A stretch of DNA of 64,000 bases, taken from contig NZ_PSZM01000046.1 of assembly GCF_002964975.1 (NCBI RefSeq), positions 1-64,000 of the forward strand, written 5' to 3'. Position 1 is the stretch's first letter; each line of letters opens with the position of its first letter. The notes below the pieces were generated by a model. That model did not search any database, had not been told where the DNA came from, and saw only the letters and a program-made list of their open reading frames with translations. The stretch comes from Apibacter adventoris. Its GTDB lineage: Bacteria; Bacteroidota; Bacteroidia; Flavobacteriales; Weeksellaceae. This document shows, one piece after another, positions 1-64,000 of the stretch. The position numbers were made by a program, and so were the translations under genes.

Positions 1-597
1 GAAGATAAATATCCTATGTTTACTATAGAAACTTCCGATACAAAATATGATGCCAATGATAAACCCTATAATCCAATTGTAGGCTTTCCTTATTTCGAAC
101 TACAAACCGAAATAGAGGTAGAAGTACCCTATGAAGTAGAAGGCTGGAGCCATTCTGTAAATCTGAAAGAACAGAATGAAGAAGAACTAAAAAAGGAGAT
201 GCAACAACGTTATGATGACATACGTCAGCTTATAGCCAAAAAAGACACCGCGGCCTTTCGTCAGTTAATACAAGAAAGAGAAGATCTTTTAGGAACCGTA
301 TATTACTATTCCGAGGCAGAAAAAGAAAACAGGATAAAGGATTTACTCACGGTCATTATGAGTGAAGAATTTGATATAGCTCCTTATCCTCAGGAAGCTC
401 AGCTCTTATACTTTGCCGAAGGTAAAATGGTGACTTTGGTAGACCCGGTAAACCGCGAAGGGGTAATCCGTTTGGTAAACCGAAAAGATCCCAAAGATAT
501 AGTTTCTTTAGAGTTCCGTTTCCACCGAAAAAAACCCGGGCAAAAGCTAGCGTTATTTAAAGTGAAAAACAGGGTAAATTATGGTATTCATGATTAG
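1..597 (+). CDS. Hypothetical protein, paralog family of the left-edge array (5' end outside window)
   Basis: The frame is open from the first base of the window, so the visible 193 residues from the ATG at 16 are probably the C-terminal part of a longer protein that begins upstream. I do not recognise the family. It is charged, with a helical stretch (about residues 45-80 from that ATG) followed by a beta-rich C-terminus containing LLYFAEGKMVTLVDPVN. The same layout is seen in the lipoprotein at 682-1617 (VPYEVEGW versus LPYQIRGW, then a helix, then LYGDGKLVKLENAEG), so the two are divergent paralogs. Bases 370-548 are repeated almost exactly at 2438-2616. Codon use (CGC, CGT, CCG) looks less AT-rich than in the next two genes. 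No function can be assigned; an immunity or surface-lipoprotein array is one reading of the context. Confidence 0.6.
   Translation, partial: EDKYPMFTIETSDTKYDANDKPYNPIVGFPYFELQTEIEVEVPYEVEGWSHSVNLKEQNEEELKKEMQQRYDDIRQLIAKKDTAAFRQLIQEREDLLGTVYYYSEAEKENRIKDLLTVIMSEEFDIAPYPQEAQLLYFAEGKMVTLVDPVNREGVIRLVNRKDPKDIVSLEFRFHRKKPGQKLALFKVKNRVNYGIHD
370..548. repeat. Direct repeat, copy 1 (179 bp)
   Basis: Begins TTTGATATAG and ends CAAAAGCT. It matches 2438-2616 in the same orientation with two mismatches. It lies inside the intact paralog. Confidence 0.9.
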
Positions 598-682
598 ATA
601 TATACATAAATTTGACAATTATGAAACTTCTATATCTGTATATTATACGGCGGATCAATACGAAGATAATAAAATAAAATAA
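590..682 (+). pseudogene. Remnant of a further paralog of the array
   Basis: A 30-codon stretch (ATG at 590, TAA at 680-682) lies in a different frame from the preceding gene. It encodes HKFDNYETSISVYYTADQYE, which aligns with SKFKDFETTITIYDTPEDFE inside the next gene (682-1617) and more weakly with the matching part of the first gene. It covers only the middle of the family domain, so I read it as the leftover of another copy. Its stop codon overlaps the start codon of the next gene (TAATG), which could allow translational coupling. A functional small peptide is possible but less likely. Confidence 0.55.
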
Positions 683-1617
683 TGAGAATATATATTTTTT
701 CTTTGGTCATTGGGTTATTTTGTATTTCTTGTAGGCAAGAACCAAAACTATATTGGGGAGAGAAGCAAATGTTGCAACAGATTATAACTATGAAGGATAG
801 TCTGCCTAAATATCCTCACGATAAACAAATTAAATATATAGTTTTTATGAGATTAAGCTATCCCTATGAATTTTATCTCGATGATATTTTAATAAGGCAT
901 AGTACAGAACAACATTCCCATCCTATTATAGAGTTAAATCCGTATTTATTAGAGAATGGAAAACATAAAATAAGAGTACAATTTCCTGCTGAAGATTCGA
1001 AAAATCTAAATGCAGATGATGAAATCTATTTTATAAGAACTAAAAAAGATTTAGATGATAGAAATTTTTTTAATTTTAATATAGAAAATTATACAAAAGA
1101 TGAAATACAGATTTTTGATTTTAAAACATCTTCCCATTCTACTTGGGAAAAGGAAATAGAAATAACAGAATTGCCCTATCAAATAAGGGGATGGAACGAG
1201 GGTGAAGATCTATCTAAATGGAATCAGATAGAGTTAGAACAAAAAGTAATTGCTTTCTATAAAAAATTGCGTATTCTTTTAAATAACGGAGAGGTAGAGG
1301 AGTTTATGAATCTAAGTAAGTTCAAAGATTTTGAAACTACCATAACAATTTATGATACCCCAGAAGATTTTGAGGCTGATATTTATTATAATAAAATTGC
1401 TTTGGAAGAGGAATGTAAAGGGAATATGCTTCCTATTGAAAAGTATAAGATGAAACTATACGGGGATGGAAAATTAGTGAAATTAGAAAATGCTGAAGGG
1501 GAGTTTAAAAATTATAGTGTTTTAGCATCAAATAGTAAAAAATATGGGAAATCATATTGGGGTGTAATGTTATATAAACCTAAAAACTCGAATGATTTTA
1601 TAATAATAAGAAGATGA
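682..1617 (+). CDS. Putative lipoprotein of the left-edge paralog family
   Basis: A 311-residue protein beginning with a short signal peptide ending in a lipobox (LFCISC, Cys about residue 17), so it is probably lipidated and membrane-anchored. The C-terminal half, from about residue 150 (ELPYQIRGWNEGEDLSKWN), is paralogous to the first protein of the window; the N-terminal half is extra. The ATG overlaps the stop of the remnant at 590-682, and its own stop overlaps the ATG of the next gene (ATGA at 1614-1617), so the genes are probably cotranscribed. Very AT-rich. Function unknown. The family relationship is a direct reading of the sequence; any role in toxin immunity or surface display would be speculation. 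Confidence 0.7.
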   Translation: MRIYIFSLVIGLFCISCRQEPKLYWGEKQMLQQIITMKDSLPKYPHDKQIKYIVFMRLSYPYEFYLDDILIRHSTEQHSHPIIELNPYLLENGKHKIRVQFPAEDSKNLNADDEIYFIRTKKDLDDRNFFNFNIENYTKDEIQIFDFKTSSHSTWEKEIEITELPYQIRGWNEGEDLSKWNQIELEQKVIAFYKKLRILLNNGEVEEFMNLSKFKDFETTITIYDTPEDFEADIYYNKIALEEECKGNMLPIEKYKMKLYGDGKLVKLENAEGEFKNYSVLASNSKKYGKSYWGVMLYKPKNSNDFIIIRR

Positions 1618-2426
1618 AAAAGTTGCTAGGTATTGCATATAGCATGTGTTGGTTCTTATTTCAAAATTGCCAACAATTTAAAATTCCTGAAATTGAACAA
1701 ATTTCTAATCCTGTAAATCTTTCAAAAGCAGAAAATAAATGGAAAAATTTAAATCTCTATTATATTAAATATGTGGGAGACAATTTGTCTAAAATAGAAA
1801 TGGACTCAACCTATTTTAATTATGAAGATTTTTTATGGCATAAAGATTCTGATAGCACAATAGCTAAAAGCATTTATGATAAGGATAAAGGATATTCAAT
1901 AGTTTTAAATAAAAGAATATGTCCGGCTGATTCTTCTAATATGGTTATAAAGATAGATAGAAATCAAGTAGTTACAGGGGGATATTTAAAATCCAAATAC
2001 GATGTCCGTTACTATGATTCGAATTGGTTGAAATGTGAGGCTTATCCATTAGCTATAATCAATAAAAGAAAAAAAGATACTATTGATATAAGCATATACT
2101 CCGATTATATTCCCATAATAGTAGAGGCATTAGATATGGATGAAGTATGGAAACCTATCGAGAAATTAAGAACTTATAGAGAAGATATAGATAGGGGAGA
2201 TGATAAAAAAATAGTTTTGCTGCCTAAACAAATACTTATATCTACAGTACCCATTTATACAGGTAATTTTAAAACAAAATTAAGAGTGTGCTATATATCC
2301 GAAAATAATAAAACCTGCTCTTCCCCTTATCCTGGAAGTATTGACAGGTCTCAATTTTTTGAGGTACCTCAAATACCCTATTCAAAATTCTATAAAGAAT
2401 TATCTGATCAATGGTTACATTTCTAA
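1614..2426 (+). CDS. Putative lipoprotein, function unknown
   Basis: A 270-residue protein whose first residues form a hydrophobic segment ending at FQNC (Cys about residue 19), consistent with a lipoprotein signal. It overlaps the previous gene by four bases (ATGA), an arrangement typical of translational coupling. The body is mixed beta and charged, with paired cysteines (about residues 104, 141, 225 and 235). I see no convincing similarity to its neighbours or to a known family. Its last 16 bases overlap the nominal start of the truncated duplicate at 2411. Function unknown; likely an envelope protein acting with the preceding lipoprotein. Confidence 0.6.
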   Translation: MKKLLGIAYSMCWFLFQNCQQFKIPEIEQISNPVNLSKAENKWKNLNLYYIKYVGDNLSKIEMDSTYFNYEDFLWHKDSDSTIAKSIYDKDKGYSIVLNKRICPADSSNMVIKIDRNQVVTGGYLKSKYDVRYYDSNWLKCEAYPLAIINKRKKDTIDISIYSDYIPIIVEALDMDEVWKPIEKLRTYREDIDRGDDKKIVLLPKQILISTVPIYTGNFKTKLRVCYISENNKTCSSPYPGSIDRSQFFEVPQIPYSKFYKELSDQWLHF

Positions 2427-2629
2427 TTATGTATATTTTTGATATAGCTCCTTATCCGCAGGAAGCTCAGCTCTTATACTTTGCTGAAGGTAAAATGGTG
2501 ACTTTGGTAGACCCGGTAAACCGCGAAGGGGTAATCCGTTTGGTAAACCGAAAAGATCCCAAAGATATAGTTTCTTTAGAGTTCCGTTTCCACCGAAAAA
2601 AACCCGGGCAAAAGCTGAGTGTTATTTAA
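2411..2629 (+). pseudogene. Truncated duplicate of the C-terminal part of the first gene
   Basis: Bases 2438-2616 copy bases 370-548 with, by my base-by-base reading, only two differences in 179 (a T/G and a C/T, both synonymous). The copy encodes the same 60 residues from FDIAPYPQ to KKPGQKL and then diverges and stops (SVI). The nominal ATG at 2411 lies in the end of the preceding lipoprotein gene and adds only a short unrelated leader, so this is a displaced 3' fragment, not an intact gene. The near-identity implies recent duplication or gene conversion. It could serve as a template for recombination with the intact copy. Confidence 0.75.
2438..2616. repeat. Direct repeat, copy 2 (179 bp)
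   Basis: The second copy of the 179-bp element found at 370-548. Sequence identity ends abruptly on both sides, marking clean recombination joints. It carries the open fragment described at 2411-2629. Confidence 0.9.
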
Positions 2630-2652
2630 TAGGTATTTCGATTTAAATCTTT

Positions 2653-2682
2653 TTGATTTATTAAAACTAATTTAGTAGTTTC
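2653..2682 (+). promoter_or_regulatory. Probable promoter of the small gene at 2713
   Basis: A TTG (within TTTTG) lies about 19 bp before TAGTTTCG at 2675-2682, a near match to the Bacteroidetes TTG-N19-TAnnTTTG pattern. The start codon follows about 30 bp further on. Inferred from consensus only. Confidence 0.4.
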
Positions 2683-2712
2683 GCGGATCAATAGATCATA
2701 GAAAATTAAATT

Positions 2713-3069
2713 ATGAGTTATTTTGTAAATAATAAATTGAGTTCATCATCTGCATTTACTCATGTATATCAATGTACATCTCAAAGTGAGCTGGAAAATT
2801 CCATTGATATTGCACTACGAGGGCAAGGATATAAAAAAGGAGAATCATCCAAAGATCTTATTTATATAAAAGGAAACCGCTGGGTTCGTTTAATGTTAGG
2901 AGCGTTTCATAAGTATTATAAATTTAAAATAGTGATAAGACCAGAAGGAGAAAGCCACTTTTCAGTACTGGTTTCTTCTGCTTCTACAGGAATGTCGGGC
3001 GGTATTATCGGAGTTGGCCAGATTAAGGATGAAACTAAGAAATTATATAACTTATTTCAGTTTATTTAA
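2713..3069 (+). CDS. Hypothetical protein, 118 residues
   Basis: A soluble small protein with no signal peptide. The N-terminus (about residues 1-40) is polar. A central alpha/beta portion contains the sequence WVRLMLGAFHKYYKFKIVI, and a glycine-rich segment (STGMSGGIIGVGQ, about residues 90-102) looks flexible or membrane-interacting. I do not recognise the family. It has its own likely promoter just upstream and is followed, convergently, by rlmN only 7 bp away. The pattern of a short beta-rich segment followed by a Gly-rich hydrophobic turn recalls small lipid- or membrane-associated proteins, but nothing firm can be said. Confidence 0.55.
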   Translation: MSYFVNNKLSSSSAFTHVYQCTSQSELENSIDIALRGQGYKKGESSKDLIYIKGNRWVRLMLGAFHKYYKFKIVIRPEGESHFSVLVSSASTGMSGGIIGVGQIKDETKKLYNLFQFI

Positions 3070-3076
3070 CGTAGAT

Positions 3077-4117
3077 TTAATGTTTGTTGGCTAATTGACC
3101 GCAGGCTGCATCAATATCTTGTCCGCGGCTTTTCCTGATTTTAGCCACAATTCCATTTTTCTCCAGTAAAGACACATATGCCTCAATAACCGGAGAGGAT
3201 GCTTGAGAGTACCCCCCTTCTTCAATAGAATTATATTGAATCAGGTTTACTTTCGAAGGAATCTTTTTGCAAAATTTAATTAAGGCATCTATATCTTCTT
3301 TTTGGTCATTAATTCCATCCCAAACAATATATTCGAAAGTGATGCGGCTTTGGGTTTGTGCATACCAATATTGCAGGGATTTTATAATATCCGATAATGG
3401 AAATTTGGTGCTGAAGGGCATCAGTCGGTTTCTTTTTTCCTCTATAGCTGAGTGGAGAGATAGGGCTAACTTAACTTTCAGGTTGTCATCTGCCAGTTTA
3501 TTAATTATTTTGGGAATACCAGAAGTAGATACGGTAATTCGGCGAGGAGACATTCCCAAGCCCTGGGGCTGAGTTATTTTACTGATGGCTTCCGTTACGG
3601 CCGGATAGTTTAGCAAAGGTTCGCCCATACCCATAAAGACAATATTGGAAAGAGGCATTTGATGATATTCGCGGCTTTGTTTATCTATAAGTACAACTTG
3701 GTCTACAATTTCAGCAGAGGTAAGGTTTCTCATGCGCGTAAGGCGTGCAGTAGCGCAGAAGGTACAGTCCAGGCTGCAACCCACCTGAGATGATACGCAG
3801 GCGGTGGTTCTGTGAGCGGTAGGAATCATAACCGATTCTACTATATTGCCATCATAGAGTTTTACGGCATTTTTAATAGTTCCATCTTTAGAACGCTGCA
3901 TTACATGAATTTCTGCCGGATTTATAAGGAAATCCTCTTCAAGTTTAGCCCTTAGAGCTTTAGAAAGATTAGTCATCTCTGAAAGAGAATGAGAGTTTTT
4001 GCTCCATATCCATTCATAAACCTGGCGTGCACGGAAGGACTTTTCTCCTATGGAGTAAAAATAAGCCTCAAGTTGTTGTAAACTTAAGGCTCTTATATCT
4101 TTTTTATTATCTTTCAA
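3077..4117 (-). CDS. rlmN: Dual-specificity 23S rRNA/tRNA adenine C2-methyltransferase RlmN
   Basis: A radical-SAM methyltransferase of 346 residues, the usual length. It methylates C2 of A2503 in 23S rRNA and of A37 in some tRNAs. The [4Fe-4S]-binding CX3CX2C motif is present (Cys114, Cys118, Cys121 in VGCSLDCTFCATARL), as are the GMGEPLLN motif and the C-terminal catalytic cysteine (Cys339 in DAACGQLAN). It lies 33 bp downstream of queA in the same direction, so the two form an RNA-modification operon transcribed from the queA promoter. It ends convergently with the small gene at 2713. GC content is visibly higher than that of many neighbours. Assignment is secure. Confidence 0.95.
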   Translation of the reverse strand: MKDNKKDIRALSLQQLEAYFYSIGEKSFRARQVYEWIWSKNSHSLSEMTNLSKALRAKLEEDFLINPAEIHVMQRSKDGTIKNAVKLYDGNIVESVMIPTAHRTTACVSSQVGCSLDCTFCATARLTRMRNLTSAEIVDQVVLIDKQSREYHQMPLSNIVFMGMGEPLLNYPAVTEAISKITQPQGLGMSPRRITVSTSGIPKIINKLADDNLKVKLALSLHSAIEEKRNRLMPFSTKFPLSDIIKSLQYWYAQTQSRITFEYIVWDGINDQKEDIDALIKFCKKIPSKVNLIQYNSIEEGGYSQASSPVIEAYVSLLEKNGIVAKIRKSRGQDIDAACGQLANKH

Positions 4118-4150
4118 ATTAATAAAATTCTTTTTGAAAAGAAACCTTGC

Positions 4151-5200
4151 TTATAAAATAAGCATAGCATCTCCGTAAGAATAAAATTTATATTTTTCTT
4201 TTACAGCTTCTTTATAAGCTTTCATAACCAAATCATAGTCTGCAAAGGCTGCAATCATCATCATAAGAGTAGACTTTGGAGTATGAAAATTAGTAATCAT
4301 AGCATCAGCAATACCGAAGTCATAGGGTGGGAATATAAATTTATTGGTCCATCCGTTATAAGGATTTAAACGGTTATTAGCAGAAACAGAAGTTTCTATT
4401 GCCCTCATGGAAGTAGTACCTACAGCACAAACTCTATGTTTGGTTTCAATGGCATGATTAACAATTTTACATGTATCTTCACTGATAATTACTTGTTCGC
4501 TTTCCATCTTATGTTTTGATAGGTCTTCTACTTCTACGGAAGCAAAGGTACCAAGCCCTACGTGTAAAGTAATTTCTGCAAATTCAATTCCTTTAATTTC
4601 CAATCTTTTTAATAAATGTTTGGAAAAGTGAAGACCTGCAGTTGGAGCAGCTACAGCTCCTTCTTCTTTTGCGTATATAGTTTGGTATCTTTCGATATCA
4701 TCAGCATCTGGTTTTCTTTTAATATATTTAGGAAGAGGAGTTTCTCCCAATTCTTTAAGTTTTCTTCGGAATTCTTCATAAGAACCATCGAATAAGAAAC
4801 GAAGAGTCCTACCTCGAGAAGTGGTATTATCTACGACTTCTGCTACTAAACTATCATCATCTGTAAAAAACAGCTTATTTCCAATTCGTATTTTACGAGC
4901 AGGATCTACTAATACATCCCATATTCTGGATTCTGCATCTAGTTCTCGCAATAAAAAAACCTCAATTTGCGCACCGGTTTTTTCTTTGTTTCCATATAAA
5001 CGAGCCGGAAAAACTTTAGTATTATTTAAAATAAAAACATCTCCTTCATCAAAATAGTCAATTACATCTTTAAATAATTTATGCTCTATTTCTCCTGTTT
5101 TTTTATGTACTACCATTAATCGGGCTTCGTCTCTAGTCTCAGAAGGTCTTTCAGCCAGCAGTTCCTGTGGTAATTTAAAATCGAAATCTGAAGTTTTCAT
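4151..5200 (-). CDS. queA: S-adenosylmethionine:tRNA ribosyltransferase-isomerase QueA
   Basis: Transfers and isomerises the ribose of SAM onto preQ1 at the tRNA wobble position to make epoxyqueuosine. The 349 residues match the family length, and hallmark segments are clear: [14 protein letters not shown] at the N-terminus, [23 protein letters not shown] and [11 protein letters not shown] near the C-terminus. It starts at the ATG at 5198-5200, about 24 bp below a good -7 box. It is the first gene of the queA-rlmN pair. A queD homologue, earlier in the same pathway, lies elsewhere in this window (36755). Confidence 0.95.
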
Positions 5201-5224
5201 GTTTTATTTTTTATTTTAAAGTTG

Positions 5225-5256
5225 CAAATATACAATACTTATACCCCCGAAGTCAA
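5225..5256 (-). promoter_or_regulatory. Promoter of queA-rlmN
   Basis: Read on the minus strand: TTG (5256-5254), 21 bp, then TATATTTG (5232-5225), an exact TAnnTTTG -7 element. Expected transcription start is near 5218, leaving a leader of under 20 nt before queA and so no room for a riboswitch. Confidence 0.55.
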
Positions 5257-5382
5257 GTATTTACTATCAATATACAATTATTCTTGTAAGTTTACCTAAT
5301 TTATAATTGCTATATAGGATTACTTATTTATAATTTTAGGGATAAATGTGGTTTTTTTATCCTGATAAAAGAAAATTATTTT

Positions 5383-6243
5383 TTAATGAAGAGTTATTTT
5401 TTTTAGATCATTTATATCTCCTTTAAAAACGTTAAGATCTACAAAATTTTGAGTAATTCCATTGATAATTCCTTGTTCGGAAAATTGCCAGAAAGACCAT
5501 TGCTGATGTTTAGGATTGTCTCTCGGGTTATAATTAGCCACCCAAATATGATAGTCACTAAGATCTAAGTCGGGAATATGATGTATGAAATAAGCATCAT
5601 TGGAATAGATGATAGGTTTTATTTTATACTTAGATTCAACTATTTCTAACCAATTGAGTATTCCTTTTTTTAATTGTGTTAATGATTGTTTTCTGGGAAG
5701 TTCTTCTATATCAAGAACAGGAGGGAGATCTCCTTTTTCTAAAGTGACAGCATTTATAAAATTGTTTGCCTGATCCGTAGAACTTTTGTTTACATCATAA
5801 TAATGATAAGCGCCACGAATAATATTTTTTTGTTTAAGATTTTTCCAGTTTTTGTTAAAAAAAGCATCTTGATAAAAAATTCCTCGGGTTGCCCGTACAA
5901 AAGCAAAAGATATGGGTAGATCTTTTTTGATTAAATTTAAACTGTCCCAATTTATATTGCCCTGATGCTGGCTTATATCAATGCCGAAAGCATAACTTCG
6001 GTACCGATTAATGGTCATTTGTATTTTTAATTCTTCAGATTTTTTTCTTTTTTTCTCTAAATTGTTAAATACGTATTCTTTTTTATCAAATTTTTCTTTG
6101 ATTATGTAATAATACATAATTATAGTAGTTCGAAAAAAAAATATAAGCGATATAAAAATAATAATACCCGTAAGCCAATAATAAATCTTATAGATATTAT
6201 TAGAATTCTTTTTTTTCTTTTTCATAGTTTTCCTCGTAGTCAT
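5383..6243 (-). CDS. Membrane-anchored GH25 family lysozyme (muramidase)
   Basis: A 286-residue protein with a lysine-rich cytoplasmic start, one membrane segment (about residues 15-47) and a periplasmic glycoside hydrolase family 25 domain from about residue 88. The domain opens with the typical GIDISQHQGNINWDS (catalytic Asp region) and carries the Asp-X-Glu motif PVLDIEELP. It also shows the usual GAYHYYD and YSNDAYF segments. One common residue differs: the frequent KATEG is RATRG here. Such enzymes cut the N-acetylmuramyl-beta-1,4 bond of peptidoglycan and serve in wall turnover or attack. It is last in the KAS III-MPE-yicC-gmk operon, 43 bp after gmk. Confidence 0.85.
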   Translation of the reverse strand: MTTRKTMKKKKKNSNNIYKIYYWLTGIIIFISLIFFFRTTIIMYYYIIKEKFDKKEYVFNNLEKKRKKSEELKIQMTINRYRSYAFGIDISQHQGNINWDSLNLIKKDLPISFAFVRATRGIFYQDAFFNKNWKNLKQKNIIRGAYHYYDVNKSSTDQANNFINAVTLEKGDLPPVLDIEELPRKQSLTQLKKGILNWLEIVESKYKIKPIIYSNDAYFIHHIPDLDLSDYHIWVANYNPRDNPKHQQWSFWQFSEQGIINGITQNFVDLNVFKGDINDLKKITLH

Positions 6244-6286
6244 AATTTGGACTATTATATAACCTCAAAAGGATAATAAAGGAAGA

Positions 6287-6925
6287 TTAGTTTATTTCCA
6301 GAAAAGATTTTACTAAAGCTTCTGCTTTTAATTTTGTCTTTTCTAGGTTTTCATTAATAAGTATTGTGTCAAATTCTTTAGCATAAGACAATTCCTTGTC
6401 TGCTTTTTCTATACGTATTTTTATATTTTCTTCTGTTTCTGTGTTTCTGTTTTTTAAACGAATTTCTAATTCTTTTAAAGAAGGAGGAGCCACAAATAGA
6501 GCAAGAGCTCGGTCTTTGAATTGTTTTTTAAGGTTTATTCCCCCTTGTACATCTATATCAAAAATCACATGTTTGCCTTCGTTCCATAGTCTTTGTATTT
6601 CTGAATTTAAGGTGCCGTAAAATTTTTCTGGATAAACTTCTTCATATTCTATAAATTTTCCGTCCTGGATATGAGTCTTAAATTCTTCATTTGTAATAAA
6701 ATAGTAATCTTTCCCTTCAATTTCATTTTCTCTTTTAGGCCGTGTTGTACAAGAAATAGAAAATGAAATATTAGGAATTCTAGATAGTAAATATTTAACT
6801 ATTGTTGTTTTTCCAGCTCCGGAAGGAGCAGAAAATATAATTAATTTTCCTTCTTTTAATTTTCCGGGAAGTAATTCTTTGAGTTGTAAAGTATCATTTC
6901 CGGGTTTATTATAAATGAGTCCCAT
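6287..6925 (-). CDS. gmk: Guanylate kinase
   Basis: Phosphorylates GMP to GDP. The P-loop is FSAPSGAGKTT (about residues 31-41), followed by SCTTRPKRENEIEGKDYYF for GMP binding, and DIDVQGGINLKK. At 212 residues it is slightly longer than the classic enzyme because of an N-terminal extension of about 26 residues (to the first KLI beta strand); a later start is possible but no ATG lies nearer the domain. It sits 8 bp after yicC, a gene order common in flavobacteria. Confidence 0.93.
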   Translation of the reverse strand: MGLIYNKPGNDTLQLKELLPGKLKEGKLIIFSAPSGAGKTTIVKYLLSRIPNISFSISCTTRPKRENEIEGKDYYFITNEEFKTHIQDGKFIEYEEVYPEKFYGTLNSEIQRLWNEGKHVIFDIDVQGGINLKKQFKDRALALFVAPPSLKELEIRLKNRNTETEENIKIRIEKADKELSYAKEFDTILINENLEKTKLKAEALVKSFLEIN

Positions 6926-6933
6926 ATTTATTG

Positions 6934-7794
6934 CTACAAAACGTTATTTGTTTGTTCTTTTATTTTTTCAAGTTCTTCTTTCATTAAAACTACTAATTTT
7001 TGTATTTCAGAATGATTAGCTTTAGAACCAATGGTGTTGATTTCTCTTCCCATTTCTTGAGCTATAAAACCTAGCTTTTTTCCGTTTTGTTCTTTTTCTT
7101 CCATTACTTGTATAAAATACTTACAGTGTTGTTGTAAACGGTTTTTCTCTTCATTTATGTCCAATTTTTCAATGTAATAAATCATTTCTTGATGAAATCG
7201 TTGTTCGTCTACTTGTATCTGTAATTCGGTTAATAGTTTTTTAAATTTTAGTTGAACGGCATCTATTCTTTCTTTTTCGTACTTTTCTATTTGGTTTAAA
7301 TAGTTTAATATATTAAAAGTATACTGTTTTAAAACGGTTTCTAATGATTTACCTTCTTCTTTGCGAAATAATATTACTTTTTCTAAAGATAAATTTACAC
7401 AGTTTACTATAGTATCCCATTCTTCATTATTAATTTCAGAATCTTGGGTAACAAATACTTCCGGCATTCTAATTGCCATAGTAAGAAAGTCTAGAGCTGT
7501 TCCTTCAATATTAAGATCTTCTAATTCGGCAATATAATTTTTTAAAACATTTTTATTGATTTTACAATTATTTTCTGAACCCAGATTTTCAATGGAAAGG
7601 CAAAAATCAATTTTCCCTCTTTGCAATTTGTCTCCGATTATTTTTCTGAGTTCTAATTCTTTGCTTTTGTATCTGGTAGATATTCTTGTAAATAAGTCCA
7701 GTGATTTACTGTTTAATGTTTTAATTTCAACAGAAATTTTTAAATTTTCAGTATTGACTTCAGATTTTCCGTATCCGGTCATTGATTGTAGCAT
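6934..7794 (-). CDS. yicC: YicC/YloC family endoribonuclease
   Basis: A 286-residue protein starting with the family signature MLQSMTGYGKSEV, with NSKSLDLFTRI after it and the characteristic C-terminus GFIAQEMGREINTIGSKAN. YicC proteins form hexameric RNA-cleaving or RNA-adaptor complexes; the E. coli member participates in degradation of the small RNA RyhB. It is placed directly upstream of gmk, the usual context, and 29 bp after the metallophosphoesterase gene, so it is likely part of one operon. Confidence 0.9.
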   Translation of the reverse strand: MLQSMTGYGKSEVNTENLKISVEIKTLNSKSLDLFTRISTRYKSKELELRKIIGDKLQRGKIDFCLSIENLGSENNCKINKNVLKNYIAELEDLNIEGTALDFLTMAIRMPEVFVTQDSEINNEEWDTIVNCVNLSLEKVILFRKEEGKSLETVLKQYTFNILNYLNQIEKYEKERIDAVQLKFKKLLTELQIQVDEQRFHQEMIYYIEKLDINEEKNRLQQHCKYFIQVMEEKEQNGKKLGFIAQEMGREINTIGSKANHSEIQKLVVLMKEELEKIKEQTNNVL

Positions 7795-7823
7795 ATGTTT
7801 TAGATTTTAGTTTTTATATACTT

Positions 7824-9044
7824 TTACCCTTTTTTAAGTTCTATAACTGTAATTTCAGGCCATATACCTACGCGTCCAGGAAAACCAATATAGCCAAATC
7901 CTCTATTCACATATAAAAATCTTCCTTTATCTTGATAAAGTCCTGCCCATTTAGGATATCTATATTTAATAGGAGACCACTTTATTATACCGGGAATTTC
8001 AACACCAAATTGCATTCCATGTGTATGTCCGGCAAGAGTAAGGTGCATTTTTTTTGGGAATTCTTTTACTTTAACATCAAAATGTGTAGGATCATGAGAC
8101 ATTAAAATATTAAAATCACCTTCTTTTACATCTTTAGTTGCTTTAGATAAATCTGCATATTTAGGGAAATGTCCTAATCCCCAATTTTCAACACCAATAA
8201 TATTAATGTATTGATCATCTTTATAAATTTTTACAGCCTCATTATTCAATAAAACCCAACCAATCTTTTGATGTCTTGCATGTATATTTTCTGTATTAGC
8301 TTTTTGAGCTTTTCTGCTTTTTAGCATATATATTCCATAATCGTGATTTCCTAAAATGGAATATTTTCCATCTTTGGCTTTGATAGTTTGTAATAATGAT
8401 AACCAAGGATCCATTTCTTTTGCCAAATTATTTACAGAATCGCCTGTAAATAAAAAAAGATCCGGGTTCTGATCATTAATTAATTGTATTCCTTTAGCTA
8501 CTTTATCGTATGCATTTATATCAAAACTTCCTAAATGCATATCAGATACTTGAACTATTTTATACCCATCAAATTTGTCTGGAAGATTAGGAAAAGTCAA
8601 ATGAACTTTTCTAACAGTAAAATCATATTTACCCCATACGATGCCTTCTATTATGGATAAAAATGGTATACTAGCCAAACCGATTCCTAAAGTGCTTATA
8701 GCCTTTCTACGAGCCGGGAAATAGACCTTTTCTTTTGAAGAAGAAAATATTTTCTTAAATAGAAATGTAATAAAGCGTATTATGTCATTAATAAATAGAA
8801 CTAGAGCAAGAACTAATTTGGGCACATAATCGATAATAAAAAATGCCATAAGAAACTGTACCTGTGTCCTATTGTTACGGTCTATGTTTAATGACCATAT
8901 TAGAATAAGTAAAAGAGCTGATAAGGAAATTATAATCCATGTTTTACGAATCCATTTCTTATCGGTAAGTGTTTTTATTGCCTGATAAGAATAGAATTCT
9001 ATAAAAATAGAGCTAATGAATAATATTCCTATTAAAGATTTCAA
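7824..9044 (-). CDS. Membrane-bound metallophosphoesterase
   Basis: A calcineurin-like phosphoesterase of 406 residues. Three hydrophobic segments occupy roughly residues 1-90, then a short linker with an arginine-rich stretch (PARRKAIS), then the catalytic domain. The metal-binding motifs appear in order: VSDMHLGS, FTGDSVN, LGNHDYG, MSHDP and LAGHTHGMQFG. This YkuE-like family is found across Bacteria; the substrate is not known and may be a lipid or nucleotide phosphate at the membrane face. It lies 11 bp downstream of the KAS III gene and 29 bp upstream of yicC. Confidence 0.85.
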   Translation of the reverse strand: MKSLIGILFISSIFIEFYSYQAIKTLTDKKWIRKTWIIISLSALLLILIWSLNIDRNNRTQVQFLMAFFIIDYVPKLVLALVLFINDIIRFITFLFKKIFSSSKEKVYFPARRKAISTLGIGLASIPFLSIIEGIVWGKYDFTVRKVHLTFPNLPDKFDGYKIVQVSDMHLGSFDINAYDKVAKGIQLINDQNPDLFLFTGDSVNNLAKEMDPWLSLLQTIKAKDGKYSILGNHDYGIYMLKSRKAQKANTENIHARHQKIGWVLLNNEAVKIYKDDQYINIIGVENWGLGHFPKYADLSKATKDVKEGDFNILMSHDPTHFDVKVKEFPKKMHLTLAGHTHGMQFGVEIPGIIKWSPIKYRYPKWAGLYQDKGRFLYVNRGFGYIGFPGRVGIWPEITVIELKKG

Positions 9045-9055
9045 TATCTGAAAAA

Positions 9056-10138
9056 TTAAGGCATTTTATAAAGAATAGCATTAATGTTCATTCCAGCACC
9101 TACGGAAGCAAAGATTACCAAATCACCGGATTTTAATGTTTGATTTTCAAAATTTCCTTTTACCATCATATCATACATGGTAGGAATGGTAGCTACAGAA
9201 GAATTTCCAAATTTTTGTATAGTCATTGGAGCTATTCTTTCCGGAATATCTTTAATTCCAAGACCATATAGTTTAAAAACCCGGTTCAACATTGCATGAT
9301 CCATTTTTGCATTTGCCTGATGTATTAAAACTTTGTTTATGTCTTTAATATGGTATCCCGCATTGTCAATAACATTTTTTATGACTTGTGGAACGTGGGT
9401 AAGAGCATATTCATAAATTTTTCTTCCTTTCATTCGTATATTTACTTTAGAACCTGCATAATTTGGGTTTAAAGAAGTATCTGTATCTAAAAAAGAAATT
9501 TCCTCTCCATTGTCACTTCGTGTGTAATGATTTAAAATACCTACGGGAACCTCACTTTCTTTTGCTTCTAAAACAACTCCGGCTGCACCATCTGAAAATA
9601 TCATACAATTACGATCAAAAGGATCTACGCTTCGGGATAAAGTTTCAGATCCTACTACTAATATTTTTTTTGCAATTCCGGCTTTAATAAACTGGTCTGC
9701 TAAAATCATACCCTCATTCCATCCGGGACAACCAAAATTCATATCGTAGGGTTTGCAATGAATATTTTTAACCCCTAATTTATGTTTGGTTAGGGCAGAA
9801 ATGGATGGCATTATACGAATTTGCCTTTCATGAGCATCTATCTCTCCAAAATTATGTGCTACAATAATATAGTCTAAATCCTCTTTGTTTATTCCTGCAT
9901 CCAAAATAGCTAACCTTCCTACCTCTGTGGCCAGATCTGAATTCATGATATCATCATTATCTACATACCTTCGTTCGGTTATTTCAGTAATATCGGCAAA
10001 TTTTTGAATAACTTCCGGTGTAGGTTTGGTTATAGGTTGTCGGTTTTCATCATAAAAAATTACCCCTTCAAAACTACTATTGGGAACAATTTTTTTAGGT
10101 AAATAAGACCCTGATCCTGTAATGATACTTTGTAACAT
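9056..10138 (-). CDS. 3-oxoacyl-ACP synthase III family protein (KAS III, FabH-like)
   Basis: A thiolase-fold condensing enzyme of 360 residues, longer than canonical FabH (about 320). The catalytic triad is intact: Cys137 in NFGCPGWNEG, His273 in LIHQANAKMDHAM and Asn312 in FGNSSVATIP. The sequence around the cysteine differs from FabH (usually AACSGF), so it may prefer another acyl primer or make a special lipid rather than start normal fatty acid synthesis. It is the first gene of a five-gene minus-strand operon. A -7 box (TAAATTTG on the minus strand, 10178-10171) sits about 30 bp before the start. Confidence 0.82.
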   Translation of the reverse strand: MLQSIITGSGSYLPKKIVPNSSFEGVIFYDENRQPITKPTPEVIQKFADITEITERRYVDNDDIMNSDLATEVGRLAILDAGINKEDLDYIIVAHNFGEIDAHERQIRIMPSISALTKHKLGVKNIHCKPYDMNFGCPGWNEGMILADQFIKAGIAKKILVVGSETLSRSVDPFDRNCMIFSDGAAGVVLEAKESEVPVGILNHYTRSDNGEEISFLDTDTSLNPNYAGSKVNIRMKGRKIYEYALTHVPQVIKNVIDNAGYHIKDINKVLIHQANAKMDHAMLNRVFKLYGLGIKDIPERIAPMTIQKFGNSSVATIPTMYDMMVKGNFENQTLKSGDLVIFASVGAGMNINAILYKMP

Positions 10139-10170
10139 ATATCTTTTGAATTATCGTTTATAGAATTGGA

Positions 10171-10218
10171 CAAATTTATGTAATAATTACTAATTAATCT
10201 ATCATATTATTATCTTTG
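10171..10218. promoter_or_regulatory. Divergent promoter region between KAS III operon and the gene at 10239
   Basis: Minus strand: TAAATTTG at 10178-10171 for the KAS III operon. Plus strand: TATCTTTG at 10211-10218 for the rightward gene. Both match TAnnTTTG; neither has a clear -33 TTG at 19-21 bp. Confidence 0.45.
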
Positions 10219-10238
10219 TATTTAATTTTTATTAAGGT

Positions 10239-10805
10239 ATGTCTAATAAAAAATCATTAATAGGATTACTAATTGCTTTACTGATTTGTGCCTTCTCCGT
10301 TCTTTGGTATAAATTTTTCTTAGAAAATAAAGATGAATTTTTATTGGACAATCCTACTTCTGAAAAAATTACGGTTGTTCTTAATGGTAAAAACTATATT
10401 TTAGGATCCGGGCAAACCCTTAGTGTCTCAATAAAAAAAGGAAAGAACACAATATCATCTATAGCAGAAAATGGGACTATTTTGTTGCAGGATACTACTA
10501 TAAATATACAAAATTTTACTAGAGGATTAATCAATCCTGCCCGGGCTAACTATTATACATTTAGAAGATATTATGGACATATTAAAAATTTAGATTCTTT
10601 ATATAAAGCACATAAGACATATATTGGGGGAAAGCTATATGTAGGGGAAATTAAAAAATATAATACGGTTTTAATACAGGATTTTTATTTAAATATTAAT
10701 CAAAAATATCCTAAAATTATAAATAAAACCGACAGTATAGGATCAAGGGTAAAGTTATTTCGTGAAAATCAATTTTTAGATTTTTATCAAAAAAGTTTTG
10801 AATAA
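10239..10805 (+). CDS. Hypothetical single-pass membrane protein
   Basis: A 188-residue protein with one N-terminal membrane segment (about residues 7-27) and a periplasmic remainder. After the segment comes a beta-rich stretch with NPTSEKITVVLNGKNYILG and GSGQTLSVSIKKGKNTI, suggesting a small immunoglobulin-like or carboxypeptidase-regulatory-like fold. The C-terminal half is rich in Tyr, Lys and Asn. I do not recognise the family. It lies divergent to the KAS III operon and about 40 bp upstream of menG, which has its own promoter element, so the link to menaquinone synthesis is only positional. Confidence 0.6.
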   Translation: MSNKKSLIGLLIALLICAFSVLWYKFFLENKDEFLLDNPTSEKITVVLNGKNYILGSGQTLSVSIKKGKNTISSIAENGTILLQDTTINIQNFTRGLINPARANYYTFRRYYGHIKNLDSLYKAHKTYIGGKLYVGEIKKYNTVLIQDFYLNINQKYPKIINKTDSIGSRVKLFRENQFLDFYQKSFE

Positions 10806-10811
10806 AACTAT

Positions 10812-10819
10812 TACTTTTG
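10812..10819 (+). promoter_or_regulatory. -7 element of menG
   Basis: TACTTTTG matches TAnnTTTG and lies 24 bp before the ATG at 10844. It supports that ATG over the in-frame TTG at 10817, which overlaps the promoter element itself. Confidence 0.5.
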
Positions 10820-10843
10820 CAAATCATACATAAATTTATATTT

Positions 10844-11566
10844 ATGCCCAATATAGTTAGACCTTATAATGAAACAGAAAGTAAGAAGAAACAAGTTGAA
10901 CAAATGTTTGACAATATTTCTGAAAACTATGATTTTTTAAACAGGTTGTTATCTTTTAAAATAGATATTTATTGGAGAAACCGATTAGAAAAAAAAGTAA
11001 TAAGTTATAATCCTGAAAAGATATTGGATGTTGCCACTGGAACTGCAGATTTAGCAATAGAACATGCAAAAAGGACCAATGCGCAGGTAACAGGATTGGA
11101 TTTATCTCAAAAAATGCTTAATTATGGGCAGGTTAAAATAAATAATAAAGGATTACAGCAAAGAATAAAATTAGTAAAAGGAGACGCAGAAAATCTTCCT
11201 TTTCATGATGGGGTATATGATATTGTAACTGTTTCTTTTGGAGTTAGAAATTTTGAAGATTTAGAAAAAGGGGTTTTTGAAATGGGAAGAGTTTTAAAAA
11301 AAGGAGGTAAGCTTTTAATTTTAGAATTTTCTAAACCATCTGGTTTATTTGCGCCGATTTTCATGTTTTATTTTAAAAGAATATTGCCTAATATTGGGAA
11401 ATTGATTTCAGGAGACTCAAAAGCATATACTTATTTACCTAATTCAGTAGATGTTATGCCTTGTGGTGAGGACATGAAAAATCTAATTTTAAGAAACGGG
11501 TTTAGCGAGGTCCGATTTAAAAAATATACTTCTGGAGTAGTAACTATTTATGAAGGAATAAAATAA
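10844..11566 (+). CDS. menG: Demethylmenaquinone methyltransferase
   Basis: Last step of menaquinone biosynthesis: SAM-dependent methylation of demethylmenaquinone (UbiE/MenG family). Of 240 residues, about 50-170 form the Rossmann methyltransferase core with motif I LDVATGTADLAIE and the UbiE signatures FDNISENYDFLNRLLSF and VSFGVRNFEDLEKG. An upstream in-frame TTG at 10817 would add nine residues, but the promoter position argues for the ATG at 10844. It is followed after 27 bp by porT, the same neighbour pair as ubiE-sprT in Flavobacterium. Confidence 0.92.
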   Translation: MPNIVRPYNETESKKKQVEQMFDNISENYDFLNRLLSFKIDIYWRNRLEKKVISYNPEKILDVATGTADLAIEHAKRTNAQVTGLDLSQKMLNYGQVKINNKGLQQRIKLVKGDAENLPFHDGVYDIVTVSFGVRNFEDLEKGVFEMGRVLKKGGKLLILEFSKPSGLFAPIFMFYFKRILPNIGKLISGDSKAYTYLPNSVDVMPCGEDMKNLILRNGFSEVRFKKYTSGVVTIYEGIK

Positions 11567-11593
11567 ATAAATAAAAATAACGTTTTCTCTACT

Positions 11594-12352
11594 ATGAAGA
11601 AAATTATCACACTTGTATTACTGATATTATTTTACTCTGTAAATGCCCAATTCCGTTCAAGAGACGTATTGGATCGATATACAGATTTTGATGATCAACA
11701 ATTTTCTTGGGGATATTATTTGGGGATCAATTATTTTGATATGAAAATTCATCCCAGCAATCAAGGGTTAGCAGATTCTAAAAGATTTTTAATTGATGTA
11801 GATACTAAGCCAGGGTTTACTGTAGGTTTAATAGGTAAAATGAAAGTGCATGATTTGGTAGATTTCAGGCTTGAACCTTCAATGCATTTTGTTCAAAGAG
11901 ATTTGCTGTTTAAAAATGTTCAAAAAATCATTGACGATGAGATTGCAAATGGCATTGAACCAACATTAACAGAAAAAGATGTTAAAAGAAATGTTAAATC
12001 AACGTATTTAGATATTCCTATTTTTATAAATTTACATGGTGATAGATGGAATAATACAAGACCATATATTCAAACAGGAGTTAGTTGGTTAGTAAATCTA
12101 CAGGCAAATGAAAAGAAAGAACAAGATAATGCCGATCAGACATTTAGAATGAAAACCCATAATTTTTCCTATCAATTAGAAGCAGGTATTGAAATTTATT
12201 TTAAAAGGTTTAAAATGACTCCTTCCGTTAAAGGGATATTCTTCTTTAATAATGAATTGGTGGCAGATAATGAAGGAACTCCTCCATATTGGGCAGGAGC
12301 GCTTAAATCTATTAATTCAAGAGCGTTTGTATTTTCAGTTAAATTTGAATAA
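11594..12352 (+). CDS. porT: Type IX secretion system protein PorT/SprT
   Basis: An outer-membrane beta-barrel protein of 252 residues with a signal peptide (about residues 1-18, cleavage near VNAQ). The start of the mature protein (DQQFSWGYYLGINYFDMK) and alternating aromatic strands (YLDIPIFINLHG, PYIQTGVSWLVN, YQLEAGIEIYF) match the PorT family. PorT/SprT is an outer-membrane component needed for secretion of proteins with C-terminal sorting domains. Its position just after menG agrees with the conserved flavobacterial order. A T9SS-type cargo-like protein occurs in this window at 35469. No terminator was evident right after it. Confidence 0.85.
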   Translation: MKKIITLVLLILFYSVNAQFRSRDVLDRYTDFDDQQFSWGYYLGINYFDMKIHPSNQGLADSKRFLIDVDTKPGFTVGLIGKMKVHDLVDFRLEPSMHFVQRDLLFKNVQKIIDDEIANGIEPTLTEKDVKRNVKSTYLDIPIFINLHGDRWNNTRPYIQTGVSWLVNLQANEKKEQDNADQTFRMKTHNFSYQLEAGIEIYFKRFKMTPSVKGIFFFNNELVADNEGTPPYWAGALKSINSRAFVFSVKFE

Positions 12353-13039
12353 TATAAGTTTTTGTATTTAATCTAGGTCTGTTTTAGATCAGTATTTATT
12401 TAGATAAATATTAATTTGTTAATTATAATTTTATAATTAGATATTTATCTTAATGAGATATTAAATAGATATTGAGGTTGCTTGAGTTAATTTTATCATT
12501 AAGATTATATTAGGAGAAATTTATATTTAGCTATTAATTATTTAAAAAAGGTAAATTTCTAAATTTCAATTTAAACTAAGCTTTCAATATATGACTATAT
12601 ATCTACATAACCTTTTCTTCCAAAGATATATAACTTTTTAAGAAAATAAAACGAATTTAAATCTTAACCCTTAGAATTTATAATTTCAATTATGATGAAG
12701 TTATATATTTAATTATATACTCTTGCAATAATAAAAAATATTGTTGTAGAAACTTTAATCAGATTTTTTTGTAAGTGTTAATAAGATGTAACAACTATTG
12801 TTGAGATAATTAAACATTATGAAATAAATATCTTTATAAAATATATCTAATAATATTAGAAAAATAAAAAAGAATAATTGTTTAAAGATCTTACCATGAG
12901 CAATAGGAGAAAAGGGATGATAATAAATAATAAGTTATAACGCTTAGAGTTAAAGTAAAATAGTAAACTTTTATTAATTAAAAATAAATTTATATCTTTG
13001 TAAAAGAGTTAGAGTAGTAAACGTTTTCGTTCTAAAAAT
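12353..13039. other. 687-bp intergenic region, no gene seen
   Basis: Very AT-rich DNA with stop codons in all frames and no ORF over about 20 codons. It has small AT inverted repeats (for example CAATAAT...ATTGTTG near 12726-12748) but no tRNA, RNase P, SRP or tmRNA signature that I could recognise. The right end holds the promoter of the next gene. Confidence 0.6.
12993..13000 (+). promoter_or_regulatory. -7 element upstream of the coiled-coil/zapA genes
   Basis: TATCTTTG, an exact TAnnTTTG match, 39 bp before the ATG at 13040. No convincing -33 TTG. Confidence 0.45.
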
Positions 13040-13333
13040 ATGAAAGAGATAGTTCAGGAACTCAAAATGCTGGAATTGCAATTACATGAATTAATAAAAG
13101 AAAATGAAGCATTAAGAGTAGAAAATGAATATTTAAAAGATTCTCTTTTAAAAAGTGAGGATAAGTTTATACAAAAGGAAAAATTAAATAAAGAATTAGA
13201 AGAGCAAAATAAAAGATTGAAAGTTATAAATGCAATTTCTGGAAATAATGAATATAAAAAAGTAATGAAATTGCAGATGAATAGAATGATAAAAGAGATA
13301 GATAGTTGTATTTTAGAAATACAAAATACATAA
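13040..13333 (+). CDS. Small coiled-coil protein upstream of ZapA
   Basis: A 97-residue protein that is almost entirely predicted coiled coil: heptad leucines and charged residues run from about residue 5 to 65 (LQLHELIKENEALRVENEYL). It lies 4 bp upstream of zapA in the same direction. By size, coiled-coil nature and context it resembles ZapB-like division proteins that partner ZapA at the FtsZ ring, but sequence similarity to ZapB cannot be judged here. Function is therefore inferred from position. Confidence 0.7.
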   Translation: MKEIVQELKMLELQLHELIKENEALRVENEYLKDSLLKSEDKFIQKEKLNKELEEQNKRLKVINAISGNNEYKKVMKLQMNRMIKEIDSCILEIQNT

Positions 13334-13337
13334 TAAA

Positions 13338-13619
13338 ATGTCTCAGAAGGTTAACATACGAATAGCTGGAAGATCTTATCCTTTGGTAGTTAAAAATGAA
13401 GAAGAGGAAGTATTAAGAAAAGCTGCTAAAAGGATAGAAGAATATGTTAGCACATTTGAGAATAATTATAACATAAATGAAAAACAAGATGCTTTAGCTA
13501 TGAGTGCTTTGCAGCTTGCTTCAGAATTAGAGAATTTAATTAATAAAAATTCTGAAGAAAAAAGTGAAATTTTGCTTAGAATAAAAAAGATTAGTAACCT
13601 AGTTACTACGGATAAATAA
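13338..13619 (+). CDS. zapA: Cell division protein ZapA
   Basis: A 93-residue FtsZ-ring associated protein. The N-terminal beta hairpin (VNIRIAGRSYPLVV) followed by EEEVLRKAAKRIEEYV and a long C-terminal helix (about residues 45-88) is the ZapA layout. ZapA crosslinks FtsZ protofilaments. It follows a small coiled-coil gene and is followed by 6S RNA and rny. The zapA-6S RNA neighbour relation is also known in enterobacteria. Confidence 0.88.
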   Translation: MSQKVNIRIAGRSYPLVVKNEEEEVLRKAAKRIEEYVSTFENNYNINEKQDALAMSALQLASELENLINKNSEEKSEILLRIKKISNLVTTDK

Positions 13620-13641
13620 AAATTAATAGATCTTAAAAATA

Positions 13642-13649
13642 TAAAATTG
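13642..13649 (+). promoter_or_regulatory. Probable -7 element of 6S RNA
   Basis: TAAAATTG, one base off TAnnTTTG, 13 bp before the first base of the 6S closing stem at 13663. Confidence 0.35.
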
Positions 13650-13662
13650 TAGAACAAAATAG

Positions 13663-13854
13663 CCTACATTGGTTCTAACTCAATTTAGTAAACTCAACAG
13701 ATATTAAACTGACCGAGTGATTTGTTTTTTTAATGGCGGGCTGCTTCCTTTTTAGGAATTTGATTTATTTCAAACAGCAGATTACAGAGAAAAAACATAG
13801 CTTAAATCCTGATTAATGGAGTTTACTCAAATCAGTTATTAGAATTAGTGTAGG
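13663..13854 (+). ncRNA. ssrS: 6S RNA (6S-Flavo type)
   Basis: A 192-nt region whose ends pair over a long interrupted stem. CCTACATTGGTTCTAA (from 13663) pairs with TTAGAATTAGTGTAGG (ending 13854) allowing G-U pairs, and AGTAAACTC (13687-13695) pairs perfectly with GAGTTTACT (13819-13827). These flank a large central bubble and an inner hairpin region (CTGCT 13741-13745 with AGCAG 13776-13780; TTTGA/TCAAA inside it). This long-stem, central-bubble, apical-hairpin shape is that of 6S RNA, which mimics an open promoter and sequesters housekeeping RNA polymerase. A T7 tract follows at once, giving termination. The position between zapA and rny supports the call. Confidence 0.82.
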
Positions 13855-13880
13855 TTTTTTTATATATATTAAATATAATT

Positions 13881-15452
13881 ATGGATATAACGATAATCAT
13901 CGAATTGATAGCAACCTTGTTTTTGGGAGGTCTTATAGGTTTTTTTCTATCTAAGAGTTCTCTTAACAAATTCAGGGAAAATTTGATTAATGAAGCTGAA
14001 CAAAAGGCTAGGGCTATTGTTAAGGAATCAGAACTGAAAGCCGAAAATACTAAGCAAGAAAAAATGCTTCAGGCTAAAGAAAAATTTTTAGAATTGAAGC
14101 TACAGCATGAAGAACAGATTAATCAGAGGGAAAAGAAAATGTTGGAGAGTGAAAAAAGGATAAAAGATAAAGAAACGAAATTAAATGAAGAATTGCATCA
14201 GAATAATATACAGAAGAAACAACTCGATTTAGCAATTCAAGAAAATTTAATCAAAGCAGATTCTTTTGCTAAAAAACAGGAAGAGCTTAAACTTTTGCAT
14301 ATACAACAGGTAGAAATATTAGAAAAGATTTCTGGTTATTCTGCAGAGGATGCAAAAGCAGAATTAGTTGAAACATTAAAGCAAGAAGCAAGAACAAAAG
14401 CCCAGGCTCAAATTCAGGCTATAGTTGAAGAAGCCCAATTAAATGCAAAAGCAGAAGCAAAAAAAGTTATTATTCAAACTATACAAAGAGTTGGAACAGA
14501 ACAAGCTATTGAGAATTCAGTTTCCGTTTTCAATATAGAATCAGATGAGATAAAAGGAAGGATTATTGGTAGAGAAGGAAGAAATATAAGAGCTTTAGAA
14601 GCAGCTACCGGTGTAGAAATTATTGTAGATGATACTCCTGAAGCCATCTTGTTATCATGTTTTGATCCGGTTAGAAGAGAAATTGCCAGATTATCTTTAC
14701 ATCGTTTAGTAACTGATGGAAGAATTCACCCGGCAAGAATAGAGGAAATAGTTACTAAAACCCAACATCAGATAGAAGAAGAAATTATAGAAATAGGTAA
14801 AAAGACAATTATAGATCTGGGAATACATGGATTGCATCCGGAATTAGTAAAAATAGTCGGAAGAATGAAATATCGATCTTCTTATGGTCAAAATCTTTTG
14901 CAGCATTCTAGAGAAGTAGCTAATATTGCTGGTATTTTAGCTTCAGAATTAGGATTGAATGCTAAGATTGCTAAACGTGCCGGCTTGTTACATGATATTG
15001 GTAAAGTCCCTGAAGAAGAATCTGAACTTCCACATGCTATTTTAGGTATGCAATGGGCTGAAAAATTTGGAGAAAACCCAACCGTCGTAAATGCGATTGG
15101 TGCACACCACGATGAAATAGAAATGAAAACATTAATAGCACCAATAGTACAAGTAGCTGATGCTATTAGTGGAGCAAGACCAGGAGCGAGAAGACAAGTG
15201 GTAGAGTCTTATATTCAAAGATTAAAAGATTTAGAAAATGCAGCATTGAGTTTTGATGGTGTAAATACAGCTTATGCTATCCAAGCGGGAAGAGAACTTA
15301 GAGTAATGGTTCAAAGCGAAAAAATTGATGATCAAAGAGCTTCTCAACTTTCTTTTGAAATCAGTGAAAAAATTCAGAATGAATTAACCTATCCGGGGCA
15401 GGTAAAAGTAACAGTTATTAGAGAAACGAGAGCTGTTAATATAGCAAGATAA
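13881..15452 (+). CDS. rny: Ribonuclease Y
   Basis: A membrane-anchored endoribonuclease that initiates mRNA decay. Its 523 residues show an N-terminal membrane segment (about residues 4-24), a long coiled coil (about 25-200), a KH RNA-binding domain ([17 protein letters not shown]) and an HD phosphohydrolase domain with [11 protein letters not shown] and IGAHHDE. The length and order match the family. It starts 26 bp after the 6S RNA and may be partly expressed by read-through from it. It ends at a bidirectional terminator shared with pdxA. Confidence 0.95.
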
Positions 15453-15480
15453 AAAAATTTTATAATAATAAAAGTATCAA

Positions 15481-15520
15481 AAAAAGTAGCTTTAGATAAA
15501 ATTTCTAAAGCTACTTTTTT
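15481..15520. terminator. Bidirectional terminator between rny and pdxA
   Basis: A 12-bp stem AGTAGCTTTAGA (15485-15496) with TCTAAAGCTACT (15504-15515), flanked by A5 on the left and T6 on the right, so it can end transcription from both converging genes. Confidence 0.8.
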
Positions 15521-15542
15521 AGTTTAAAATTTATTTGATTAA

Positions 15543-16628
15543 TTAATCTTCTGTAGGTAAATCTTCATCAATGGTACTATCTATTCCCTCTATCTTTATT
15601 TTTTGTAATGCATTTGATTTAAGATCAATATATTCCGATCTGTTTTTGTAAATTTTTATTGCATCAAAAATAGCCTTTTCAAAAGACCCTGCATGAGCTA
15701 TTCCTTTTCCTGCAATAGAATAAGCGGTTCCATGATTAGGAGCTGTTCTAATAAAAGGTAATCCGGCTGTATAACTTACTCCATTTTCATAAGCTAGGGT
15801 TTTAAAAGGAATGATCCCTTGATCATGATACATAGCTAAAATCCCATCAAATGAAGAATAAATGTATGGAATAAAGAAACTATCTGCAGAATAGGGGCCA
15901 AAAGCAAGTATACCTCTATCAAAAGATTCTTTAATAGCCGGCTCTATTATTTGCTGTTCTTCTTTGCCTAAAAATCCATGATCGCCTGCATGAGGATTTA
16001 ACCCCAAAACTGCAATTTTAGGTTTTTCTATACAAAAATCCTGAATTAATGTATGATTAAGAGCTATAATTTGTTTTTTTATTAATTCTTTGCTAAGCTT
16101 TTTATTCACTTCAGATAAAGCAATATTATGAGTTGCTATGGCTATTCTTAAATCTTCATTTTCCAGTAACATAATCGCCTTTCCTCCTAATTTATGCTCT
16201 AAATATTCCGTATGGCCAGGAAATTGAAAATCAGAAGATTGAATAGCTTCTTTATTAATAGGACAGGTAACTAAAACATCTATAAGATTATTTTCAAGGG
16301 CCTCAACGGCAGCAATTAAAGATGTTCTAGCCATATTCATTCCTTCTTTTGTAGGCTTGCCAAATTCAATAGATACATTATCTTTCCATAAATTTACCAC
16401 ATTAATTTTTCCAGGAATTGCTTCTTCAGGTTTAAAAATCCCTTGAAAATAAATGTTATTGATATTAAAAATATTTTTTTGGTAAGATAACAACTTGGTA
16501 GAAGCGAAAATAATAGGAGTGAAAAATTCAAGGATTTCTTTCTTCTGAAAGGTTTTAAGAATAACCTCTACCCCAATACCATTAGGGTCTCCTACACTAA
16601 TTCCAACTTTTAACTTGTTATTTTTCAA
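15543..16628 (-). CDS. pdxA: 4-hydroxythreonine-4-phosphate dehydrogenase
   Basis: An NAD-dependent enzyme of the DXP-dependent pyridoxal 5'-phosphate pathway. Its 361 residues include the N-terminal VGISVGDPNGIGVEV, the metal-binding GHTEYLEHKLGG, LNPHAGDHGFLGKEE and the C-terminal MYHDQGIIPFKTLA. The length is usual for Bacteroidetes PdxA. A -7 element (TATTTTTG, minus strand 16667-16660) lies about 30 bp upstream. It is convergent with rny and divergent from ribE. No second pyridoxal gene is adjacent. Confidence 0.94.
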   Translation of the reverse strand: MKNNKLKVGISVGDPNGIGVEVILKTFQKKEILEFFTPIIFASTKLLSYQKNIFNINNIYFQGIFKPEEAIPGKINVVNLWKDNVSIEFGKPTKEGMNMARTSLIAAVEALENNLIDVLVTCPINKEAIQSSDFQFPGHTEYLEHKLGGKAIMLLENEDLRIAIATHNIALSEVNKKLSKELIKKQIIALNHTLIQDFCIEKPKIAVLGLNPHAGDHGFLGKEEQQIIEPAIKESFDRGILAFGPYSADSFFIPYIYSSFDGILAMYHDQGIIPFKTLAYENGVSYTAGLPFIRTAPNHGTAYSIAGKGIAHAGSFEKAIFDAIKIYKNRSEYIDLKSNALQKIKIEGIDSTIDEDLPTED

Positions 16629-16659
16629 AATTATAGATATTCATTGATAAATTGTATAA

Positions 16660-16667
16660 CAAAAATA
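16660..16667 (-). promoter_or_regulatory. -7 element of pdxA
   Basis: Minus-strand TATTTTTG, an exact TAnnTTTG match, 31 bp upstream of the pdxA start codon. Confidence 0.45.
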
Positions 16668-16796
16668 GGAAAAAATATGAATATACATTCATATTTGAAG
16701 TAGAACATAACTCTTTTTATATAATACTATATTATTGAAAACGGATCATTAAATTATTGAAAATGTATATGTATAATGAAAATATGAAAAATATAG

Positions 16797-16804
16797 TAAT
16801 TTTG
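16797..16804 (+). promoter_or_regulatory. -7 element of ribE
   Basis: TAATTTTG, a TAnnTTTG match, 22 bp upstream of the ribE ATG. The short leader leaves no room for an FMN riboswitch. Confidence 0.45.
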
Positions 16805-16826
16805 AGAAAAATTAAATTAGTAAATT

Positions 16827-17414
16827 ATGTTTACAGGGATAGTAGAAATAACAGGGAAGGTTATTCATCTTAAAAAAGAAAACAATAATTTGGAAATTTC
16901 TATAAATGCCTCTTTTTTGAATGAATTAAAAATAGATCAAAGTATTGCCCATAATGGAGTGTGTTTAACTGTAGTTGATATTAAACAAAATTTTTATACA
17001 GTAACAGCCGTTGCTGAAACTTTAAAAAAAACTAATCTTTTAGATCTTAAAGAAGGAGATCGTATTAACTTAGAAAGGTGCGTTAAGGTATCAGACCGTT
17101 TAGATGGACATATTGTGCAAGGACATGTTGATCAAACGGGAATGCTTAAATCTATAGAAAATCAAAACGGTAGTTTTTTATTGACCTTCACATATGAAGG
17201 AGATCATATTACAGTAGAAAAAGGTTCAATTAGTGTAAATGGCATTAGCTTGACTGTAGTAGAAAGCAAAGCCAATCAATTTTCAGTCGCTATAATTCCT
17301 TACACATGGGAAAATACAAACTTAATTGATTTAAAATTAGGAGGGAAAGTTAATTTGGAATTTGATATTATAGGGAAATACATTCAAAAATTGTATTTAT
17401 CTGAACGACAATAA
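16827..17414 (+). CDS. ribE: Riboflavin synthase, alpha subunit
   Basis: Dismutates two 6,7-dimethyl-8-ribityllumazine molecules into riboflavin and a pyrimidine. It has two tandem lumazine-binding barrels: residues 1-95 begin MFTGIVE and contain NGVCLTVV, and the second repeat (about 96-190) contains HIVQGHVDQTG and NGISLTVVE. At 195 residues it is of family length. It stands alone, convergent with the TolC-like gene 5 bp away; no other rib gene is nearby. Confidence 0.93.
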   Translation: MFTGIVEITGKVIHLKKENNNLEISINASFLNELKIDQSIAHNGVCLTVVDIKQNFYTVTAVAETLKKTNLLDLKEGDRINLERCVKVSDRLDGHIVQGHVDQTGMLKSIENQNGSFLLTFTYEGDHITVEKGSISVNGISLTVVESKANQFSVAIIPYTWENTNLIDLKLGGKVNLEFDIIGKYIQKLYLSERQ

Positions 17415-17419
17415 TTTAT

Positions 17420-19249
17420 CTATTCATTATATTCTTTTTGCAATTTTAATTGCTTTATTTGAATTAATTTTTCCCTATCAGCAGCATTATAATTGATGCT
17501 TCCTTTGCTAAGAAGTAATCTTCTTTGCTCTATTAATTCTTCTCTTTTACTTAAGTTCCTAGATGATGGCTTTGATTCTTTAGATGAAGATATTTCAGCA
17601 TCATTTATTGTAGATGGTATTTCAGATTCTGTTTTCGTAGAGTCTAAATTAGAGTCTACATTATTAAAATCCGTAGCTATTTCATTATCTTTTTTTTCTG
17701 AATTTATCATAAAATTAGGATTAATATTTGGATTTTTTTCTATTGTTTTTACTGTTGCTTTTTGTTGTATTGTTGAATTATTATTTAGATTTGATTTTTC
17801 TTTAAATATAGTAGGATTATCATTAGCAACTACTTCGGAGGTTTTTGATAGCATATTAGTTTTTTGATCTGTATTTTGAACTATATCTGCATTTTTATAA
17901 ATAGAAAATTGAGCTTGAGAGTTTGTAATTTCAGCAGAAGAAAGCTCTAAGGGTTTACCTATGTAAAAATCCAATATTTTTTGTCTGAATAAAAATGAAT
18001 ATTTTGCTTGAAGCATATTAGATAAAGCATCGAAATAATTATTTCGGCTAATATTTAGATCATAAACATTTATCTTGCCTGCAGCAAAACTTTTTTGTGC
18101 AAAATCATAAGATATTTGAGTAGATTTTACAGATTCTTTGGCTGCTAAATAAGTTTGATAAGAAGAACTAACATCAAAATACGCTGTTTGTATAGTTTGT
18201 TTTAAAGTAAGTTTTTGTTGATCCAGATCATTTTCCTGAATAAGCTGTTGAACTTTAGCTTCTTCTATTTTTAATTTGCTTATCCCTTTATTAAATATTG
18301 GTATAGAAACTCCTACAGTAAAAGTATGGGAATAATTATCATACCATTGATCTGTTAAGGCACGGTCTTTTTTATCAAAAATATCGGAATAGGAAGTATT
18401 TAATTTATAATTACCTGTAATTTGAGGATACAAAGCAGTTTTAGCAATATCTATATCTTTTTTTGCAGCATCAATTCCGATTTCAGAAGATTTTATTTCA
18501 GGTTGGTGTGTATAGGCATATTCAATGATCTCATTTACATTAATCAAAGGCATTGTTATATCTTCAGGAACTATTACATTCTCTATTTCAAAACCTTCAT
18601 AATCTTTCTGTAAAAGCAGAGCTAAATTTAACTTAGACCTATCAACTGTTATAAGTGAGGTTTCATACTTTTGTTTCGCATTGGCAAAATTTGCTTTAGA
18701 TTCATACAGCGTACTTAAAGGTATACTTCCGGCATTATATAATTTTTGATTACGGTCTAGTTGTTGTTGATTGTTGTCTAAAGAATTTTTATCTACAATC
18801 AGTAATTCTTTATTAAGTAGTACAGTAAGATAATATTCCATTAATTGTAAAGAAATATCGTTTTTAATTTTTTCTGTAAGTAACTTATTCTGTTCATATA
18901 AGAGATTATTTTTCTCTTCAGTTCTTTTTAATTGACCTTGATTATACAGTATTATTTCAGATGATATACCTAAAGAATTGTTATATATGGTTCTGTATTG
19001 ATAATCATTTTTTTTATTGATGGAACGATTTAAAATTAACGAATTATCTATTCCTCCGATGACATTAGGTAATTTATTTTTTTTTGCTATTTTATATTCA
19101 GTTTCTTGTACTTTTTCTTTTAATTCATAAGCAATAACCTGCAAATTGTTTTCTTTAGCATAAGAAAGACAATCATTAAAAGACCATATTTTTTGTGCGG
19201 ATATAGTGCTCCATAAGAACAAAACAACAATACTGGTATAAACTTTCAT
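17420..19249 (-). CDS. TolC-family outer membrane efflux protein with a long C-terminal extension
   Basis: An outer-membrane channel protein of 609 residues. The signal peptide (residues 1-18, SAQ) is followed by the two repeats of the outer membrane efflux fold, beginning SFNDCLSYAKENNLQVIAYE and with typical coiled-coil helices and GIPIFNKG-like turns (VGVSIPIFNKGISKLKIEEA). The TolC domain ends near residue 440 (YIGKPLELS). About 168 residues then follow that are Asn/Ser/Lys-rich and low in complexity until a final charged helix (KREELIEQRRLLLSK...IKQLKLQKEYNE). This tail is not part of usual TolC proteins. No membrane-fusion or pump gene is adjacent, so the partner system is unknown. Confidence 0.8.
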   Translation of the reverse strand: MKVYTSIVVLFLWSTISAQKIWSFNDCLSYAKENNLQVIAYELKEKVQETEYKIAKKNKLPNVIGGIDNSLILNRSINKKNDYQYRTIYNNSLGISSEIILYNQGQLKRTEEKNNLLYEQNKLLTEKIKNDISLQLMEYYLTVLLNKELLIVDKNSLDNNQQQLDRNQKLYNAGSIPLSTLYESKANFANAKQKYETSLITVDRSKLNLALLLQKDYEGFEIENVIVPEDITMPLINVNEIIEYAYTHQPEIKSSEIGIDAAKKDIDIAKTALYPQITGNYKLNTSYSDIFDKKDRALTDQWYDNYSHTFTVGVSIPIFNKGISKLKIEEAKVQQLIQENDLDQQKLTLKQTIQTAYFDVSSSYQTYLAAKESVKSTQISYDFAQKSFAAGKINVYDLNISRNNYFDALSNMLQAKYSFLFRQKILDFYIGKPLELSSAEITNSQAQFSIYKNADIVQNTDQKTNMLSKTSEVVANDNPTIFKEKSNLNNNSTIQQKATVKTIEKNPNINPNFMINSEKKDNEIATDFNNVDSNLDSTKTESEIPSTINDAEISSSKESKPSSRNLSKREELIEQRRLLLSKGSINYNAADREKLIQIKQLKLQKEYNE

Positions 19250-19442
19250 ATTTTAAAATGTATTACCTAAGGTATAAGTAACTCAATATTATAATTTGTT
19301 ACAAATATGTATATATAATTGTTATTAAGATATGAGGGTATTTTCACTAAAAATATTTTAAACCAAATAAATAAGATAATAAAGAAAGATTACAAAATAT
19401 TAATAAATAGTTATTATAAATTATATAAAAACAATGCCTAAC

Positions 19443-19470
19443 AAATCCGGTAAAAATTTTTACCGGATTT
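19443..19470. terminator. Perfect 14-bp palindromic terminator beyond clpB
   Basis: AAATCCGGTAAAAA followed directly by its reverse complement TTTTTACCGGATTT (no loop in the DNA; the RNA loop forms within the A/T run). It lies 20 bp beyond the clpB stop and probably ends clpB transcription. The longer T run is on the plus-strand side. Confidence 0.6.
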
Positions 19471-19489
19471 TTTTGGTATAAATTAATTC

Positions 19490-22135
19490 TTATGATTCTA
19501 TTTCATCTTTATTTTCTTTTCTAAAAACTAAACCTGTTTCAGGGAAATAATCAGCAACAATATTCTCATTCTCATTAACTTTTCCACCTAATATTTCTTT
19601 AGATAATTGGTTTAATATTTCGTGTTGAATCAATCTTTTTAAAGGTCTTGCTCCAAAAGATGGGTCGTAACCTTTTCCCATAACATAATCTTTAGCTTCA
19701 TCGGACATACTCATATGAATGCCTTTTTTTGCTAGTATTTTGTTAAGAGAGTCCAATTGTATATCAATAATACTTCTTATTTCGCTCTTATTTAGAGGTT
19801 TAAATACGATGGTTTCATCAATACGATTTAAGAATTCAGGACGCAAAGTTTTTCTTAACAATTCCATTACCTGTTCTTTGGTCAATTCTAAAATCTCTTT
19901 ATAATTATCTCCATTTAGTTTTTCGAAATTTTCCTGAATGAGATTAGAGCCCATATTAGAGGTCATTACAATAATGGTATTTTTAAAGTTTACGGTACGT
20001 CCTTTATTATCGGTTAACCTACCATCATCTAAAACTTGTAAAAGAATATTAAATACATCAGGGTGTGCTTTCTCTATTTCATCCAATAAAATTACAGAAT
20101 ACGGTCTTCTACGTACAGCTTCCGTTAACTGTCCTCCTTCATCATATCCTACATAGCCCGGAGGAGCCCCTACCAATCTGCTTACAGAGTGTTTTTCCTG
20201 ATATTCACTCATATCTATACGGGTCATAGAGTTTTCATCATCAAATAAAAATTCTGCTAATGCTTTAGCTAATTCGGTTTTACCTACTCCGGTAGTACCT
20301 AAGAATAAGAAAGATCCAATAGGTTTTCTTTCATCATTTAATCCGGCTCTATTTCTACGAATTGCATCGGCTACAGCTTCTATTGCTTCTTCCTGTCCTA
20401 CAACTCTTTTGTGAAGTACAGATTCCAAATTTAATAACTTTTCTCTTTCACTTTGTACGAGTTTAGTTACAGGAATTCCCGTCCATTTAGCAACTACATC
20501 AGCAATATCTTCCGAATCAACGTCTTCTTTAATTAATCTTGGACGATCTTCAGACAAATCAGCTTCAGCTTTAGCTAACATTTCTTCCTGTTCTTTTATT
20601 TTTCCGTAGCGTAGTTCCGCTACTTTACCATAATCTCCGGCCCTTTCAGCTCTTTCAGCTTCCAGTTTGAATTCTTCAATATTTTTACGTATTTCCTGAA
20701 CCTTTTCTGCTCTTTCTTTTTCTGCTTTCCAAGATGCACTTAATTCATCTCTTTTTTCATTGAGCTGAGCTAGTTCTTCTTTTACATTTTGTAAACGTTT
20801 TTCATTGGCTTGTTTGATAGATTCATTTGAAGTAGGACTTTCAGCTTCTCTTTTAACAGCTTCTAATTCTATTTCCAATTGCATTTTTTTACGATCCAAA
20901 GCATCCAGTTCTTCAGGTTTTGAGTTCATTTCCATTCTAAGTTTAGCAGAAGCTTCATCCATTAAATCTATGGCTTTATCTGGTAGAAAACGATCTGAAA
21001 TATAACGATTAGATAATTCTACTGCTGCAATAACTGCTTCATCTTTAATGCGAACTTTGTGATGTGCTTCATATTTTTCTTTAATACCTCTTAATATAGC
21101 AATAGCATCTTCTACATCAGGTTCTTCTACCATTACTTTTTGGAAACGTCTTTCTAATGCTTTATCTTTTTCAAAATACTTTTGATATTCATTTAATGTA
21201 GTAGCACCTATAGACCTAAGTTCTCCTCGAGCTAATGCAGGTTTTAGTATGTTTGCGGCATCCATAGCTCCGTCGCCACCACCAGCACCTACTAATGTGT
21301 GTATTTCATCAATAAATAAGATAATTTCCCCATTAGAAGCAGTGACTTCTTTTACCACAGCTTTTAAACGTTCTTCAAATTCTCCTTTATATTTAGCACC
21401 TGCAATTAGTGCTCCCATATCTAGAGAAAATATGGTTTTGTTTTTTAAGTTTTCAGGAACATCCCCATTAATAATTCTGTGAGCAATACCTTCTGCAATA
21501 GCTGTTTTACCTACTCCGGGTTCTCCAATTAGTATAGGATTATTTTTGGTTCTTCGCGAGAGTATTTGTAATACCCTTCGTATTTCTTCATCACGACCAA
21601 TGACCGGATCCAATTTTCCTTCTTGAGCTAGTTCGTTCAGGTTTTTTGCATATTTATTTAAAGAGTTGTAAGTGTCTTCTGCCGATTGAGAAGTTACCCT
21701 TTCTCCTTTTCTTATTTCTTCAATAGCTTTCATTACCCCGTTTTTGGTAACTCCTTGATTTTTTAGTAATTGTGAGGTGCTATCATTTACAGAAAGAATT
21801 CCTAAAAAAATATGTTCCAGACTCACAAACTCATCTTTCATCTTATTTGCTTCCAATTGAGCCTCATTTAAAACTTTGTTTGCATTTTGTGAAAGATATA
21901 ACTGTCCTCCTGATACTTTGGGTAAAGAAGAAAGTATAGTTTGTAGTTCAGAATTAATGTATGCTAAATTTGAATTTTGTTTTTTTAATATAAAGGTAAT
22001 AACGCTTGCTTCACTTTCTAATAAAGATTTAAGTAAGTGAGCTGGCTCTATTGCCTGGTTCTCTAATCCTTGAGCAATCACTTGTGCTTGCTGTAAGGCT
22101 TCTTGTGATTTGATGGTTAATTTATTAAAATCCAT
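19490..22135 (-). CDS. clpB: ATP-dependent disaggregase ClpB
   Basis: A heat-shock AAA+ unfoldase that works with DnaK to rescue aggregated proteins. Its 881 residues carry the N-terminal Clp repeat domain ([16 protein letters not shown]), a first Walker [10 protein letters not shown] (204-212), the coiled-coil middle domain (about residues 400-525), a second Walker [10 protein letters not shown] and the C-terminal [11 protein letters not shown]. The length is typical of full-length ClpB. It is monocistronic. The 295-bp region upstream, shared with a divergent TonB receptor gene, contains a strong inverted repeat. Confidence 0.96.
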
Positions 22136-22269
22136 AATTTTTTATAATCTCTTGCTTTTTGTATTATCAAAATGTAAACCAAAGTTGTTATAGAAAACAA
22201 ATAAATGTTTAAAAATCAAAAGTTTATAAAGAATTATCCTAAGAAAATTAGTATAAAATAAAGACGAAA

Positions 22270-22307
22270 TGTCTTAAATTATTAAATAACGCAAACAATT
22301 TAAGACA
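22270..22307. promoter_or_regulatory. 11-bp inverted repeat between clpB and the TonB receptor gene
   Basis: TGTCTTAAATT (22270-22280) and AATTTAAGACA (22297-22307) are perfect inverted repeats 16 bp apart, in the shared upstream region of two divergent genes. It could be a regulator-binding site or an RNA hairpin; no T tract suggests a terminator. Confidence 0.4.
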
Positions 22308-22430
22308 TAATGACATGTGCTATTTATAAATGAAGTTTATAACAATTCATCCAGCTTAAATTACAATTGAGTAAGGTATTTTTTATAAAGTGATTATTAA
22401 CATAGACTTTTGAAGTGAAATTAAATATAC

Positions 22431-24593
22431 ATGAAAATTTTACTTTATATAATAGGAATTTTAATAGGATATTTTATGTCTGCACAAACTATTTCAGGTA
22501 TTGTTACAGATGGAAAAGGAAACCCTGTTTCCGGAGCAAATGTATATATTAAAAATACTTTGTTAGGGGCTACCACATCTAATAAAGGAGAGTTTTCTTT
22601 TAATGTTGAAAAAGAAAAAATACCTTTTTATTTATTAGTTGAAAGTAAGGGAAATGGGATGGAAAGTGTGAGAATTGAAAATATTAATGAATATATAAAA
22701 ATAATTGTAATAAAAGGAGGAAAAGAAAAGAAGATTGAAGAAGTCATAGTTACGGGTTCTTTATTTAAATCTGGAGATTCGTCAAATGCTACGGCTTTTT
22801 CTTCTTCAGATATTTACACCAATCCGAATGCTTTGGGTGATATTATACGGGCAATGGAAAATGTTCCAGGGGTGCAATTTGTACCGGGAGACGGACGTCT
22901 TTATATACGCGGAGGAACCTCTGAAGAATCTAAGATATTCATTGATGGCTTATTAGTTCTTTCTCCTTATACAGCTACAAGGCCAAATAATGCGGTAAGA
23001 GGAAGGTTTTCTCCGGATCTTTTTCAAGGTATTAATTTAAGTACCGGAGGTTTTTCTTCAGAGTATGGACAGGCTATGTCGGGAGCTTTAATGTTAGATT
23101 CTAAAAAACAGAATCAATATGAAGATAAATCTGATATAAGTTTCACAACAGTAGGAGCATGGGGTGGATTTACAAAAAAGAGAGAGTCAGATGTTTTTCA
23201 TATTACAGGAAACTATACTAACCTTACCTTATATAATGCGCTCTTTCCTGATAGAAATGACTGGAATCGTCCCTATCAACAAATTAGTTCAGAGATTTAT
23301 TATCAGAGGCTAATAAAGAATGGGGTTTGGAAGTTTTTTGGAAGTTATGCAAACTATAATTTTTCTTTAAATGAAAAAACTCCAGATTATGCTATAATAA
23401 GAAGGGATTTTTCTGTAGAAGATATTTATACCTATATCACATTAAATTATGATTTAGGAAATCGTTACAAGTTATATGCTGGAGTTAATTTTGGATATTC
23501 GGCTCAACGAATTGAAGGAGCTTTAATACCTTGGGATGCTATGAAACAGGAAGAAAATTTGTCTCATTCTAAAATATTAATTAAAAAGAAGATGGGGGGG
23601 AGTATTGAATTTAAGGTTGGAGGAGAATTACTTTATAAAACATACAATCAGAATTATAAAACCGAAAAATCAGTATTCCATCCCTATTTTACACATGTTC
23701 TTAGTACAGGTTTCTCGGAATTTAATTGGGCGATCACACATAAATTAGGAACAAGCATGGGTTTGCGAATAGATAATTCTTCTTTATTAAAAGAAAGTGC
23801 TTGGTCTCCTCGTTTTTCATTGAATTATAATCCTAATAAAAAGAACCAGATTTCGGCTTTTTTAGGGACTTATTTTCAATCTCCAGATAATGATATGTTG
23901 AAATATAATAGAAATCTGGATTTTTCTTATGCAGATAATTATATTCTAAGTTATACTTATACAGCTTACAACTTATTTTTTAAAGCAGAAACCTATTATA
24001 AAAAATATCACGACTTGGTAACCTACTCTGTTAATTCTTTGAATAATAGATTTTATGAGAGTATATCCAATTCCGGATTCGGGGAAGCTAAAGGGATTGA
24101 TCTTTTTTTGAAATCTGGATTTACGAATTTTAAATATTGGATTTCCTATTCTTATATTGACACGGAACGTAAGTTTCTCAATTATCCTATAAAAATACAA
24201 CCTTCTTTTGTAGCTAAACATACCGCTTCTTTTATAGGGAAATATTGGATTCAGTCTTGTAAAACACAGGTGGCTATAAGTACTAATTATTCATCCGGTC
24301 GACCTTATACCAACCCCAATTTACCCGGATTTAATCAAAATAAAATCCGGGACTATTGGAATACCAGTTTAGGTATAGCTTATCTTCCTAAAGAAAATAT
24401 AGTGGTATATGCCGATTTGAGTAACCTGTTAGGTGTAAAGCAGGTTTTGGGGTATGAGTATTCATCTCAGTCTGATGATCAGGGAGTGTATACTAAACAA
24501 AAAATTCTACCCAGTGCAGACCGGGTGTTTTTTCTCGGAGTATTTATAACTATAAGTAAAAACAAAAAATTAAATCAATTAGATAAATTATAA
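22431..24593 (+). CDS. TonB-dependent receptor with carboxypeptidase-like N-domain
   Basis: An outer-membrane active transporter of 720 residues. It has a signal peptide (about 1-18, MSAQ), then a carboxypeptidase regulatory-like domain (TISGIVTDGKGNPVSGANVYI, about 20-100), a plug domain (VIVTGSLF... DIIRAMENVPGVQF ... RGGTSEESKIFIDGLLV) and a 22-strand barrel. The C-terminus ends in an aromatic-rich strand (VFFLGVFITIS). Plug and barrel are of normal but compact size. The substrate is unknown. The next gene follows after 13 bp and is probably an accessory partner; a LytS/LytTR pair follows further on. Confidence 0.88.
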   Translation: MKILLYIIGILIGYFMSAQTISGIVTDGKGNPVSGANVYIKNTLLGATTSNKGEFSFNVEKEKIPFYLLVESKGNGMESVRIENINEYIKIIVIKGGKEKKIEEVIVTGSLFKSGDSSNATAFSSSDIYTNPNALGDIIRAMENVPGVQFVPGDGRLYIRGGTSEESKIFIDGLLVLSPYTATRPNNAVRGRFSPDLFQGINLSTGGFSSEYGQAMSGALMLDSKKQNQYEDKSDISFTTVGAWGGFTKKRESDVFHITGNYTNLTLYNALFPDRNDWNRPYQQISSEIYYQRLIKNGVWKFFGSYANYNFSLNEKTPDYAIIRRDFSVEDIYTYITLNYDLGNRYKLYAGVNFGYSAQRIEGALIPWDAMKQEENLSHSKILIKKKMGGSIEFKVGGELLYKTYNQNYKTEKSVFHPYFTHVLSTGFSEFNWAITHKLGTSMGLRIDNSSLLKESAWSPRFSLNYNPNKKNQISAFLGTYFQSPDNDMLKYNRNLDFSYADNYILSYTYTAYNLFFKAETYYKKYHDLVTYSVNSLNNRFYESISNSGFGEAKGIDLFLKSGFTNFKYWISYSYIDTERKFLNYPIKIQPSFVAKHTASFIGKYWIQSCKTQVAISTNYSSGRPYTNPNLPGFNQNKIRDYWNTSLGIAYLPKENIVVYADLSNLLGVKQVLGYEYSSQSDDQGVYTKQKILPSADRVFFLGVFITISKNKKLNQLDKL

Positions 24594-24606
24594 AAAAATC
24601 AGAATT

Positions 24607-25242
24607 ATGAAAAAAATAGTAGTAATAGTTAGTCTTTGTCTTAGTGTAATCTTAGCAGCACAGACGAAAGAAATGTATCAGAAAGAAATGGAGAAAATAG
24701 TAGTTTCTTTAGATTCTGCAACGTCATTAGAAAAAATAACAGATTTAAATAACCAGTTAGTAAGGGTGAACAGACTATTTCCTGATCAATGGCAGCCATT
24801 ATATTATGAAGCATATATTGATTTATGTAGTTTCTTTATAAAACCGGATTTAGGAATTGCAGTTTTGAATGATGCCGAAGATAGAATAAGAGAAGCATTG
24901 TCTATAGAAAGGGCAGATAAATCAGAACTATGGGCTTTGCAGGGATATATTATGATGATGAAAATTAGTACAGATCCTATGAATTTAGGGGCTTCTTTAA
25001 CAGGGAGTGTTTATAATATATTGGAAAAATCCATAAAGGAAAATCCTGAAAACCCACGCCCCAGATTGGTGTTGATTAATTTCAGTTTTGGGAAAAAAAT
25101 GTTTTTTAAAGAAGATATTTCTGCTGAATGTGAACAATTGTCCAGAATAGAAAATCTTATGAAATCTGAACACAAAACAACTCTTACTCCAAAATGGGAG
25201 CGATTACTTTTTGAGCGGGTTGCAAATAAATGTTTAAAATAG
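24607..25242 (+). CDS. Hypothetical exported protein, partner of the TonB receptor
   Basis: A 211-residue protein with a signal peptide (residues 1-19, LAAQ). The mature part is helical and TPR-like: paired helices such as LEKITDLNNQLVRVNRLFPD, WQPLYYEAYIDLCSFF and ENPENPRPRLVLINFSFG. Proteins of this size and type often follow TonB receptor genes in flavobacteria. It is 13 bp downstream of the receptor and surely cotranscribed. The family is not named here, and the role in uptake or envelope assembly is inferred from position. Confidence 0.7.
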   Translation: MKKIVVIVSLCLSVILAAQTKEMYQKEMEKIVVSLDSATSLEKITDLNNQLVRVNRLFPDQWQPLYYEAYIDLCSFFIKPDLGIAVLNDAEDRIREALSIERADKSELWALQGYIMMMKISTDPMNLGASLTGSVYNILEKSIKENPENPRPRLVLINFSFGKKMFFKEDISAECEQLSRIENLMKSEHKTTLTPKWERLLFERVANKCLK

Positions 25243-25357
25243 ATCTGTCGTATATAAATACAAATAATAGAATAACATTTTATTCATAAAAAGTACAATT
25301 TAAATTTACCTTTACTATATTTTATAAAAAGTACAAATTATCAAAAAAATAAGTAAA

Positions 25358-26692
25358 ATGAAGAATATTCCCAAGTTTATATTAGTTATTTTATTAATTA
25401 CAGGACTAATTTTATTCATCAATTACCGATTAGAAGCAAAAATTGAATTTAAAGATCTTCTAACTATTATATTTTTCACAATGGCTTATGCGTGTGCAAA
25501 TTATTTGGGGATAACACTAGTTATCTCTATAATTAAGAAAATATTTAGAAAAGAAGGGCAAGAAAAATTAGGATTAATAACCGGGCTTATATCTTCAGTT
25601 TTAGTATCTTTTCTTGCTACTTTTTTAGTTAATCTTTTAATTGTAAATGTTGAAGGGAAAACAATTGAGGAAACCTGGAATGGTATCAGATTTGTTTTTT
25701 ATTATTTAATACCGATTTTAATATCCGTAATTATTACATTAATTAATTATATTTCATGGTTTTATGAGAAAATATATCATGATAAAAATCAAAAGCAAGA
25801 ATTAGTAATACAAAAAATATCATCTCAATATGAAGGATTACAAAAACAGTTAAGTTCTCATTTTCTCTTTAACAGTTTAAATGTATTAGATTCTTTAATT
25901 GATGAAAATAGGTACGCAGCACATGAATTTACCCAAGAATTATCTAGTATATATCGTTATGTATTGGAACAACAAACAAATGACTTTGTTACTGTCAATG
26001 AAGAATTGAAATTTGTAAAAAGTTATATAAATCTTATGAATAAAAGGTTTGAGGGAATGGTTGAGTTTTCAGTTTCTAATGATATAAATAAAGAAGGTCA
26101 AGTATTTCCCTTAAGTATTCAACTTTTAATAGAAAATGCTTTTAAACATAATAGGTTAAGTGAAAGTAATCCTTTGAAGATAGAAATTATACAAATTGGA
26201 GATGTACTCAGTGTGAAAAATAATCTTTCTCCCAAAAAGAATTTACAATCTACTAGTAAAAAAGGTTTAGTTAACATACAGGCAAGATATCAGAAATTAG
26301 GGTTGTCTATGGAAATTGAAAAAACGGAAAAGGAATTTAAAGTATATCTGCCTATAATAAATAAAAACTATGTAACAATGGAATATACTGTAAAACAAAG
26401 GGAAGTTGCGGAAAAGAGGGTTGGAGAACTTAAAAAATTCTATAAAACGTTGATGTCCAATATTATGGCAATATTAATTTGTACATCTATAAATTTAATT
26501 ACTGCATGGGGCCATATTTTTACGGCCAATGGAATTAATTTATATTTTTTTTGGGCTATCTGGGTGATTGTTCCTTGCGTAATAGTAGTTTTAGGAAAAG
26601 CCATAACTCTGTTTTGTCTCCCAGATTCTAAATATGATTGGGAAGAAAAGAAAATTAAAGAAATATTAGAAAAAAAGAGATTTAATTCATAA
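25358..26692 (+). CDS. LytS-type sensor histidine kinase with C-terminal 2TM domain
   Basis: A 444-residue membrane kinase. Four N-terminal membrane segments (within residues 5-145) lead into a His_kinase domain (PF06580 type) with the phosphorylated His in QLSSHFLFNSLNVL and an ATP-binding N-box IQLLIENAFKHN. After the kinase (about residue 345) comes a second membrane unit, a 2TM domain with VKQREVAEKRVGELKKFY before two hydrophobic segments. It pairs with the LytTR regulator 25 bp downstream. The signal is unknown; the placement after a TonB receptor pair suggests envelope sensing. Confidence 0.85.
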   Translation: MKNIPKFILVILLITGLILFINYRLEAKIEFKDLLTIIFFTMAYACANYLGITLVISIIKKIFRKEGQEKLGLITGLISSVLVSFLATFLVNLLIVNVEGKTIEETWNGIRFVFYYLIPILISVIITLINYISWFYEKIYHDKNQKQELVIQKISSQYEGLQKQLSSHFLFNSLNVLDSLIDENRYAAHEFTQELSSIYRYVLEQQTNDFVTVNEELKFVKSYINLMNKRFEGMVEFSVSNDINKEGQVFPLSIQLLIENAFKHNRLSESNPLKIEIIQIGDVLSVKNNLSPKKNLQSTSKKGLVNIQARYQKLGLSMEIEKTEKEFKVYLPIINKNYVTMEYTVKQREVAEKRVGELKKFYKTLMSNIMAILICTSINLITAWGHIFTANGINLYFFWAIWVIVPCVIVVLGKAITLFCLPDSKYDWEEKKIKEILEKKRFNS

Positions 26693-26717
26693 ATATTATA
26701 ATAATTTCCACAATTTA

Positions 26718-27461
26718 ATGAAAACAATTATTATAGAAGATGAAAAACCAGCAGCAAGAAGACTGGAACGAATGCTTATCGCTCAGGGACTTGAAGTAGA
26801 AACCATTTTATATTCTGTAGAATCTTCCATAAAATGGTTTAAGTCTAATTCATGCCCTGCCTTATTATTTTCTGATATACAATTGGGAGATGGTTTGTCT
26901 TTTGAGATTTTTGAATCTGTAAATTTATTTGATAGTTTTATTATTTTTACTACAGCCTTTGATCAATATACTCTAAAAGCCTTTAAGCTAAATAGCATAG
27001 ATTATTTGTTAAAACCTATACAAAAAGAGGAATTAAGAGCTGCAATACATAAGTTTTCCCAGATTAATTATAAGAAAGAAGATTTCTATCCGGAATTATT
27101 AAAAAATATGTTTGCTAAAAATTTTATATATAAAGAACGTTTTTTAATAAAAGCAGGAAATTTGTTGAAACCAGTGTATGCAAAAGATATATCTTGTTTT
27201 TTTAGTGAGAATAAAATAACGTATTTACAAATTTCAGACAGAGGTTACCCTTTAGATATTACATTGGACGAATTGGAAGAAGAATTGAATCCTAAAAATT
27301 TCTTTAGAATAAGCCGACAGTGTATAATTCATATTTCTTATATTAAAGATATATTGCCTTATTCCAATTCTCGATTACAAATAAATGTAGAAGATAAAAA
27401 AGAATCATTTATTGTGAGCAGGGAAAGGGTTTCCGTATTTAAAAGCTGGTTAGGGGAATAG
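26718..27461 (+). CDS. LytTR-family response regulator
   Basis: A 247-residue regulator with a receiver domain (acidic IIEDEKPAARRLER, phosphoacceptor Asp in FSDIQLGDGLSFEIF, Lys in YLLKPIQKEEL) and a C-terminal LytTR DNA-binding domain (from about residue 135, RFLIKAGNLLKPV ... NFFRISRQCIIHISYI). It is the cognate partner of the kinase just upstream. Its stop lies 1 bp from the convergent stop of an S24 repressor with no terminator between them, so the two transcripts overlap at their 3' ends. Confidence 0.9.
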   Translation: MKTIIIEDEKPAARRLERMLIAQGLEVETILYSVESSIKWFKSNSCPALLFSDIQLGDGLSFEIFESVNLFDSFIIFTTAFDQYTLKAFKLNSIDYLLKPIQKEELRAAIHKFSQINYKKEDFYPELLKNMFAKNFIYKERFLIKAGNLLKPVYAKDISCFFSENKITYLQISDRGYPLDITLDELEEELNPKNFFRISRQCIIHISYIKDILPYSNSRLQINVEDKKESFIVSRERVSVFKSWLGE

Positions 27462-27462
27462 G

Positions 27463-28152
27463 TTAATACAGACGAATACTTGCACGAATAAGAGCAAGAG
27501 TCTTAACCTTTTCCAGTGGTATATCCTGAGGCTCATACTGAGGATTTTCACAGGTCAATTTAATAGAATCTTTTCCTAATTCTGATTTTTGCAAATAACG
27601 AATGGTGAGAAAACTGTTATTTTCATCAATAACTATTTCTATTAGATACATTTCTCCCCAAAACATATTATCTTTAGAAACAATTTTAAAAGCAATAATA
27701 TCTCCACTTTTAAAAAGAGGATACATTGAATCATTTCTTACATAAATAGCTCCATCGCAATTTGAAAGATTAGGAATTTTTATATAATTTGTGATAATGT
27801 TTTTTGAATTGAATATAGCGTCCTTAAGGCCAAGTCCTGTATCTAGATTATATAATGGAATGTTATGTAAATTTTCATTTGAAGAATCACGATTATATAT
27901 AGGTTCGTTAACCTTTTGTTTTTTTATATCAAAATAAGAATTTTTATAATTTAACATGGGACCATTCCCTGTTAATAACCATTCAATATTTATTTCAGGA
28001 CATTTTTTGTGTATCAATTGAGGTTTATAAGTATTTCGAGATTTCCAGTTTGAAAGAGTTTGAGATGAGATTCCTAAAAAACGAGCTAACTCAACATCTT
28101 TTTTAAAACCTAAATAAATCATGAGCTTATTGAAAATTTCCCTTTTATCCAT
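27463..28152 (-). CDS. Phage CI-like transcriptional repressor with S24 domain (copy 1)
   Basis: About 229 residues. The N-terminal helix-turn-helix is of the phage CI repressor type (LARFLGISSQTLSNWKSRN ... INIEWLLTGNGPM), followed by a linker and a LexA/S24-like domain. The nucleophile Ser region is present (YVRNDSMYPLFKSGDIIAF), but where VKR/IKR usually supplies the catalytic Lys the sequence reads LTIRYLQ. I chose the second Met (28152) because the paralog next door begins MDKI in the same register; the other ATG is at 28164. It has its own promoter and a palindromic operator. No prophage genes surround it. Confidence 0.82.
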   Translation of the reverse strand: MDKREIFNKLMIYLGFKKDVELARFLGISSQTLSNWKSRNTYKPQLIHKKCPEINIEWLLTGNGPMLNYKNSYFDIKKQKVNEPIYNRDSSNENLHNIPLYNLDTGLGLKDAIFNSKNIITNYIKIPNLSNCDGAIYVRNDSMYPLFKSGDIIAFKIVSKDNMFWGEMYLIEIVIDENNSFLTIRYLQKSELGKDSIKLTCENPQYEPQDIPLEKVKTLALIRASIRLY

Positions 28153-28210
28153 ATAAATACACACGAATTAAGTTCTTGAAAAGCAAATTCTGTTATTAAA
28201 TTTATTTAAA

Positions 28211-28244
28211 CAAATATAATAAAATTGTTTTGTTGTTACAACAA
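28211..28244 (-). promoter_or_regulatory. Promoter and operator of S24 repressor copy 1
   Basis: Minus strand: TTG (28241-28239), 20 bp, TATATTTG (28218-28211), an exact -7. A perfect palindrome TTGTTG-TTA-CAACAA (28230-28244) overlaps the -33 box, a natural site for autorepression. The stretch TTAAACAAATATA recurs upstream of copy 2. Confidence 0.55.
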
Positions 28245-28319
28245 TAAAACAGTTTTAAACTAGAAATGAAATATGGTGTGTTATCTATAAGTAGCAGAAT
28301 TTAAAAATATTACATAGAT

Positions 28320-29012
28320 TTAATTAAAACATATACTCGCCTGAATATAGGCTATAGAAATAATTTCATTAGAATTAAGTTCAGTTGTTTTATTAAAAGT
28401 ATTTTTAGTTTGAAAAACAAAAACTTGTCTTTCAGGAATAAATTTTTCTAAAATTCTAATTTCAAACAATTTGTGTACTTTGTTGTTTATTATTTTTTCA
28501 GTTTCAATTAAGTACATTTTACCTGAAAGAGTTTCTTTTAGGGTAATATTTTTAAAAATAATAATATCACCTGCTTTAACAATCGGGAACATTGAATTAT
28601 CTAAAACGTAACAAGCTGCATCAAAATCGGAAATACCCGGAATTCTTACAAATTTTAAAATCTTTGTCCATTGGGTTTTATTATTACATAAATCATGAAG
28701 ACTTATACCGGAATCCAAATTATAAATAGGAATTTCAGTCTTATCCAAAGCATAAGAAGTAGAAGGCTCAGAAGCAATTATATTATCAACTAAATATTTA
28801 GGATAAACCTTGCATATATTTCCAGTTCCCGTAAGTAGCCAATCAGGGTTAATATCTTTACATTTACTATATATCAGTACAGGATCATACGTATTCCTAG
28901 CCTTCCAATTAGATAACGTTTGCGGAGAAATTCCTAAGAAATTAGCAAATTCTTTGTTTTTTCGAAATCCATAATGTTTTTTAATATCATTTAAAATACT
29001 GATTTTATCCAT
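28320..29012 (-). CDS. Phage CI-like transcriptional repressor with S24 domain (copy 2)
   Basis: A 230-residue paralog of the preceding gene (FANFLGISPQTLSNWKARN ... INPDWLLTGTGNI in the HTH half). The S24 half keeps the Ser region (YVLDNSMFPIVKAGDIIIF) but again shows Arg in place of the usual Lys (LFEIRILEK). It is divergent from a 69-residue Cro-like gene, with palindromes between them. Two tandem paralogs with separate operators suggest a regulatory switch left over from, or recruited from, a mobile element. Targets are unknown. Confidence 0.82.
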   Translation of the reverse strand: MDKISILNDIKKHYGFRKNKEFANFLGISPQTLSNWKARNTYDPVLIYSKCKDINPDWLLTGTGNICKVYPKYLVDNIIASEPSTSYALDKTEIPIYNLDSGISLHDLCNNKTQWTKILKFVRIPGISDFDAACYVLDNSMFPIVKAGDIIIFKNITLKETLSGKMYLIETEKIINNKVHKLFEIRILEKFIPERQVFVFQTKNTFNKTTELNSNEIISIAYIQASICFN

Positions 29013-29057
29013 GTATAGTATAAAAAATAAACATTCCGTGTAAAATTATTTGTGTAA

Positions 29058-29101
29058 ATAAACAAAATGTTTATATATTTGTTGAATGTTAAACAAATAT
29101 A
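29058..29101. promoter_or_regulatory. Tandem palindromic operators between S24 repressor copy 2 and the Cro-like gene
   Basis: Two perfect palindromes abut: ATAAACA-AAA-TGTTTAT (29058-29074) and TATATTTGTT-GAATGTTA-AACAAATATA (29074-29101). The left arm of the second contains TATATTTG (29074-29081), an exact rightward -7 for the gene at 29124, with TTTG at 29049-29052 as a possible -33. Its mirror arm holds the same box on the minus strand. Repressor binding would therefore block polymerase directly. Confidence 0.6.
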
Positions 29102-29123
29102 TTAAAAATAATATAATATTGTT

Positions 29124-29333
29124 ATGACAACCGAACAAATTAAAAAAAAGTTACAGGTTGGAGATTATATATTAGCATCTAAAATGCTTAAAACCACTCC
29201 TGAAAATGTTAGAACTCGTTTTAATAGGAATAAACCTGATGTTTTAGATGCTTTAAGTATTATTATAATTAATAGGGAAAATTTAATAAAAGAATATAGA
29301 TTTAGGAAAATATCATCAGTAAAAGATGAATAA
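29124..29333 (+). CDS. Small Cro-like DNA-binding protein
   Basis: A 69-residue basic protein. Residues about 10-45 (GDYILASKMLKTTPENVRTRF) look like a helix-turn-helix, followed by a second helix (PDVLDALSIIIINRENLI) and a basic tail. It is divergently transcribed from S24 repressor copy 2 with its -7 box inside a perfect palindrome, the position a Cro or excisionase-like gene has in temperate phages. No phage gene follows it. Family not identified; the call rests on size, charge and context. Confidence 0.65.
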   Translation: MTTEQIKKKLQVGDYILASKMLKTTPENVRTRFNRNKPDVLDALSIIIINRENLIKEYRFRKISSVKDE

Positions 29334-29406
29334 AATAATTATCAAATGTATGGCTAAAAAGAGATAATTGTATATTTAGTTTGAATTTTTAATGTTTGAA
29401 CACAAA

Positions 29407-29435
29407 AAGAAGAGGTGCGTTAAGCATCTCTTCTT
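29407..29435. terminator. Strong hairpin between the Cro-like gene and the M14-like gene
   Basis: A 12-bp stem AAGAAGAGGTGC (29407-29418) with GCATCTCTTCTT (29424-29435), one G-T pair, loop of five. It is preceded by an A run, so the U tract lies on the minus-strand transcript; on the plus strand it has only ATCTT after it. The rest of 29334-29646 is AT-rich and holds no ORF that I can support. Confidence 0.5.
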
Positions 29436-29646
29436 ATCTTCATATAGAAGAACAATCAAATTTAACTTAAAAATAATAGATATAACCTTAATTATGAATA
29501 ATAAAAAAAATTCTTAAAATAATCAAAGATTAAAAGTCTAGAAACAATCTTTACAGTAAAAGAATAATTTTGGTAGGTTTTTTGAAATGCACATATATTA
29601 GCAAATTTTTCTTAAAAAATTATTTTTATAAATATGTCAGATTGAA

Positions 29647-30672
29647 ATGAAATACTTAATATCAGCCATAATACTATTTAGTATCGGATTTTTTATGAAT
29701 GCACAAGAGTTTTTTTTTGAAAGCAAAAAAATTCCTTTAAATACACGTTTTGATACTTTAATAACAATAGGAGATACAGTTAAGACAGAAATTCCTGTAA
29801 CAGTAATAAATGGAAAACAAAAAGGTCCCGTTTTAGGTATTATTACATGGAATCATGAGTACGATTATTCTCAAATTATAGCCATACAAAAATTAATACA
29901 AAAAGCGAATTCTCATGAGATAAAAGGAACCTTACTTATAGTTAACATCCCGAATGTTCCTTCTTTAATGAGCCGAGTTAGTTATGTTGATCTGATGAAA
30001 AGTAAAAATCTGAATAAAAGTTCTTCCAAGAATGAAAAAAAAACAGAACAAATAAGAGAATTTATTACAAAAAAAATTATAAATCGGTGTAATTATTTGG
30101 TACATATGTGCACAGGCGATGCTTATGATGATATAATACCATATGCCGGGTTTTATAATTATTATTCAGATGTTCAATTATCAGAAATAACTAAGGCAAT
30201 GGCTCAAAACATGGGATTTAATTATGTAGTAGCTTTGGGAAATAATGAAAAAATTGCTAAAGATTCTATATATACCTCAAGAAAAGATAAATATCAACAT
30301 ATCCCAACAGTATTTATAGAATGTGGCAGTATGAGGCAGGAAGAGGGAAAAGAGGTACATGATCTTAACAAAGCTCTAAACAATTTAATGATATATTTGC
30401 AAATGCAACAAGGCGTAAAGTCTAATATTCCATCAATACTTATAGAAGAAAAAGAAAATATAATTAGTAATTCTGATGGAATTTTTTATTCAGATGTAAA
30501 AGCAGGAGATCATGTAAAAAAAGGACAAAAAATAGGATATATTACTGATTTTTTTGGAAATAAGCAAGAAGAAATAAAAGCGGTTGTTTCAGGAGTTGTA
30601 CTATATAAAATAGGCACTCTGCCAGTAAAAAAAGGAGATCAGTTATTTGATATAGGAATCATTTATATGTAA
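29647..30672 (+). CDS. Exported succinylglutamate desuccinylase/aspartoacylase-like protein (M14-related)
   Basis: A 341-residue protein with a signal peptide (1-19, MNAQ). The fold is that of AstE/AspA zinc hydrolases: GPVLGIITWNHEYD near residues 60-73, NIPNVPSLMSR near 100-110, IECGSMRQ near 224-231 and a C-terminal biotinyl-lipoyl-like barrel (FYSDVKAGDHVKKGQKIGYI). The metal site is unusual: the HxxE motif is HEYD (His70, Asp73) and the usual DLH is HMC (His153-Cys155). It may be a divergent hydrolase with an altered metal site or a non-catalytic binder. The signal peptide implies periplasmic action. Confidence 0.75.
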   Translation: MKYLISAIILFSIGFFMNAQEFFFESKKIPLNTRFDTLITIGDTVKTEIPVTVINGKQKGPVLGIITWNHEYDYSQIIAIQKLIQKANSHEIKGTLLIVNIPNVPSLMSRVSYVDLMKSKNLNKSSSKNEKKTEQIREFITKKIINRCNYLVHMCTGDAYDDIIPYAGFYNYYSDVQLSEITKAMAQNMGFNYVVALGNNEKIAKDSIYTSRKDKYQHIPTVFIECGSMRQEEGKEVHDLNKALNNLMIYLQMQQGVKSNIPSILIEEKENIISNSDGIFYSDVKAGDHVKKGQKIGYITDFFGNKQEEIKAVVSGVVLYKIGTLPVKKGDQLFDIGIIYM

Positions 30673-30716
30673 TGAATATAATGATTATATATCAGACTGT
30701 TATATAATTTAAAATT

Positions 30717-32516
30717 TTATAGTCCTGTGATTCCCATTTGTTTCATTAAAAAGGTAGCATTCATATTTTGTGCAATTCCTTCTCTGATTTTATAGGTAAA
30801 AGTTAATCGATTTTCAGTTATATCTGCTTCAAAACAATAATTTTTCACATTTTCAGGATATTCATTCTCCAAAGAACCCAATACAAGATCATGAGTAGCA
30901 ATAATTCCATTTCCTTGTAAAGAGATCAGCTGTTTCATAAGAGCTAGAGATCCCTTTTGTTTATCTTCCGAATTAGTTCCTTTTAAAATTTCATCTAAGA
31001 TAATGAATAAACGTTCTCCAGATTGCAATCGGTCTATAATCATTTTTAATCTTTTTAATTCAGAGAAAAAATATGACTCATTATCTGCCAAAGAATCTGT
31101 AGTTCGTAAATTAGTGAACAGATTCCCGGGATAGAATTCTAAAGAGGAAGCACAAACCGGTGCACCCATGCAGGCTAATACATGATTGATACCGATTGTT
31201 CTTAGATATGTACTTTTTCCAGCCATATTAGCTCCTGTTATAACTAGAAAATAAGAATCTTTATCAATAGAAACATTGTTTTTTACACAAGTATTTTCCG
31301 GAATAAGTGGGTGACCCAAATTTTTTCCTGTAAAAGTAAAATGTTCTGTAATTATTGTAGGATAAATATATTCGGGATGATTGAAAGCAAATATAGAAAG
31401 AGAACAAAGAGCATCCATATGCGCGGTAGATTCCATCCATTTAGGTATTTCATTTTGATATTTTTCCAACCATTTTTCCACTTTTATAGCATAGTTTACA
31501 TTCCAGAACAAAACAGGATTAAAAAATAATATTACAGGATAAGAAAGACCCATATTTAAATTAGAGCAATACCTTTCTAATTTTTTAATAGCTAAAGATG
31601 CTTTTATTTGAGAATGTGTAAGATCTTGATTGGATGTAAGTAAAGTTGAATGGAATTTTTCATCTTCTATGATTTGTAAAAGTTGAGAATAAGTGGTAAG
31701 AATATCTGTTTTCTTATCAAAAATATCCAGAATAGAATTTATAGGTTTGATAGAGAAAGAGCTTATGGTAAATGTAACCAGCCATAAAGGAATAAAATAA
31801 ATGGCAGAGATAAGTCCTGTTAGAAATAATATTAATAATACAATATAACTTAATGGAACTATATAGGTAAGAATAGCCCAAAATTTATTTTTATATAATA
31901 AGTTTTTATGAGAATAGGTTTCAGTTAATTTGGATGAATTATGGATTTCTTTTTGTGTAATTTTTCCCATAATTCTAAAATGTGTAATATATTTCAATTT
32001 TTTTGCCAGTTCCTGAATTGCTTTTTGATAACCTAATATAACCTCCCGATCTTTTTGCGGGAATAAAATACATCGGGCTAAATAATCTTTACCTGAAAAA
32101 GTTACTGTACGGTTTATAGATTGGAAGAAAGAACGATCTCCAAATAAATCTAAATCAAAACTATAACTATGTTCAGCCTGTATTTTTTCAGGGGCTCCAT
32201 CAAAGGCTGAAAAATCATAATTTAGTCCTTTTAATTCATCTTCTGAAATCTCAATTAATGTTAAACTATATTTTTTTTTAAAAATTAGTTTTCCATAATA
32301 ATTTAAAAGTAAAATAAATATAAAAAAGAAAAAAAGGGCTATAGCAATTGTTAATAAAGTATTGTTCCATGTTAAATAACATATTACGATACCTAAGGTA
32401 AGTGTAAGTAAACGGAGAGTTGCAATGATAAAAATTTGCTTTTTTAAAGGAATAAGTTTAGCTTTTTCTTCATCTATTGAATTTAAATAAAATTGTTTTA
32501 TGTTAGCACCATTCAT
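30717..32516 (-). CDS. Membrane-associated MutS-family ATPase (domain V only)
   Basis: A 599-residue protein with two pairs of membrane segments (about residues 28-70 and 215-255) and a C-terminal MutS ATPase: Walker A TGANMAGKSTYLRTIG and Walker B FIILDEILKGTNSEDK, followed by IIATHDLVLGSLE. It lacks the mismatch-binding domain I, so it is not the repair protein MutS but the membrane MutS-like family common in Bacteroidetes, of unknown role. The -7 box TACCTTTG ends only 4 bp before the ATG, which predicts a leaderless or nearly leaderless mRNA. Confidence 0.85.
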   Translation of the reverse strand: MNGANIKQFYLNSIDEEKAKLIPLKKQIFIIATLRLLTLTLGIVICYLTWNNTLLTIAIALFFFFIFILLLNYYGKLIFKKKYSLTLIEISEDELKGLNYDFSAFDGAPEKIQAEHSYSFDLDLFGDRSFFQSINRTVTFSGKDYLARCILFPQKDREVILGYQKAIQELAKKLKYITHFRIMGKITQKEIHNSSKLTETYSHKNLLYKNKFWAILTYIVPLSYIVLLILFLTGLISAIYFIPLWLVTFTISSFSIKPINSILDIFDKKTDILTTYSQLLQIIEDEKFHSTLLTSNQDLTHSQIKASLAIKKLERYCSNLNMGLSYPVILFFNPVLFWNVNYAIKVEKWLEKYQNEIPKWMESTAHMDALCSLSIFAFNHPEYIYPTIITEHFTFTGKNLGHPLIPENTCVKNNVSIDKDSYFLVITGANMAGKSTYLRTIGINHVLACMGAPVCASSLEFYPGNLFTNLRTTDSLADNESYFFSELKRLKMIIDRLQSGERLFIILDEILKGTNSEDKQKGSLALMKQLISLQGNGIIATHDLVLGSLENEYPENVKNYCFEADITENRLTFTYKIREGIAQNMNATFLMKQMGITGL

Positions 32517-32520
32517 AGAT

Positions 32521-32528
32521 CAAAGGTA
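32521..32528 (-). promoter_or_regulatory. -7 element immediately before the MutS-like start codon
   Basis: Minus-strand TACCTTTG (exact TAnnTTTG) with only four bases to the ATG (32516-32514). The transcription start would fall at or beside the ATG. No -33 TTG at the usual spacing. Confidence 0.45.
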
Positions 32529-32850
32529 AATAAAATAAAAATGATTTCTATTATATCATAAATAAAAGAGGAGTATCCAAAATAAGCATCTTTTATAGAT
32601 AGAAAGTAAAGAAAATCACTTTATCTCATAATTCTGCTCCCAAGTTTATATTAAAAAATTATATATTAACTATATTTTCAATTTTTGTGATTAAAACCAA
32701 TTAGGATAGGTTTGTTTTTTTATTAGAATAAAGTATATTCTGGTAAAATATAATTAAATTATATACACTGATGGAAAATTAAAGAATATGGGATGTCAAC
32801 AAATATATCAACTATAAACATATTCATATATTAGAAATAAAAAAACACAA
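32529..32850. other. Intergenic region upstream of the MutS-like gene and beyond lon
   Basis: About 320 bp of AT-rich DNA with no ORF that I can support and no RNA signature I recognise. It separates the MutS-like promoter from the lon terminator. Confidence 0.5.
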
Positions 32851-32880
32851 AAAAAGGCATAATTATTATTATGCCTTTTT
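32851..32880 (-). terminator. lon terminator
   Basis: A 13-bp perfect stem AAAAAGGCATAAT/ATTATGCCTTTTT with loop TATT, starting four bases past the lon stop. The minus-strand transcript ends in a long U run. Confidence 0.8.
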
Positions 32881-32883
32881 ATA

Positions 32884-35289
32884 TTATATTGCCAGATTTA
32901 TTACTTCAGACATTTGAGTTACATAATGTATGTTTAGTCCTTTTATATAATCGGGCTTTATTTTTTCAATATCTTTTTTATTTTCTTCACAAAGAATAAC
33001 ATCTGTAATTCCGGCTCTTTTTGCTGCTAATATTTTTTCTTTAATCCCTCCTACAGGAAGAACTTTTCCACGTAGAGTAATTTCACCTGTCATAGCCCAC
33101 TTGGATTTTACTTTTTTTCCAGTAAAAGAAGAAACTAAAGAAGTAAGCATCGCAATACCTGCAGAAGGGCCATCTTTAGGAGTAGCACCTTCGGGAACAT
33201 GAATATGTATATTGCTTTCTTCAATTATTTTTGGGTCAATAGAAAATTTTTTGTAATTAGCTTTAATATATTCCAATGCAATAGTTGCAGATTCTTTCAT
33301 CACGTTACCTAAATTCCCGGTCATAGATAATTTTCCGGATCCTTTAGAAAGAATACTTTCAATAAATAATATATCACCACCTACTTGTGTCCAAGCTAAA
33401 CCGGTAACTACACCAGGAACTATATTATTTTCAGATTCTTCAGGCATCATAGGAGGTCCTAATATTTCTTCAATTTTAGCCCTATTTACTTTTTTGTTAT
33501 ATTTCTGTTCTCTACTTATGGATAATGCAGTATTACGAATGATTTTAGCTATTTTTCTTTCTAAATTTCTTACACCAGATTCTCGAGTGTAGGCTTGTAC
33601 TATAAATTCTATTTCTTTTTTGCCAATAGAAACATCTTTTTTATTTAGACCATGTTCTAATATCTGTTTAGGAAGAAGATACTTTGTGGCTATTTCTACT
33701 TTTTCTTCGATTGTATAGCCTGAAATATCTATAATTTCCATTCTATCTAATAATGCTGGTTGAATTGTAGATAAATTATTAGCAGTTGCTATGAACAATA
33801 CTTTTGATAAATCATAGTCTACATCTAAAAAATTATCATGAAAAGTGCTATTTTGTTCTGGATCTAGCACTTCAAGCAATGCAGAAGAAGGGTCTCCATG
33901 ACCGCTATTACTAACTTTATCAATCTCATCTAAAACAATAACAGGATTTGAAGTTCCTGCTTTTTTAATAGATTGTATAATTCTACCAGGCATGGCTCCT
34001 ATATATGTTTTTCTGTGTCCACGAATTTCTGATTCATCATGCAAACCTCCTAAAGCCATCCTAATATATTTTCTACCTAACGCAGATGCTATAGATTTAC
34101 CTAAAGATGTTTTTCCTACGCCCGGAGGGCCATAAAGACAAATTATAGGAGATTTCATATCTCCTTTAAGTCTAAGTACAGCCAAATACTCCAAAATACG
34201 TTCTTTTACATCTTCTAACCCAAAATGATCTTTATTTAAAATCTTTTCTGCATGATTAATATCGAAATTATCCTTACTGTATTTTTCCCATGGAAGATCT
34301 AGCATTAACTCTAAATAATTCCTTTGTACTCCATAATCAGGACTTTGGGAATTCATTCTGGCTAATCGATTTAATTCTTTTTCGAAATGTTCTTTTACGG
34401 ATTTTGACCATTTTTTTTTAGCACATTTTGCTCTCATTTCTTCCAACTCAGCTTCATAAGAAACCCCTCCAAGTTCTTCTTGTATGGTTTTCATTTGCTG
34501 TTGTAAAAAATATTCTCTTTGTTGTTTATTAAGGTCAGTATTAACTTTATCTTGAATAGAATTTTTAAGAGTAATTTTTTGAAGTTCTAAATTTAAATGT
34601 TTTAAAGTCTGGGAAGCTCTTTCAAATAAATTTTGAATTTCTAATAAATGTTGTTTTTCATTGAGAGGAATATCCAGATTAGAGGCTACAAAATTTACCA
34701 ACAAAGTATTGCCTTCAATATTCTTTAATGCAAAAGAAGCTTCAGAAGGTATGGCTGGATTTTCATGAATGGTTTTAATTGCTGTTTCCCTAAGACTTTC
34801 TAAAAGAGCATCAAAATGTTCTTTATCTTTAGGGGCTGTTTTATTCTTATCGTCCAGTAGGGTAACTTCTGCTTTAAGGTAAGGAGTGTCTTCTATAATA
34901 CTATTAAGAGCAAATTTTCGGATTCCCTGTATAATAACCATTGAACTTCCGTCCGGCATTTTAAGTAATTTTAATATTTTACCTATAGTACCTACACTAT
35001 GAAGATCTTCAAATTTAGGCTCATCTGTTTTATTGTCTTTTTGCGTAATTACGGCTATAATTTTATCAGACTTTTGCGCTTCTTGTAACAATTTTATAGA
35101 TTTATCCCTTCCCGCAGTAACAGGTACAATAACTCCTGGAAATAGTACAACATTTCTTACTGGAAGTAAAGGAAGTACAGATGGAAATGATTCATTCATC
35201 ATTTTATCTTCCTCGTCCTGACTCATTAAAGGAATAAATTCACTATCGTTTTGAATAACCTGATCTAATGACAAAGTGTCAAATTTCAT
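32884..35289 (-). CDS. lon: ATP-dependent protease Lon
   Basis: A cytosolic AAA+ serine protease of 801 residues that degrades damaged and regulatory proteins. The N-terminal substrate-binding domain starts at LPLLPVRNVVLFPG (about residue 39). Walker A is GPPGVGKTS (387-395), and the proteolytic Ser-Lys dyad is Ser709 (KDGPSAGIAM) and Lys750 (GGIKEKILAA). It is monocistronic with its own terminator. The domain set is complete and nothing is unusual. Confidence 0.96.
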   Translation of the reverse strand: MKFDTLSLDQVIQNDSEFIPLMSQDEEDKMMNESFPSVLPLLPVRNVVLFPGVIVPVTAGRDKSIKLLQEAQKSDKIIAVITQKDNKTDEPKFEDLHSVGTIGKILKLLKMPDGSSMVIIQGIRKFALNSIIEDTPYLKAEVTLLDDKNKTAPKDKEHFDALLESLRETAIKTIHENPAIPSEASFALKNIEGNTLLVNFVASNLDIPLNEKQHLLEIQNLFERASQTLKHLNLELQKITLKNSIQDKVNTDLNKQQREYFLQQQMKTIQEELGGVSYEAELEEMRAKCAKKKWSKSVKEHFEKELNRLARMNSQSPDYGVQRNYLELMLDLPWEKYSKDNFDINHAEKILNKDHFGLEDVKERILEYLAVLRLKGDMKSPIICLYGPPGVGKTSLGKSIASALGRKYIRMALGGLHDESEIRGHRKTYIGAMPGRIIQSIKKAGTSNPVIVLDEIDKVSNSGHGDPSSALLEVLDPEQNSTFHDNFLDVDYDLSKVLFIATANNLSTIQPALLDRMEIIDISGYTIEEKVEIATKYLLPKQILEHGLNKKDVSIGKKEIEFIVQAYTRESGVRNLERKIAKIIRNTALSISREQKYNKKVNRAKIEEILGPPMMPEESENNIVPGVVTGLAWTQVGGDILFIESILSKGSGKLSMTGNLGNVMKESATIALEYIKANYKKFSIDPKIIEESNIHIHVPEGATPKDGPSAGIAMLTSLVSSFTGKKVKSKWAMTGEITLRGKVLPVGGIKEKILAAKRAGITDVILCEENKKDIEKIKPDYIKGLNIHYVTQMSEVINLAI

Positions 35290-35468
35290 TTCTTTTCTTT
35301 TAATTAATATGACAAAAATTAATAGATTAATAAGTATAATAATAAAATTTACCTATTAATAAATTTATTACATGGCTGATTATGTGTGTATTAATGTATA
35401 TTGTCTAATTATTTGCGGTAGTAGAAAGTCAATTAATATGCCAAATAAATAAACAGGGTAGGGTAGAA

Positions 35469-35822
35469 TTAGATTTTTATTAAAGTTAAAATTTCCATAT
35501 ATCCATCTAAATAAGAAACTTTAACAAAATATTTTCCAGTAGGTAATTTACTGATATTTATTTCCGGATTGTTGTTGTTATCTGTTATTTCTTTAGAAAG
35601 AACAGAACTACCTACCATAGATAAAATAGAAATATTTTTTAATTTACTTGAAGAGTAATTTTTTATAAATACAAAATCTTTCGCAGGATTTGGATATAAT
35701 TTTGATTTTGTTACAGTTTTTTGTTCTAACCAATCCATACCCTTACTGTTAGGAAGCTCACTATTAGCAACAATAAGGTTTAAACAGAATAATATAAGTA
35801 TAGAAGATAGAGTTTTTTTCAT
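35469..35822 (-). CDS. Minimal protein with a type IX secretion C-terminal sorting domain
   Basis: A 117-residue protein: signal peptide (about 1-20), a linker of only about 22 residues, then a type A T9SS sorting domain filling the rest (KLYPNPAKDFVFIKN ... NISKLPTGKYFVKVSYLDG ... LTLIKI). Such domains normally sit at the end of large secreted enzymes or adhesins; here hardly any cargo is left. It may be the 3' remnant of a larger gene with a fresh start, or a genuine small secreted protein. It is preceded by about 215 bp of AT-rich DNA without an ORF. Confidence 0.75.
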   Translation of the reverse strand: MKKTLSSILILFCLNLIVANSELPNSKGMDWLEQKTVTKSKLYPNPAKDFVFIKNYSSSKLKNISILSMVGSSVLSKEITDNNNNPEINISKLPTGKYFVKVSYLDGYMEILTLIKI

Positions 35823-36038
35823 ATACTACTAACGAAATATATTGCAAATATAAGAAAAAATGTTATAAAATAGAAAAATATTTTTTTAATAAATTAGGGG
35901 ATTTTAATAGAAATCTCATTTAATTACTAATAAAAATATACTTTAATTTTTAAAATTCATAAAAAGAATATAGATTTAAATGATAAATAAAGTGAAAGTA
36001 AAAATAATATAAAAATTTAATTCATCAAACTTCAATAA

Positions 36039-36710
36039 TTAGTTAGCTACAGCTAAAGTAAAAATACTTACTTGTGAAGTTTTAATTTTTAAAAGTTCTT
36101 CTGTGCAATATATTAACGTTGAACCGGTTGTTAAAACATCATCCACTAATAGAAAATGTGATTTTTTAGAATTTGTTCTTTGAAACGTATTTTTCATTCT
36201 TTCCATACGTTCATATTTTCCAGATTGAGTTTGAGATTTTAAATGGTAAATGCGTTTAAGAGTATAATCATCATATTCACAATTTAACAAATCAGCTAAT
36301 CTTTTTCCACATAAAGTTAATTGGTTATAATTTCGATTTTTTAATCTTTTAGGATGTATAGGAACAGGAATTACGGTTTCTATTTTTTTTAAGAAAGGAT
36401 TATCTTTATTATTTTGAAACCATATTTCAGCTAACCATTCACCAAGTTCAGGCATGTTTTTATACTTAAGGTGATGAATTAGTTTCTGTGTAATATTATT
36501 TTTAGTAAAATTTAATAAAGCAGAGGCAGATTCAATTTTTGTTATTAAATTTAATTTTTCACATAGATAGTTTTCATTATTTAAAATTATCCCTGTAAAA
36601 GGGAGTTTTGTTTTACAAACTTCACATAAATACAATTGTGATGAGGGAATAATAATTTCACAGTTAATACATTTTTTAGGGAATAACATATTAAGAACTT
36701 CTTGCCACAT
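36039..36710 (-). CDS. comF: ComF family phosphoribosyltransferase-like protein
   Basis: A 223-residue protein with an N-terminal four-cysteine zinc ribbon (KCINCEII ... LYLCEVCKTKLPF) and a PRTase domain ending in the PRPP-binding loop LLVDDVLTTGSTLI. ComF/GntX proteins are linked to DNA uptake and purine salvage-type chemistry in other bacteria; the reaction is not established. It also shows VIPVPIHPKRLKNRNYNQ, a family hallmark. Its start codon region overlaps the promoter of the divergent queD gene. Confidence 0.88.
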   Translation of the reverse strand: MWQEVLNMLFPKKCINCEIIIPSSQLYLCEVCKTKLPFTGIILNNENYLCEKLNLITKIESASALLNFTKNNITQKLIHHLKYKNMPELGEWLAEIWFQNNKDNPFLKKIETVIPVPIHPKRLKNRNYNQLTLCGKRLADLLNCEYDDYTLKRIYHLKSQTQSGKYERMERMKNTFQRTNSKKSHFLLVDDVLTTGSTLIYCTEELLKIKTSQVSIFTLAVAN

Positions 36711-36731
36711 AATTTTTTTGATTTACCTTTG
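36702..36731 (+). promoter_or_regulatory. queD promoter
   Basis: TTG (36702-36704), exactly 19 bp, then TACCTTTG (36724-36731): a full match to the Bacteroidetes consensus. The -33 box lies inside the first codons of comF on the other strand. Expected start of transcription is near 36738. Confidence 0.65.
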
Positions 36732-36754
36732 CTTAAATATAGAGAAATTATTGA

Positions 36755-37207
36755 GTGGTGATTCGACTAACAAAAATATTTACTTTTGAAACTGCTCATG
36801 CTTTATGGGGGTATGATGGTAAATGTAAAAATATTCATGGACATTCTTATAAATTGTATGTGACAATAAAAGGGATTCCTGTAGATGATCTAGATGATAA
36901 AAAAAACGGCATGGTGATGGATTTTAGTGATCTGAAATTAATAGTTAATTCTTTAATAATAGACCCTTTAGATCATGGTGTAGTATTAAATGCCCAATCG
37001 AAACACAAGGATTTAGGAGAAAGATTAATAGCAGAAGGACATAAAGTAATTTTTACCGATTATCAGCCTACTTGTGAGAATATGTTGATAGATTTTGCAA
37101 AAAAAATACAAGCAAAGCTTCCCCAAAACATATTGTTAGTCAAGTTAAAATTATATGAAACAGAAACTTCTTATGGAGAATGGAGACTGGAAGATCAAAT
37201 GAAATAA
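36755..37207 (+). CDS. queD: 6-carboxytetrahydropterin synthase
   Basis: A PTPS-family enzyme of 150 residues that converts dihydroneopterin triphosphate to 6-carboxytetrahydropterin in queuosine synthesis. The zinc-binding histidines are in FETAHALWGYDGKCKNIHGHSYK (His16, His31, His33 if the start is 36755). Start is GTG: two consecutive GTG codons (36755 and 36758) are possible, and no ATG is available before the conserved N-terminus. It overlaps the next gene by 28 bp. It complements queA elsewhere in the window. Confidence 0.92.
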   Translation: MVIRLTKIFTFETAHALWGYDGKCKNIHGHSYKLYVTIKGIPVDDLDDKKNGMVMDFSDLKLIVNSLIIDPLDHGVVLNAQSKHKDLGERLIAEGHKVIFTDYQPTCENMLIDFAKKIQAKLPQNILLVKLKLYETETSYGEWRLEDQMK

Positions 37208-37971
37208 ATTTAGTAAAAGGAAAAAAAGTTTACTTTGCCTCTGACCAACATTTTGGAGCTCCTAATGAAAAAGATTCAAAAATTAGGGAAAAAAAGTTTA
37301 TTAACTTTTTAGATAGTATAAAAGGAGATTGTCAGGTCTTATTTTTATTAGGAGACTTATTTGATTTTTGGCATGAATACAAAACGGTTGTACCTAAAGG
37401 ATTTGTTAGAATTTTAGGCAAATTAGCAGAACTCTCAGATATGGGTATAGTTCTATATTTTTTTACAGGGAATCATGATTTATGGATGAGAGATTATTTG
37501 CAAAATGAATTGAGTATTATACTTTATACAAACGAACAGGAATTTGATATCAATAATAAAAAATTTTTTATAGCTCACGGAGATGGACTAGGTCCCGGAG
37601 ATAAAAGCTATAAAACAATGAAAAAAATATTTACTAACCCATTGGCAAGATGGTTATTTCAATGGCTCCATCCTGATATAGGAGTAACTTTAGGGAATTA
37701 TTTTTCCAGGAAAAATAAATTAATTAGTGGAGAAGAAGATATTAAATTTTTAGGAGAAGATAACGAATGGCTAATTGTATTTTCTAAAGAGAAATTAAAA
37801 GACAAAAAAATTGATTATTTTATTTATGGTCATCGTCATCTGCCTATGGATTTACCAATAGGAGAACAAAAACAAAGCCATTATGTTAATCTTGGAGATT
37901 GGATTTCTTATTTTACTTATGCGGTTTTTGATGGAGAAAGCTTAAAATTGTTAACATACAATGATAATTAA
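37180..37971 (+). CDS. LpxH-like UDP-2,3-diacylglucosamine diphosphatase (metallophosphoesterase)
   Basis: A 263-residue calcineurin-like hydrolase with the LpxH arrangement of metal motifs: ASDQHFGAPN, LLGDLFDFWHEY, FTGNHDLWM, AHGDGLGPGD and YGHRHLP. LpxH cleaves UDP-2,3-diacylglucosamine to lipid X in lipid A synthesis, and Bacteroidetes homologues are thought to do the same. The only ATG near the domain is at 37180, inside the end of queD, giving a 28-bp overlap and probable translational coupling. It is convergent with the thioesterase gene 8 bp away. Confidence 0.85.
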   Translation: METGRSNEINLVKGKKVYFASDQHFGAPNEKDSKIREKKFINFLDSIKGDCQVLFLLGDLFDFWHEYKTVVPKGFVRILGKLAELSDMGIVLYFFTGNHDLWMRDYLQNELSIILYTNEQEFDINNKKFFIAHGDGLGPGDKSYKTMKKIFTNPLARWLFQWLHPDIGVTLGNYFSRKNKLISGEEDIKFLGEDNEWLIVFSKEKLKDKKIDYFIYGHRHLPMDLPIGEQKQSHYVNLGDWISYFTYAVFDGESLKLLTYNDN

Positions 37972-37979
37972 ATTTATGA

Positions 37980-38495
37980 TTAAAACTTTTTTAAAAGCTT
38001 TTTAAGTTCATAAGCCTCTGAAGGTTTAAGTCTTCCTGACAATAGCAAAGAAAGTTCTCTCCTTTGTTTTGCTCCTTTATATCTAAAAATTTCTTCCTCT
38101 GTTTCCGGTATCAATTCAGGAACTTTTTGTGGTTTCATATTTTCATCTAAAGCCACAAAAGTATAAATACCCTCGTTAGATTTTATTTTAGTTTGATTTA
38201 AAGGGTTTTCAACCCATATGTCTGCAAAAATCTCCATAGAACTGCCAAATACACGTGAAACTTTGGCTATTACTTCTACAGTGCTGCCTAAAGGTATAGG
38301 CAAGGAAAAAGAAACATGATTTACGGAAGCGGTTACCACTCTAGCTTCAGCATGCCTTTGAGCTGCAATAGCACATGCTCTATCCATAAGGGCTAATAAA
38401 TCTCCACCAAACATATTATTACAAGTATTAGTTTCATTAGTAAGCACTATTGTTGTCATAATAGTTCGCGAATCAGAAGGAGATTTAGATTTCAT
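37980..38495 (-). CDS. Acyl-CoA thioesterase (hot-dog fold)
   Basis: A YciA/BFIT-like thioesterase of 171 residues that hydrolyses acyl-CoA. The conserved TNTCNNMFGGDLLALMDRACA supplies the active-site Asn/Asp region of the hot-dog fold, followed by VVTASVNHVSFSLPIPLGS. I place the start at ATG 38495 (MKSKSPSDSRTI), because the frame upstream of it only reads through the end of the neighbouring gene on the same strand and has no domain homology. A C-terminal charged tail (about residues 135-171) is usual for Bacteroidetes members. Confidence 0.86.
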   Translation of the reverse strand: MKSKSPSDSRTIMTTIVLTNETNTCNNMFGGDLLALMDRACAIAAQRHAEARVVTASVNHVSFSLPIPLGSTVEVIAKVSRVFGSSMEIFADIWVENPLNQTKIKSNEGIYTFVALDENMKPQKVPELIPETEEEIFRYKGAKQRRELSLLLSGRLKPSEAYELKKLLKKF

Positions 38496-38520
38496 AAAAG
38501 AGAAAATAAATAATAAATTC

Positions 38521-38919
38521 TTAAATGACAGGTAACCCAAAATTTTTAAAATTAACAATACAATTTTCGAACATTTTAAAAGATATTTTTTCCTTATCAG
38601 AAGTAAAAACTCCAAAACATTCTAAAAATAATTGTTTTTTATCTTTTAAAATATCTTTCCATTGGGATAAAATCAAACCATATTCTTCCCTCACTTGGTT
38701 TTCTTCAATAGATTCTAAGCTAGAGATTTTTTTGAAAATAGTTTCATTTTTAATATCATATTGTTGAGAAAATACAATTGAATAATAGGGAGGGAATATT
38801 TTTTTTGTAGTATCATCTATTGTTACAGAATTAAATGTGAGTTGAAATTTACCTAATGAAGGAAGTGTAATTACGTGTTCATTTTCTAATATTTGAATTA
38901 TATGGGATATTAGATTCAT
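38521..38919 (-). CDS. HU-domain protein of the CCDC81 type (probable)
   Basis: A 132-residue protein. Its first 60 residues (ISHIIQILENEHVITLPSLG, then KIFPPYYSIVFSQQ) resemble the prokaryotic CCDC81-like HU domain, which is found in Bacteroidetes proteins near the envelope, often with a SPOR domain. Here the second HU-like half (about 75-132) follows, but no membrane segment or SPOR domain is present, so this is a short form. It lies 25 bp upstream of the thioesterase start on the same strand. The family call is a pattern match and should be treated as tentative. Confidence 0.55.
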   Translation of the reverse strand: MNLISHIIQILENEHVITLPSLGKFQLTFNSVTIDDTTKKIFPPYYSIVFSQQYDIKNETIFKKISSLESIEENQVREEYGLILSQWKDILKDKKQLFLECFGVFTSDKEKISFKMFENCIVNFKNFGLPVI

Positions 38920-38941
38920 AAATTTAATTAATAGTTAAATT

Positions 38942-39532
38942 TTATTTTGATTTTCTGTTTTTAATTTTTTTTTTCATAAAACTAAAAAATTCCGGAGTTA
39001 CTCCAATATATGAAGCAATATATTTTTGCGAAATTTGATCTTTAAGGTCGGGGAATTTTTCACAAAAATCTAAATATCTTTCTTCTGCAGATAAACTTAA
39101 AATTTCATTTAATCGGTTACGTAAAAAAATTATAGATTTTTCTAATCCCTCATTATAATATTTTTCCAATTTAGAGTATTTTTTTATAGATTCCTCTTTT
39201 GCTTCTTTTGTCAAAATTAATATTTCTGAATCCATTGCTGCTGAAATATTAAATTTTGTCGGTTTATTATATAATAAACTTTCATTGTCTGATATCCACC
39301 AACCTTTAGATGAAAATTGTATTACATGTTCTATACCTTTTTTGTCTATAATATAACTTCGTAAACATCCGGAAATTATAAAATAATAATTATTTTCAAT
39401 TACATCTTGTTTTAATACATATTCTTTTTTATTTACTTTTTTGAATTTTAATATTGACTTCAAATAATCTTTTTCCTCTTTGTTTAAAGAAACGGTTTCG
39501 TTTACTTTTTCTAATATCTTGTCAAACATCAT
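38942..39532 (-). CDS. Crp/Fnr-family transcriptional regulator
   Basis: A 196-residue regulator with an N-terminal cyclic-nucleotide-binding fold (NYYFIISGCLRSYIIDKKG, then VIQFSSKGWWISD) and a C-terminal helix-turn-helix (QISQKYIASYIGVTPEFFSFMKKK). This short form, with no obvious cNMP-binding arginine pocket, is abundant in Bacteroidetes and usually reacts to unknown small signals. It is upstream of the HU-like gene by 22 bp and may form an operon with it. Target genes are unknown. Confidence 0.85.
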   Translation of the reverse strand: MMFDKILEKVNETVSLNKEEKDYLKSILKFKKVNKKEYVLKQDVIENNYYFIISGCLRSYIIDKKGIEHVIQFSSKGWWISDNESLLYNKPTKFNISAAMDSEILILTKEAKEESIKKYSKLEKYYNEGLEKSIIFLRNRLNEILSLSAEERYLDFCEKFPDLKDQISQKYIASYIGVTPEFFSFMKKKIKNRKSK

Positions 39533-39830
39533 AATAAAAATCTTAGAAAGCCTAATTTAAAACTTTTTTTTAATATATGTTTTTTTATATCATAATATTT
39601 AATAAAAAAATAATCAGCAAATTAATCCATATTAACTTTTAATTTTTTATCAAATATTATGATAGATTAATTTTTTTTAAAAGACTTAAATAAAGAAACG
39701 AAAGTAATTGCATGGAAATTAACAATTACTTCCAAAATATGTGGATAGATATTATATATGTGGATAGATATTATATAGTAAAATTATTAAAATAGCTTTT
39801 ATATAGCCTTAAAAAGCTTATTTTTTTACT
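39533..39830. other. AT-rich intergenic region between the Crp-type gene and lepA
   Basis: 298 bp, extremely AT-rich, with no ORF. It contains a 19-bp tandem direct repeat (39739-39776) and long A/T runs. Confidence 0.6.
39739..39776. repeat. Tandem 19-bp repeat with DnaA-box-like units
   Basis: ATGTGGATAGATATTATAT occurs twice head to tail. Each copy includes TGTGGATAG (39740-39748 and 39759-39767), one base from the DnaA box TGTGGATAA. It is embedded in the AT-rich gap before lepA. Confidence 0.7.
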
Positions 39831-41624
39831 CTAATTTAATTTTAATACAGCCAAAAAAGCAGATTGAGGAACTTCTACCCGGCCTATTTGACGCATACGT
39901 TTTTTCCCTTCTTTTTGTTTTTCCAACAATTTTCTTTTTCGTGAAATATCTCCACCATAACATTTAGCTGTAACATCTTTTCTTAATGCTTTAATAGTTT
40001 CACGAGCTATTATTTTTGCTCCTATTGCAGCCTGAATTGGAATATCAAACTGTTGTCTGGGAATAAGTTCTTTTAACTTTTCACACATTTTTTTCCCGAT
40101 GGAATAAGCGTTGTCTTGATGGATAAGTGCAGATAAAGCGTCTACAGGCTCTCCGTTAATTAGTATATCTACTTTTACTAATTTAGAAGCTTGCATTTTC
40201 GAAGGGGCATAATCAAAAGAAGCATATCCTTTTGATATTGTTTTTAATCGATCATAAAAATCAAAAACTACCTCTGCTAAAGGCATTTCAAACCATAATT
40301 CAACCCTGTCGGTTGTTAGATAGGACTGATTGGTGAGTTCTCCTCTTTTTTCAATACAAAGGGTCATAACAGCACCTATAAAATCTGCTTTAGTAATGAT
40401 AGATGCTTTAATATACGGCTCTTCTACACGGTTGAGCAAAGTGGGTTCTGGTAATTCTGAAGGGTTATGTACAGCAATTGCTTTTTCTGGAGCTTTATTT
40501 AAGTAAGCATTATAAGATACATTAGGTACAGTGGTAATTACTGTCATTTTAAATTCTCTTTCTAAACGTTCCTGAATGATTTCCATATGTAACATTCCTA
40601 AAAAACCACATCGAAAACCAAAACCTAAAGCCGCAGAGGATTCTGGTTCAAAAACAAGAGAAGCATCATTGAGCTGTAATTTTTCTAAAGCACTTCTTAA
40701 TAATTCGTATTCTTCAGTGTCTACGGGATAAATACCTGCAAAAACCATGGGTTTTACTTCTTCAAATCCTGAAATTGCTTCAGAGGCTGGATTTTCTACA
40801 GATGTAATAGTGTCTCCCACTTTAACTTCGCGGGCTTCTTTAATTCCACTCACTATATATCCGACATCTCCACATTGAATGATTTTTTTAGGAATTTGAT
40901 TTAATTTGAGTGTGCCTATTTCATCAGCATCATAGTCTTTTCCTGTTGCCATAAATTTTACTTTTTGACCTTTTTTTATGTTCCCGTTTATAATTTTAAA
41001 GTAGGCTTCAATTCCCCTAAAGGGATTAAACACAGAATCAAAAATTAAGGCTTGTAATGGAGCTTCAGGATTTCCTGAGGGAGAAGGAATTCTTTCTACA
41101 ATTTGCTCAAGCAATTCAGATACTCCTTCACCGGTCTTTCCACTTGCACGGAGGACCTCTTCTGGTTTACACCCTAAAAGATTAACGATTTCATCAGTAA
41201 CCTCTTCAGGATTAGCAGAAGGCAAATCTATTTTATTTAATACCGGTATAATTTCTAAATCATGTTCTAAGGCTAAATATAGATTAGAAATGGTTTGAGC
41301 CTGAATGCTTTGCGCGGCATCTACAATTAATAAAGCACCTTCGCACGCAGCGATAGAGCGCGAAACTTCATATGAGAAATCTACATGCCCAGGAGTATCA
41401 ATCAAATTCAGAATATATTTTTCACCTTTATGCTCATATTCCATTTGTATGGCATGGCTTTTAATTGTAATTCCTCGCTCACGTTCTAAATCCATATCAT
41501 CCAGTGTTTGTTCTTGAAGTTCTCTGTCTGAAATAGTTTTAGTTTGTTGTAAGAGACGATCTGCTAATGTGCTTTTTCCATGATCTATATGTGCAATAAT
41601 GCAAAAATTTCGGATATTCTTCAT
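39831..41624 (-). CDS. lepA: Elongation factor 4 (LepA), ribosome back-translocase GTPase
   Basis: A translational GTPase of 597 residues with G1 [14 protein letters not shown]2 region RERGITI, G3 DTPGH, G4 NKID, an EF-G-like set of domains and the LepA-specific C-terminus ([20 protein letters not shown]). An in-frame ATG at 41645 would add seven residues, but the -7 box lies at 41650-41643, overlapping it, so the ATG at 41624 ([12 protein letters not shown]) is the true start. It acts on stalled or mistranslocated ribosomes at the membrane or in the cytosol. Single gene. Confidence 0.95.
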
Positions 41625-41642
41625 ATTGAGTGTACAATAATG

Positions 41643-41650
41643 CAAAAATA
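41643..41650 (-). promoter_or_regulatory. -7 element of lepA
   Basis: Minus-strand TATTTTTG (exact TAnnTTTG), 18 bp before ATG 41624. It decides the lepA start because the upstream ATG (41645) overlaps the element. Confidence 0.5.
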
Positions 41651-41945
41651 CATTTTTTATATATATAATTTTTAAGGTTTTTTAGGGTAGTAAATTCTTT
41701 AAGAATTATTATTTATAGGGATTTATATAATTAAATGTGACACTAAACGTGTAATTCATGTCCTATAGTAATGATTTTATATATCATAAAAATAAAAAGG
41801 ATAACACTTCATTATAGATAATAAAAAAAACAAGTTTTTATTTTTTATATTCATAATTTAAATATTTTATGAGGAATAAATATTTCTTTTGTTTAAATCT
41901 TTTAATGATTACTTGGCCAATTTCCTATATTTATACAGTATTATA
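41651..41945. other. Intergenic region between lepA and the doxX remnant
   Basis: About 295 bp of AT-rich DNA without an ORF over 20 codons or a recognisable RNA. Confidence 0.5.
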
Positions 41946-42360
41946 TTACATTAATATTCCTTTATTTCCTTTATATAAGCTATATTTCCCGGATCCTAAG
42001 AAAAATATGGATAAAGAAGCAAGAAGGTAGAATATATTGAGTTCTCCTGCTAATCCTCCATTTTCGGAAATGTTAAATATATTCATTTCATGAACTAAAT
42101 AAATTGTCATAATCATGGTGAAGGCAACTAATAAGGAAGATATACGAGTAAATATTCCCAATATAATAAAAATGGGAGCTATAATTTCTCCTACTTGGAA
42201 CTCCGAGCCATAAGATGGAAGGAAGTCCTTTTTTTTCTAACATAATTTTAATAAAATCATGCCCATGAATTAGTTTATAAATTCCGTGAAAAATCATTAA
42301 TCCTCCTACGGAAATTCTTATAAGTAATTTTCCAAAATCCTGATTTATTCCTTTTGTCAT
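41946..42360 (-). pseudogene. DoxX-family membrane protein, frameshifted
   Basis: Two overlapping frames together encode one DoxX protein. The first (from ATG 42360) gives KLLIRISVGGLMIFHGIYK and then MLEKKGLPSI. The expected continuation YGSEFQVGEIIAPIFIILG, then IFTRISSLLVAF, is in another frame that runs to 41946. The join needs one extra base removed, or two missing bases restored, near 42203-42210, just downstream of an A8 run. DoxX proteins are small four-helix membrane proteins of quinone or redox type. It may be a real pseudogene or a sequencing indel. Confidence 0.75.
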
Positions 42361-42545
42361 TTTTTTTTAAGTTTAAAGATTAATACTATCCAAAAATAAA
42401 AATTTTTATTGTATAGTTTTCTTATCTTTTGTTAATAAATTGAGATTTTTTTAATGTATAGATAAGGCTTAATAAATATATTGAATTTTTGTTTTGTGGT
42501 ATGCTAAATAATTTATGAAAAATAGAGAGAATAGTATATAAAGTA

Positions 42546-42579
42546 CACAAGCTGAATTATTTATATTATTCAGCTTGTG
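42546..42579. terminator. Hairpin beyond the AraC-type gene
   Basis: A perfect 12-bp stem CACAAGCTGAAT (42546-42557) and ATTCAGCTTGTG (42568-42579), loop of 10, 15 bp beyond the stop of the minus-strand regulator. No clear U tract on the minus strand, so it may only stabilise the 3' end. Confidence 0.5.
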
Positions 42580-42593
42580 GGGAATTTAATTTT

Positions 42594-43538
42594 CTACAAT
42601 GGTTTTATAGGTATACATATGTCTAGTATAAATTTTTTTTCAGGATGTTCATCATGATTGTTATGATAGAGTTCATAACTACAAGATCCTGCTGGTTGGT
42701 AACCACTTTCGGTTAGCCAAAGACACATGGTATTCCATGACTTTTCAAATTCGTTATCTTTAATTTCAAAATGTCCTACTGCATAGTTCCCTCCAGGAAT
42801 TATAGATTTACCTATTTCTCCTTCTACTTTTACATCATTTTCAACAGTAATGCAAGCATCTTGACGTACTTTTTCTATATCAGTAACTGAAGGATCGTCT
42901 TGATATACAGTTACAGTTTTAGTAGTGGGAGTGATAAGATTTTTAGGAGTTGCCCATTTGAAAAGTTTGTCATAAGCCTGACCTATTTTATTGAATGCAC
43001 CCACATGTCGACAATAAATAAGATGTAATTCAGGCATTTGTTTGATTTCGATTTTTGTGTTCATTATTACTAATTCATTTTGTTTTATGTAGCAAATATG
43101 ATCACTTTTTTCTTCTATATTTTTGCTTATCTTGCTAACAAGTTTGCCATTCTTGCTATATCGGATTCCATTTTTAATAAATATAGCTTTATCTAATTTT
43201 CTAAATTCTTTGGCGTTTATTTTAAAATAGGATTTAAAAGCTCTGCTAAATGAAGATATATTTGTAAATCCGTATTGGAATGCAATTTCTTGGATTGAGT
43301 CTTTCGTGTTATTTTGTAGATGAGAAGCGACCTTTTCTAATCGTATCCGCAAAAGGAAATGTTTGGGCGTTTCTCCGGTAATAAATGTAAATATTCTATG
43401 AAAATGATATGGTGAGAATAATGCTATATTTGCCATTACTGAAAGATCAATAGTAGAATCTATATTATTATTAATGTAATCCATTACCCAATTTATACGG
43501 GCAATATATACTTGTTTGCTCTCTTCCTTAGAAACCAT
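42594..43538 (-). CDS. AraC-family regulator with GyrI-like effector domain
   Basis: A 314-residue regulator. Residues about 10-115 carry two helix-turn-helix motifs of the AraC family (DLSVMANIALFSPYHFHRIF and IQEIAFQYGFTNISSFSRAF). Residues about 155-314 are a GyrI-like/BmrR-type effector-binding domain (MPELHLIYCRHVGAFNKIG ... GNYAVGHFEI ... FILDICIPIKP). Proteins of this build sense hydrophobic or cationic compounds and often activate efflux genes. No obvious target is adjacent; the nearest gene downstream is the broken doxX. Confidence 0.9.
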   Translation of the reverse strand: MVSKEESKQVYIARINWVMDYINNNIDSTIDLSVMANIALFSPYHFHRIFTFITGETPKHFLLRIRLEKVASHLQNNTKDSIQEIAFQYGFTNISSFSRAFKSYFKINAKEFRKLDKAIFIKNGIRYSKNGKLVSKISKNIEEKSDHICYIKQNELVIMNTKIEIKQMPELHLIYCRHVGAFNKIGQAYDKLFKWATPKNLITPTTKTVTVYQDDPSVTDIEKVRQDACITVENDVKVEGEIGKSIIPGGNYAVGHFEIKDNEFEKSWNTMCLWLTESGYQPAGSCSYELYHNNHDEHPEKKFILDICIPIKPL

Positions 43539-43651
43539 AATACTATAGTATAAATTTAGTATTTATACGTATATAATTATTTACAAATCTTGCTAAATTA
43601 ATTTATAGGGTAAAGTAAATGAATATTATAGTTCAATAAATTTTTTAATAA

Positions 43652-43677
43652 AAAAAGCCCTATATATAGGGCTTTTT
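43652..43677 (-). terminator. carB terminator
   Basis: AAAAAGCCCTAT/ATAGGGCTTTTT with a 2-base loop; A and T runs on both flanks. It lies 25 bp beyond the carB stop and closes the carA-lipoprotein-carB transcript. Confidence 0.8.
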
Positions 43678-43701
43678 CTTAAATTGAATTTTAATATCTT
43701 T

Positions 43702-46700
43702 TTAAAAAGGTTTAATGTCACAACTGATAGATTCTAGTACCTGAATAACAGCAGCTGTAGTATCTAATGAAGTGAAACAAGCCACACTATTTTCCACCGC
43801 ATTTCTTCGGATTAAGAATCCGTCTTCCTGAGCAGTTCCATCATTGGAAAGTGTATTAATTACAAATTGAGCTTTTCCTTGTTGCATAATTTTTACAATA
43901 TTATTTTCTTCACTTTCCAATTTATTTATTTCAACTACAGGAATATTATAATTACGAAAATATTTAGCAGTTCCTTGCGTTGCCATAATGGTATATCCTA
44001 TATTATAAAATCTTTTAGCCAAAGGAAGAGCTTCTGCCTTATCTTTATCTGCTACTGTAAATATGGCATTCCCTAATATAGGGATATTGATATGGCTGGC
44101 TCGCAATGCTTTGTATAGGGCTCTTTCATAAGTAATATCTCTTCCAATTACTTCTCCGGTAGATTTCATTTCAGGACCTAAAGTGATATCAACTGCACGT
44201 AATTTAGCAAAAGAAAATACAGGGGCTTTGACATAAATATTATTGGTTTCCGGATAACAATCCATAGCTAGTCCTTGATCTTTCAAAGATTTTCCTAAAA
44301 CTGCTTGAGTTGCTACTTTTGCTAATGGAATTCCTGTTACTTTACTCATGAAAGGAATCGTTCGACTAGAGCGCGGGTTTACTTCCAGAACATAAATTTT
44401 TCCTTTCATTAAAACAAATTGAATATTCATTAATCCCACAATTTTAAAACCTTTGGCAAGCGCCTGAGTTTGTCTTATAATTTCTTTTTTTTCATCTTTA
44501 GATAAAGTTTGTGTAGGATATACGGCAATTGAGTCGCCTGAATGTACACCGGCTTTTTCAATATGTTCCATAATGCCCGGAATAAAAACATCTAAACCAT
44601 CACATACAGCATCTACTTCTATTTCTTTACCTACTAAATATTTATCTATTAATATGGGTTGTTTTTCATGTACATTGATTGCTTCCTTCATGTATCTTTC
44701 CAATTCGGAATTTTCATATACAATTTGCATAGCTCTTCCACCTAAGACATAGGATGGACGTATTACAACCGGATAACCTATTGTATTTGCAACTTTTAAA
44801 GCTTCTTCTAAATTAAAAACAGTATCTCCTTTAGGCCGGGCAATATTTAATTCATTTAATTGTTCTTCAAATTTTTTCCTATCTTCAGCTCTGTCAATAT
44901 CTTCTACTGTAGTTCCCAGAATTTTCGCTCCGGCATCTACGGCTGCTTGTGCTAGATTAATCGCAGTTTGTCCCCCAAATTGAACAAAAACTCCATCAGG
45001 TTTTTCTAAATCTATTATAGAAGTAATAGATTCTCTGGTTAGAGGTTCAAAATAAAGTTTATCTGAAATACTGAAATCTGTAGATACTGTTTCAGGATTA
45101 CTATTAATAATTATAGCTTCATATCCAGCTTCCTTAAGAGATAAAACACTATGAACGGTAGCATAATCAAATTCTACTCCTTGTCCTATCCGTATCGGAC
45201 CGGAACCTAAAACAATTACTTTTTTCCGGTTTGTACGTATGGATTCATTTTCTGATCCATATGTACTGTAAAAGTAAGGGGTTTCAGAAATAAATTCAGC
45301 TGCACAGGTATCAACCATTTTATATACAGGGACTATATGCTTTTCTTTTCTTATTTCATATACTTCTTTCTCTTTTATGTTCCATAATTGAGCAATTTCC
45401 CAATCTGAAAAGCCATACTTTTTAGCCTTAGCCAGTATTTCTGTATTTTGAGGATTATTTTTTAATTCTTTTTCTAGATCTATAATATGTTGAAGTTTGG
45501 CAAGGAAGAAGATATCAATTTTTGTAACTTCATATATTTTTTGAATACTAATTCCATTTCTCAGCGCTTCAGCTATTAAGAACAAACGTTCATCATCTGC
45601 TTTTTTCAATCTTTCATCAAGTGTAACAATATTAAAAGGTTCCATATCTTTTTTGTGCAGATGTAAACAACCAATTTCTAATGACTGTACAGCTTTTAAT
45701 AAAGATTCTTCCAAGGTAGTACCGATAGCCATAACCTCACCTGTGGCTTTCATTTGAGTACCTAAATGTCTGTTTGCACTTTGAAATTTATCAAATGGCC
45801 ATCTGGGAATTTTGGCCACAACATAATCCAATGAAGGTTCAAAACAAGCATAAGTAGTGTTGGTTACCGGATTTTTCATTTCATCTAATGTAAGGCCTAC
45901 TGCAATTTTAGCAGCTAGTTTTGCAATTGGGTATCCGGTGGCTTTAGAGGCTAATGCGGAGGATCGGCTAACCCTTGGATTCACTTCAATTACAATGTAT
46001 TCTCGGCTAAAAGGATCTAAAGCGAATTGAACATTGCACCCTCCTTCTATTTTTAAAGCTCGTATTATTTTTAACGCTGAATTTCTTAATAACTGGTATT
46101 CTTGGTCTGCTAAAGTTTGGCTGGGAGCAAAAACGATGGAATCTCCGGTATGGATGCCGACAGGATCAAAGTTTTCCATATTACATACCACAATTGCATT
46201 ATCATTAGCATCGCGCATTACTTCATATTCAATTTCTTTATATCCGGCGATGCTTTTTTCAATCAAACATTGGTGAACCGGGCTGTATTTTAATCCGGAT
46301 TCTGTTATTTCTATTAATTCTGTTTCATTTTCAGCAATTCCTCCTCCTGTTCCACCTAAAGTAAAAGCAGGTCTTACAATAATGGGATAGCCGATCTGAT
46401 TAGCAAAGTCTATGGAAGCTTTTACTTCATTGACAATTACACTTTCGGCAATAGGTTCATTAATTTTTTCCATTAATTGTTTAAATAAGTCCCTGTCCTC
46501 TGCTTGTTCAATGGAAGAGAGTTTGGTCCCTAATATTTCCACATCATATTGATTTAAAGTTCCTGCTTTTGCTAATTCAACCGCAAGATTTAAACCGGTT
46601 TGCCCACCTAAAGAAGGAAGTAATGCATCGGGGCGCTCAAGGGCAATAATCTGTTGAAGGAAATCCAGAGTAAGGGGCTCCATATATACTGTATCTGCAA

Positions 46701-46878
46701 TTTCTCTGTCAGTCATAATAGTAGCCGGATTGGAATTTACCAGGACTACTTTATAACCTTCTTCCTTTAAAGCTAAACAAGCTTGTGTTCCTGCATAGTC
46801 AAATTCAGCAGCTTGACCTATTATTATAGGGCCTGATCCGATTACCAATATTTTATTTATATCTGTGCGTTTTGGCAT
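43702..46878 (-). CDS. carB: Carbamoyl-phosphate synthase, large subunit
   Basis: Makes carbamoyl phosphate from bicarbonate, ammonia (from CarA) and two ATP for pyrimidine and arginine synthesis. Its 1058 residues show the duplicated ATP-grasp architecture: first half with [20 protein letters not shown] and [20 protein letters not shown], second half with [19 protein letters not shown] (VIVLGSGP region) and [11 protein letters not shown]-like [11 protein letters not shown], then the C-terminal allosteric MGS-like domain (about 930-1058). It starts 2 bp after a small lipoprotein gene that separates it from carA. The transcript ends at a strong terminator. Confidence 0.96.
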
Positions 46879-46880
46879 TT

Positions 46881-47438
46881 TTAATTTTTATTTGGAATTG
46901 AAATTTCTAATTTTTTTTCAGGTAAGGTTATTATTTTTTCTTTATTTATTAATTGAGGTTTAATTCTTTTGTTAACCGTATCAAATATTTCAGTTTTTCT
47001 AATATAACTAAATTGTATCTTTTTTACATCTGAAGGTAATTTTTCCTTAGATGTCTGTATAAGTAAAATTTGTTTATACATGCCCATAACATCAGAGCCT
47101 ACTTTACCTACACTTCTGGTAGAGGGAGAAATATTTATATTCATTATATCTCCATGAATTTCTTTATTTATGGTAAGGGCACATAAATCATATTCAGTAG
47201 TTCCTTTGTTTAGCAAAAAGAATAATAAATTGTAGTTAATCAGGTATTTATCTGGTTTTATTTTTTCTATGGAAATAATCAAAGAATCTGAATATTTTTG
47301 ATTTGCATCAGGTTTTAAATAAGAAATAGTCTTTTTTATATTTTTTGTTTTAGGACAGTTCATAAAACCATTTAGACAGTTCATAAACAATAAAGCACTT
47401 ATAACCAAGCAAGTAATAAAAAACAGGATTTTTTTCAT
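46881..47438 (-). CDS. Small putative lipoprotein inserted between carA and carB
   Basis: A 185-residue protein with an N-terminal hydrophobic signal ending in LFMNC (Cys about residue 21), a likely lipobox. The mature part is polar and beta-rich ([34 protein letters not shown]). No family is recognised. It lies 1 bp after the carA stop and 2 bp before carB, so it must be cotranscribed with both. An envelope lipoprotein has no known role in carbamoyl phosphate synthesis; this looks like a lineage-specific insertion in the operon. Confidence 0.65.
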
Positions 47439-47439
47439 T

Positions 47440-48513
47440 TTAGTTATTCTTAAACTCTTCGATCATAGACATGAATCTGTTAAACAAGTATTCATTATCA
47501 TGAGGTCCCGGACTGGATTCCGGGTGATATTGCACGGTAAAAGCCCAGTTCTCTTTATCTTGTAGTCCTTCAATAGTTCCGTCATTCAAAGCCCGATGCG
47601 TTACTTCAAGTGAGGTGTTTTTCAAAGAATCTTCATCTACTACATATCCATGGTTTTGAGAGGTTATATGAACTCGATTCGTAGCTAGTTCTTTTACCGG
47701 ATGGTTAGCCCCTCTATGCCCGAATAACATTTTGTAAGTTTTAGCTCCATGAGCAAGTGCATATAGTTGATGTCCAAGACATATTCCAAACATAGGGACT
47801 TTTCCACTTAGTTCTTTTATTGTATTAATAGAATCTAATAATTCTTCCGGGTTTCCCGGTCCATTAGATAACATGATTCCATCGGGATTCAGTTCTAATA
47901 TAGATTGAGCATCTGTATTATAAGGAACTACCACAATATCACAATGTCGTCGATATAGTTCTTTCAAAATACTCTTTTTCATGCCATAATCTATTAAAAC
48001 AACCCTGTATCCTTCAGCAGGAGCACTATAGGGTCTTGGGGTAGATACTTCGGGTACATGATGTTCCAGCGTAGTATTTTGTAATTTTTTTACTACTTCT
48101 TCAGTACATTCATTATCATTACAAAACTTTCCTTTCATACTTCCTTTAGATCTTATGGTTTTTACTAAGGCACGAGTATCTATTCCGCATAATCCAGGGA
48201 TATTTTGTTTTTTTAAGAAAGCATCAATGTTCATCTGGCTTTGCCAGTGAGATTCTGTTTGTGCATATTCATGCACAACAATTCCACCAACAAAAGGGTT
48301 CAGCGATTCAAAATCACTCGGATTAATTCCGTAATTACCTATTAAAGGATAGGTGAAAACAATAATTTGTTTGTGAAATGATGGGTCGGACATGGTTTCC
48401 TGATAGCCGGTCATTCCTGTAGTGAAAACAACTTCTCCAACAGTAAACTGGGCGCTACCAAAACCATTGCCGCTAAATTCCATTCCATTTTCTAATACTA
48501 ATTTTCGTTTCAA
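47440..48513 (-). CDS. carA: Carbamoyl-phosphate synthase, small (glutaminase) subunit
   Basis: A class I glutamine amidotransferase of 357 residues that feeds ammonia to CarB. The N-terminal domain contains TGMTGYQETMSDPSFHKQI. The glutaminase triad is visible: Cys in MFGICLGHQLYALAHG, and His/Glu in VQYHPESSPGPHDN. The start codon is TTG (48513-48511); the only other candidate downstream is codon 11, inside the conserved N-terminus, and an in-frame stop lies four codons upstream. It is preceded by a long leader with an apparent attenuator. Confidence 0.95.
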   Translation of the reverse strand: MKRKLVLENGMEFSGNGFGSAQFTVGEVVFTTGMTGYQETMSDPSFHKQIIVFTYPLIGNYGINPSDFESLNPFVGGIVVHEYAQTESHWQSQMNIDAFLKKQNIPGLCGIDTRALVKTIRSKGSMKGKFCNDNECTEEVVKKLQNTTLEHHVPEVSTPRPYSAPAEGYRVVLIDYGMKKSILKELYRRHCDIVVVPYNTDAQSILELNPDGIMLSNGPGNPEELLDSINTIKELSGKVPMFGICLGHQLYALAHGAKTYKMLFGHRGANHPVKELATNRVHITSQNHGYVVDEDSLKNTSLEVTHRALNDGTIEGLQDKENWAFTVQYHPESSPGPHDNEYLFNRFMSMIEEFKNN

Positions 48514-48564
48514 GATACTTTTCTATTATTTATTGTTATATTTTTTATTAAAAAAAACTAAAAA

Positions 48565-48591
48565 AAAACACCTTGTTTTCCAAGATGTTTT
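48565..48591 (-). terminator. Intrinsic terminator in the carA leader
   Basis: On the minus strand, AAAACATCTTG (48591-48581) pairs with CAAGGTGTTTT (48575-48565) with one mismatch, loop GAAAA, followed by a U8 run and a second U8 run. It lies 52 bp before the carA start and two bases after the leader ORF stop, so transcripts must pass it to reach carA. Confidence 0.75.
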
Positions 48592-48593
48592 TT

Positions 48594-48725
48594 TTAATTA
48601 TTTATATAAACTCCTCCTAAAGGAGTGTCTCCTTTTCGTTTGTGTATTTCTGAATAAATGTATATTGTTGAAATTATTATTTCTTTTTTAAGAATAGGTG
48701 TTATTATATTACACTGATAAAACAT
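48594..48725 (-). CDS. 43-residue leader ORF upstream of carA
   Basis: An uninterrupted ATG-to-TAA ORF (48725 to 48594) in the carA leader. It begins MFYQCNIITPILKK and ends KRKGDTPLGGVYINN. It is hydrophobic in the first half and basic/glycine-rich in the second. The last third overlaps two mutually exclusive small stems (48629-48634 with 48620-48625, or 48621-48625 with 48614-48618), and the stop lies two bases before the terminator. This is the layout of a translation-coupled attenuator. Its codons are not enriched for arginine, so a simple codon-stalling model is not obvious. A genuine small protein is the alternative. Confidence 0.55.
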   Translation of the reverse strand: MFYQCNIITPILKKEIIISTIYIYSEIHKRKGDTPLGGVYINN

Positions 48726-48777
48726 TTATTTTTTTTAGTTACCGAATCGGTAGTTCTTTGAACTGAATAAAATCTTA

Positions 48778-48808
48778 CAAAGATAATATTTATTGTGTTA
48801 TTTTCCAA
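48778..48808 (-). promoter_or_regulatory. Promoter of the carA leader transcript
   Basis: Minus strand: TTG (48808-48806), 20 bp, TATCTTTG (48785-48778), exact TAnnTTTG. Predicted start near 48771, giving a leader of about 258 nt to the carA TTG. It lies directly beyond the stop of the beta-helix gene. Confidence 0.6.
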
Positions 48809-48813
48809 AAAAA

Positions 48814-50304
48814 TTAAAAATTATAATAATTTGCTCCTGATGCAGGAGCTTTATAAAGTGTTCCATAGGTTCCTCCTATTTTTAGTTGTCCGGTAGAACC
48901 TGTATATAAATTTATGGGTGTTTCTGACATACTAATAGTGCTACTAGATACTCCTTTTTCTCCTATTTTGATTATGGAATTAAAATATAAATTAATATCA
49001 CCTCCCCCAGTCATTACAGTTTTTCCAGAAGAAGAGATTCCGATGAAGCTATTGGAAATTGATTCAATGCATTCAGCTGGAGAGGGAGAATAAATGACAA
49101 TATTATTACCACCGGAAATATTTATTTTAGAATTATCTGCTTTTATAATTTTTCCTCGAAGATCTAATTCCATATTTTTAATATTTACCGATGAATAATT
49201 TATGTCAAAAACACTATTTGGAGGTATATTAGTATTTTTTAGAGTTGAACCCATATCTCCTTTTTCAATATTTAAATAACTATTTCCATTTAAATTAAAA
49301 CTACCTTTATTATTTAAATCAATAGTATTCACATTTATAATATTCATATTGGAATTATTCGATATAGAAAATAGATCGTCTATTAAGAGATCTCCGCCAA
49401 ATCCGTCTATAGCTAAATTACTATTATTAGTTAGATTTGTAGTTGTCTTAAAGTTTGTTTTTATTGTGTATCCCTTTTTTCCACTGATATTAAATGAACT
49501 TTTGTCATTTATATTAAATATTCCATTTATGGTTAGTTCTTTGGCCTGTATGTAGAAACTGGAATAAGAAACATTATGATTATCGTTGGAAAGAATGATA
49601 CGTCCTGTGCCCTGAGTATTAAAAATTTTAATATTAGAGTTGTAAATATTTAATGAGCCAAGTTCTACATCTCCATTAAATAGATGAGTTATGGTAAGAT
49701 TGGAATTAGTTAGATTTAAAGAACCAATAGTGAGTGGGCCGTTAGTTTCAGCGGTAATTTTAAACTTGGGTATTTCACCATTTGCAGAAAGACTTCCTAA
49801 GTCTGTTGATATGCTGCAAGTGAAGGTTAATTCATCTCCTCCGTTTTGGTTGGGTATTTTTTTGGCTTCCCCATTATAGGCCGCCTGTAAAGAAGGGTAA
49901 TCATAAGGTTTTCCTGAATTACTGGAAACTCCTGTTCCTACAGTTACATTTCTTCTTCGTAGTTCTCTCAGGGTAAATGGAGTCCATTTGTTGGCAGTGG
50001 CATCCCAGTAATGGTATCCGATTGCATTAATAGATGACATTCTTGGGTCTGTGGATAAAGTATCAGATAAATTGATTAAGTATATTATTGCTCCATTTTG
50101 GTTGGTTTTATATAGCTGTTTATCTATTGTTTGCTTTTTTAGTTGGGAATAGGTTAAACGTGGGGGAATAAGACCGCTTGGAGCATTATCAATATTTATT
50201 GCTGTTACATCTAAGGTTGCTTGTGGGGATGTGTTATTGACCCCTACCTGAGCATTTATGAATGTAAATAAAAAAGAAATTAATAAACAAATAATTTTTT
50301 TCAT
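48814..50304 (-). CDS. Exported beta-helix surface protein
   Basis: A 496-residue secreted protein. I choose ATG 50304 (MKKIICLLISFLFTF) because it opens a normal signal peptide (cleaved near INAQ); the upstream frame only adds unrelated residues. Mature part: the flavobacterial head VGVNNTSPQATLDV, then IGYHYWDATANKWTPF, then from about residue 150 a long run of 15-20-residue repeats rich in Asn, Ser, Ile and Leu (NSNLTITHLF, NSNIKIF, NNSNMNIINV, NNKGSFNL), the pattern of a right-handed beta-helix. No sorting domain or lipobox. Possible adhesin or surface structure. Confidence 0.7.
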   Translation of the reverse strand: MKKIICLLISFLFTFINAQVGVNNTSPQATLDVTAINIDNAPSGLIPPRLTYSQLKKQTIDKQLYKTNQNGAIIYLINLSDTLSTDPRMSSINAIGYHYWDATANKWTPFTLRELRRRNVTVGTGVSSNSGKPYDYPSLQAAYNGEAKKIPNQNGGDELTFTCSISTDLGSLSANGEIPKFKITAETNGPLTIGSLNLTNSNLTITHLFNGDVELGSLNIYNSNIKIFNTQGTGRIILSNDNHNVSYSSFYIQAKELTINGIFNINDKSSFNISGKKGYTIKTNFKTTTNLTNNSNLAIDGFGGDLLIDDLFSISNNSNMNIINVNTIDLNNKGSFNLNGNSYLNIEKGDMGSTLKNTNIPPNSVFDINYSSVNIKNMELDLRGKIIKADNSKINISGGNNIVIYSPSPAECIESISNSFIGISSSGKTVMTGGGDINLYFNSIIKIGEKGVSSSTISMSETPINLYTGSTGQLKIGGTYGTLYKAPASGANYYNF

Positions 50305-50512
50305 GAGTATAAATTTTATAATTATTTTCGCCAATAGCAAATATATAATTTATTTTTATAATAAACTGGTATAAAAATACTTTTTTTATGTAATAAAAGG
50401 CATAATAACTTGTAAAAAGTATATTTATTATTAAATTGATTAGGTAGAGCAATATGCTTTTAAAAGGAGATATGTAGTTTTTTTGATATTTTAAATAAAA
50501 AAATTTAAAATA

Positions 50513-50544
50513 AAATCCGGGAATTATTGTTAATTTCCGGATTT
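50513..50544 (-). terminator. pyrB terminator
   Basis: AAATCCGG...CCGGATTT stem extended through GAATTA/TAATTT (about 14 bp), loop TTGT, 36 bp beyond the pyrB stop; the minus-strand tail is U-rich. It makes pyrB monocistronic. The remaining AT-rich gap to 50305 holds nothing that I can support. Confidence 0.7.
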
Positions 50545-50579
50545 GTGGATTTGAGGGAGTATGTAAGAAGTTTACATCT

Positions 50580-51455
50580 TTAATAATTGAATACATAATT
50601 TAGTACAGCTATCCTGGCAAAAACTCCATTGGTCATTTGCGTGAATATTCTGGATTGCCGAGATTCAATCAGGTCTTCATCTATTTCTATATTTCTATTA
50701 ATAGGTGCAGGATGCATAATTATGGCAGATGGTTTCATTTTATTAGCTCTCTCTTTGGTCAGTCCATATTGTTCCAGGAAATGGCTTTCATCATAGGTTT
50801 GAGTATGCCTTTCATTTTGATTCCTTAATAGCATAACAACATCTGTTTCTTTAATTACCGAATCTAGTGACGTATAGGAGCCCATAGTCATTCTGGAGTC
50901 TCTCCAAAATTCAGGAGTAGCAAAATTAATTTTAGCGCCTAAACGTTGTAAAATTTTGGCATCGGAGTGAGCAACTCGACTATGTACCACATCTCCAACA
51001 ATTGTTATGTTTAAATCTTTAAAAGATCCAAATTCTTCTTGGATGGTAACGAGATCTAGTAAGGATTGAGTAGGGTGGTCTCCGCAACCATCGCCTGCAT
51101 TTATTATTGGTATATGAAGACGGTGTATTAAGTCTTCGTAAAAACGGTCTTGTATATGTCTTATTACAAAACATTCTACACCAATTGAATTTAATGTTTT
51201 TACCGTATCATATAAAGTTTCTCCTTTTTTTATGCTTGAACTTTCTGCATCAAAATAAATAATTTCCATGCCAGTTTTTTTTTCAGCCATTTCAAAACTT
51301 AATTTTGTACGAGTACTGTTTTCAAAAAATAAGTTTGATATATAGTGGTTAGAAAGATTTGGATAGGCTTTTTTCTTTTTATAACAAATAGCATCGTCTA
51401 TAAGTTCTAATACAAGTTCGGGATTTAAATTTTCTAATGAAATAAAGTTATTCAT
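50580..51455 (-). CDS. pyrB: Aspartate carbamoyltransferase, catalytic subunit
   Basis: Condenses carbamoyl phosphate with aspartate in pyrimidine synthesis. The 291 residues are slightly shorter than the E. coli subunit. The carbamoyl phosphate loop is FFENSTRTKLSFEMA, with GDGCGDHPTQSLLDL and IMHPAPINRNIEID as further signatures. It lies in the same orientation as, and upstream of, the carA-carB operon that makes its substrate, with the beta-helix gene between. No pyrI is present, as usual in Bacteroidetes. It has its own terminator. Confidence 0.94.
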   Translation of the reverse strand: MNNFISLENLNPELVLELIDDAICYKKKKAYPNLSNHYISNLFFENSTRTKLSFEMAEKKTGMEIIYFDAESSSIKKGETLYDTVKTLNSIGVECFVIRHIQDRFYEDLIHRLHIPIINAGDGCGDHPTQSLLDLVTIQEEFGSFKDLNITIVGDVVHSRVAHSDAKILQRLGAKINFATPEFWRDSRMTMGSYTSLDSVIKETDVVMLLRNQNERHTQTYDESHFLEQYGLTKERANKMKPSAIIMHPAPINRNIEIDEDLIESRQSRIFTQMTNGVFARIAVLNYVFNY

Positions 51456-51930
51456 GTTTAAAGAAATTTAATTTAATGTTTTTTTTAAGAGTAAAGTTAA
51501 TAGAAAAAAAATATATATCTATGTTTCTGTGGGTAAATGATATAAATGATAATTTTAAAAAAATTAAAATTTTAATATCTCTTCATTTGATAATTTTTAG
51601 GAGATACTACAGATTTAAATGTTAAAATTTCATTTTTAGAGTTGATTTGTTATTATATAACAAGGTAATGTATAGTATAGTTTGATGTGTTGTAATCTAA
51701 ATATTAGAAATAGAGATAAAAATAATAATATAAATATAAATATTTAAGTCTTTAAAATTATTTAATAGATTGTTTTTTTAATAAATAAGATATTTTTTTT
51801 ATTATTTGATAATAATAAATAGATATATTACGTTTACAATTAAAATTAACATTATATTAACAATAAATAAATGTTGTTTTATTTCAAATTTAAAGAAATC
51901 ATAAACTAAAAATAATGAGCTAATATACTG
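51456..51930. other. Intergenic region between pyrB and the LTA-synthase-like gene
   Basis: 475 bp of AT-rich DNA holding the divergent upstream regions of both genes. A perfect palindrome TTGTTAT-TAT-ATAACAA lies at 51647-51663 and may be an operator. No ORF or RNA gene was recognised. Confidence 0.5.
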
Positions 51931-53979
51931 ATGGCTAAATTATTAAATTCTTTTTTGAAAATTTCTGGATTCTATATATTAGTAGGAGCCATAGTAAGGA
52001 TTATTTTACTTTTTTTACCTATAACTAATAATAGTTTTCCGGAAATAAGTGATTATTTTAAAATTTTTTTATTAGGGATTGTAAATGATTTATGTGTTTC
52101 CATAATTTCTTTTGTATTCTTTTGGCTTTACTTAATATTTTTATCTGATAGGAAATTTAAATCTCCCTGGGGAAGTATAATACTAATTATAATGTTATGC
52201 TTATTGGGATATTTGATGTTTTTTCATACAATTTTTGATGATTATGGAAAATTGGTATCTAAACTTTTAATAGCTTTTTTAATTATTAAAGTTATTTCGT
52301 TTGCTTTACTTCTTTTTTTTCCAGTTATAAGGAAAAGCTGGAGATACTCCATGTATTGCATTATATTTTTTCTCTATGTTTATTTTATAATTTTTATAGC
52401 AGTTAGTGAATTTTTATTTTGGAATGAGTTTGGAGTAAGGTATAATTTTATTGCAGTAGATTATCTAATATATACTAATGAAGTAATAGGAAACATTTTG
52501 GAATCATACCCTGTAATTCCCATGTTTTCTGTTTTAGTATTAATATCTATTATAATAACTATATTTTATGTAAAAAAATCTAAAAAATATTTTAATGAAT
52601 TTTCCGGTTTTAAAACAAAACTAATTAGTTCATTAATTTATTTAGGATTAATTATTGGAAGTATATATTTATTAAAATATAATCAAGAACAGGAAAATTC
52701 AGAGAATGAATTCGTAAATGAGTTGCAGTCCAATGGATTATTTAGATTTTATAATGCATTTATGGATAGTTCTTTAAATTATGATAAGTTTTATGCAAAA
52801 ATTCCTGAAAAAAAAGCAATTCAAATTATTGAGCATGAATATGGAATGTTTAAGGATGGGGAAATTATAAAAGATACTCTCCCAGAAATAAAAAAAAATG
52901 TAGTATTAGTTACTATTGAAAGTATGAGCAGTAGTTTCCTAAATCATTTTGGCAATAAAAAAAACCTAACACCTAATTTAGATAAATTAGCAAATGATGG
53001 AATATTTTTTTCCAATTTATATGCTACAGGAAATCGTACAGTCAGAGGTTTGGAAGCACTAACACTTTGTATTCCTCCTTCTCCTGGAGAAAGTTTAGTT
53101 AAAAGAAAAAACACAAATAATTTGTTCTCTACAGGATATTTATTTAACAAAAAGGGGTATACTGTACAGTTTTTTTATGGAGGATATAGTTATTTTGATA
53201 ATATGAAAACTTTTTTTAAAGGAAATGGATATCAGGTGATTGACAGAAATTCTTTAGCACCAAATGAAATAACATTTGCTAATATATGGGGAGTTTGTGA
53301 TGAAGATATATTTAATAAAGCAATAAAAGTATTTGACGAAAATAAGAAGAAAAGAAAACCTTTTTTTGGACATATAATGACTGTAAGTAATCATAGACCA
53401 TTTACTTACCCGGAGGGAAAGATTGGTAATCCTGAAAATGAAAAAACCAGAGAAGGAGGGATAATATACACAGATTATGCCATTGGGGGATTTATTAATG
53501 AGGCAAGAAAACACTCATGGTTTTCAAATACAGTTTTTATTTTTGTGGCAGATCATTGTGCTTCTAGTGCAGGGAAAGAAGATATTCCTTTAGAAGGATA
53601 TCGAATTCCTGCAATAATTTATTCACCAGGATTTATCCAACCGGAAAAAATAACAAAATTAGTATCACAAATTGACTTAATGCCTACCGTATTAGGAAAG
53701 TTACATTTTTCTTATACTTCTTTTTTTTACGGACAAGATATTTTTAGTTCGAAATATATACCCAGAGCACCAATAGCAACTTATCAGAAATTAGGATATT
53801 TAAAAAAAGATATTGTTATTGTTTTATCTCCCAAACAAAAAATAGAACAATATAATTTTATTCAAAATAAACTTGAAAAAAATAAGCATATAGATAAAAA
53901 TATATTGGAAGAAGCTATAGCAAATTACCAAACAATTTCTCACTTAATAGAAAATAATAGTTTGAAAATTAAAAAATAA
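51931..53979 (+). CDS. LTA synthase-family sulfatase-fold membrane enzyme
   Basis: A 682-residue protein with about five membrane segments in residues 8-250 and a periplasmic alkaline-phosphatase/sulfatase domain from about 325. The metal site elements are VLVTIESMSSSF (Glu), ATGNRTVRGLEAL (catalytic Thr), and FIFVADHCASSAG (Asp-His). The family includes lipoteichoic acid synthases and phosphoglycerol or phosphoethanolamine transferases; in a Gram-negative it probably modifies a glycan, lipid or lipopolysaccharide with a phospho-group. Substrate unknown. It is convergent with the exonuclease gene 5 bp away. Confidence 0.86.
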   Translation: MAKLLNSFLKISGFYILVGAIVRIILLFLPITNNSFPEISDYFKIFLLGIVNDLCVSIISFVFFWLYLIFLSDRKFKSPWGSIILIIMLCLLGYLMFFHTIFDDYGKLVSKLLIAFLIIKVISFALLLFFPVIRKSWRYSMYCIIFFLYVYFIIFIAVSEFLFWNEFGVRYNFIAVDYLIYTNEVIGNILESYPVIPMFSVLVLISIIITIFYVKKSKKYFNEFSGFKTKLISSLIYLGLIIGSIYLLKYNQEQENSENEFVNELQSNGLFRFYNAFMDSSLNYDKFYAKIPEKKAIQIIEHEYGMFKDGEIIKDTLPEIKKNVVLVTIESMSSSFLNHFGNKKNLTPNLDKLANDGIFFSNLYATGNRTVRGLEALTLCIPPSPGESLVKRKNTNNLFSTGYLFNKKGYTVQFFYGGYSYFDNMKTFFKGNGYQVIDRNSLAPNEITFANIWGVCDEDIFNKAIKVFDENKKKRKPFFGHIMTVSNHRPFTYPEGKIGNPENEKTREGGIIYTDYAIGGFINEARKHSWFSNTVFIFVADHCASSAGKEDIPLEGYRIPAIIYSPGFIQPEKITKLVSQIDLMPTVLGKLHFSYTSFFYGQDIFSSKYIPRAPIATYQKLGYLKKDIVIVLSPKQKIEQYNFIQNKLEKNKHIDKNILEEAIANYQTISHLIENNSLKIKK

Positions 53980-53984
53980 AAATT

Positions 53985-54677
53985 TTATTCCCTTTCTAAA
54001 GGTTCTTCGTAACGCATTTTTCTAAATACATTTATAAGAGTAATAATATCTTTTTCACAATAAGATCGTATTTTTTCAATGTTCTTATCTTTATAATAAA
54101 CATGAGCAACATTTCCGCCGTCCATTTCATCCTTAGGAGTAGGTAAATTAAAAATATTAGCTAGCAAATCAAGAGAGGTGTAATGTTTATGATCTCCAAA
54201 TTTCCATAAGTCCATTGTGTCTAAATGCGGTATTTCCCAAGGTTTTTTGCCCTGTATTTGTAATATAGGAGGAAGTTTAACCTGGTTTATAATCATTCTT
54301 CTAGCCAAGTATGGGAAGTCAAACTCTTTACCGTTATGTGCACATAATAATAAATTAGTTGTAAAGTAATTTGAATTTAGCAGAGTATTAAAATCATTTA
54401 ATATTTGAGGTTCATCACTTCCATAAAAGCTCTTAATGTGTATTTTGTTATCAATGATTAAGCCACAAGATAAACAAATTATTTTACCAAATTCAGATAA
54501 AATACCGGCTTTATCGTAATAATATTCTTCAGGGGAAATATCTTCTTTTCGTTGAAACTGAGTTTTCTTTTCCCAAAGTATTTGAGTTCTTTCCGGTAAA
54601 TCTTCCCAACTTTCAAATTCAGGAACTGTTTCCAAATCTATAAATAATATCTGCTTAGAAGGAATATTAAATATCAT
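53985..54677 (-). CDS. 3'-5' exonuclease (DnaQ-like, DEDDy type)
   Basis: A 230-residue nuclease of the family related to PolB-type exonuclease domains. The DEDD residues are in ILFIDLETVPEFE (Asp, Glu), LLCAHNGKEFDFPYLARRM (Asp) and SYCEKDIITLINVF (Tyr-X3-Asp). I take ATG 54677 (MIFNIPSKQ) as the start; the ATG at 54725 adds 16 unrelated residues. Substrate is not known; related Bacteroidetes proteins are annotated as predicted polysaccharide-polymerase or DNA exonucleases. It is a single gene, convergent with the LTA-synthase-like gene. Confidence 0.8.
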   Translation of the reverse strand: MIFNIPSKQILFIDLETVPEFESWEDLPERTQILWEKKTQFQRKEDISPEEYYYDKAGILSEFGKIICLSCGLIIDNKIHIKSFYGSDEPQILNDFNTLLNSNYFTTNLLLCAHNGKEFDFPYLARRMIINQVKLPPILQIQGKKPWEIPHLDTMDLWKFGDHKHYTSLDLLANIFNLPTPKDEMDGGNVAHVYYKDKNIEKIRSYCEKDIITLINVFRKMRYEEPLERE

Positions 54678-55059
54678 TTTATTAAGACAAAAGAAATTTG
54701 ATGTCAACAAATTTAAAAATAACACGTTTAAAAACAGAAATATAATTGTATAGTTTTATATAAAATTGTAGATAATTTTTTTAATATATAACAATAAGGT
54801 GATAATAAAATTAGTTTTATATTTAATTACCACTTCAAAAAAATAATAAGATTTTCATTGAAAAACGAATTAGGTATTTTGAGGAATTTTTTACTTGTTA
54901 TTGGAAGAAGGAGTGTAATAATTTGGTTTTTAAGTGTTTATATGGTTGATTATTTCTTTTTTTGTTAATATTGACATATCAAAAATTACGAAAAAATATT
55001 ATTCTAGCAAAAAAATTTATATATTTGCCGACTGAACTATAATAAAAAAATAAAAGGTT
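54678..55059. promoter_or_regulatory. Upstream region of acpP with -7 element at 55020-55027
   Basis: 382 bp of AT-rich DNA. TATATTTG (55020-55027) is an exact -7 box 32 bp before the acpP ATG; no TTG at ideal spacing. No ORF or RNA recognised. Confidence 0.45.
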
Positions 55060-55299
55060 ATGTCTGACATTACATCAAGAGTAAAAGCTATCATTGTTGA
55101 TAAATTAGGAGTTGATGAAAGCGAAGTTACCCCAGAAGCAAGTTTTACAAATGACTTGGGAGCTGATTCATTAGACACAGTAGAACTAATTATGGAATTT
55201 GAGAAAGAATTTGATATTCAAATTCCCGATGATCAAGCAGAAAAAATTTCAACAGTAGGCCAAGCCATTTCTTATATTGAAGAAGTAAATAAACAATAA
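55060..55299 (+). CDS. acpP: Acyl carrier protein
   Basis: A 79-residue acidic carrier of growing acyl chains on a phosphopantetheine arm. The attachment Ser37 is in [18 protein letters not shown], the usual motif. It is the first gene of the acpP-fabF-rnc-IPExxxVDY-pyk operon and precedes fabF by 17 bp. Length and sequence are standard. Confidence 0.97.
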
Positions 55300-55316
55300 T
55301 TATAAGACATTAGAGT

Positions 55317-56567
55317 ATGGCTTTAAAACGAGTAGTAGTAACTGGACTTGGTGCAATAACTCCTATAGGTAATAATCTCAAAGAATATTGGGATGCATTA
55401 TTAGGAGGAAAAAGTGGAGCGGGTCCAATTACTCTATTTGATGCAACTAATTTTAAAACAAGGTTTGCTTGTGAATTAAAAAATTATAATCCTGAAGATT
55501 ATTTTGAAAAAAAGGATATTCGAAAATACGATAGATGTGCTCAATTGGGTATTATATCATCTAGAGAAGCTGTAGAAGACAGTAAATTATTAGAATATTC
55601 TGAATTAAATAAAGAAAGGGTTGGAGTTATTTGGGGATCAGGAATTGGAGGATTAAATACTTTTGAGCAAGAAGTTACAACTTTTGCTCGAGGAAATGGT
55701 GTGCCCAGATTTAATCCCTTTTTTATTCCTAAAATGATTGCCGATATGACTCCGGGTCTTATATCTATGGAATATGGATTTATGGGACCGAATTATGCGG
55801 CAGTATCCGCTTGTGCTTCTTCATCCAATGCTATTATTGATTCTTTAATGCTAATTAAATTAGGTAAAGCAGATGCTATTGTAACAGGGGGGTCAGAAGC
55901 AGCAATTTGTGCAAGTGGAGTAGGAGGGTTTAATGCTTTACATGCTATGTCTACCAGAAACGATGATCCTTCTACAGCCTCTCGTCCTTTTGATAAAGAT
56001 AGAGATGGTTTTGTTTTAGGGGAAGGTTCTGCTACTCTTATTTTAGAAGAATATGAACATGCAAAAAAAAGAGGAGCTACCATCTATGCAGAAGTTGTTG
56101 GTGGAGGGTTAAGTGCTGATGCATATCATATGACGGCGCCACATCCGGAAGGGTTAGGAGCTTATAATGTTATGAAAAATGCAATAGAAGACGCTGGAAT
56201 TAAATATAGTGATATTGATCATATTAATGTACATGGAACTTCTACTCCGTTGGGAGATCTAGCAGAGTCTAAGGCTATTTTAAAATTATTTGGAGAACAT
56301 GCATATAATATTCAAATAAATTCAACAAAATCCATGACAGGTCACTTATTAGGCGCTGCAGGTGCATTAGAAGCCTTAGCTTGTATTGTGGCTATTAAAG
56401 AAAACAAAGTTCCTCCAACTATTAATCACTTTACAGATGATGAGGAATTTGATCCTAAATTAGATTTTACTTTTAATAAAGCTAAAGAAAAAGAAGTAAT
56501 TTATGCAATGAGTAATACTTTTGGTTTCGGTGGTCATAATGCATGTGTTATTTTAAAGAAAATTTAA
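55317..56567 (+). CDS. fabF: 3-oxoacyl-ACP synthase II
   Basis: An elongating condensing enzyme of fatty acid synthesis, 416 residues. The triad is Cys166 (AVSACASSSNAI), His in VHGTSTPLGDLAES and His in KSMTGHLLGAAGALEAL. It uses malonyl-ACP and acyl-ACP carried by the AcpP encoded just upstream. It is followed by rnc after 19 bp. Standard in length and sequence. Confidence 0.96.
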   Translation: MALKRVVVTGLGAITPIGNNLKEYWDALLGGKSGAGPITLFDATNFKTRFACELKNYNPEDYFEKKDIRKYDRCAQLGIISSREAVEDSKLLEYSELNKERVGVIWGSGIGGLNTFEQEVTTFARGNGVPRFNPFFIPKMIADMTPGLISMEYGFMGPNYAAVSACASSSNAIIDSLMLIKLGKADAIVTGGSEAAICASGVGGFNALHAMSTRNDDPSTASRPFDKDRDGFVLGEGSATLILEEYEHAKKRGATIYAEVVGGGLSADAYHMTAPHPEGLGAYNVMKNAIEDAGIKYSDIDHINVHGTSTPLGDLAESKAILKLFGEHAYNIQINSTKSMTGHLLGAAGALEALACIVAIKENKVPPTINHFTDDEEFDPKLDFTFNKAKEKEVIYAMSNTFGFGGHNACVILKKI

Positions 56568-56586
56568 AATATGAATATCGAATCTT

Positions 56587-57336
56587 ATGGCTATTTGGAA
56601 AAAAATATTTTTCCCTTCAAATTTATTAAAACAAAATCCGAATACTAAAGAAGAAAAAATTTTTAAAAAACAGATTGAAGATCTTATAGGGTATAAACCC
56701 TCAAATTTAAATGTTTTTTATGAGTGTTTTACCCATTCTTCAATCAATAATAATAGCAGAGATTTTGAAAGACTTGAGTTTTTAGGTGACTCAGTATTAT
56801 CAAGTATCATTTCTGATTATCTATATCATCAAGCGCCTGATAAAAAAGAAGGGTATTTAACTCAAATGCGTTCTAAAATGGTTAATAGAAAAACATTGAA
56901 TGCATTAGGAACTGAATTAAATTTGAGTGATTATCTTCAAAAAAGACAAAATACAAGTTTAGGAGAAAATATAAACGGAAATCTTTATGAAGCTTTAGTA
57001 GGTGCAATCTATATTGATGGGGGATTTGAAAACTGTAGAGATTTTATAAGTGAAACGCTAATTAAGCAAGAAGATTTTGAACAGTTAGAAAAAAGAGTTA
57101 CCAGTTATAAAGGTCTCATTATTGAATGGGCTCAGAAAAATAAAATAGAGATTAATTTTGATACATTTCAGGAAGAAAATGCAGAAGAAATTAATATTTT
57201 TAATTCCATCATTTATTTAGATAATAAAATAATTACCAAAGGGAGAGCTACATCAAAGAAAAAAGCAGAGGAAATAGCATCCAAAAGGGCATTTTATAGA
57301 TTAAATAAATATATAAATACTTCTAATAAAAAATAA
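56587..57336 (+). CDS. rnc: Ribonuclease III
   Basis: A double-strand-specific endoribonuclease of 249 residues that processes rRNA precursors. The catalytic motif ERLEFLGDSVLSSI, the second acidic site LYEALVGAIYIDGG, and a C-terminal double-stranded RNA-binding domain (about 170-245, ending RATSKKKAEEIASKRAFY) are present. Its stop overlaps the ATG of the next gene (TAATG). The acpP-fabF-rnc order is conserved across bacteria. Confidence 0.95.
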   Translation: MAIWKKIFFPSNLLKQNPNTKEEKIFKKQIEDLIGYKPSNLNVFYECFTHSSINNNSRDFERLEFLGDSVLSSIISDYLYHQAPDKKEGYLTQMRSKMVNRKTLNALGTELNLSDYLQKRQNTSLGENINGNLYEALVGAIYIDGGFENCRDFISETLIKQEDFEQLEKRVTSYKGLIIEWAQKNKIEINFDTFQEENAEEINIFNSIIYLDNKIITKGRATSKKKAEEIASKRAFYRLNKYINTSNKK

Positions 57337-57812
57337 TGAAGATATATTCATTTGATTGGGAAGAAGATGACCCTATATTTAATTTTAAATTGTTAGGCTT
57401 ATCTTCAAATCTTACAAAAGATTATGAATTTGCTTTTTATTTAAATAAATACTGTTTATTCAATCTAAAAAGAGTAGATGATCAGGTAATTATGGATCAA
57501 AAAATCCCATATAAGTTTTCAGTATTTAAATTTTATCATTTAAAAACCAAACAAAAAATAGAATTAATCAGTAATTATTCATTTCCTGAAATTTTAAAGA
57601 AAGATGATTTTAGTTTATTTGAAGAAGTTGAAAACACTAAAATATTAATGCCTGAATATAAGGCATTTAATTATTTCTTAAAATTTGATTTTTTCTTAGA
57701 TGAAGAGTTTTATGTAACTTTGCAAAACCTGAAAATGATAAAAGAATATCAGTATATTGATTTAGAAAATATAAAAATAAATAATTTAGAAAATTTGATA
57801 TTACCTACATAA
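57336..57812 (+). CDS. IPExxxVDY family protein
   Basis: A 158-residue Bacteroidetes-specific protein of unknown function. The family motif appears in a variant form, MPEYKAFNY (Met105 to Tyr113, against IPExxxVDY), followed by a hydrophobic strand and EEFYVTLQNLKMIKEYQYI. It overlaps rnc by one base at its start and pyk by one base at its end (TAATG twice), so translation of the three is coupled. The rnc-IPExxxVDY-pyk order is the normal flavobacterial context and supports the call. Confidence 0.8.
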   Translation: MKIYSFDWEEDDPIFNFKLLGLSSNLTKDYEFAFYLNKYCLFNLKRVDDQVIMDQKIPYKFSVFKFYHLKTKQKIELISNYSFPEILKKDDFSLFEEVENTKILMPEYKAFNYFLKFDFFLDEEFYVTLQNLKMIKEYQYIDLENIKINNLENLILPT

Positions 57813-59245
57813 TGAACGAATTTAGAAAAAAAACAAAAATTGTTGCAACAATCGGTCCAGCCTCTGAAAGCAAGGAAGTTTTGATTAATATGTTTAAGGC
57901 TGGTGTTAATGTAATTAGAGTTAATTTTTCACATGCAGAAGAAGAAGTTGTGGAAAGATGGGTACATTTAGTTAGAGAAATTAATAAAGAATATAATTTA
58001 AATGTAGCTTTACTAGCAGATTTACAAGGTCCAAAATTAAGGGTAGGAATAGTTAAGGAAGGAACAATAGTTAGCCCAGGAGATATTATTACTTTTACTA
58101 ATGAACAAATTGAAGGAGATTCTCGTAGAGTTTATATGAGTTATCCTCAGTTTGCAAAAGACGTAAAAGTAGGAGAAAAAATATTATTAGATGACGGAAA
58201 ATTAATATTTGAAGTATTAGAGACAAATTTAATTAATGAAGTTACCGCAAGGGTAATTCAAGGAGGGCCACTTAAATCAAAAAAAGGTGTGAATCTTCCT
58301 AACACTAAAATTTCCTTACCAGCATTAACAGAAAAAGATATAAAAGATGCTTTAACTGCTATTAAATATGATTTTGATTGGCTAGCTCTTTCTTTTGTAA
58401 GAAATGTACAAGATGTACAAGATCTTAAAGAATTAATTCAAAAAAATAGTAATCATAAAATTCCGATTATTGCTAAAATAGAAAAACCAGAAGCAATACA
58501 GAATATTCAGGATATTGTAAATATAGTAGACGGAATTATGGTAGCTAGAGGAGATTTAGGAATTGAAATTCCTATGGAAAAGGTTCCATTAATACAAAAA
58601 AAGTTGGTAGCGATGTGTAAAATTGCATGTAAACCGGTTATTATTGCAACACAAATGATGGAGAGTATGATTGATGGGCTAACACCAACTCGTGCTGAAG
58701 TTAATGATGTAGCGAATTCAGTATTAGATGGTGCTGATGCCGTAATGTTGAGTGGTGAAACTTCAATAGGAAAATATCCGGTAGAAGTCATTAAAAATAT
58801 GTCTAAGATTATTAATAATGTTGAAGATGACCATCATATTAAAGTGCCGGCACATGACCCTAAGCCTTTAAGTGACAGATATGTTACAGATATGATTTGT
58901 TTTAATGCAGCTAAGATGGTAGAACAGGTAAATGCTAAAGCTATAGTAACTCTAACTCAATCAGGTTATACAGCTTTTCAAATCTCTTCTTACAGACCTT
59001 TGGCTGATATTATAGTATATACCTCTAATAAAAGAGTAATTAATATGTTAAGCCTTTTATGGGGAGTTAAAGCTTTTCATTATGAAGGATTAAAAAGTAC
59101 AGATGAGACGGTTGTAGAAGTTAATAAAGACATCGTTGATAAAAAATATGCAAATCCAGGAGATTTTGTAATAAATCTCAATGCTATGCCATCCTTTGGT
59201 AATGGACTAACTAATACATTACGTTTAACGAAAATAAGTCAATAA
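57812..59245 (+). CDS. pyk: Pyruvate kinase
   Basis: The last step of glycolysis, from PEP and ADP to pyruvate and ATP. Its 477 residues carry TKIVATIGPASESKE at the N-terminus, MVARGDLGIEIPMEKVP, IATQMMESMIDGLTPTRAEVNDVANSVLDG (split here across the active-site helix) and a C-terminal regulatory domain. It is the last gene of the acpP operon and ends at a strong shared terminator. Confidence 0.96.
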   Translation: MNEFRKKTKIVATIGPASESKEVLINMFKAGVNVIRVNFSHAEEEVVERWVHLVREINKEYNLNVALLADLQGPKLRVGIVKEGTIVSPGDIITFTNEQIEGDSRRVYMSYPQFAKDVKVGEKILLDDGKLIFEVLETNLINEVTARVIQGGPLKSKKGVNLPNTKISLPALTEKDIKDALTAIKYDFDWLALSFVRNVQDVQDLKELIQKNSNHKIPIIAKIEKPEAIQNIQDIVNIVDGIMVARGDLGIEIPMEKVPLIQKKLVAMCKIACKPVIIATQMMESMIDGLTPTRAEVNDVANSVLDGADAVMLSGETSIGKYPVEVIKNMSKIINNVEDDHHIKVPAHDPKPLSDRYVTDMICFNAAKMVEQVNAKAIVTLTQSGYTAFQISSYRPLADIIVYTSNKRVINMLSLLWGVKAFHYEGLKSTDETVVEVNKDIVDKKYANPGDFVINLNAMPSFGNGLTNTLRLTKISQ

Positions 59246-59263
59246 AAATAATTAAAATAAAAT

Positions 59264-59288
59264 AAAACCCTTAATCTTTAAGGGTTTT
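59264..59288. terminator. Terminator shared by pyk and the GT-C gene
   Basis: Stem AAAACCCTTA (59264-59273) with TAAGGGTTTT (59279-59288), then more T. The stop codon of the minus-strand glycosyltransferase gene (59278-59280) lies inside the hairpin, so both convergent transcripts end here. Confidence 0.75.
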
Positions 59289-60864
59289 TTATTTTATATA
59301 AATAATATATTTCAAGATTATTTTCATCAATTCTATTTTTTATGGTGTCAATCATTATTAAATTATAATTTTCTTTAAGTGTTGGTAAATTATAATAATA
59401 ATCAAATTCATCAGTTTTTTCAACATGAATATAGCTATTTCTAATACCATCTTTATAAACCCGACGAGGTAAAATAATAAATTGAGTTTTTTTGTCCTTA
59501 ATATAAGAACTTTGTTCATCTCTCAATTGAGGATATATTCTATAAGATAAATTAGGTTTAATAAAATATTTTACATTTGGAACAATATTGCAAGTTGTAA
59601 ATAAGCTGTTGCCTAATCCAAAACCTAAATTAAGAAGGGTAGGATCCTTTTCTTTAATTAATACATCTCTTAAATTTTCTGTAAGATATTTATCATGTTT
59701 AAGAATTCTAGCTTCTACCCAGGTATTGGTTAATAATCTCAAACTTAATCCTAAAAAAACGGAGATTATGGCTATAACAATTAGTGGATAAACAGAATAA
59801 TGATAAGAAATATATTTTTGTAAATATAAAAATAAACCTATTAATCCCAACACATCATAGACTAAAAAAGGTATAGGATAGTAGTATTGAAACATAGGAG
59901 CCATAAATATAGTAATGTAAAAAGATATTCCTGATAGTATAATAGATAAACTGGCTATTTTAGATTTAATATATTTAATGGAAAAATAAAATAATCCAAT
60001 AGTAGGAAAAACAAGTAATGAACAAGAATCTATAAATAAGAAGGTTATTCTTTTCAACAATAGTAAAAAAGTACTTTGAACAGAAGATATTTGAGAATAT
60101 TTACTATTTAGTACAATATATATATTATAAGCTTCTTTTAATGCATTATGACTATATAAATAAAATATAACGGGGGAAAATATTATTAAACATCCTACAA
60201 TAAAATAAGTTACATTTAGAAAAAAATTTTTAAAATTTTTATTCCATAAAATAGAGATAAATATGAATAATAAAGGAAAAAACCAGAACATAACTAAGTT
60301 AATTTTTGTTAATAAAGTCATGCTGCATAAACATCCATGGATTAGCATATAAATTGGAGGATGTACTGATAAATTATCTTTTTTAAAAAATTTTATAAAA
60401 TAATATAAGCTTATACATTCCCAAGTCAGAATGAATTCTTCTGCTGATCCACCAGCTTTAATTAGTTTCATTAAAAACAATGAAAAAATGATGCTGATAA
60501 TAAAAGAAAATGCTTGATTTAGATAAAGTTTAGCAGTTAAGTAGACAAATATTAAAAGAATTGTCCAGTTTATAATTTGTATAAGGAACATACCAAAAAA
60601 AGAAGTATTTGAAATAAAGTATCCTATTCCATAAATGAAAAATATGAAAGGTCCTTTATGATCAAAAATTTCTGTATATAATGTTTTTCCATTTAGCATC
60701 CCTTTCGCAACATTAAAATATATATTTGGATCAGCCCACTCATTTGAGGCATAAAATGGAGACATTTTTGATCCAAAAAAAAGTAAAAAAACTACATATA
60801 AAAATAGTATGAAAATTAATATTATATTATTATTACTTGTTATTTTTGTGGTTGTACGGATCAT
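59278..60864 (-). CDS. GT-C type membrane glycosyltransferase (ArnT/PMT-like)
   Basis: A 528-residue integral membrane protein with about ten hydrophobic helices. The first periplasmic loop carries the GT-C signature acidic residues in WADPNIYFNVAKGMLNGKT and EIFDHKGPFIFFIYG, as in polyprenyl-phosphate-sugar transferases of the ArnT/PMT/GT39-83 type. These transfer a sugar from a lipid-linked donor to a lipid or protein in the outer membrane leaflet or periplasm. It is last in a four-gene minus-strand cluster, 2 bp after the GT1 gene. Donor and acceptor are unknown. Confidence 0.78.
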   Translation of the reverse strand: MIRTTTKITSNNNIILIFILFLYVVFLLFFGSKMSPFYASNEWADPNIYFNVAKGMLNGKTLYTEIFDHKGPFIFFIYGIGYFISNTSFFGMFLIQIINWTILLIFVYLTAKLYLNQAFSFIISIIFSLFLMKLIKAGGSAEEFILTWECISLYYFIKFFKKDNLSVHPPIYMLIHGCLCSMTLLTKINLVMFWFFPLLFIFISILWNKNFKNFFLNVTYFIVGCLIIFSPVIFYLYSHNALKEAYNIYIVLNSKYSQISSVQSTFLLLLKRITFLFIDSCSLLVFPTIGLFYFSIKYIKSKIASLSIILSGISFYITIFMAPMFQYYYPIPFLVYDVLGLIGLFLYLQKYISYHYSVYPLIVIAIISVFLGLSLRLLTNTWVEARILKHDKYLTENLRDVLIKEKDPTLLNLGFGLGNSLFTTCNIVPNVKYFIKPNLSYRIYPQLRDEQSSYIKDKKTQFIILPRRVYKDGIRNSYIHVEKTDEFDYYYNLPTLKENYNLIMIDTIKNRIDENNLEIYYLYKIKNP

Positions 60865-60866
60865 TT

Positions 60867-62057
60867 CTATAAATTTTTGTTAGAATTAACTAAGTTTTCT
60901 AATAATTTGACTGCTTTATGATTTCCTCCGGCATTAATAAATGTACGTTTTATATATTTAGCAGCTTTTTTATAAACAGGGTTATTTAACAATTCATAAA
61001 TTGCATTTTCAATTTCAGAATCTTTCATTCTCTTATAACGTAGTCTTATACCACAACCTGATTTTTCTATTAATGAGGCATTATAAAACTGATCATAGGC
61101 AATAGGTATTACTAAGATGGGTAATTCATTAATTAATGATTCATTAATGGTATTAAATCCGCCATGTGAAATTACAACGTCTACCTTTTGTAATAATTCA
61201 ATTTGAGGTAGTTTTTTTTGTACAACAAAATTATTGGGCCATTCTTTTAACAAAGATGGTTCTGCTGAGGCTATTACGGTAACAGGTTTTTCTCCAAAAA
61301 TATTAACAATCCGTTTAAAAAAATCTTGTCGAATATCTTCTACAACCGTACCCAAAGAAACATAAATTTTAGGATTTTTATATGTTTCAAATTTTTCCCA
61401 GTCAAATGTTACAGGAGAAGGTCGCCCGAAAACAGGTCCTATAAATGTTAAATTATTAGGAGGTATTTTATATCCGGCAAACTCATAAGAAGTAAATACC
61501 ATATTTAGTTCTTTAGAATTAATAAGTTCTTCTTTTCCATATATTCCTAGGTCATTTTGTAATTTAATAATTAAATTGTGGCACCATTCCGTGACTTTAG
61601 GAGCTATTTTAGGGTCACCCATGGCTTCAGGCGGAGATGTTGTAGTAGTAGCACAAGGAATTCCTTTTTTGTAGGCAGCTAAGGATCCGGCAAAAGTAAT
61701 ACAGTCATTAATAATAACATCAGGATTAAATTTTTCAATTACTGAAAAAACTCCAGCCATCATTATTTTGGCAAAAGGGATATAAGTTTGCTCTAAAGCT
61801 AACTTTAAAGTTTCTAAACCGGAAAGATTAGAACCATTTCCTTGTAATGAAAGAATATATTCAATTTCTTTTTTATGTGGAGCTAGTAATTCTTCAGGAT
61901 AAAAATAAATTCCTTTCATAGGTATATATTCCTTTTCTAAGGGAATTAATCCTGTCCAAGCTACAGAATGACCTTTTTCAATAAGACTGGCTCCTATACT
62001 GAGAGTGGGATTAATATGTCCAAAAAAGGGGGGAACTACGAATAAAAATTTTGCCAT
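60867..62057 (-). CDS. MGT-type glycosyltransferase (GT1), copy 1
   Basis: A 396-residue GT-B enzyme of the macrolide/UDP-glucuronosyl-like family. The N-terminal acceptor domain starts FLFVVPPFFGHINPTLSIG. The C-terminal donor-binding domain has YVSLGTVVEDIRQ and VISHGGFNTINESLINELP with PIAYDQFYNA, the nucleotide-sugar signature. Such enzymes glycosylate small hydrophobic molecules (macrolides, carotenoids, sterols). It is a paralog of the next gene, 1 bp away. No substrate can be named from the window. Confidence 0.87.
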   Translation of the reverse strand: MAKFLFVVPPFFGHINPTLSIGASLIEKGHSVAWTGLIPLEKEYIPMKGIYFYPEELLAPHKKEIEYILSLQGNGSNLSGLETLKLALEQTYIPFAKIMMAGVFSVIEKFNPDVIINDCITFAGSLAAYKKGIPCATTTTSPPEAMGDPKIAPKVTEWCHNLIIKLQNDLGIYGKEELINSKELNMVFTSYEFAGYKIPPNNLTFIGPVFGRPSPVTFDWEKFETYKNPKIYVSLGTVVEDIRQDFFKRIVNIFGEKPVTVIASAEPSLLKEWPNNFVVQKKLPQIELLQKVDVVISHGGFNTINESLINELPILVIPIAYDQFYNASLIEKSGCGIRLRYKRMKDSEIENAIYELLNNPVYKKAAKYIKRTFINAGGNHKAVKLLENLVNSNKNL

Positions 62058-62058
62058 A

Positions 62059-63246
62059 TTATTTTTTATATATAAGTTTTTCTAAATAATGAGCTCCTTT
62101 TTGTAATCCTCCTGCATTTATAAAAGACTTCTGTATTCTTTTTGCTCCATTTTTATATTTTTTATCATTAATAATAAGGTGTATAGCTTCTTTTAAATGT
62201 TGAGATTTAAATCTGTTAAACTTTAACCTTATACCAGCAAAGTTTTCCGTTACACAACCTGAAACATAAGATTGATCATAAGCAATGGGAATTACAACCA
62301 AAGGTATACCGAAAGAAAGCGATTCACAAACAGTATTATTACCTCCATGACATACAACTGCCTGCATATGAGGAATAATTTCTAATTGAGGTACTTTTTG
62401 CTGTATAATAAAATTATCTGGAATATGTGTAAATAATTTAGGATCTGAAACTAAGACCACAGTTATTTTTTCATTTCTAAAAGCATCTATAACCTTATTA
62501 AAAAAAACTAATTTTTGTTCATGATCAAAAGTAGTTCCGATACTAACTAAAATTTTAGGGCTTTTATTATCTAAATTTAATTTATCCCAATTGAAAGAAA
62601 TATTTTCTTTACGGGAATTAATAATCGGTCCAATAAATTTATAATATGAAGGGAGTTGAGAGTCTCCAAAAAATTCTTTAGAAGTATATACTAATGTAAG
62701 TAAATTTGAGCAATCAATTCTTTGATCTCCCATAATCCCATGTGTTTTTTGGAAAGCAATTACTTGTTCACTTTCCCATTGGTGAACCATAGGTAAATTT
62801 TTGTTGATTTTTATAGAAGCAGGAGCAGTTACGGACGTTACATAGGGAATTTTTTGCTTAAAACAGCTTATTGCACCAGCAAATATCTGATGATCCGTAA
62901 TCACAATATCAGGGGAATTATCAGTAAGTAGCTCAGAAATACCATCAATTATGTAATTATTCATAGGAATTAAAACGTCTTCGTATAAAAATTTTAAACT
63001 ATCAATTCCATAAACAACTTTTTTTTTGAGATGTTCTATATATGTTAGTAAATTACTTTTTTCTTCTTCACTCAAAGAAAAAGGAATAAGTAATAACTTT
63101 CCCTTTTCTGGGAGTTGTTTTTCTAATTCAGGATCAAAACTAATCCAGAAAACTTCATGGTTTCTTTCTATAAGTTCTTTTCCCAAACCTAATGTAGGAT
63201 TTATATGTCCCGTTAAGGGAGGTACTATAAAAAAAAATTTAGCCAT
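62059..63246 (-). CDS. MGT-type glycosyltransferase (GT1), copy 2
   Basis: A 395-residue paralog of the neighbouring GT1 (FFFIVPPLTGHINPTLGLG at the N-terminus; VVCHGGNNTVCESLSFGIP then VVIPIAYDQSYVS in the donor site). The HGG of the donor pocket is kept, with Asn-Asn in place of the Phe-Asn of copy 1. Two adjacent, clearly diverged GT1 enzymes suggest either two sugars added in turn or two acceptors. Tight spacing with its neighbours (1 bp and 18 bp) marks one operon. Confidence 0.87.
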   Translation of the reverse strand: MAKFFFIVPPLTGHINPTLGLGKELIERNHEVFWISFDPELEKQLPEKGKLLLIPFSLSEEEKSNLLTYIEHLKKKVVYGIDSLKFLYEDVLIPMNNYIIDGISELLTDNSPDIVITDHQIFAGAISCFKQKIPYVTSVTAPASIKINKNLPMVHQWESEQVIAFQKTHGIMGDQRIDCSNLLTLVYTSKEFFGDSQLPSYYKFIGPIINSRKENISFNWDKLNLDNKSPKILVSIGTTFDHEQKLVFFNKVIDAFRNEKITVVLVSDPKLFTHIPDNFIIQQKVPQLEIIPHMQAVVCHGGNNTVCESLSFGIPLVVIPIAYDQSYVSGCVTENFAGIRLKFNRFKSQHLKEAIHLIINDKKYKNGAKRIQKSFINAGGLQKGAHYLEKLIYKK

Positions 63247-63264
63247 TATAGAGGTTTAAACTAA

Positions 63265-64000
63265 TTAATTGAAAAATTCCATTAATTTTTTACTTATCCA
63301 TTCAGGGTTTTGAACCGGGAGATTATGGTCTCCATTTCCTTCATATAATTTAGAATTAGGGATAAGTTTATTCAATAACTTTCCATCTTCTAAACAATCG
63401 GATTGATTTCCATATAAGAGCAATATCTCTTGATGAATTGATTTCATATTTTCAGCAGAAGAAAAATCTTTATCTTTGATAAGATCCTTAGGCATAGTAG
63501 TTTCATGAAGTAGAAAATCAAAAAGTTTTTTACTTTTATTCAACTGTCTTTTATTGGGCGTTAATTGAGTAGATATAGAATAATTTCGCATATAATGTTC
63601 TAAAAACTCATTTCCGTATTTCTCTATGGTGTCATCTGTTCCGCTATCTGTAATTGGAGAATCAATAATTGCAATTTTTTGAGTTGATTCAGGATGATGA
63701 ATAGCAGTAAATAATGAAATTAATCCTCCGAAACTATATCCTACTAAGTTTGCCTTTTGAATTTTAAAAAAATTCATTAATGATATTAAATCATTAGACA
63801 TGGTTTTCAAATCATATCCATATTTTACCTTTTCACTTAACCCGTGGCTTCTTAAATCATACATGATAATATGGTGGGTTTTAGCCAGGTGTGTTGCTAT
63901 ATTGAAGTAAAACACAGATAAGTTCGTAAACATTCCGTGTATCATTATAATAGGATCCGGAGATGTTTCATTAAGTTCTAAAACATGAAATTTCTGATTA
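63265..64000 (-). CDS. Alpha/beta hydrolase, 5' end outside window
   Basis: A serine hydrolase of the alpha/beta fold. The oxyanion loop is IIMIHGMFTNLSVF, the nucleophile elbow LVGYSFGGLISL, the acid LLYGNQSD and the His near GNGDHNLPVQNPEW. An ATG at 63945 lies after the conserved beta strand (KFHVLELNETSPDPII), and the frame stays open to the window edge, so the true start is to the right of 64000. It is the most upstream visible gene of the cluster with the two GT1s and the GT-C enzyme. It could act as a thioesterase or esterase for the same product. Confidence 0.8.
   Translation of the reverse strand, partial: NQKFHVLELNETSPDPIIMIHGMFTNLSVFYFNIATHLAKTHHIIMYDLRSHGLSEKVKYGYDLKTMSNDLISLMNFFKIQKANLVGYSFGGLISLFTAIHHPESTQKIAIIDSPITDSGTDDTIEKYGNEFLEHYMRNYSISTQLTPNKRQLNKSKKLFDFLLHETTMPKDLIKDKDFSSAENMKSIHQEILLLYGNQSDCLEDGKLLNKLIPNSKLYEGNGDHNLPVQNPEWISKKLMEFFN

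Follow-up and report, generated by a model that had tools for sequence, protein, structure and literature searches.

A putative ribosome-coupled pyrimidine attenuator in the carA leader of Apibacter adventoris and the pyrB leaders of other Weeksellaceae

What is the function of the terminator-bearing leader that precedes carA in the bee-gut bacterium Apibacter adventoris? We analyzed this locus in a window of 64,000 nucleotides of contig NZ_PSZM01000046.1, where all coordinates given below refer to the minus strand unless stated otherwise. A preliminary description of this DNA had proposed a translation-coupled attenuator, and its main elements are indeed present. The leader promoter, TTTG-N20-TATCTTTG, has the form of Bacteroidota sigma-A promoters, with a -33 element TTTG (48806..48809, TTG at 48808-48806), a spacer of 20 nt and a -7 box TATCTTTG at 48785-48778. 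The 5' end of the transcript is expected near 48773 (AUUUUA), which would give a leader of about 260 nt, close to the 258 nt first described. This leader contains an ORF of 43 codons running from ATG 48725 to TAA 48594 (48594..48725), with its stop directly 5' of the terminator A-tract; an ORF of such length reaching the terminator was obtained in 21 of 2000 dinucleotide shuffles of the window leader (about 1%). The carA gene (47440..48513; Pfam CPSase_sm_chain and GATase) then begins at a TTG codon, 48513, which is kept across the genus.

Right after the ORF stop lies, as had been described, an intrinsic terminator with two U-runs, here of 9 and 8, behind its stem (48561..48595, core CATCTT-GGAAAAC-AAGGTG; -15.4 kcal/mol, z -7.1). 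Folding also bore out the claim of two overlapping short stems that cannot form together, namely AAAGGAG-ACA-CTCCTTT (48619..48635; -6.8 kcal/mol, 0/200 shuffles as good) and an alternative stem ACTCCTT-TAG-GAGGAGT (48610..48626; -7.1 kcal/mol, 4/200 shuffles as good), which have bases 48626-48619 in common. Both are clear of the terminator and therefore do not constitute an antiterminator pair. Comparison with relatives supports well the arrangement of ORF, stem 48635-48619 and terminator, and hence this part of the proposed attenuator, but neither stem 48626-48610, for which no conservation was found in relatives, nor the mutual exclusion of the two stems. Further upstream, the comparison of hairpin positions in Apibacter singled out a weak hairpin, GAAAT-aata-ATTTC (48670..48683): a hairpin of differing sequence is centred 47-53 nt past the ORF start in 9/9 Apibacter, with a combined shuffle p of about 1e-7 for a position that was picked post hoc and for sequences that are related.

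The genomic place of the leader differs between the window and the rest of the genus. In all eight other Apibacter species, carA lies about 35-60 nt 3' of pyrB (of pyrC in one of them), nothing in this gap resembles the window leader, and a leader consisting of promoter, ORF and terminator stands instead before pyrB, at the head of the operon. Aligning the regions upstream of carA, as the preliminary description had advised, is thus not the way to reveal conservation. The window pyrB (50580..51455; Pfam OTCace_N/OTCace) possesses neither a leader nor a TAnnTTTG box within 420 nt upstream (region 51456-51930), and alignments searching for a leader remnant 5' of this gene gave short AT-rich matches only. 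Behind it, a terminator-like hairpin (50513..50544; -12.1 kcal/mol, 0/200 shuffles as good), missed by a simple terminator scan with a loop limit of 8, would set pyrB apart from carA. The space from pyrB to the leader also holds an orphan ORF (48814..50340; no Pfam match) that is absent from the pyrB-carA interval in 8/8 other Apibacter. Because the leader of the relatives precedes pyrB, the window pyrB has none and the orphan ORF intervenes, a shift of the leader cassette from the pyrB to the carA position appears to have taken place in this genome. There, the leader would control carA, and perhaps also carB (43702..46878; Pfam CPSase_L domains) and the lipoprotein-like ORF inserted between the two (46881-47438); in the relatives that were read, carB directly follows carA with no intervening ORF.

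Some other features of the window were noticed in passing. For the N-terminal part of the orphan ORF, paralogues occur in the same genome, and three other Apibacter genomes contain relatives. At 41946-42360 (minus strand), an ORF of DoxX-like appearance on visual inspection seems to be broken into two overlapping frames, perhaps by a frameshift, and an Rfam Bacteroidales-1 (6S-like) RNA lies at 13668-13851 on the plus strand.

The window leader aligns with those of the other Apibacter at its two ends, its identity with the leader of one relative (G007) reaching 94.7% over 19 nt at the promoter and 72.5% over 80 nt at the terminator end. TAnCTTTGTnnGATTTT is present at the pyr leader in 7/9 Apibacter, and the terminator core CATCTT...AAGATG-U, as in the window, is found 5' of pyrB in 8/8 other species. 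Their leaders display a TATCTTTG-type box and a TTG-started ORF of 64-83 codons, followed by the terminator. The leader ORFs of the genus traverse this terminator in two different frames, both open, and it is therefore the openness, not the peptide, that would be maintained in Apibacter.

Is this leader a peculiarity of Apibacter? For genome counts, we took the family to be Weeksellaceae, where NCBI places the genus. A covariance model, R1, built from the pyrB leaders of 14 other family genera matched 154 of 198 family genomes, in 25 of 33 genera and mostly once per genome, and, in a sample of 196 genomes from the order, matched none belonging to another family. The model gives no match in Apibacter either, and the link between the window leader and those of the family rests on position, layout and homology to the other Apibacter leaders. 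Fifty-three R1 loci were fetched, and all 52 strong ones lie upstream of pyrB with an ATG exactly 6 nt past the -7 box, an ORF of usually 22-26 codons and a stop codon mostly at the terminator stem. Reading the region upstream of pyrB in 16 further genera revealed one plan throughout: a TATCTTTG-type box, six (once five) nucleotides, ATG, ORF, hairpin, U-rich stretch, stop, terminator and pyrB. The terminator is of the type CGAAG...CTTCG with a U run, and the hairpin, GC-rich in most genera, lies about 25 nt before it; this hairpin was not found in one genome (G023), and in a few genera the ORF either stops short by as much as about 13 nt or enters the terminator. The conserved layout is a predicted hairpin, some 25 U-rich nucleotides, the stop codon and the terminator. 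The window agrees with it 3' of stem 48635-48619, which takes the position of the GGC...GCC hairpin of the family: about 25 nt lead from the stem to the stop codon, with the terminator next. The 5' part of the window leader is longer than in the family, as in other Apibacter. As separate observations, one assembly (G020, C11 and C42) carries pyrB-carA twice with the leader on both copies, and a Flavo-1 RNA lies close to a pyrB leader (L118, 1416-1497).

One could assume that the terminator is constitutive and merely tunes the expression of the operon, the ORF being spurious. Single ORFs in AT-rich family leaders are indeed weak evidence (p of about 0.2 each). However, the frame is open in all 16 genera, and the ORF either enters the terminator or ends no more than about 13 nt from it. 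Multiplied over the genera, the chances obtained by dinucleotide shuffling come to about 1.5e-11, shared ancestry being ignored; with Fisher's method, the same values yield p = 0.02 on account of the shortness of individual ORFs. The hairpin is kept by position as well: present in nearly all of the 16 genera, it gave p of about 2e-6 in a position-restricted shuffle test. We used this test for the central hairpin, since RNAalifold kept the terminator only as consensus fold; no fixed-register covariation is seen for the hairpin because its register shifts between genera. Together with the 6-nt ATG spacing in 52/52 loci and a stop codon that most genera place at the stem, these data render a constitutive terminator unlikely. 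The stretch behind the hairpin is also distinct in composition, U accounting for 53% of the last 20 nt ahead of the family terminators vs 30% of the preceding leader; ahead of the window terminator, its share is only about one third over 25 nt and 47% over the last 17 nt. Isoleucine codons show a clear synonymous preference for U in the related leader loci (ATT 94%, vs 46% in pyrB), which is no longer clear when genera are compared.

If the ORF is translated, does its product matter? Purifying selection on the family leader peptide was considered and rejected, as whole leaders compared within genera show a pN/pS of about 1-1.8, with the reservation that nucleotide constraint may lower pS; within Apibacter, such selection is weak (pN/pS 0.45-0.85). 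Peptides differ strongly between genera (for example MNNTVFISLELPGDSALYNIYLF), and of the C-terminal residues KGDTPLGG, proposed earlier as a test of conservation, Apibacter leader peptides share no more than a loose P-(L/S)-x-D motif. Since ORF openness is kept while the peptides diverge, with such pN/pS values and two frames in Apibacter, the act of translation appears to be favoured over the product.

These results bear on two further hypotheses. The first is amino-acid-specific attenuation, where a ribosome stalling at codons for arginine, or for aspartate as a substrate of PyrB, would let the RNA refold. Arginine synthesis is also fed by carA, and aspartate (9%) and asparagine (11%) are common in many leaders. 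On the other hand, no run of any control codon was found, in keeping with the absence of an arginine run already noticed in the window leader, arginine amounts to 3% in the leaders, and one genus (G018) lacks aspartate in the leader altogether. Neither is there an antiterminator overlapping the terminator, 5' of which both window stems are situated, and a trp-type switch is unlikely because no stem competes with the terminator. In view also of the variable peptides and their pN/pS, we regard this mechanism as improbable. The second hypothesis, to which we give still less credit, is a nascent peptide that senses a nucleotide or metabolite inside the ribosome tunnel and arrests translation. The P-(L/S)-x-D motif would fit, since some other genera also have it (FPLDD), as would the second half of the leader in genus g9, which is conserved with a pN/pS of 0.30; but other genera have wholly different peptides from which the motif is absent.

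Another possibility concerns the start of the transcript in Apibacter. UTP-sensitive reiterative initiation could take place at AUUUUA, the terminator adding a second layer of control. In E. coli, codBA and upp have comparable starts with a U run, and TAnnTTTG-N3-GATTTT is found at the pyr leader of 7/9 Apibacter and is rare elsewhere, with 49 matches in nine genomes vs 27 for the reversed control. The Apibacter start site is, however, only deduced, and the other family genera start near CCAATG, where no U run exists; of all the alternatives, we hold this one to be the least probable. In the family, the leader mRNA would be nearly leaderless, with a 5' UTR of about 2 nt, judging from the ATG spacing and from the position of the -7 box in Flavobacterium psychrophilum, -12 to -5, a species in which leaderless mRNAs make up 5.5% of those mapped (PMC9723704).

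The distribution of PyrR should be considered next to that of the leader. No PyrR reached E 1e-15 in 120 family genomes, whereas the protein was detected in 17 of 23 genomes from other families of the order; some genera of the family (e.g. g10 and g28) showed neither leader nor PyrR. The PyrR-binding element of Rfam was matched neither by the window nor by any of nine leader loci, and Rfam 15 has no match to the leader. We found no description of a family-wide near-leaderless pyr attenuator in a literature search that was thin on subscription papers, and nothing relevant on Chryseobacterium pyrB leaders, Bacteroidetes PyrR regulons or Riemerella start sites. Ribosome-coupled pyr attenuation as such is already known; judging by Rfam 15 and the searched literature, its near-leaderless, family-wide form in Bacteroidota is undescribed. 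The leader attenuator probably replaces the usual PyrR regulator across most genera of the family.

How would such a leader work? When the stop codon was moved to 5 bp before the terminator in E. coli, termination dropped from about 90% to less than 10% (PMC4824070), and coupling on E. coli pyrL suppresses its own terminator (PMC5021804). From these data and the absence of PyrR in the family, we consider it reasonably probable that the leader is a ribosome-coupled pyrimidine transcription attenuator working like E. coli pyrBI/pyrL. UTP is most likely the sensed signal, because the leader belongs to the family's pyrB-carA operon and PyrR is missing. We infer the following course of events from the arrangement of the leader. 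RNA polymerase would transcribe a short translated leader and, when UTP is scarce, be slowed in the hairpin and the U-rich stretch. The first ribosome could then catch up and come to stand at the end of the ORF, on its final codons or its stop codon, beside the terminator, masking the 5' arm of the latter, so that transcription would continue into pyrB-carA (carA in the window). With plentiful UTP, the polymerase would stay ahead of the ribosome, the terminator would fold and transcription would end. On the other hand, a near-leaderless start might load ribosomes so fast that read-through is constant.

A more specific hypothesis, which we put forward as tentative and rather less likely to hold, is that in Weeksellaceae, which lack PyrR, the sensor would be a race between the rate at which ribosomes load onto an essentially leaderless, Shine-Dalgarno-free RNA, its start codon being part of the very first nucleotides transcribed, and the UTP-dependent speed of the polymerase over about 75 nt. 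The same cassette would have moved from pyrB to carA in the Apibacter of the window. Such a ribosome-coupled leader would offer a testable answer to how pyrimidine synthesis is regulated without PyrR in a whole Bacteroidota family, and a very small natural system for studying transcription-translation coupling in a phylum without Shine-Dalgarno sequences.

Parallels can be drawn with three known systems. Like the PyrR-dependent pyr attenuators of Firmicutes (the Rfam PyrR element), the leader has a terminator in the 5' region of a pyr operon; it differs from them in that the family has no PyrR gene and no Rfam PyrR match. With the amino-acid leader-peptide attenuators of Bacteroidota, known from F. 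psychrophilum (PMC9723704), it has in common a short leader ORF, control of transcription elongation and the bacterial class, whereas the family leader lacks a control-codon run and an alternative antiterminator stem and precedes pyrimidine genes. The closest parallel is E. coli pyrBI with its leader pyrL, a likeness of layout for which no sequence kinship is claimed. The pyrBI leader has a normal 5' UTR and pyrL counts 44 codons, against 43 for the window ORF; the family leaders, in contrast, are near-leaderless and mostly 22-26 codons long, with the stop at the stem. Both systems have a leader ORF extending up to a terminator before pyrB, a hairpin followed by a U-rich stretch, and no competing antiterminator. 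The place at the head of the pyrB operon was found in 8/8 other Apibacter and 52/52 strong loci, the window leader standing before carA. The ORF reaches or crosses the terminator, ending directly before it in the window, and the hairpin followed by the U-rich stretch lies inside the ORF in the family, with a weaker U content in the window.
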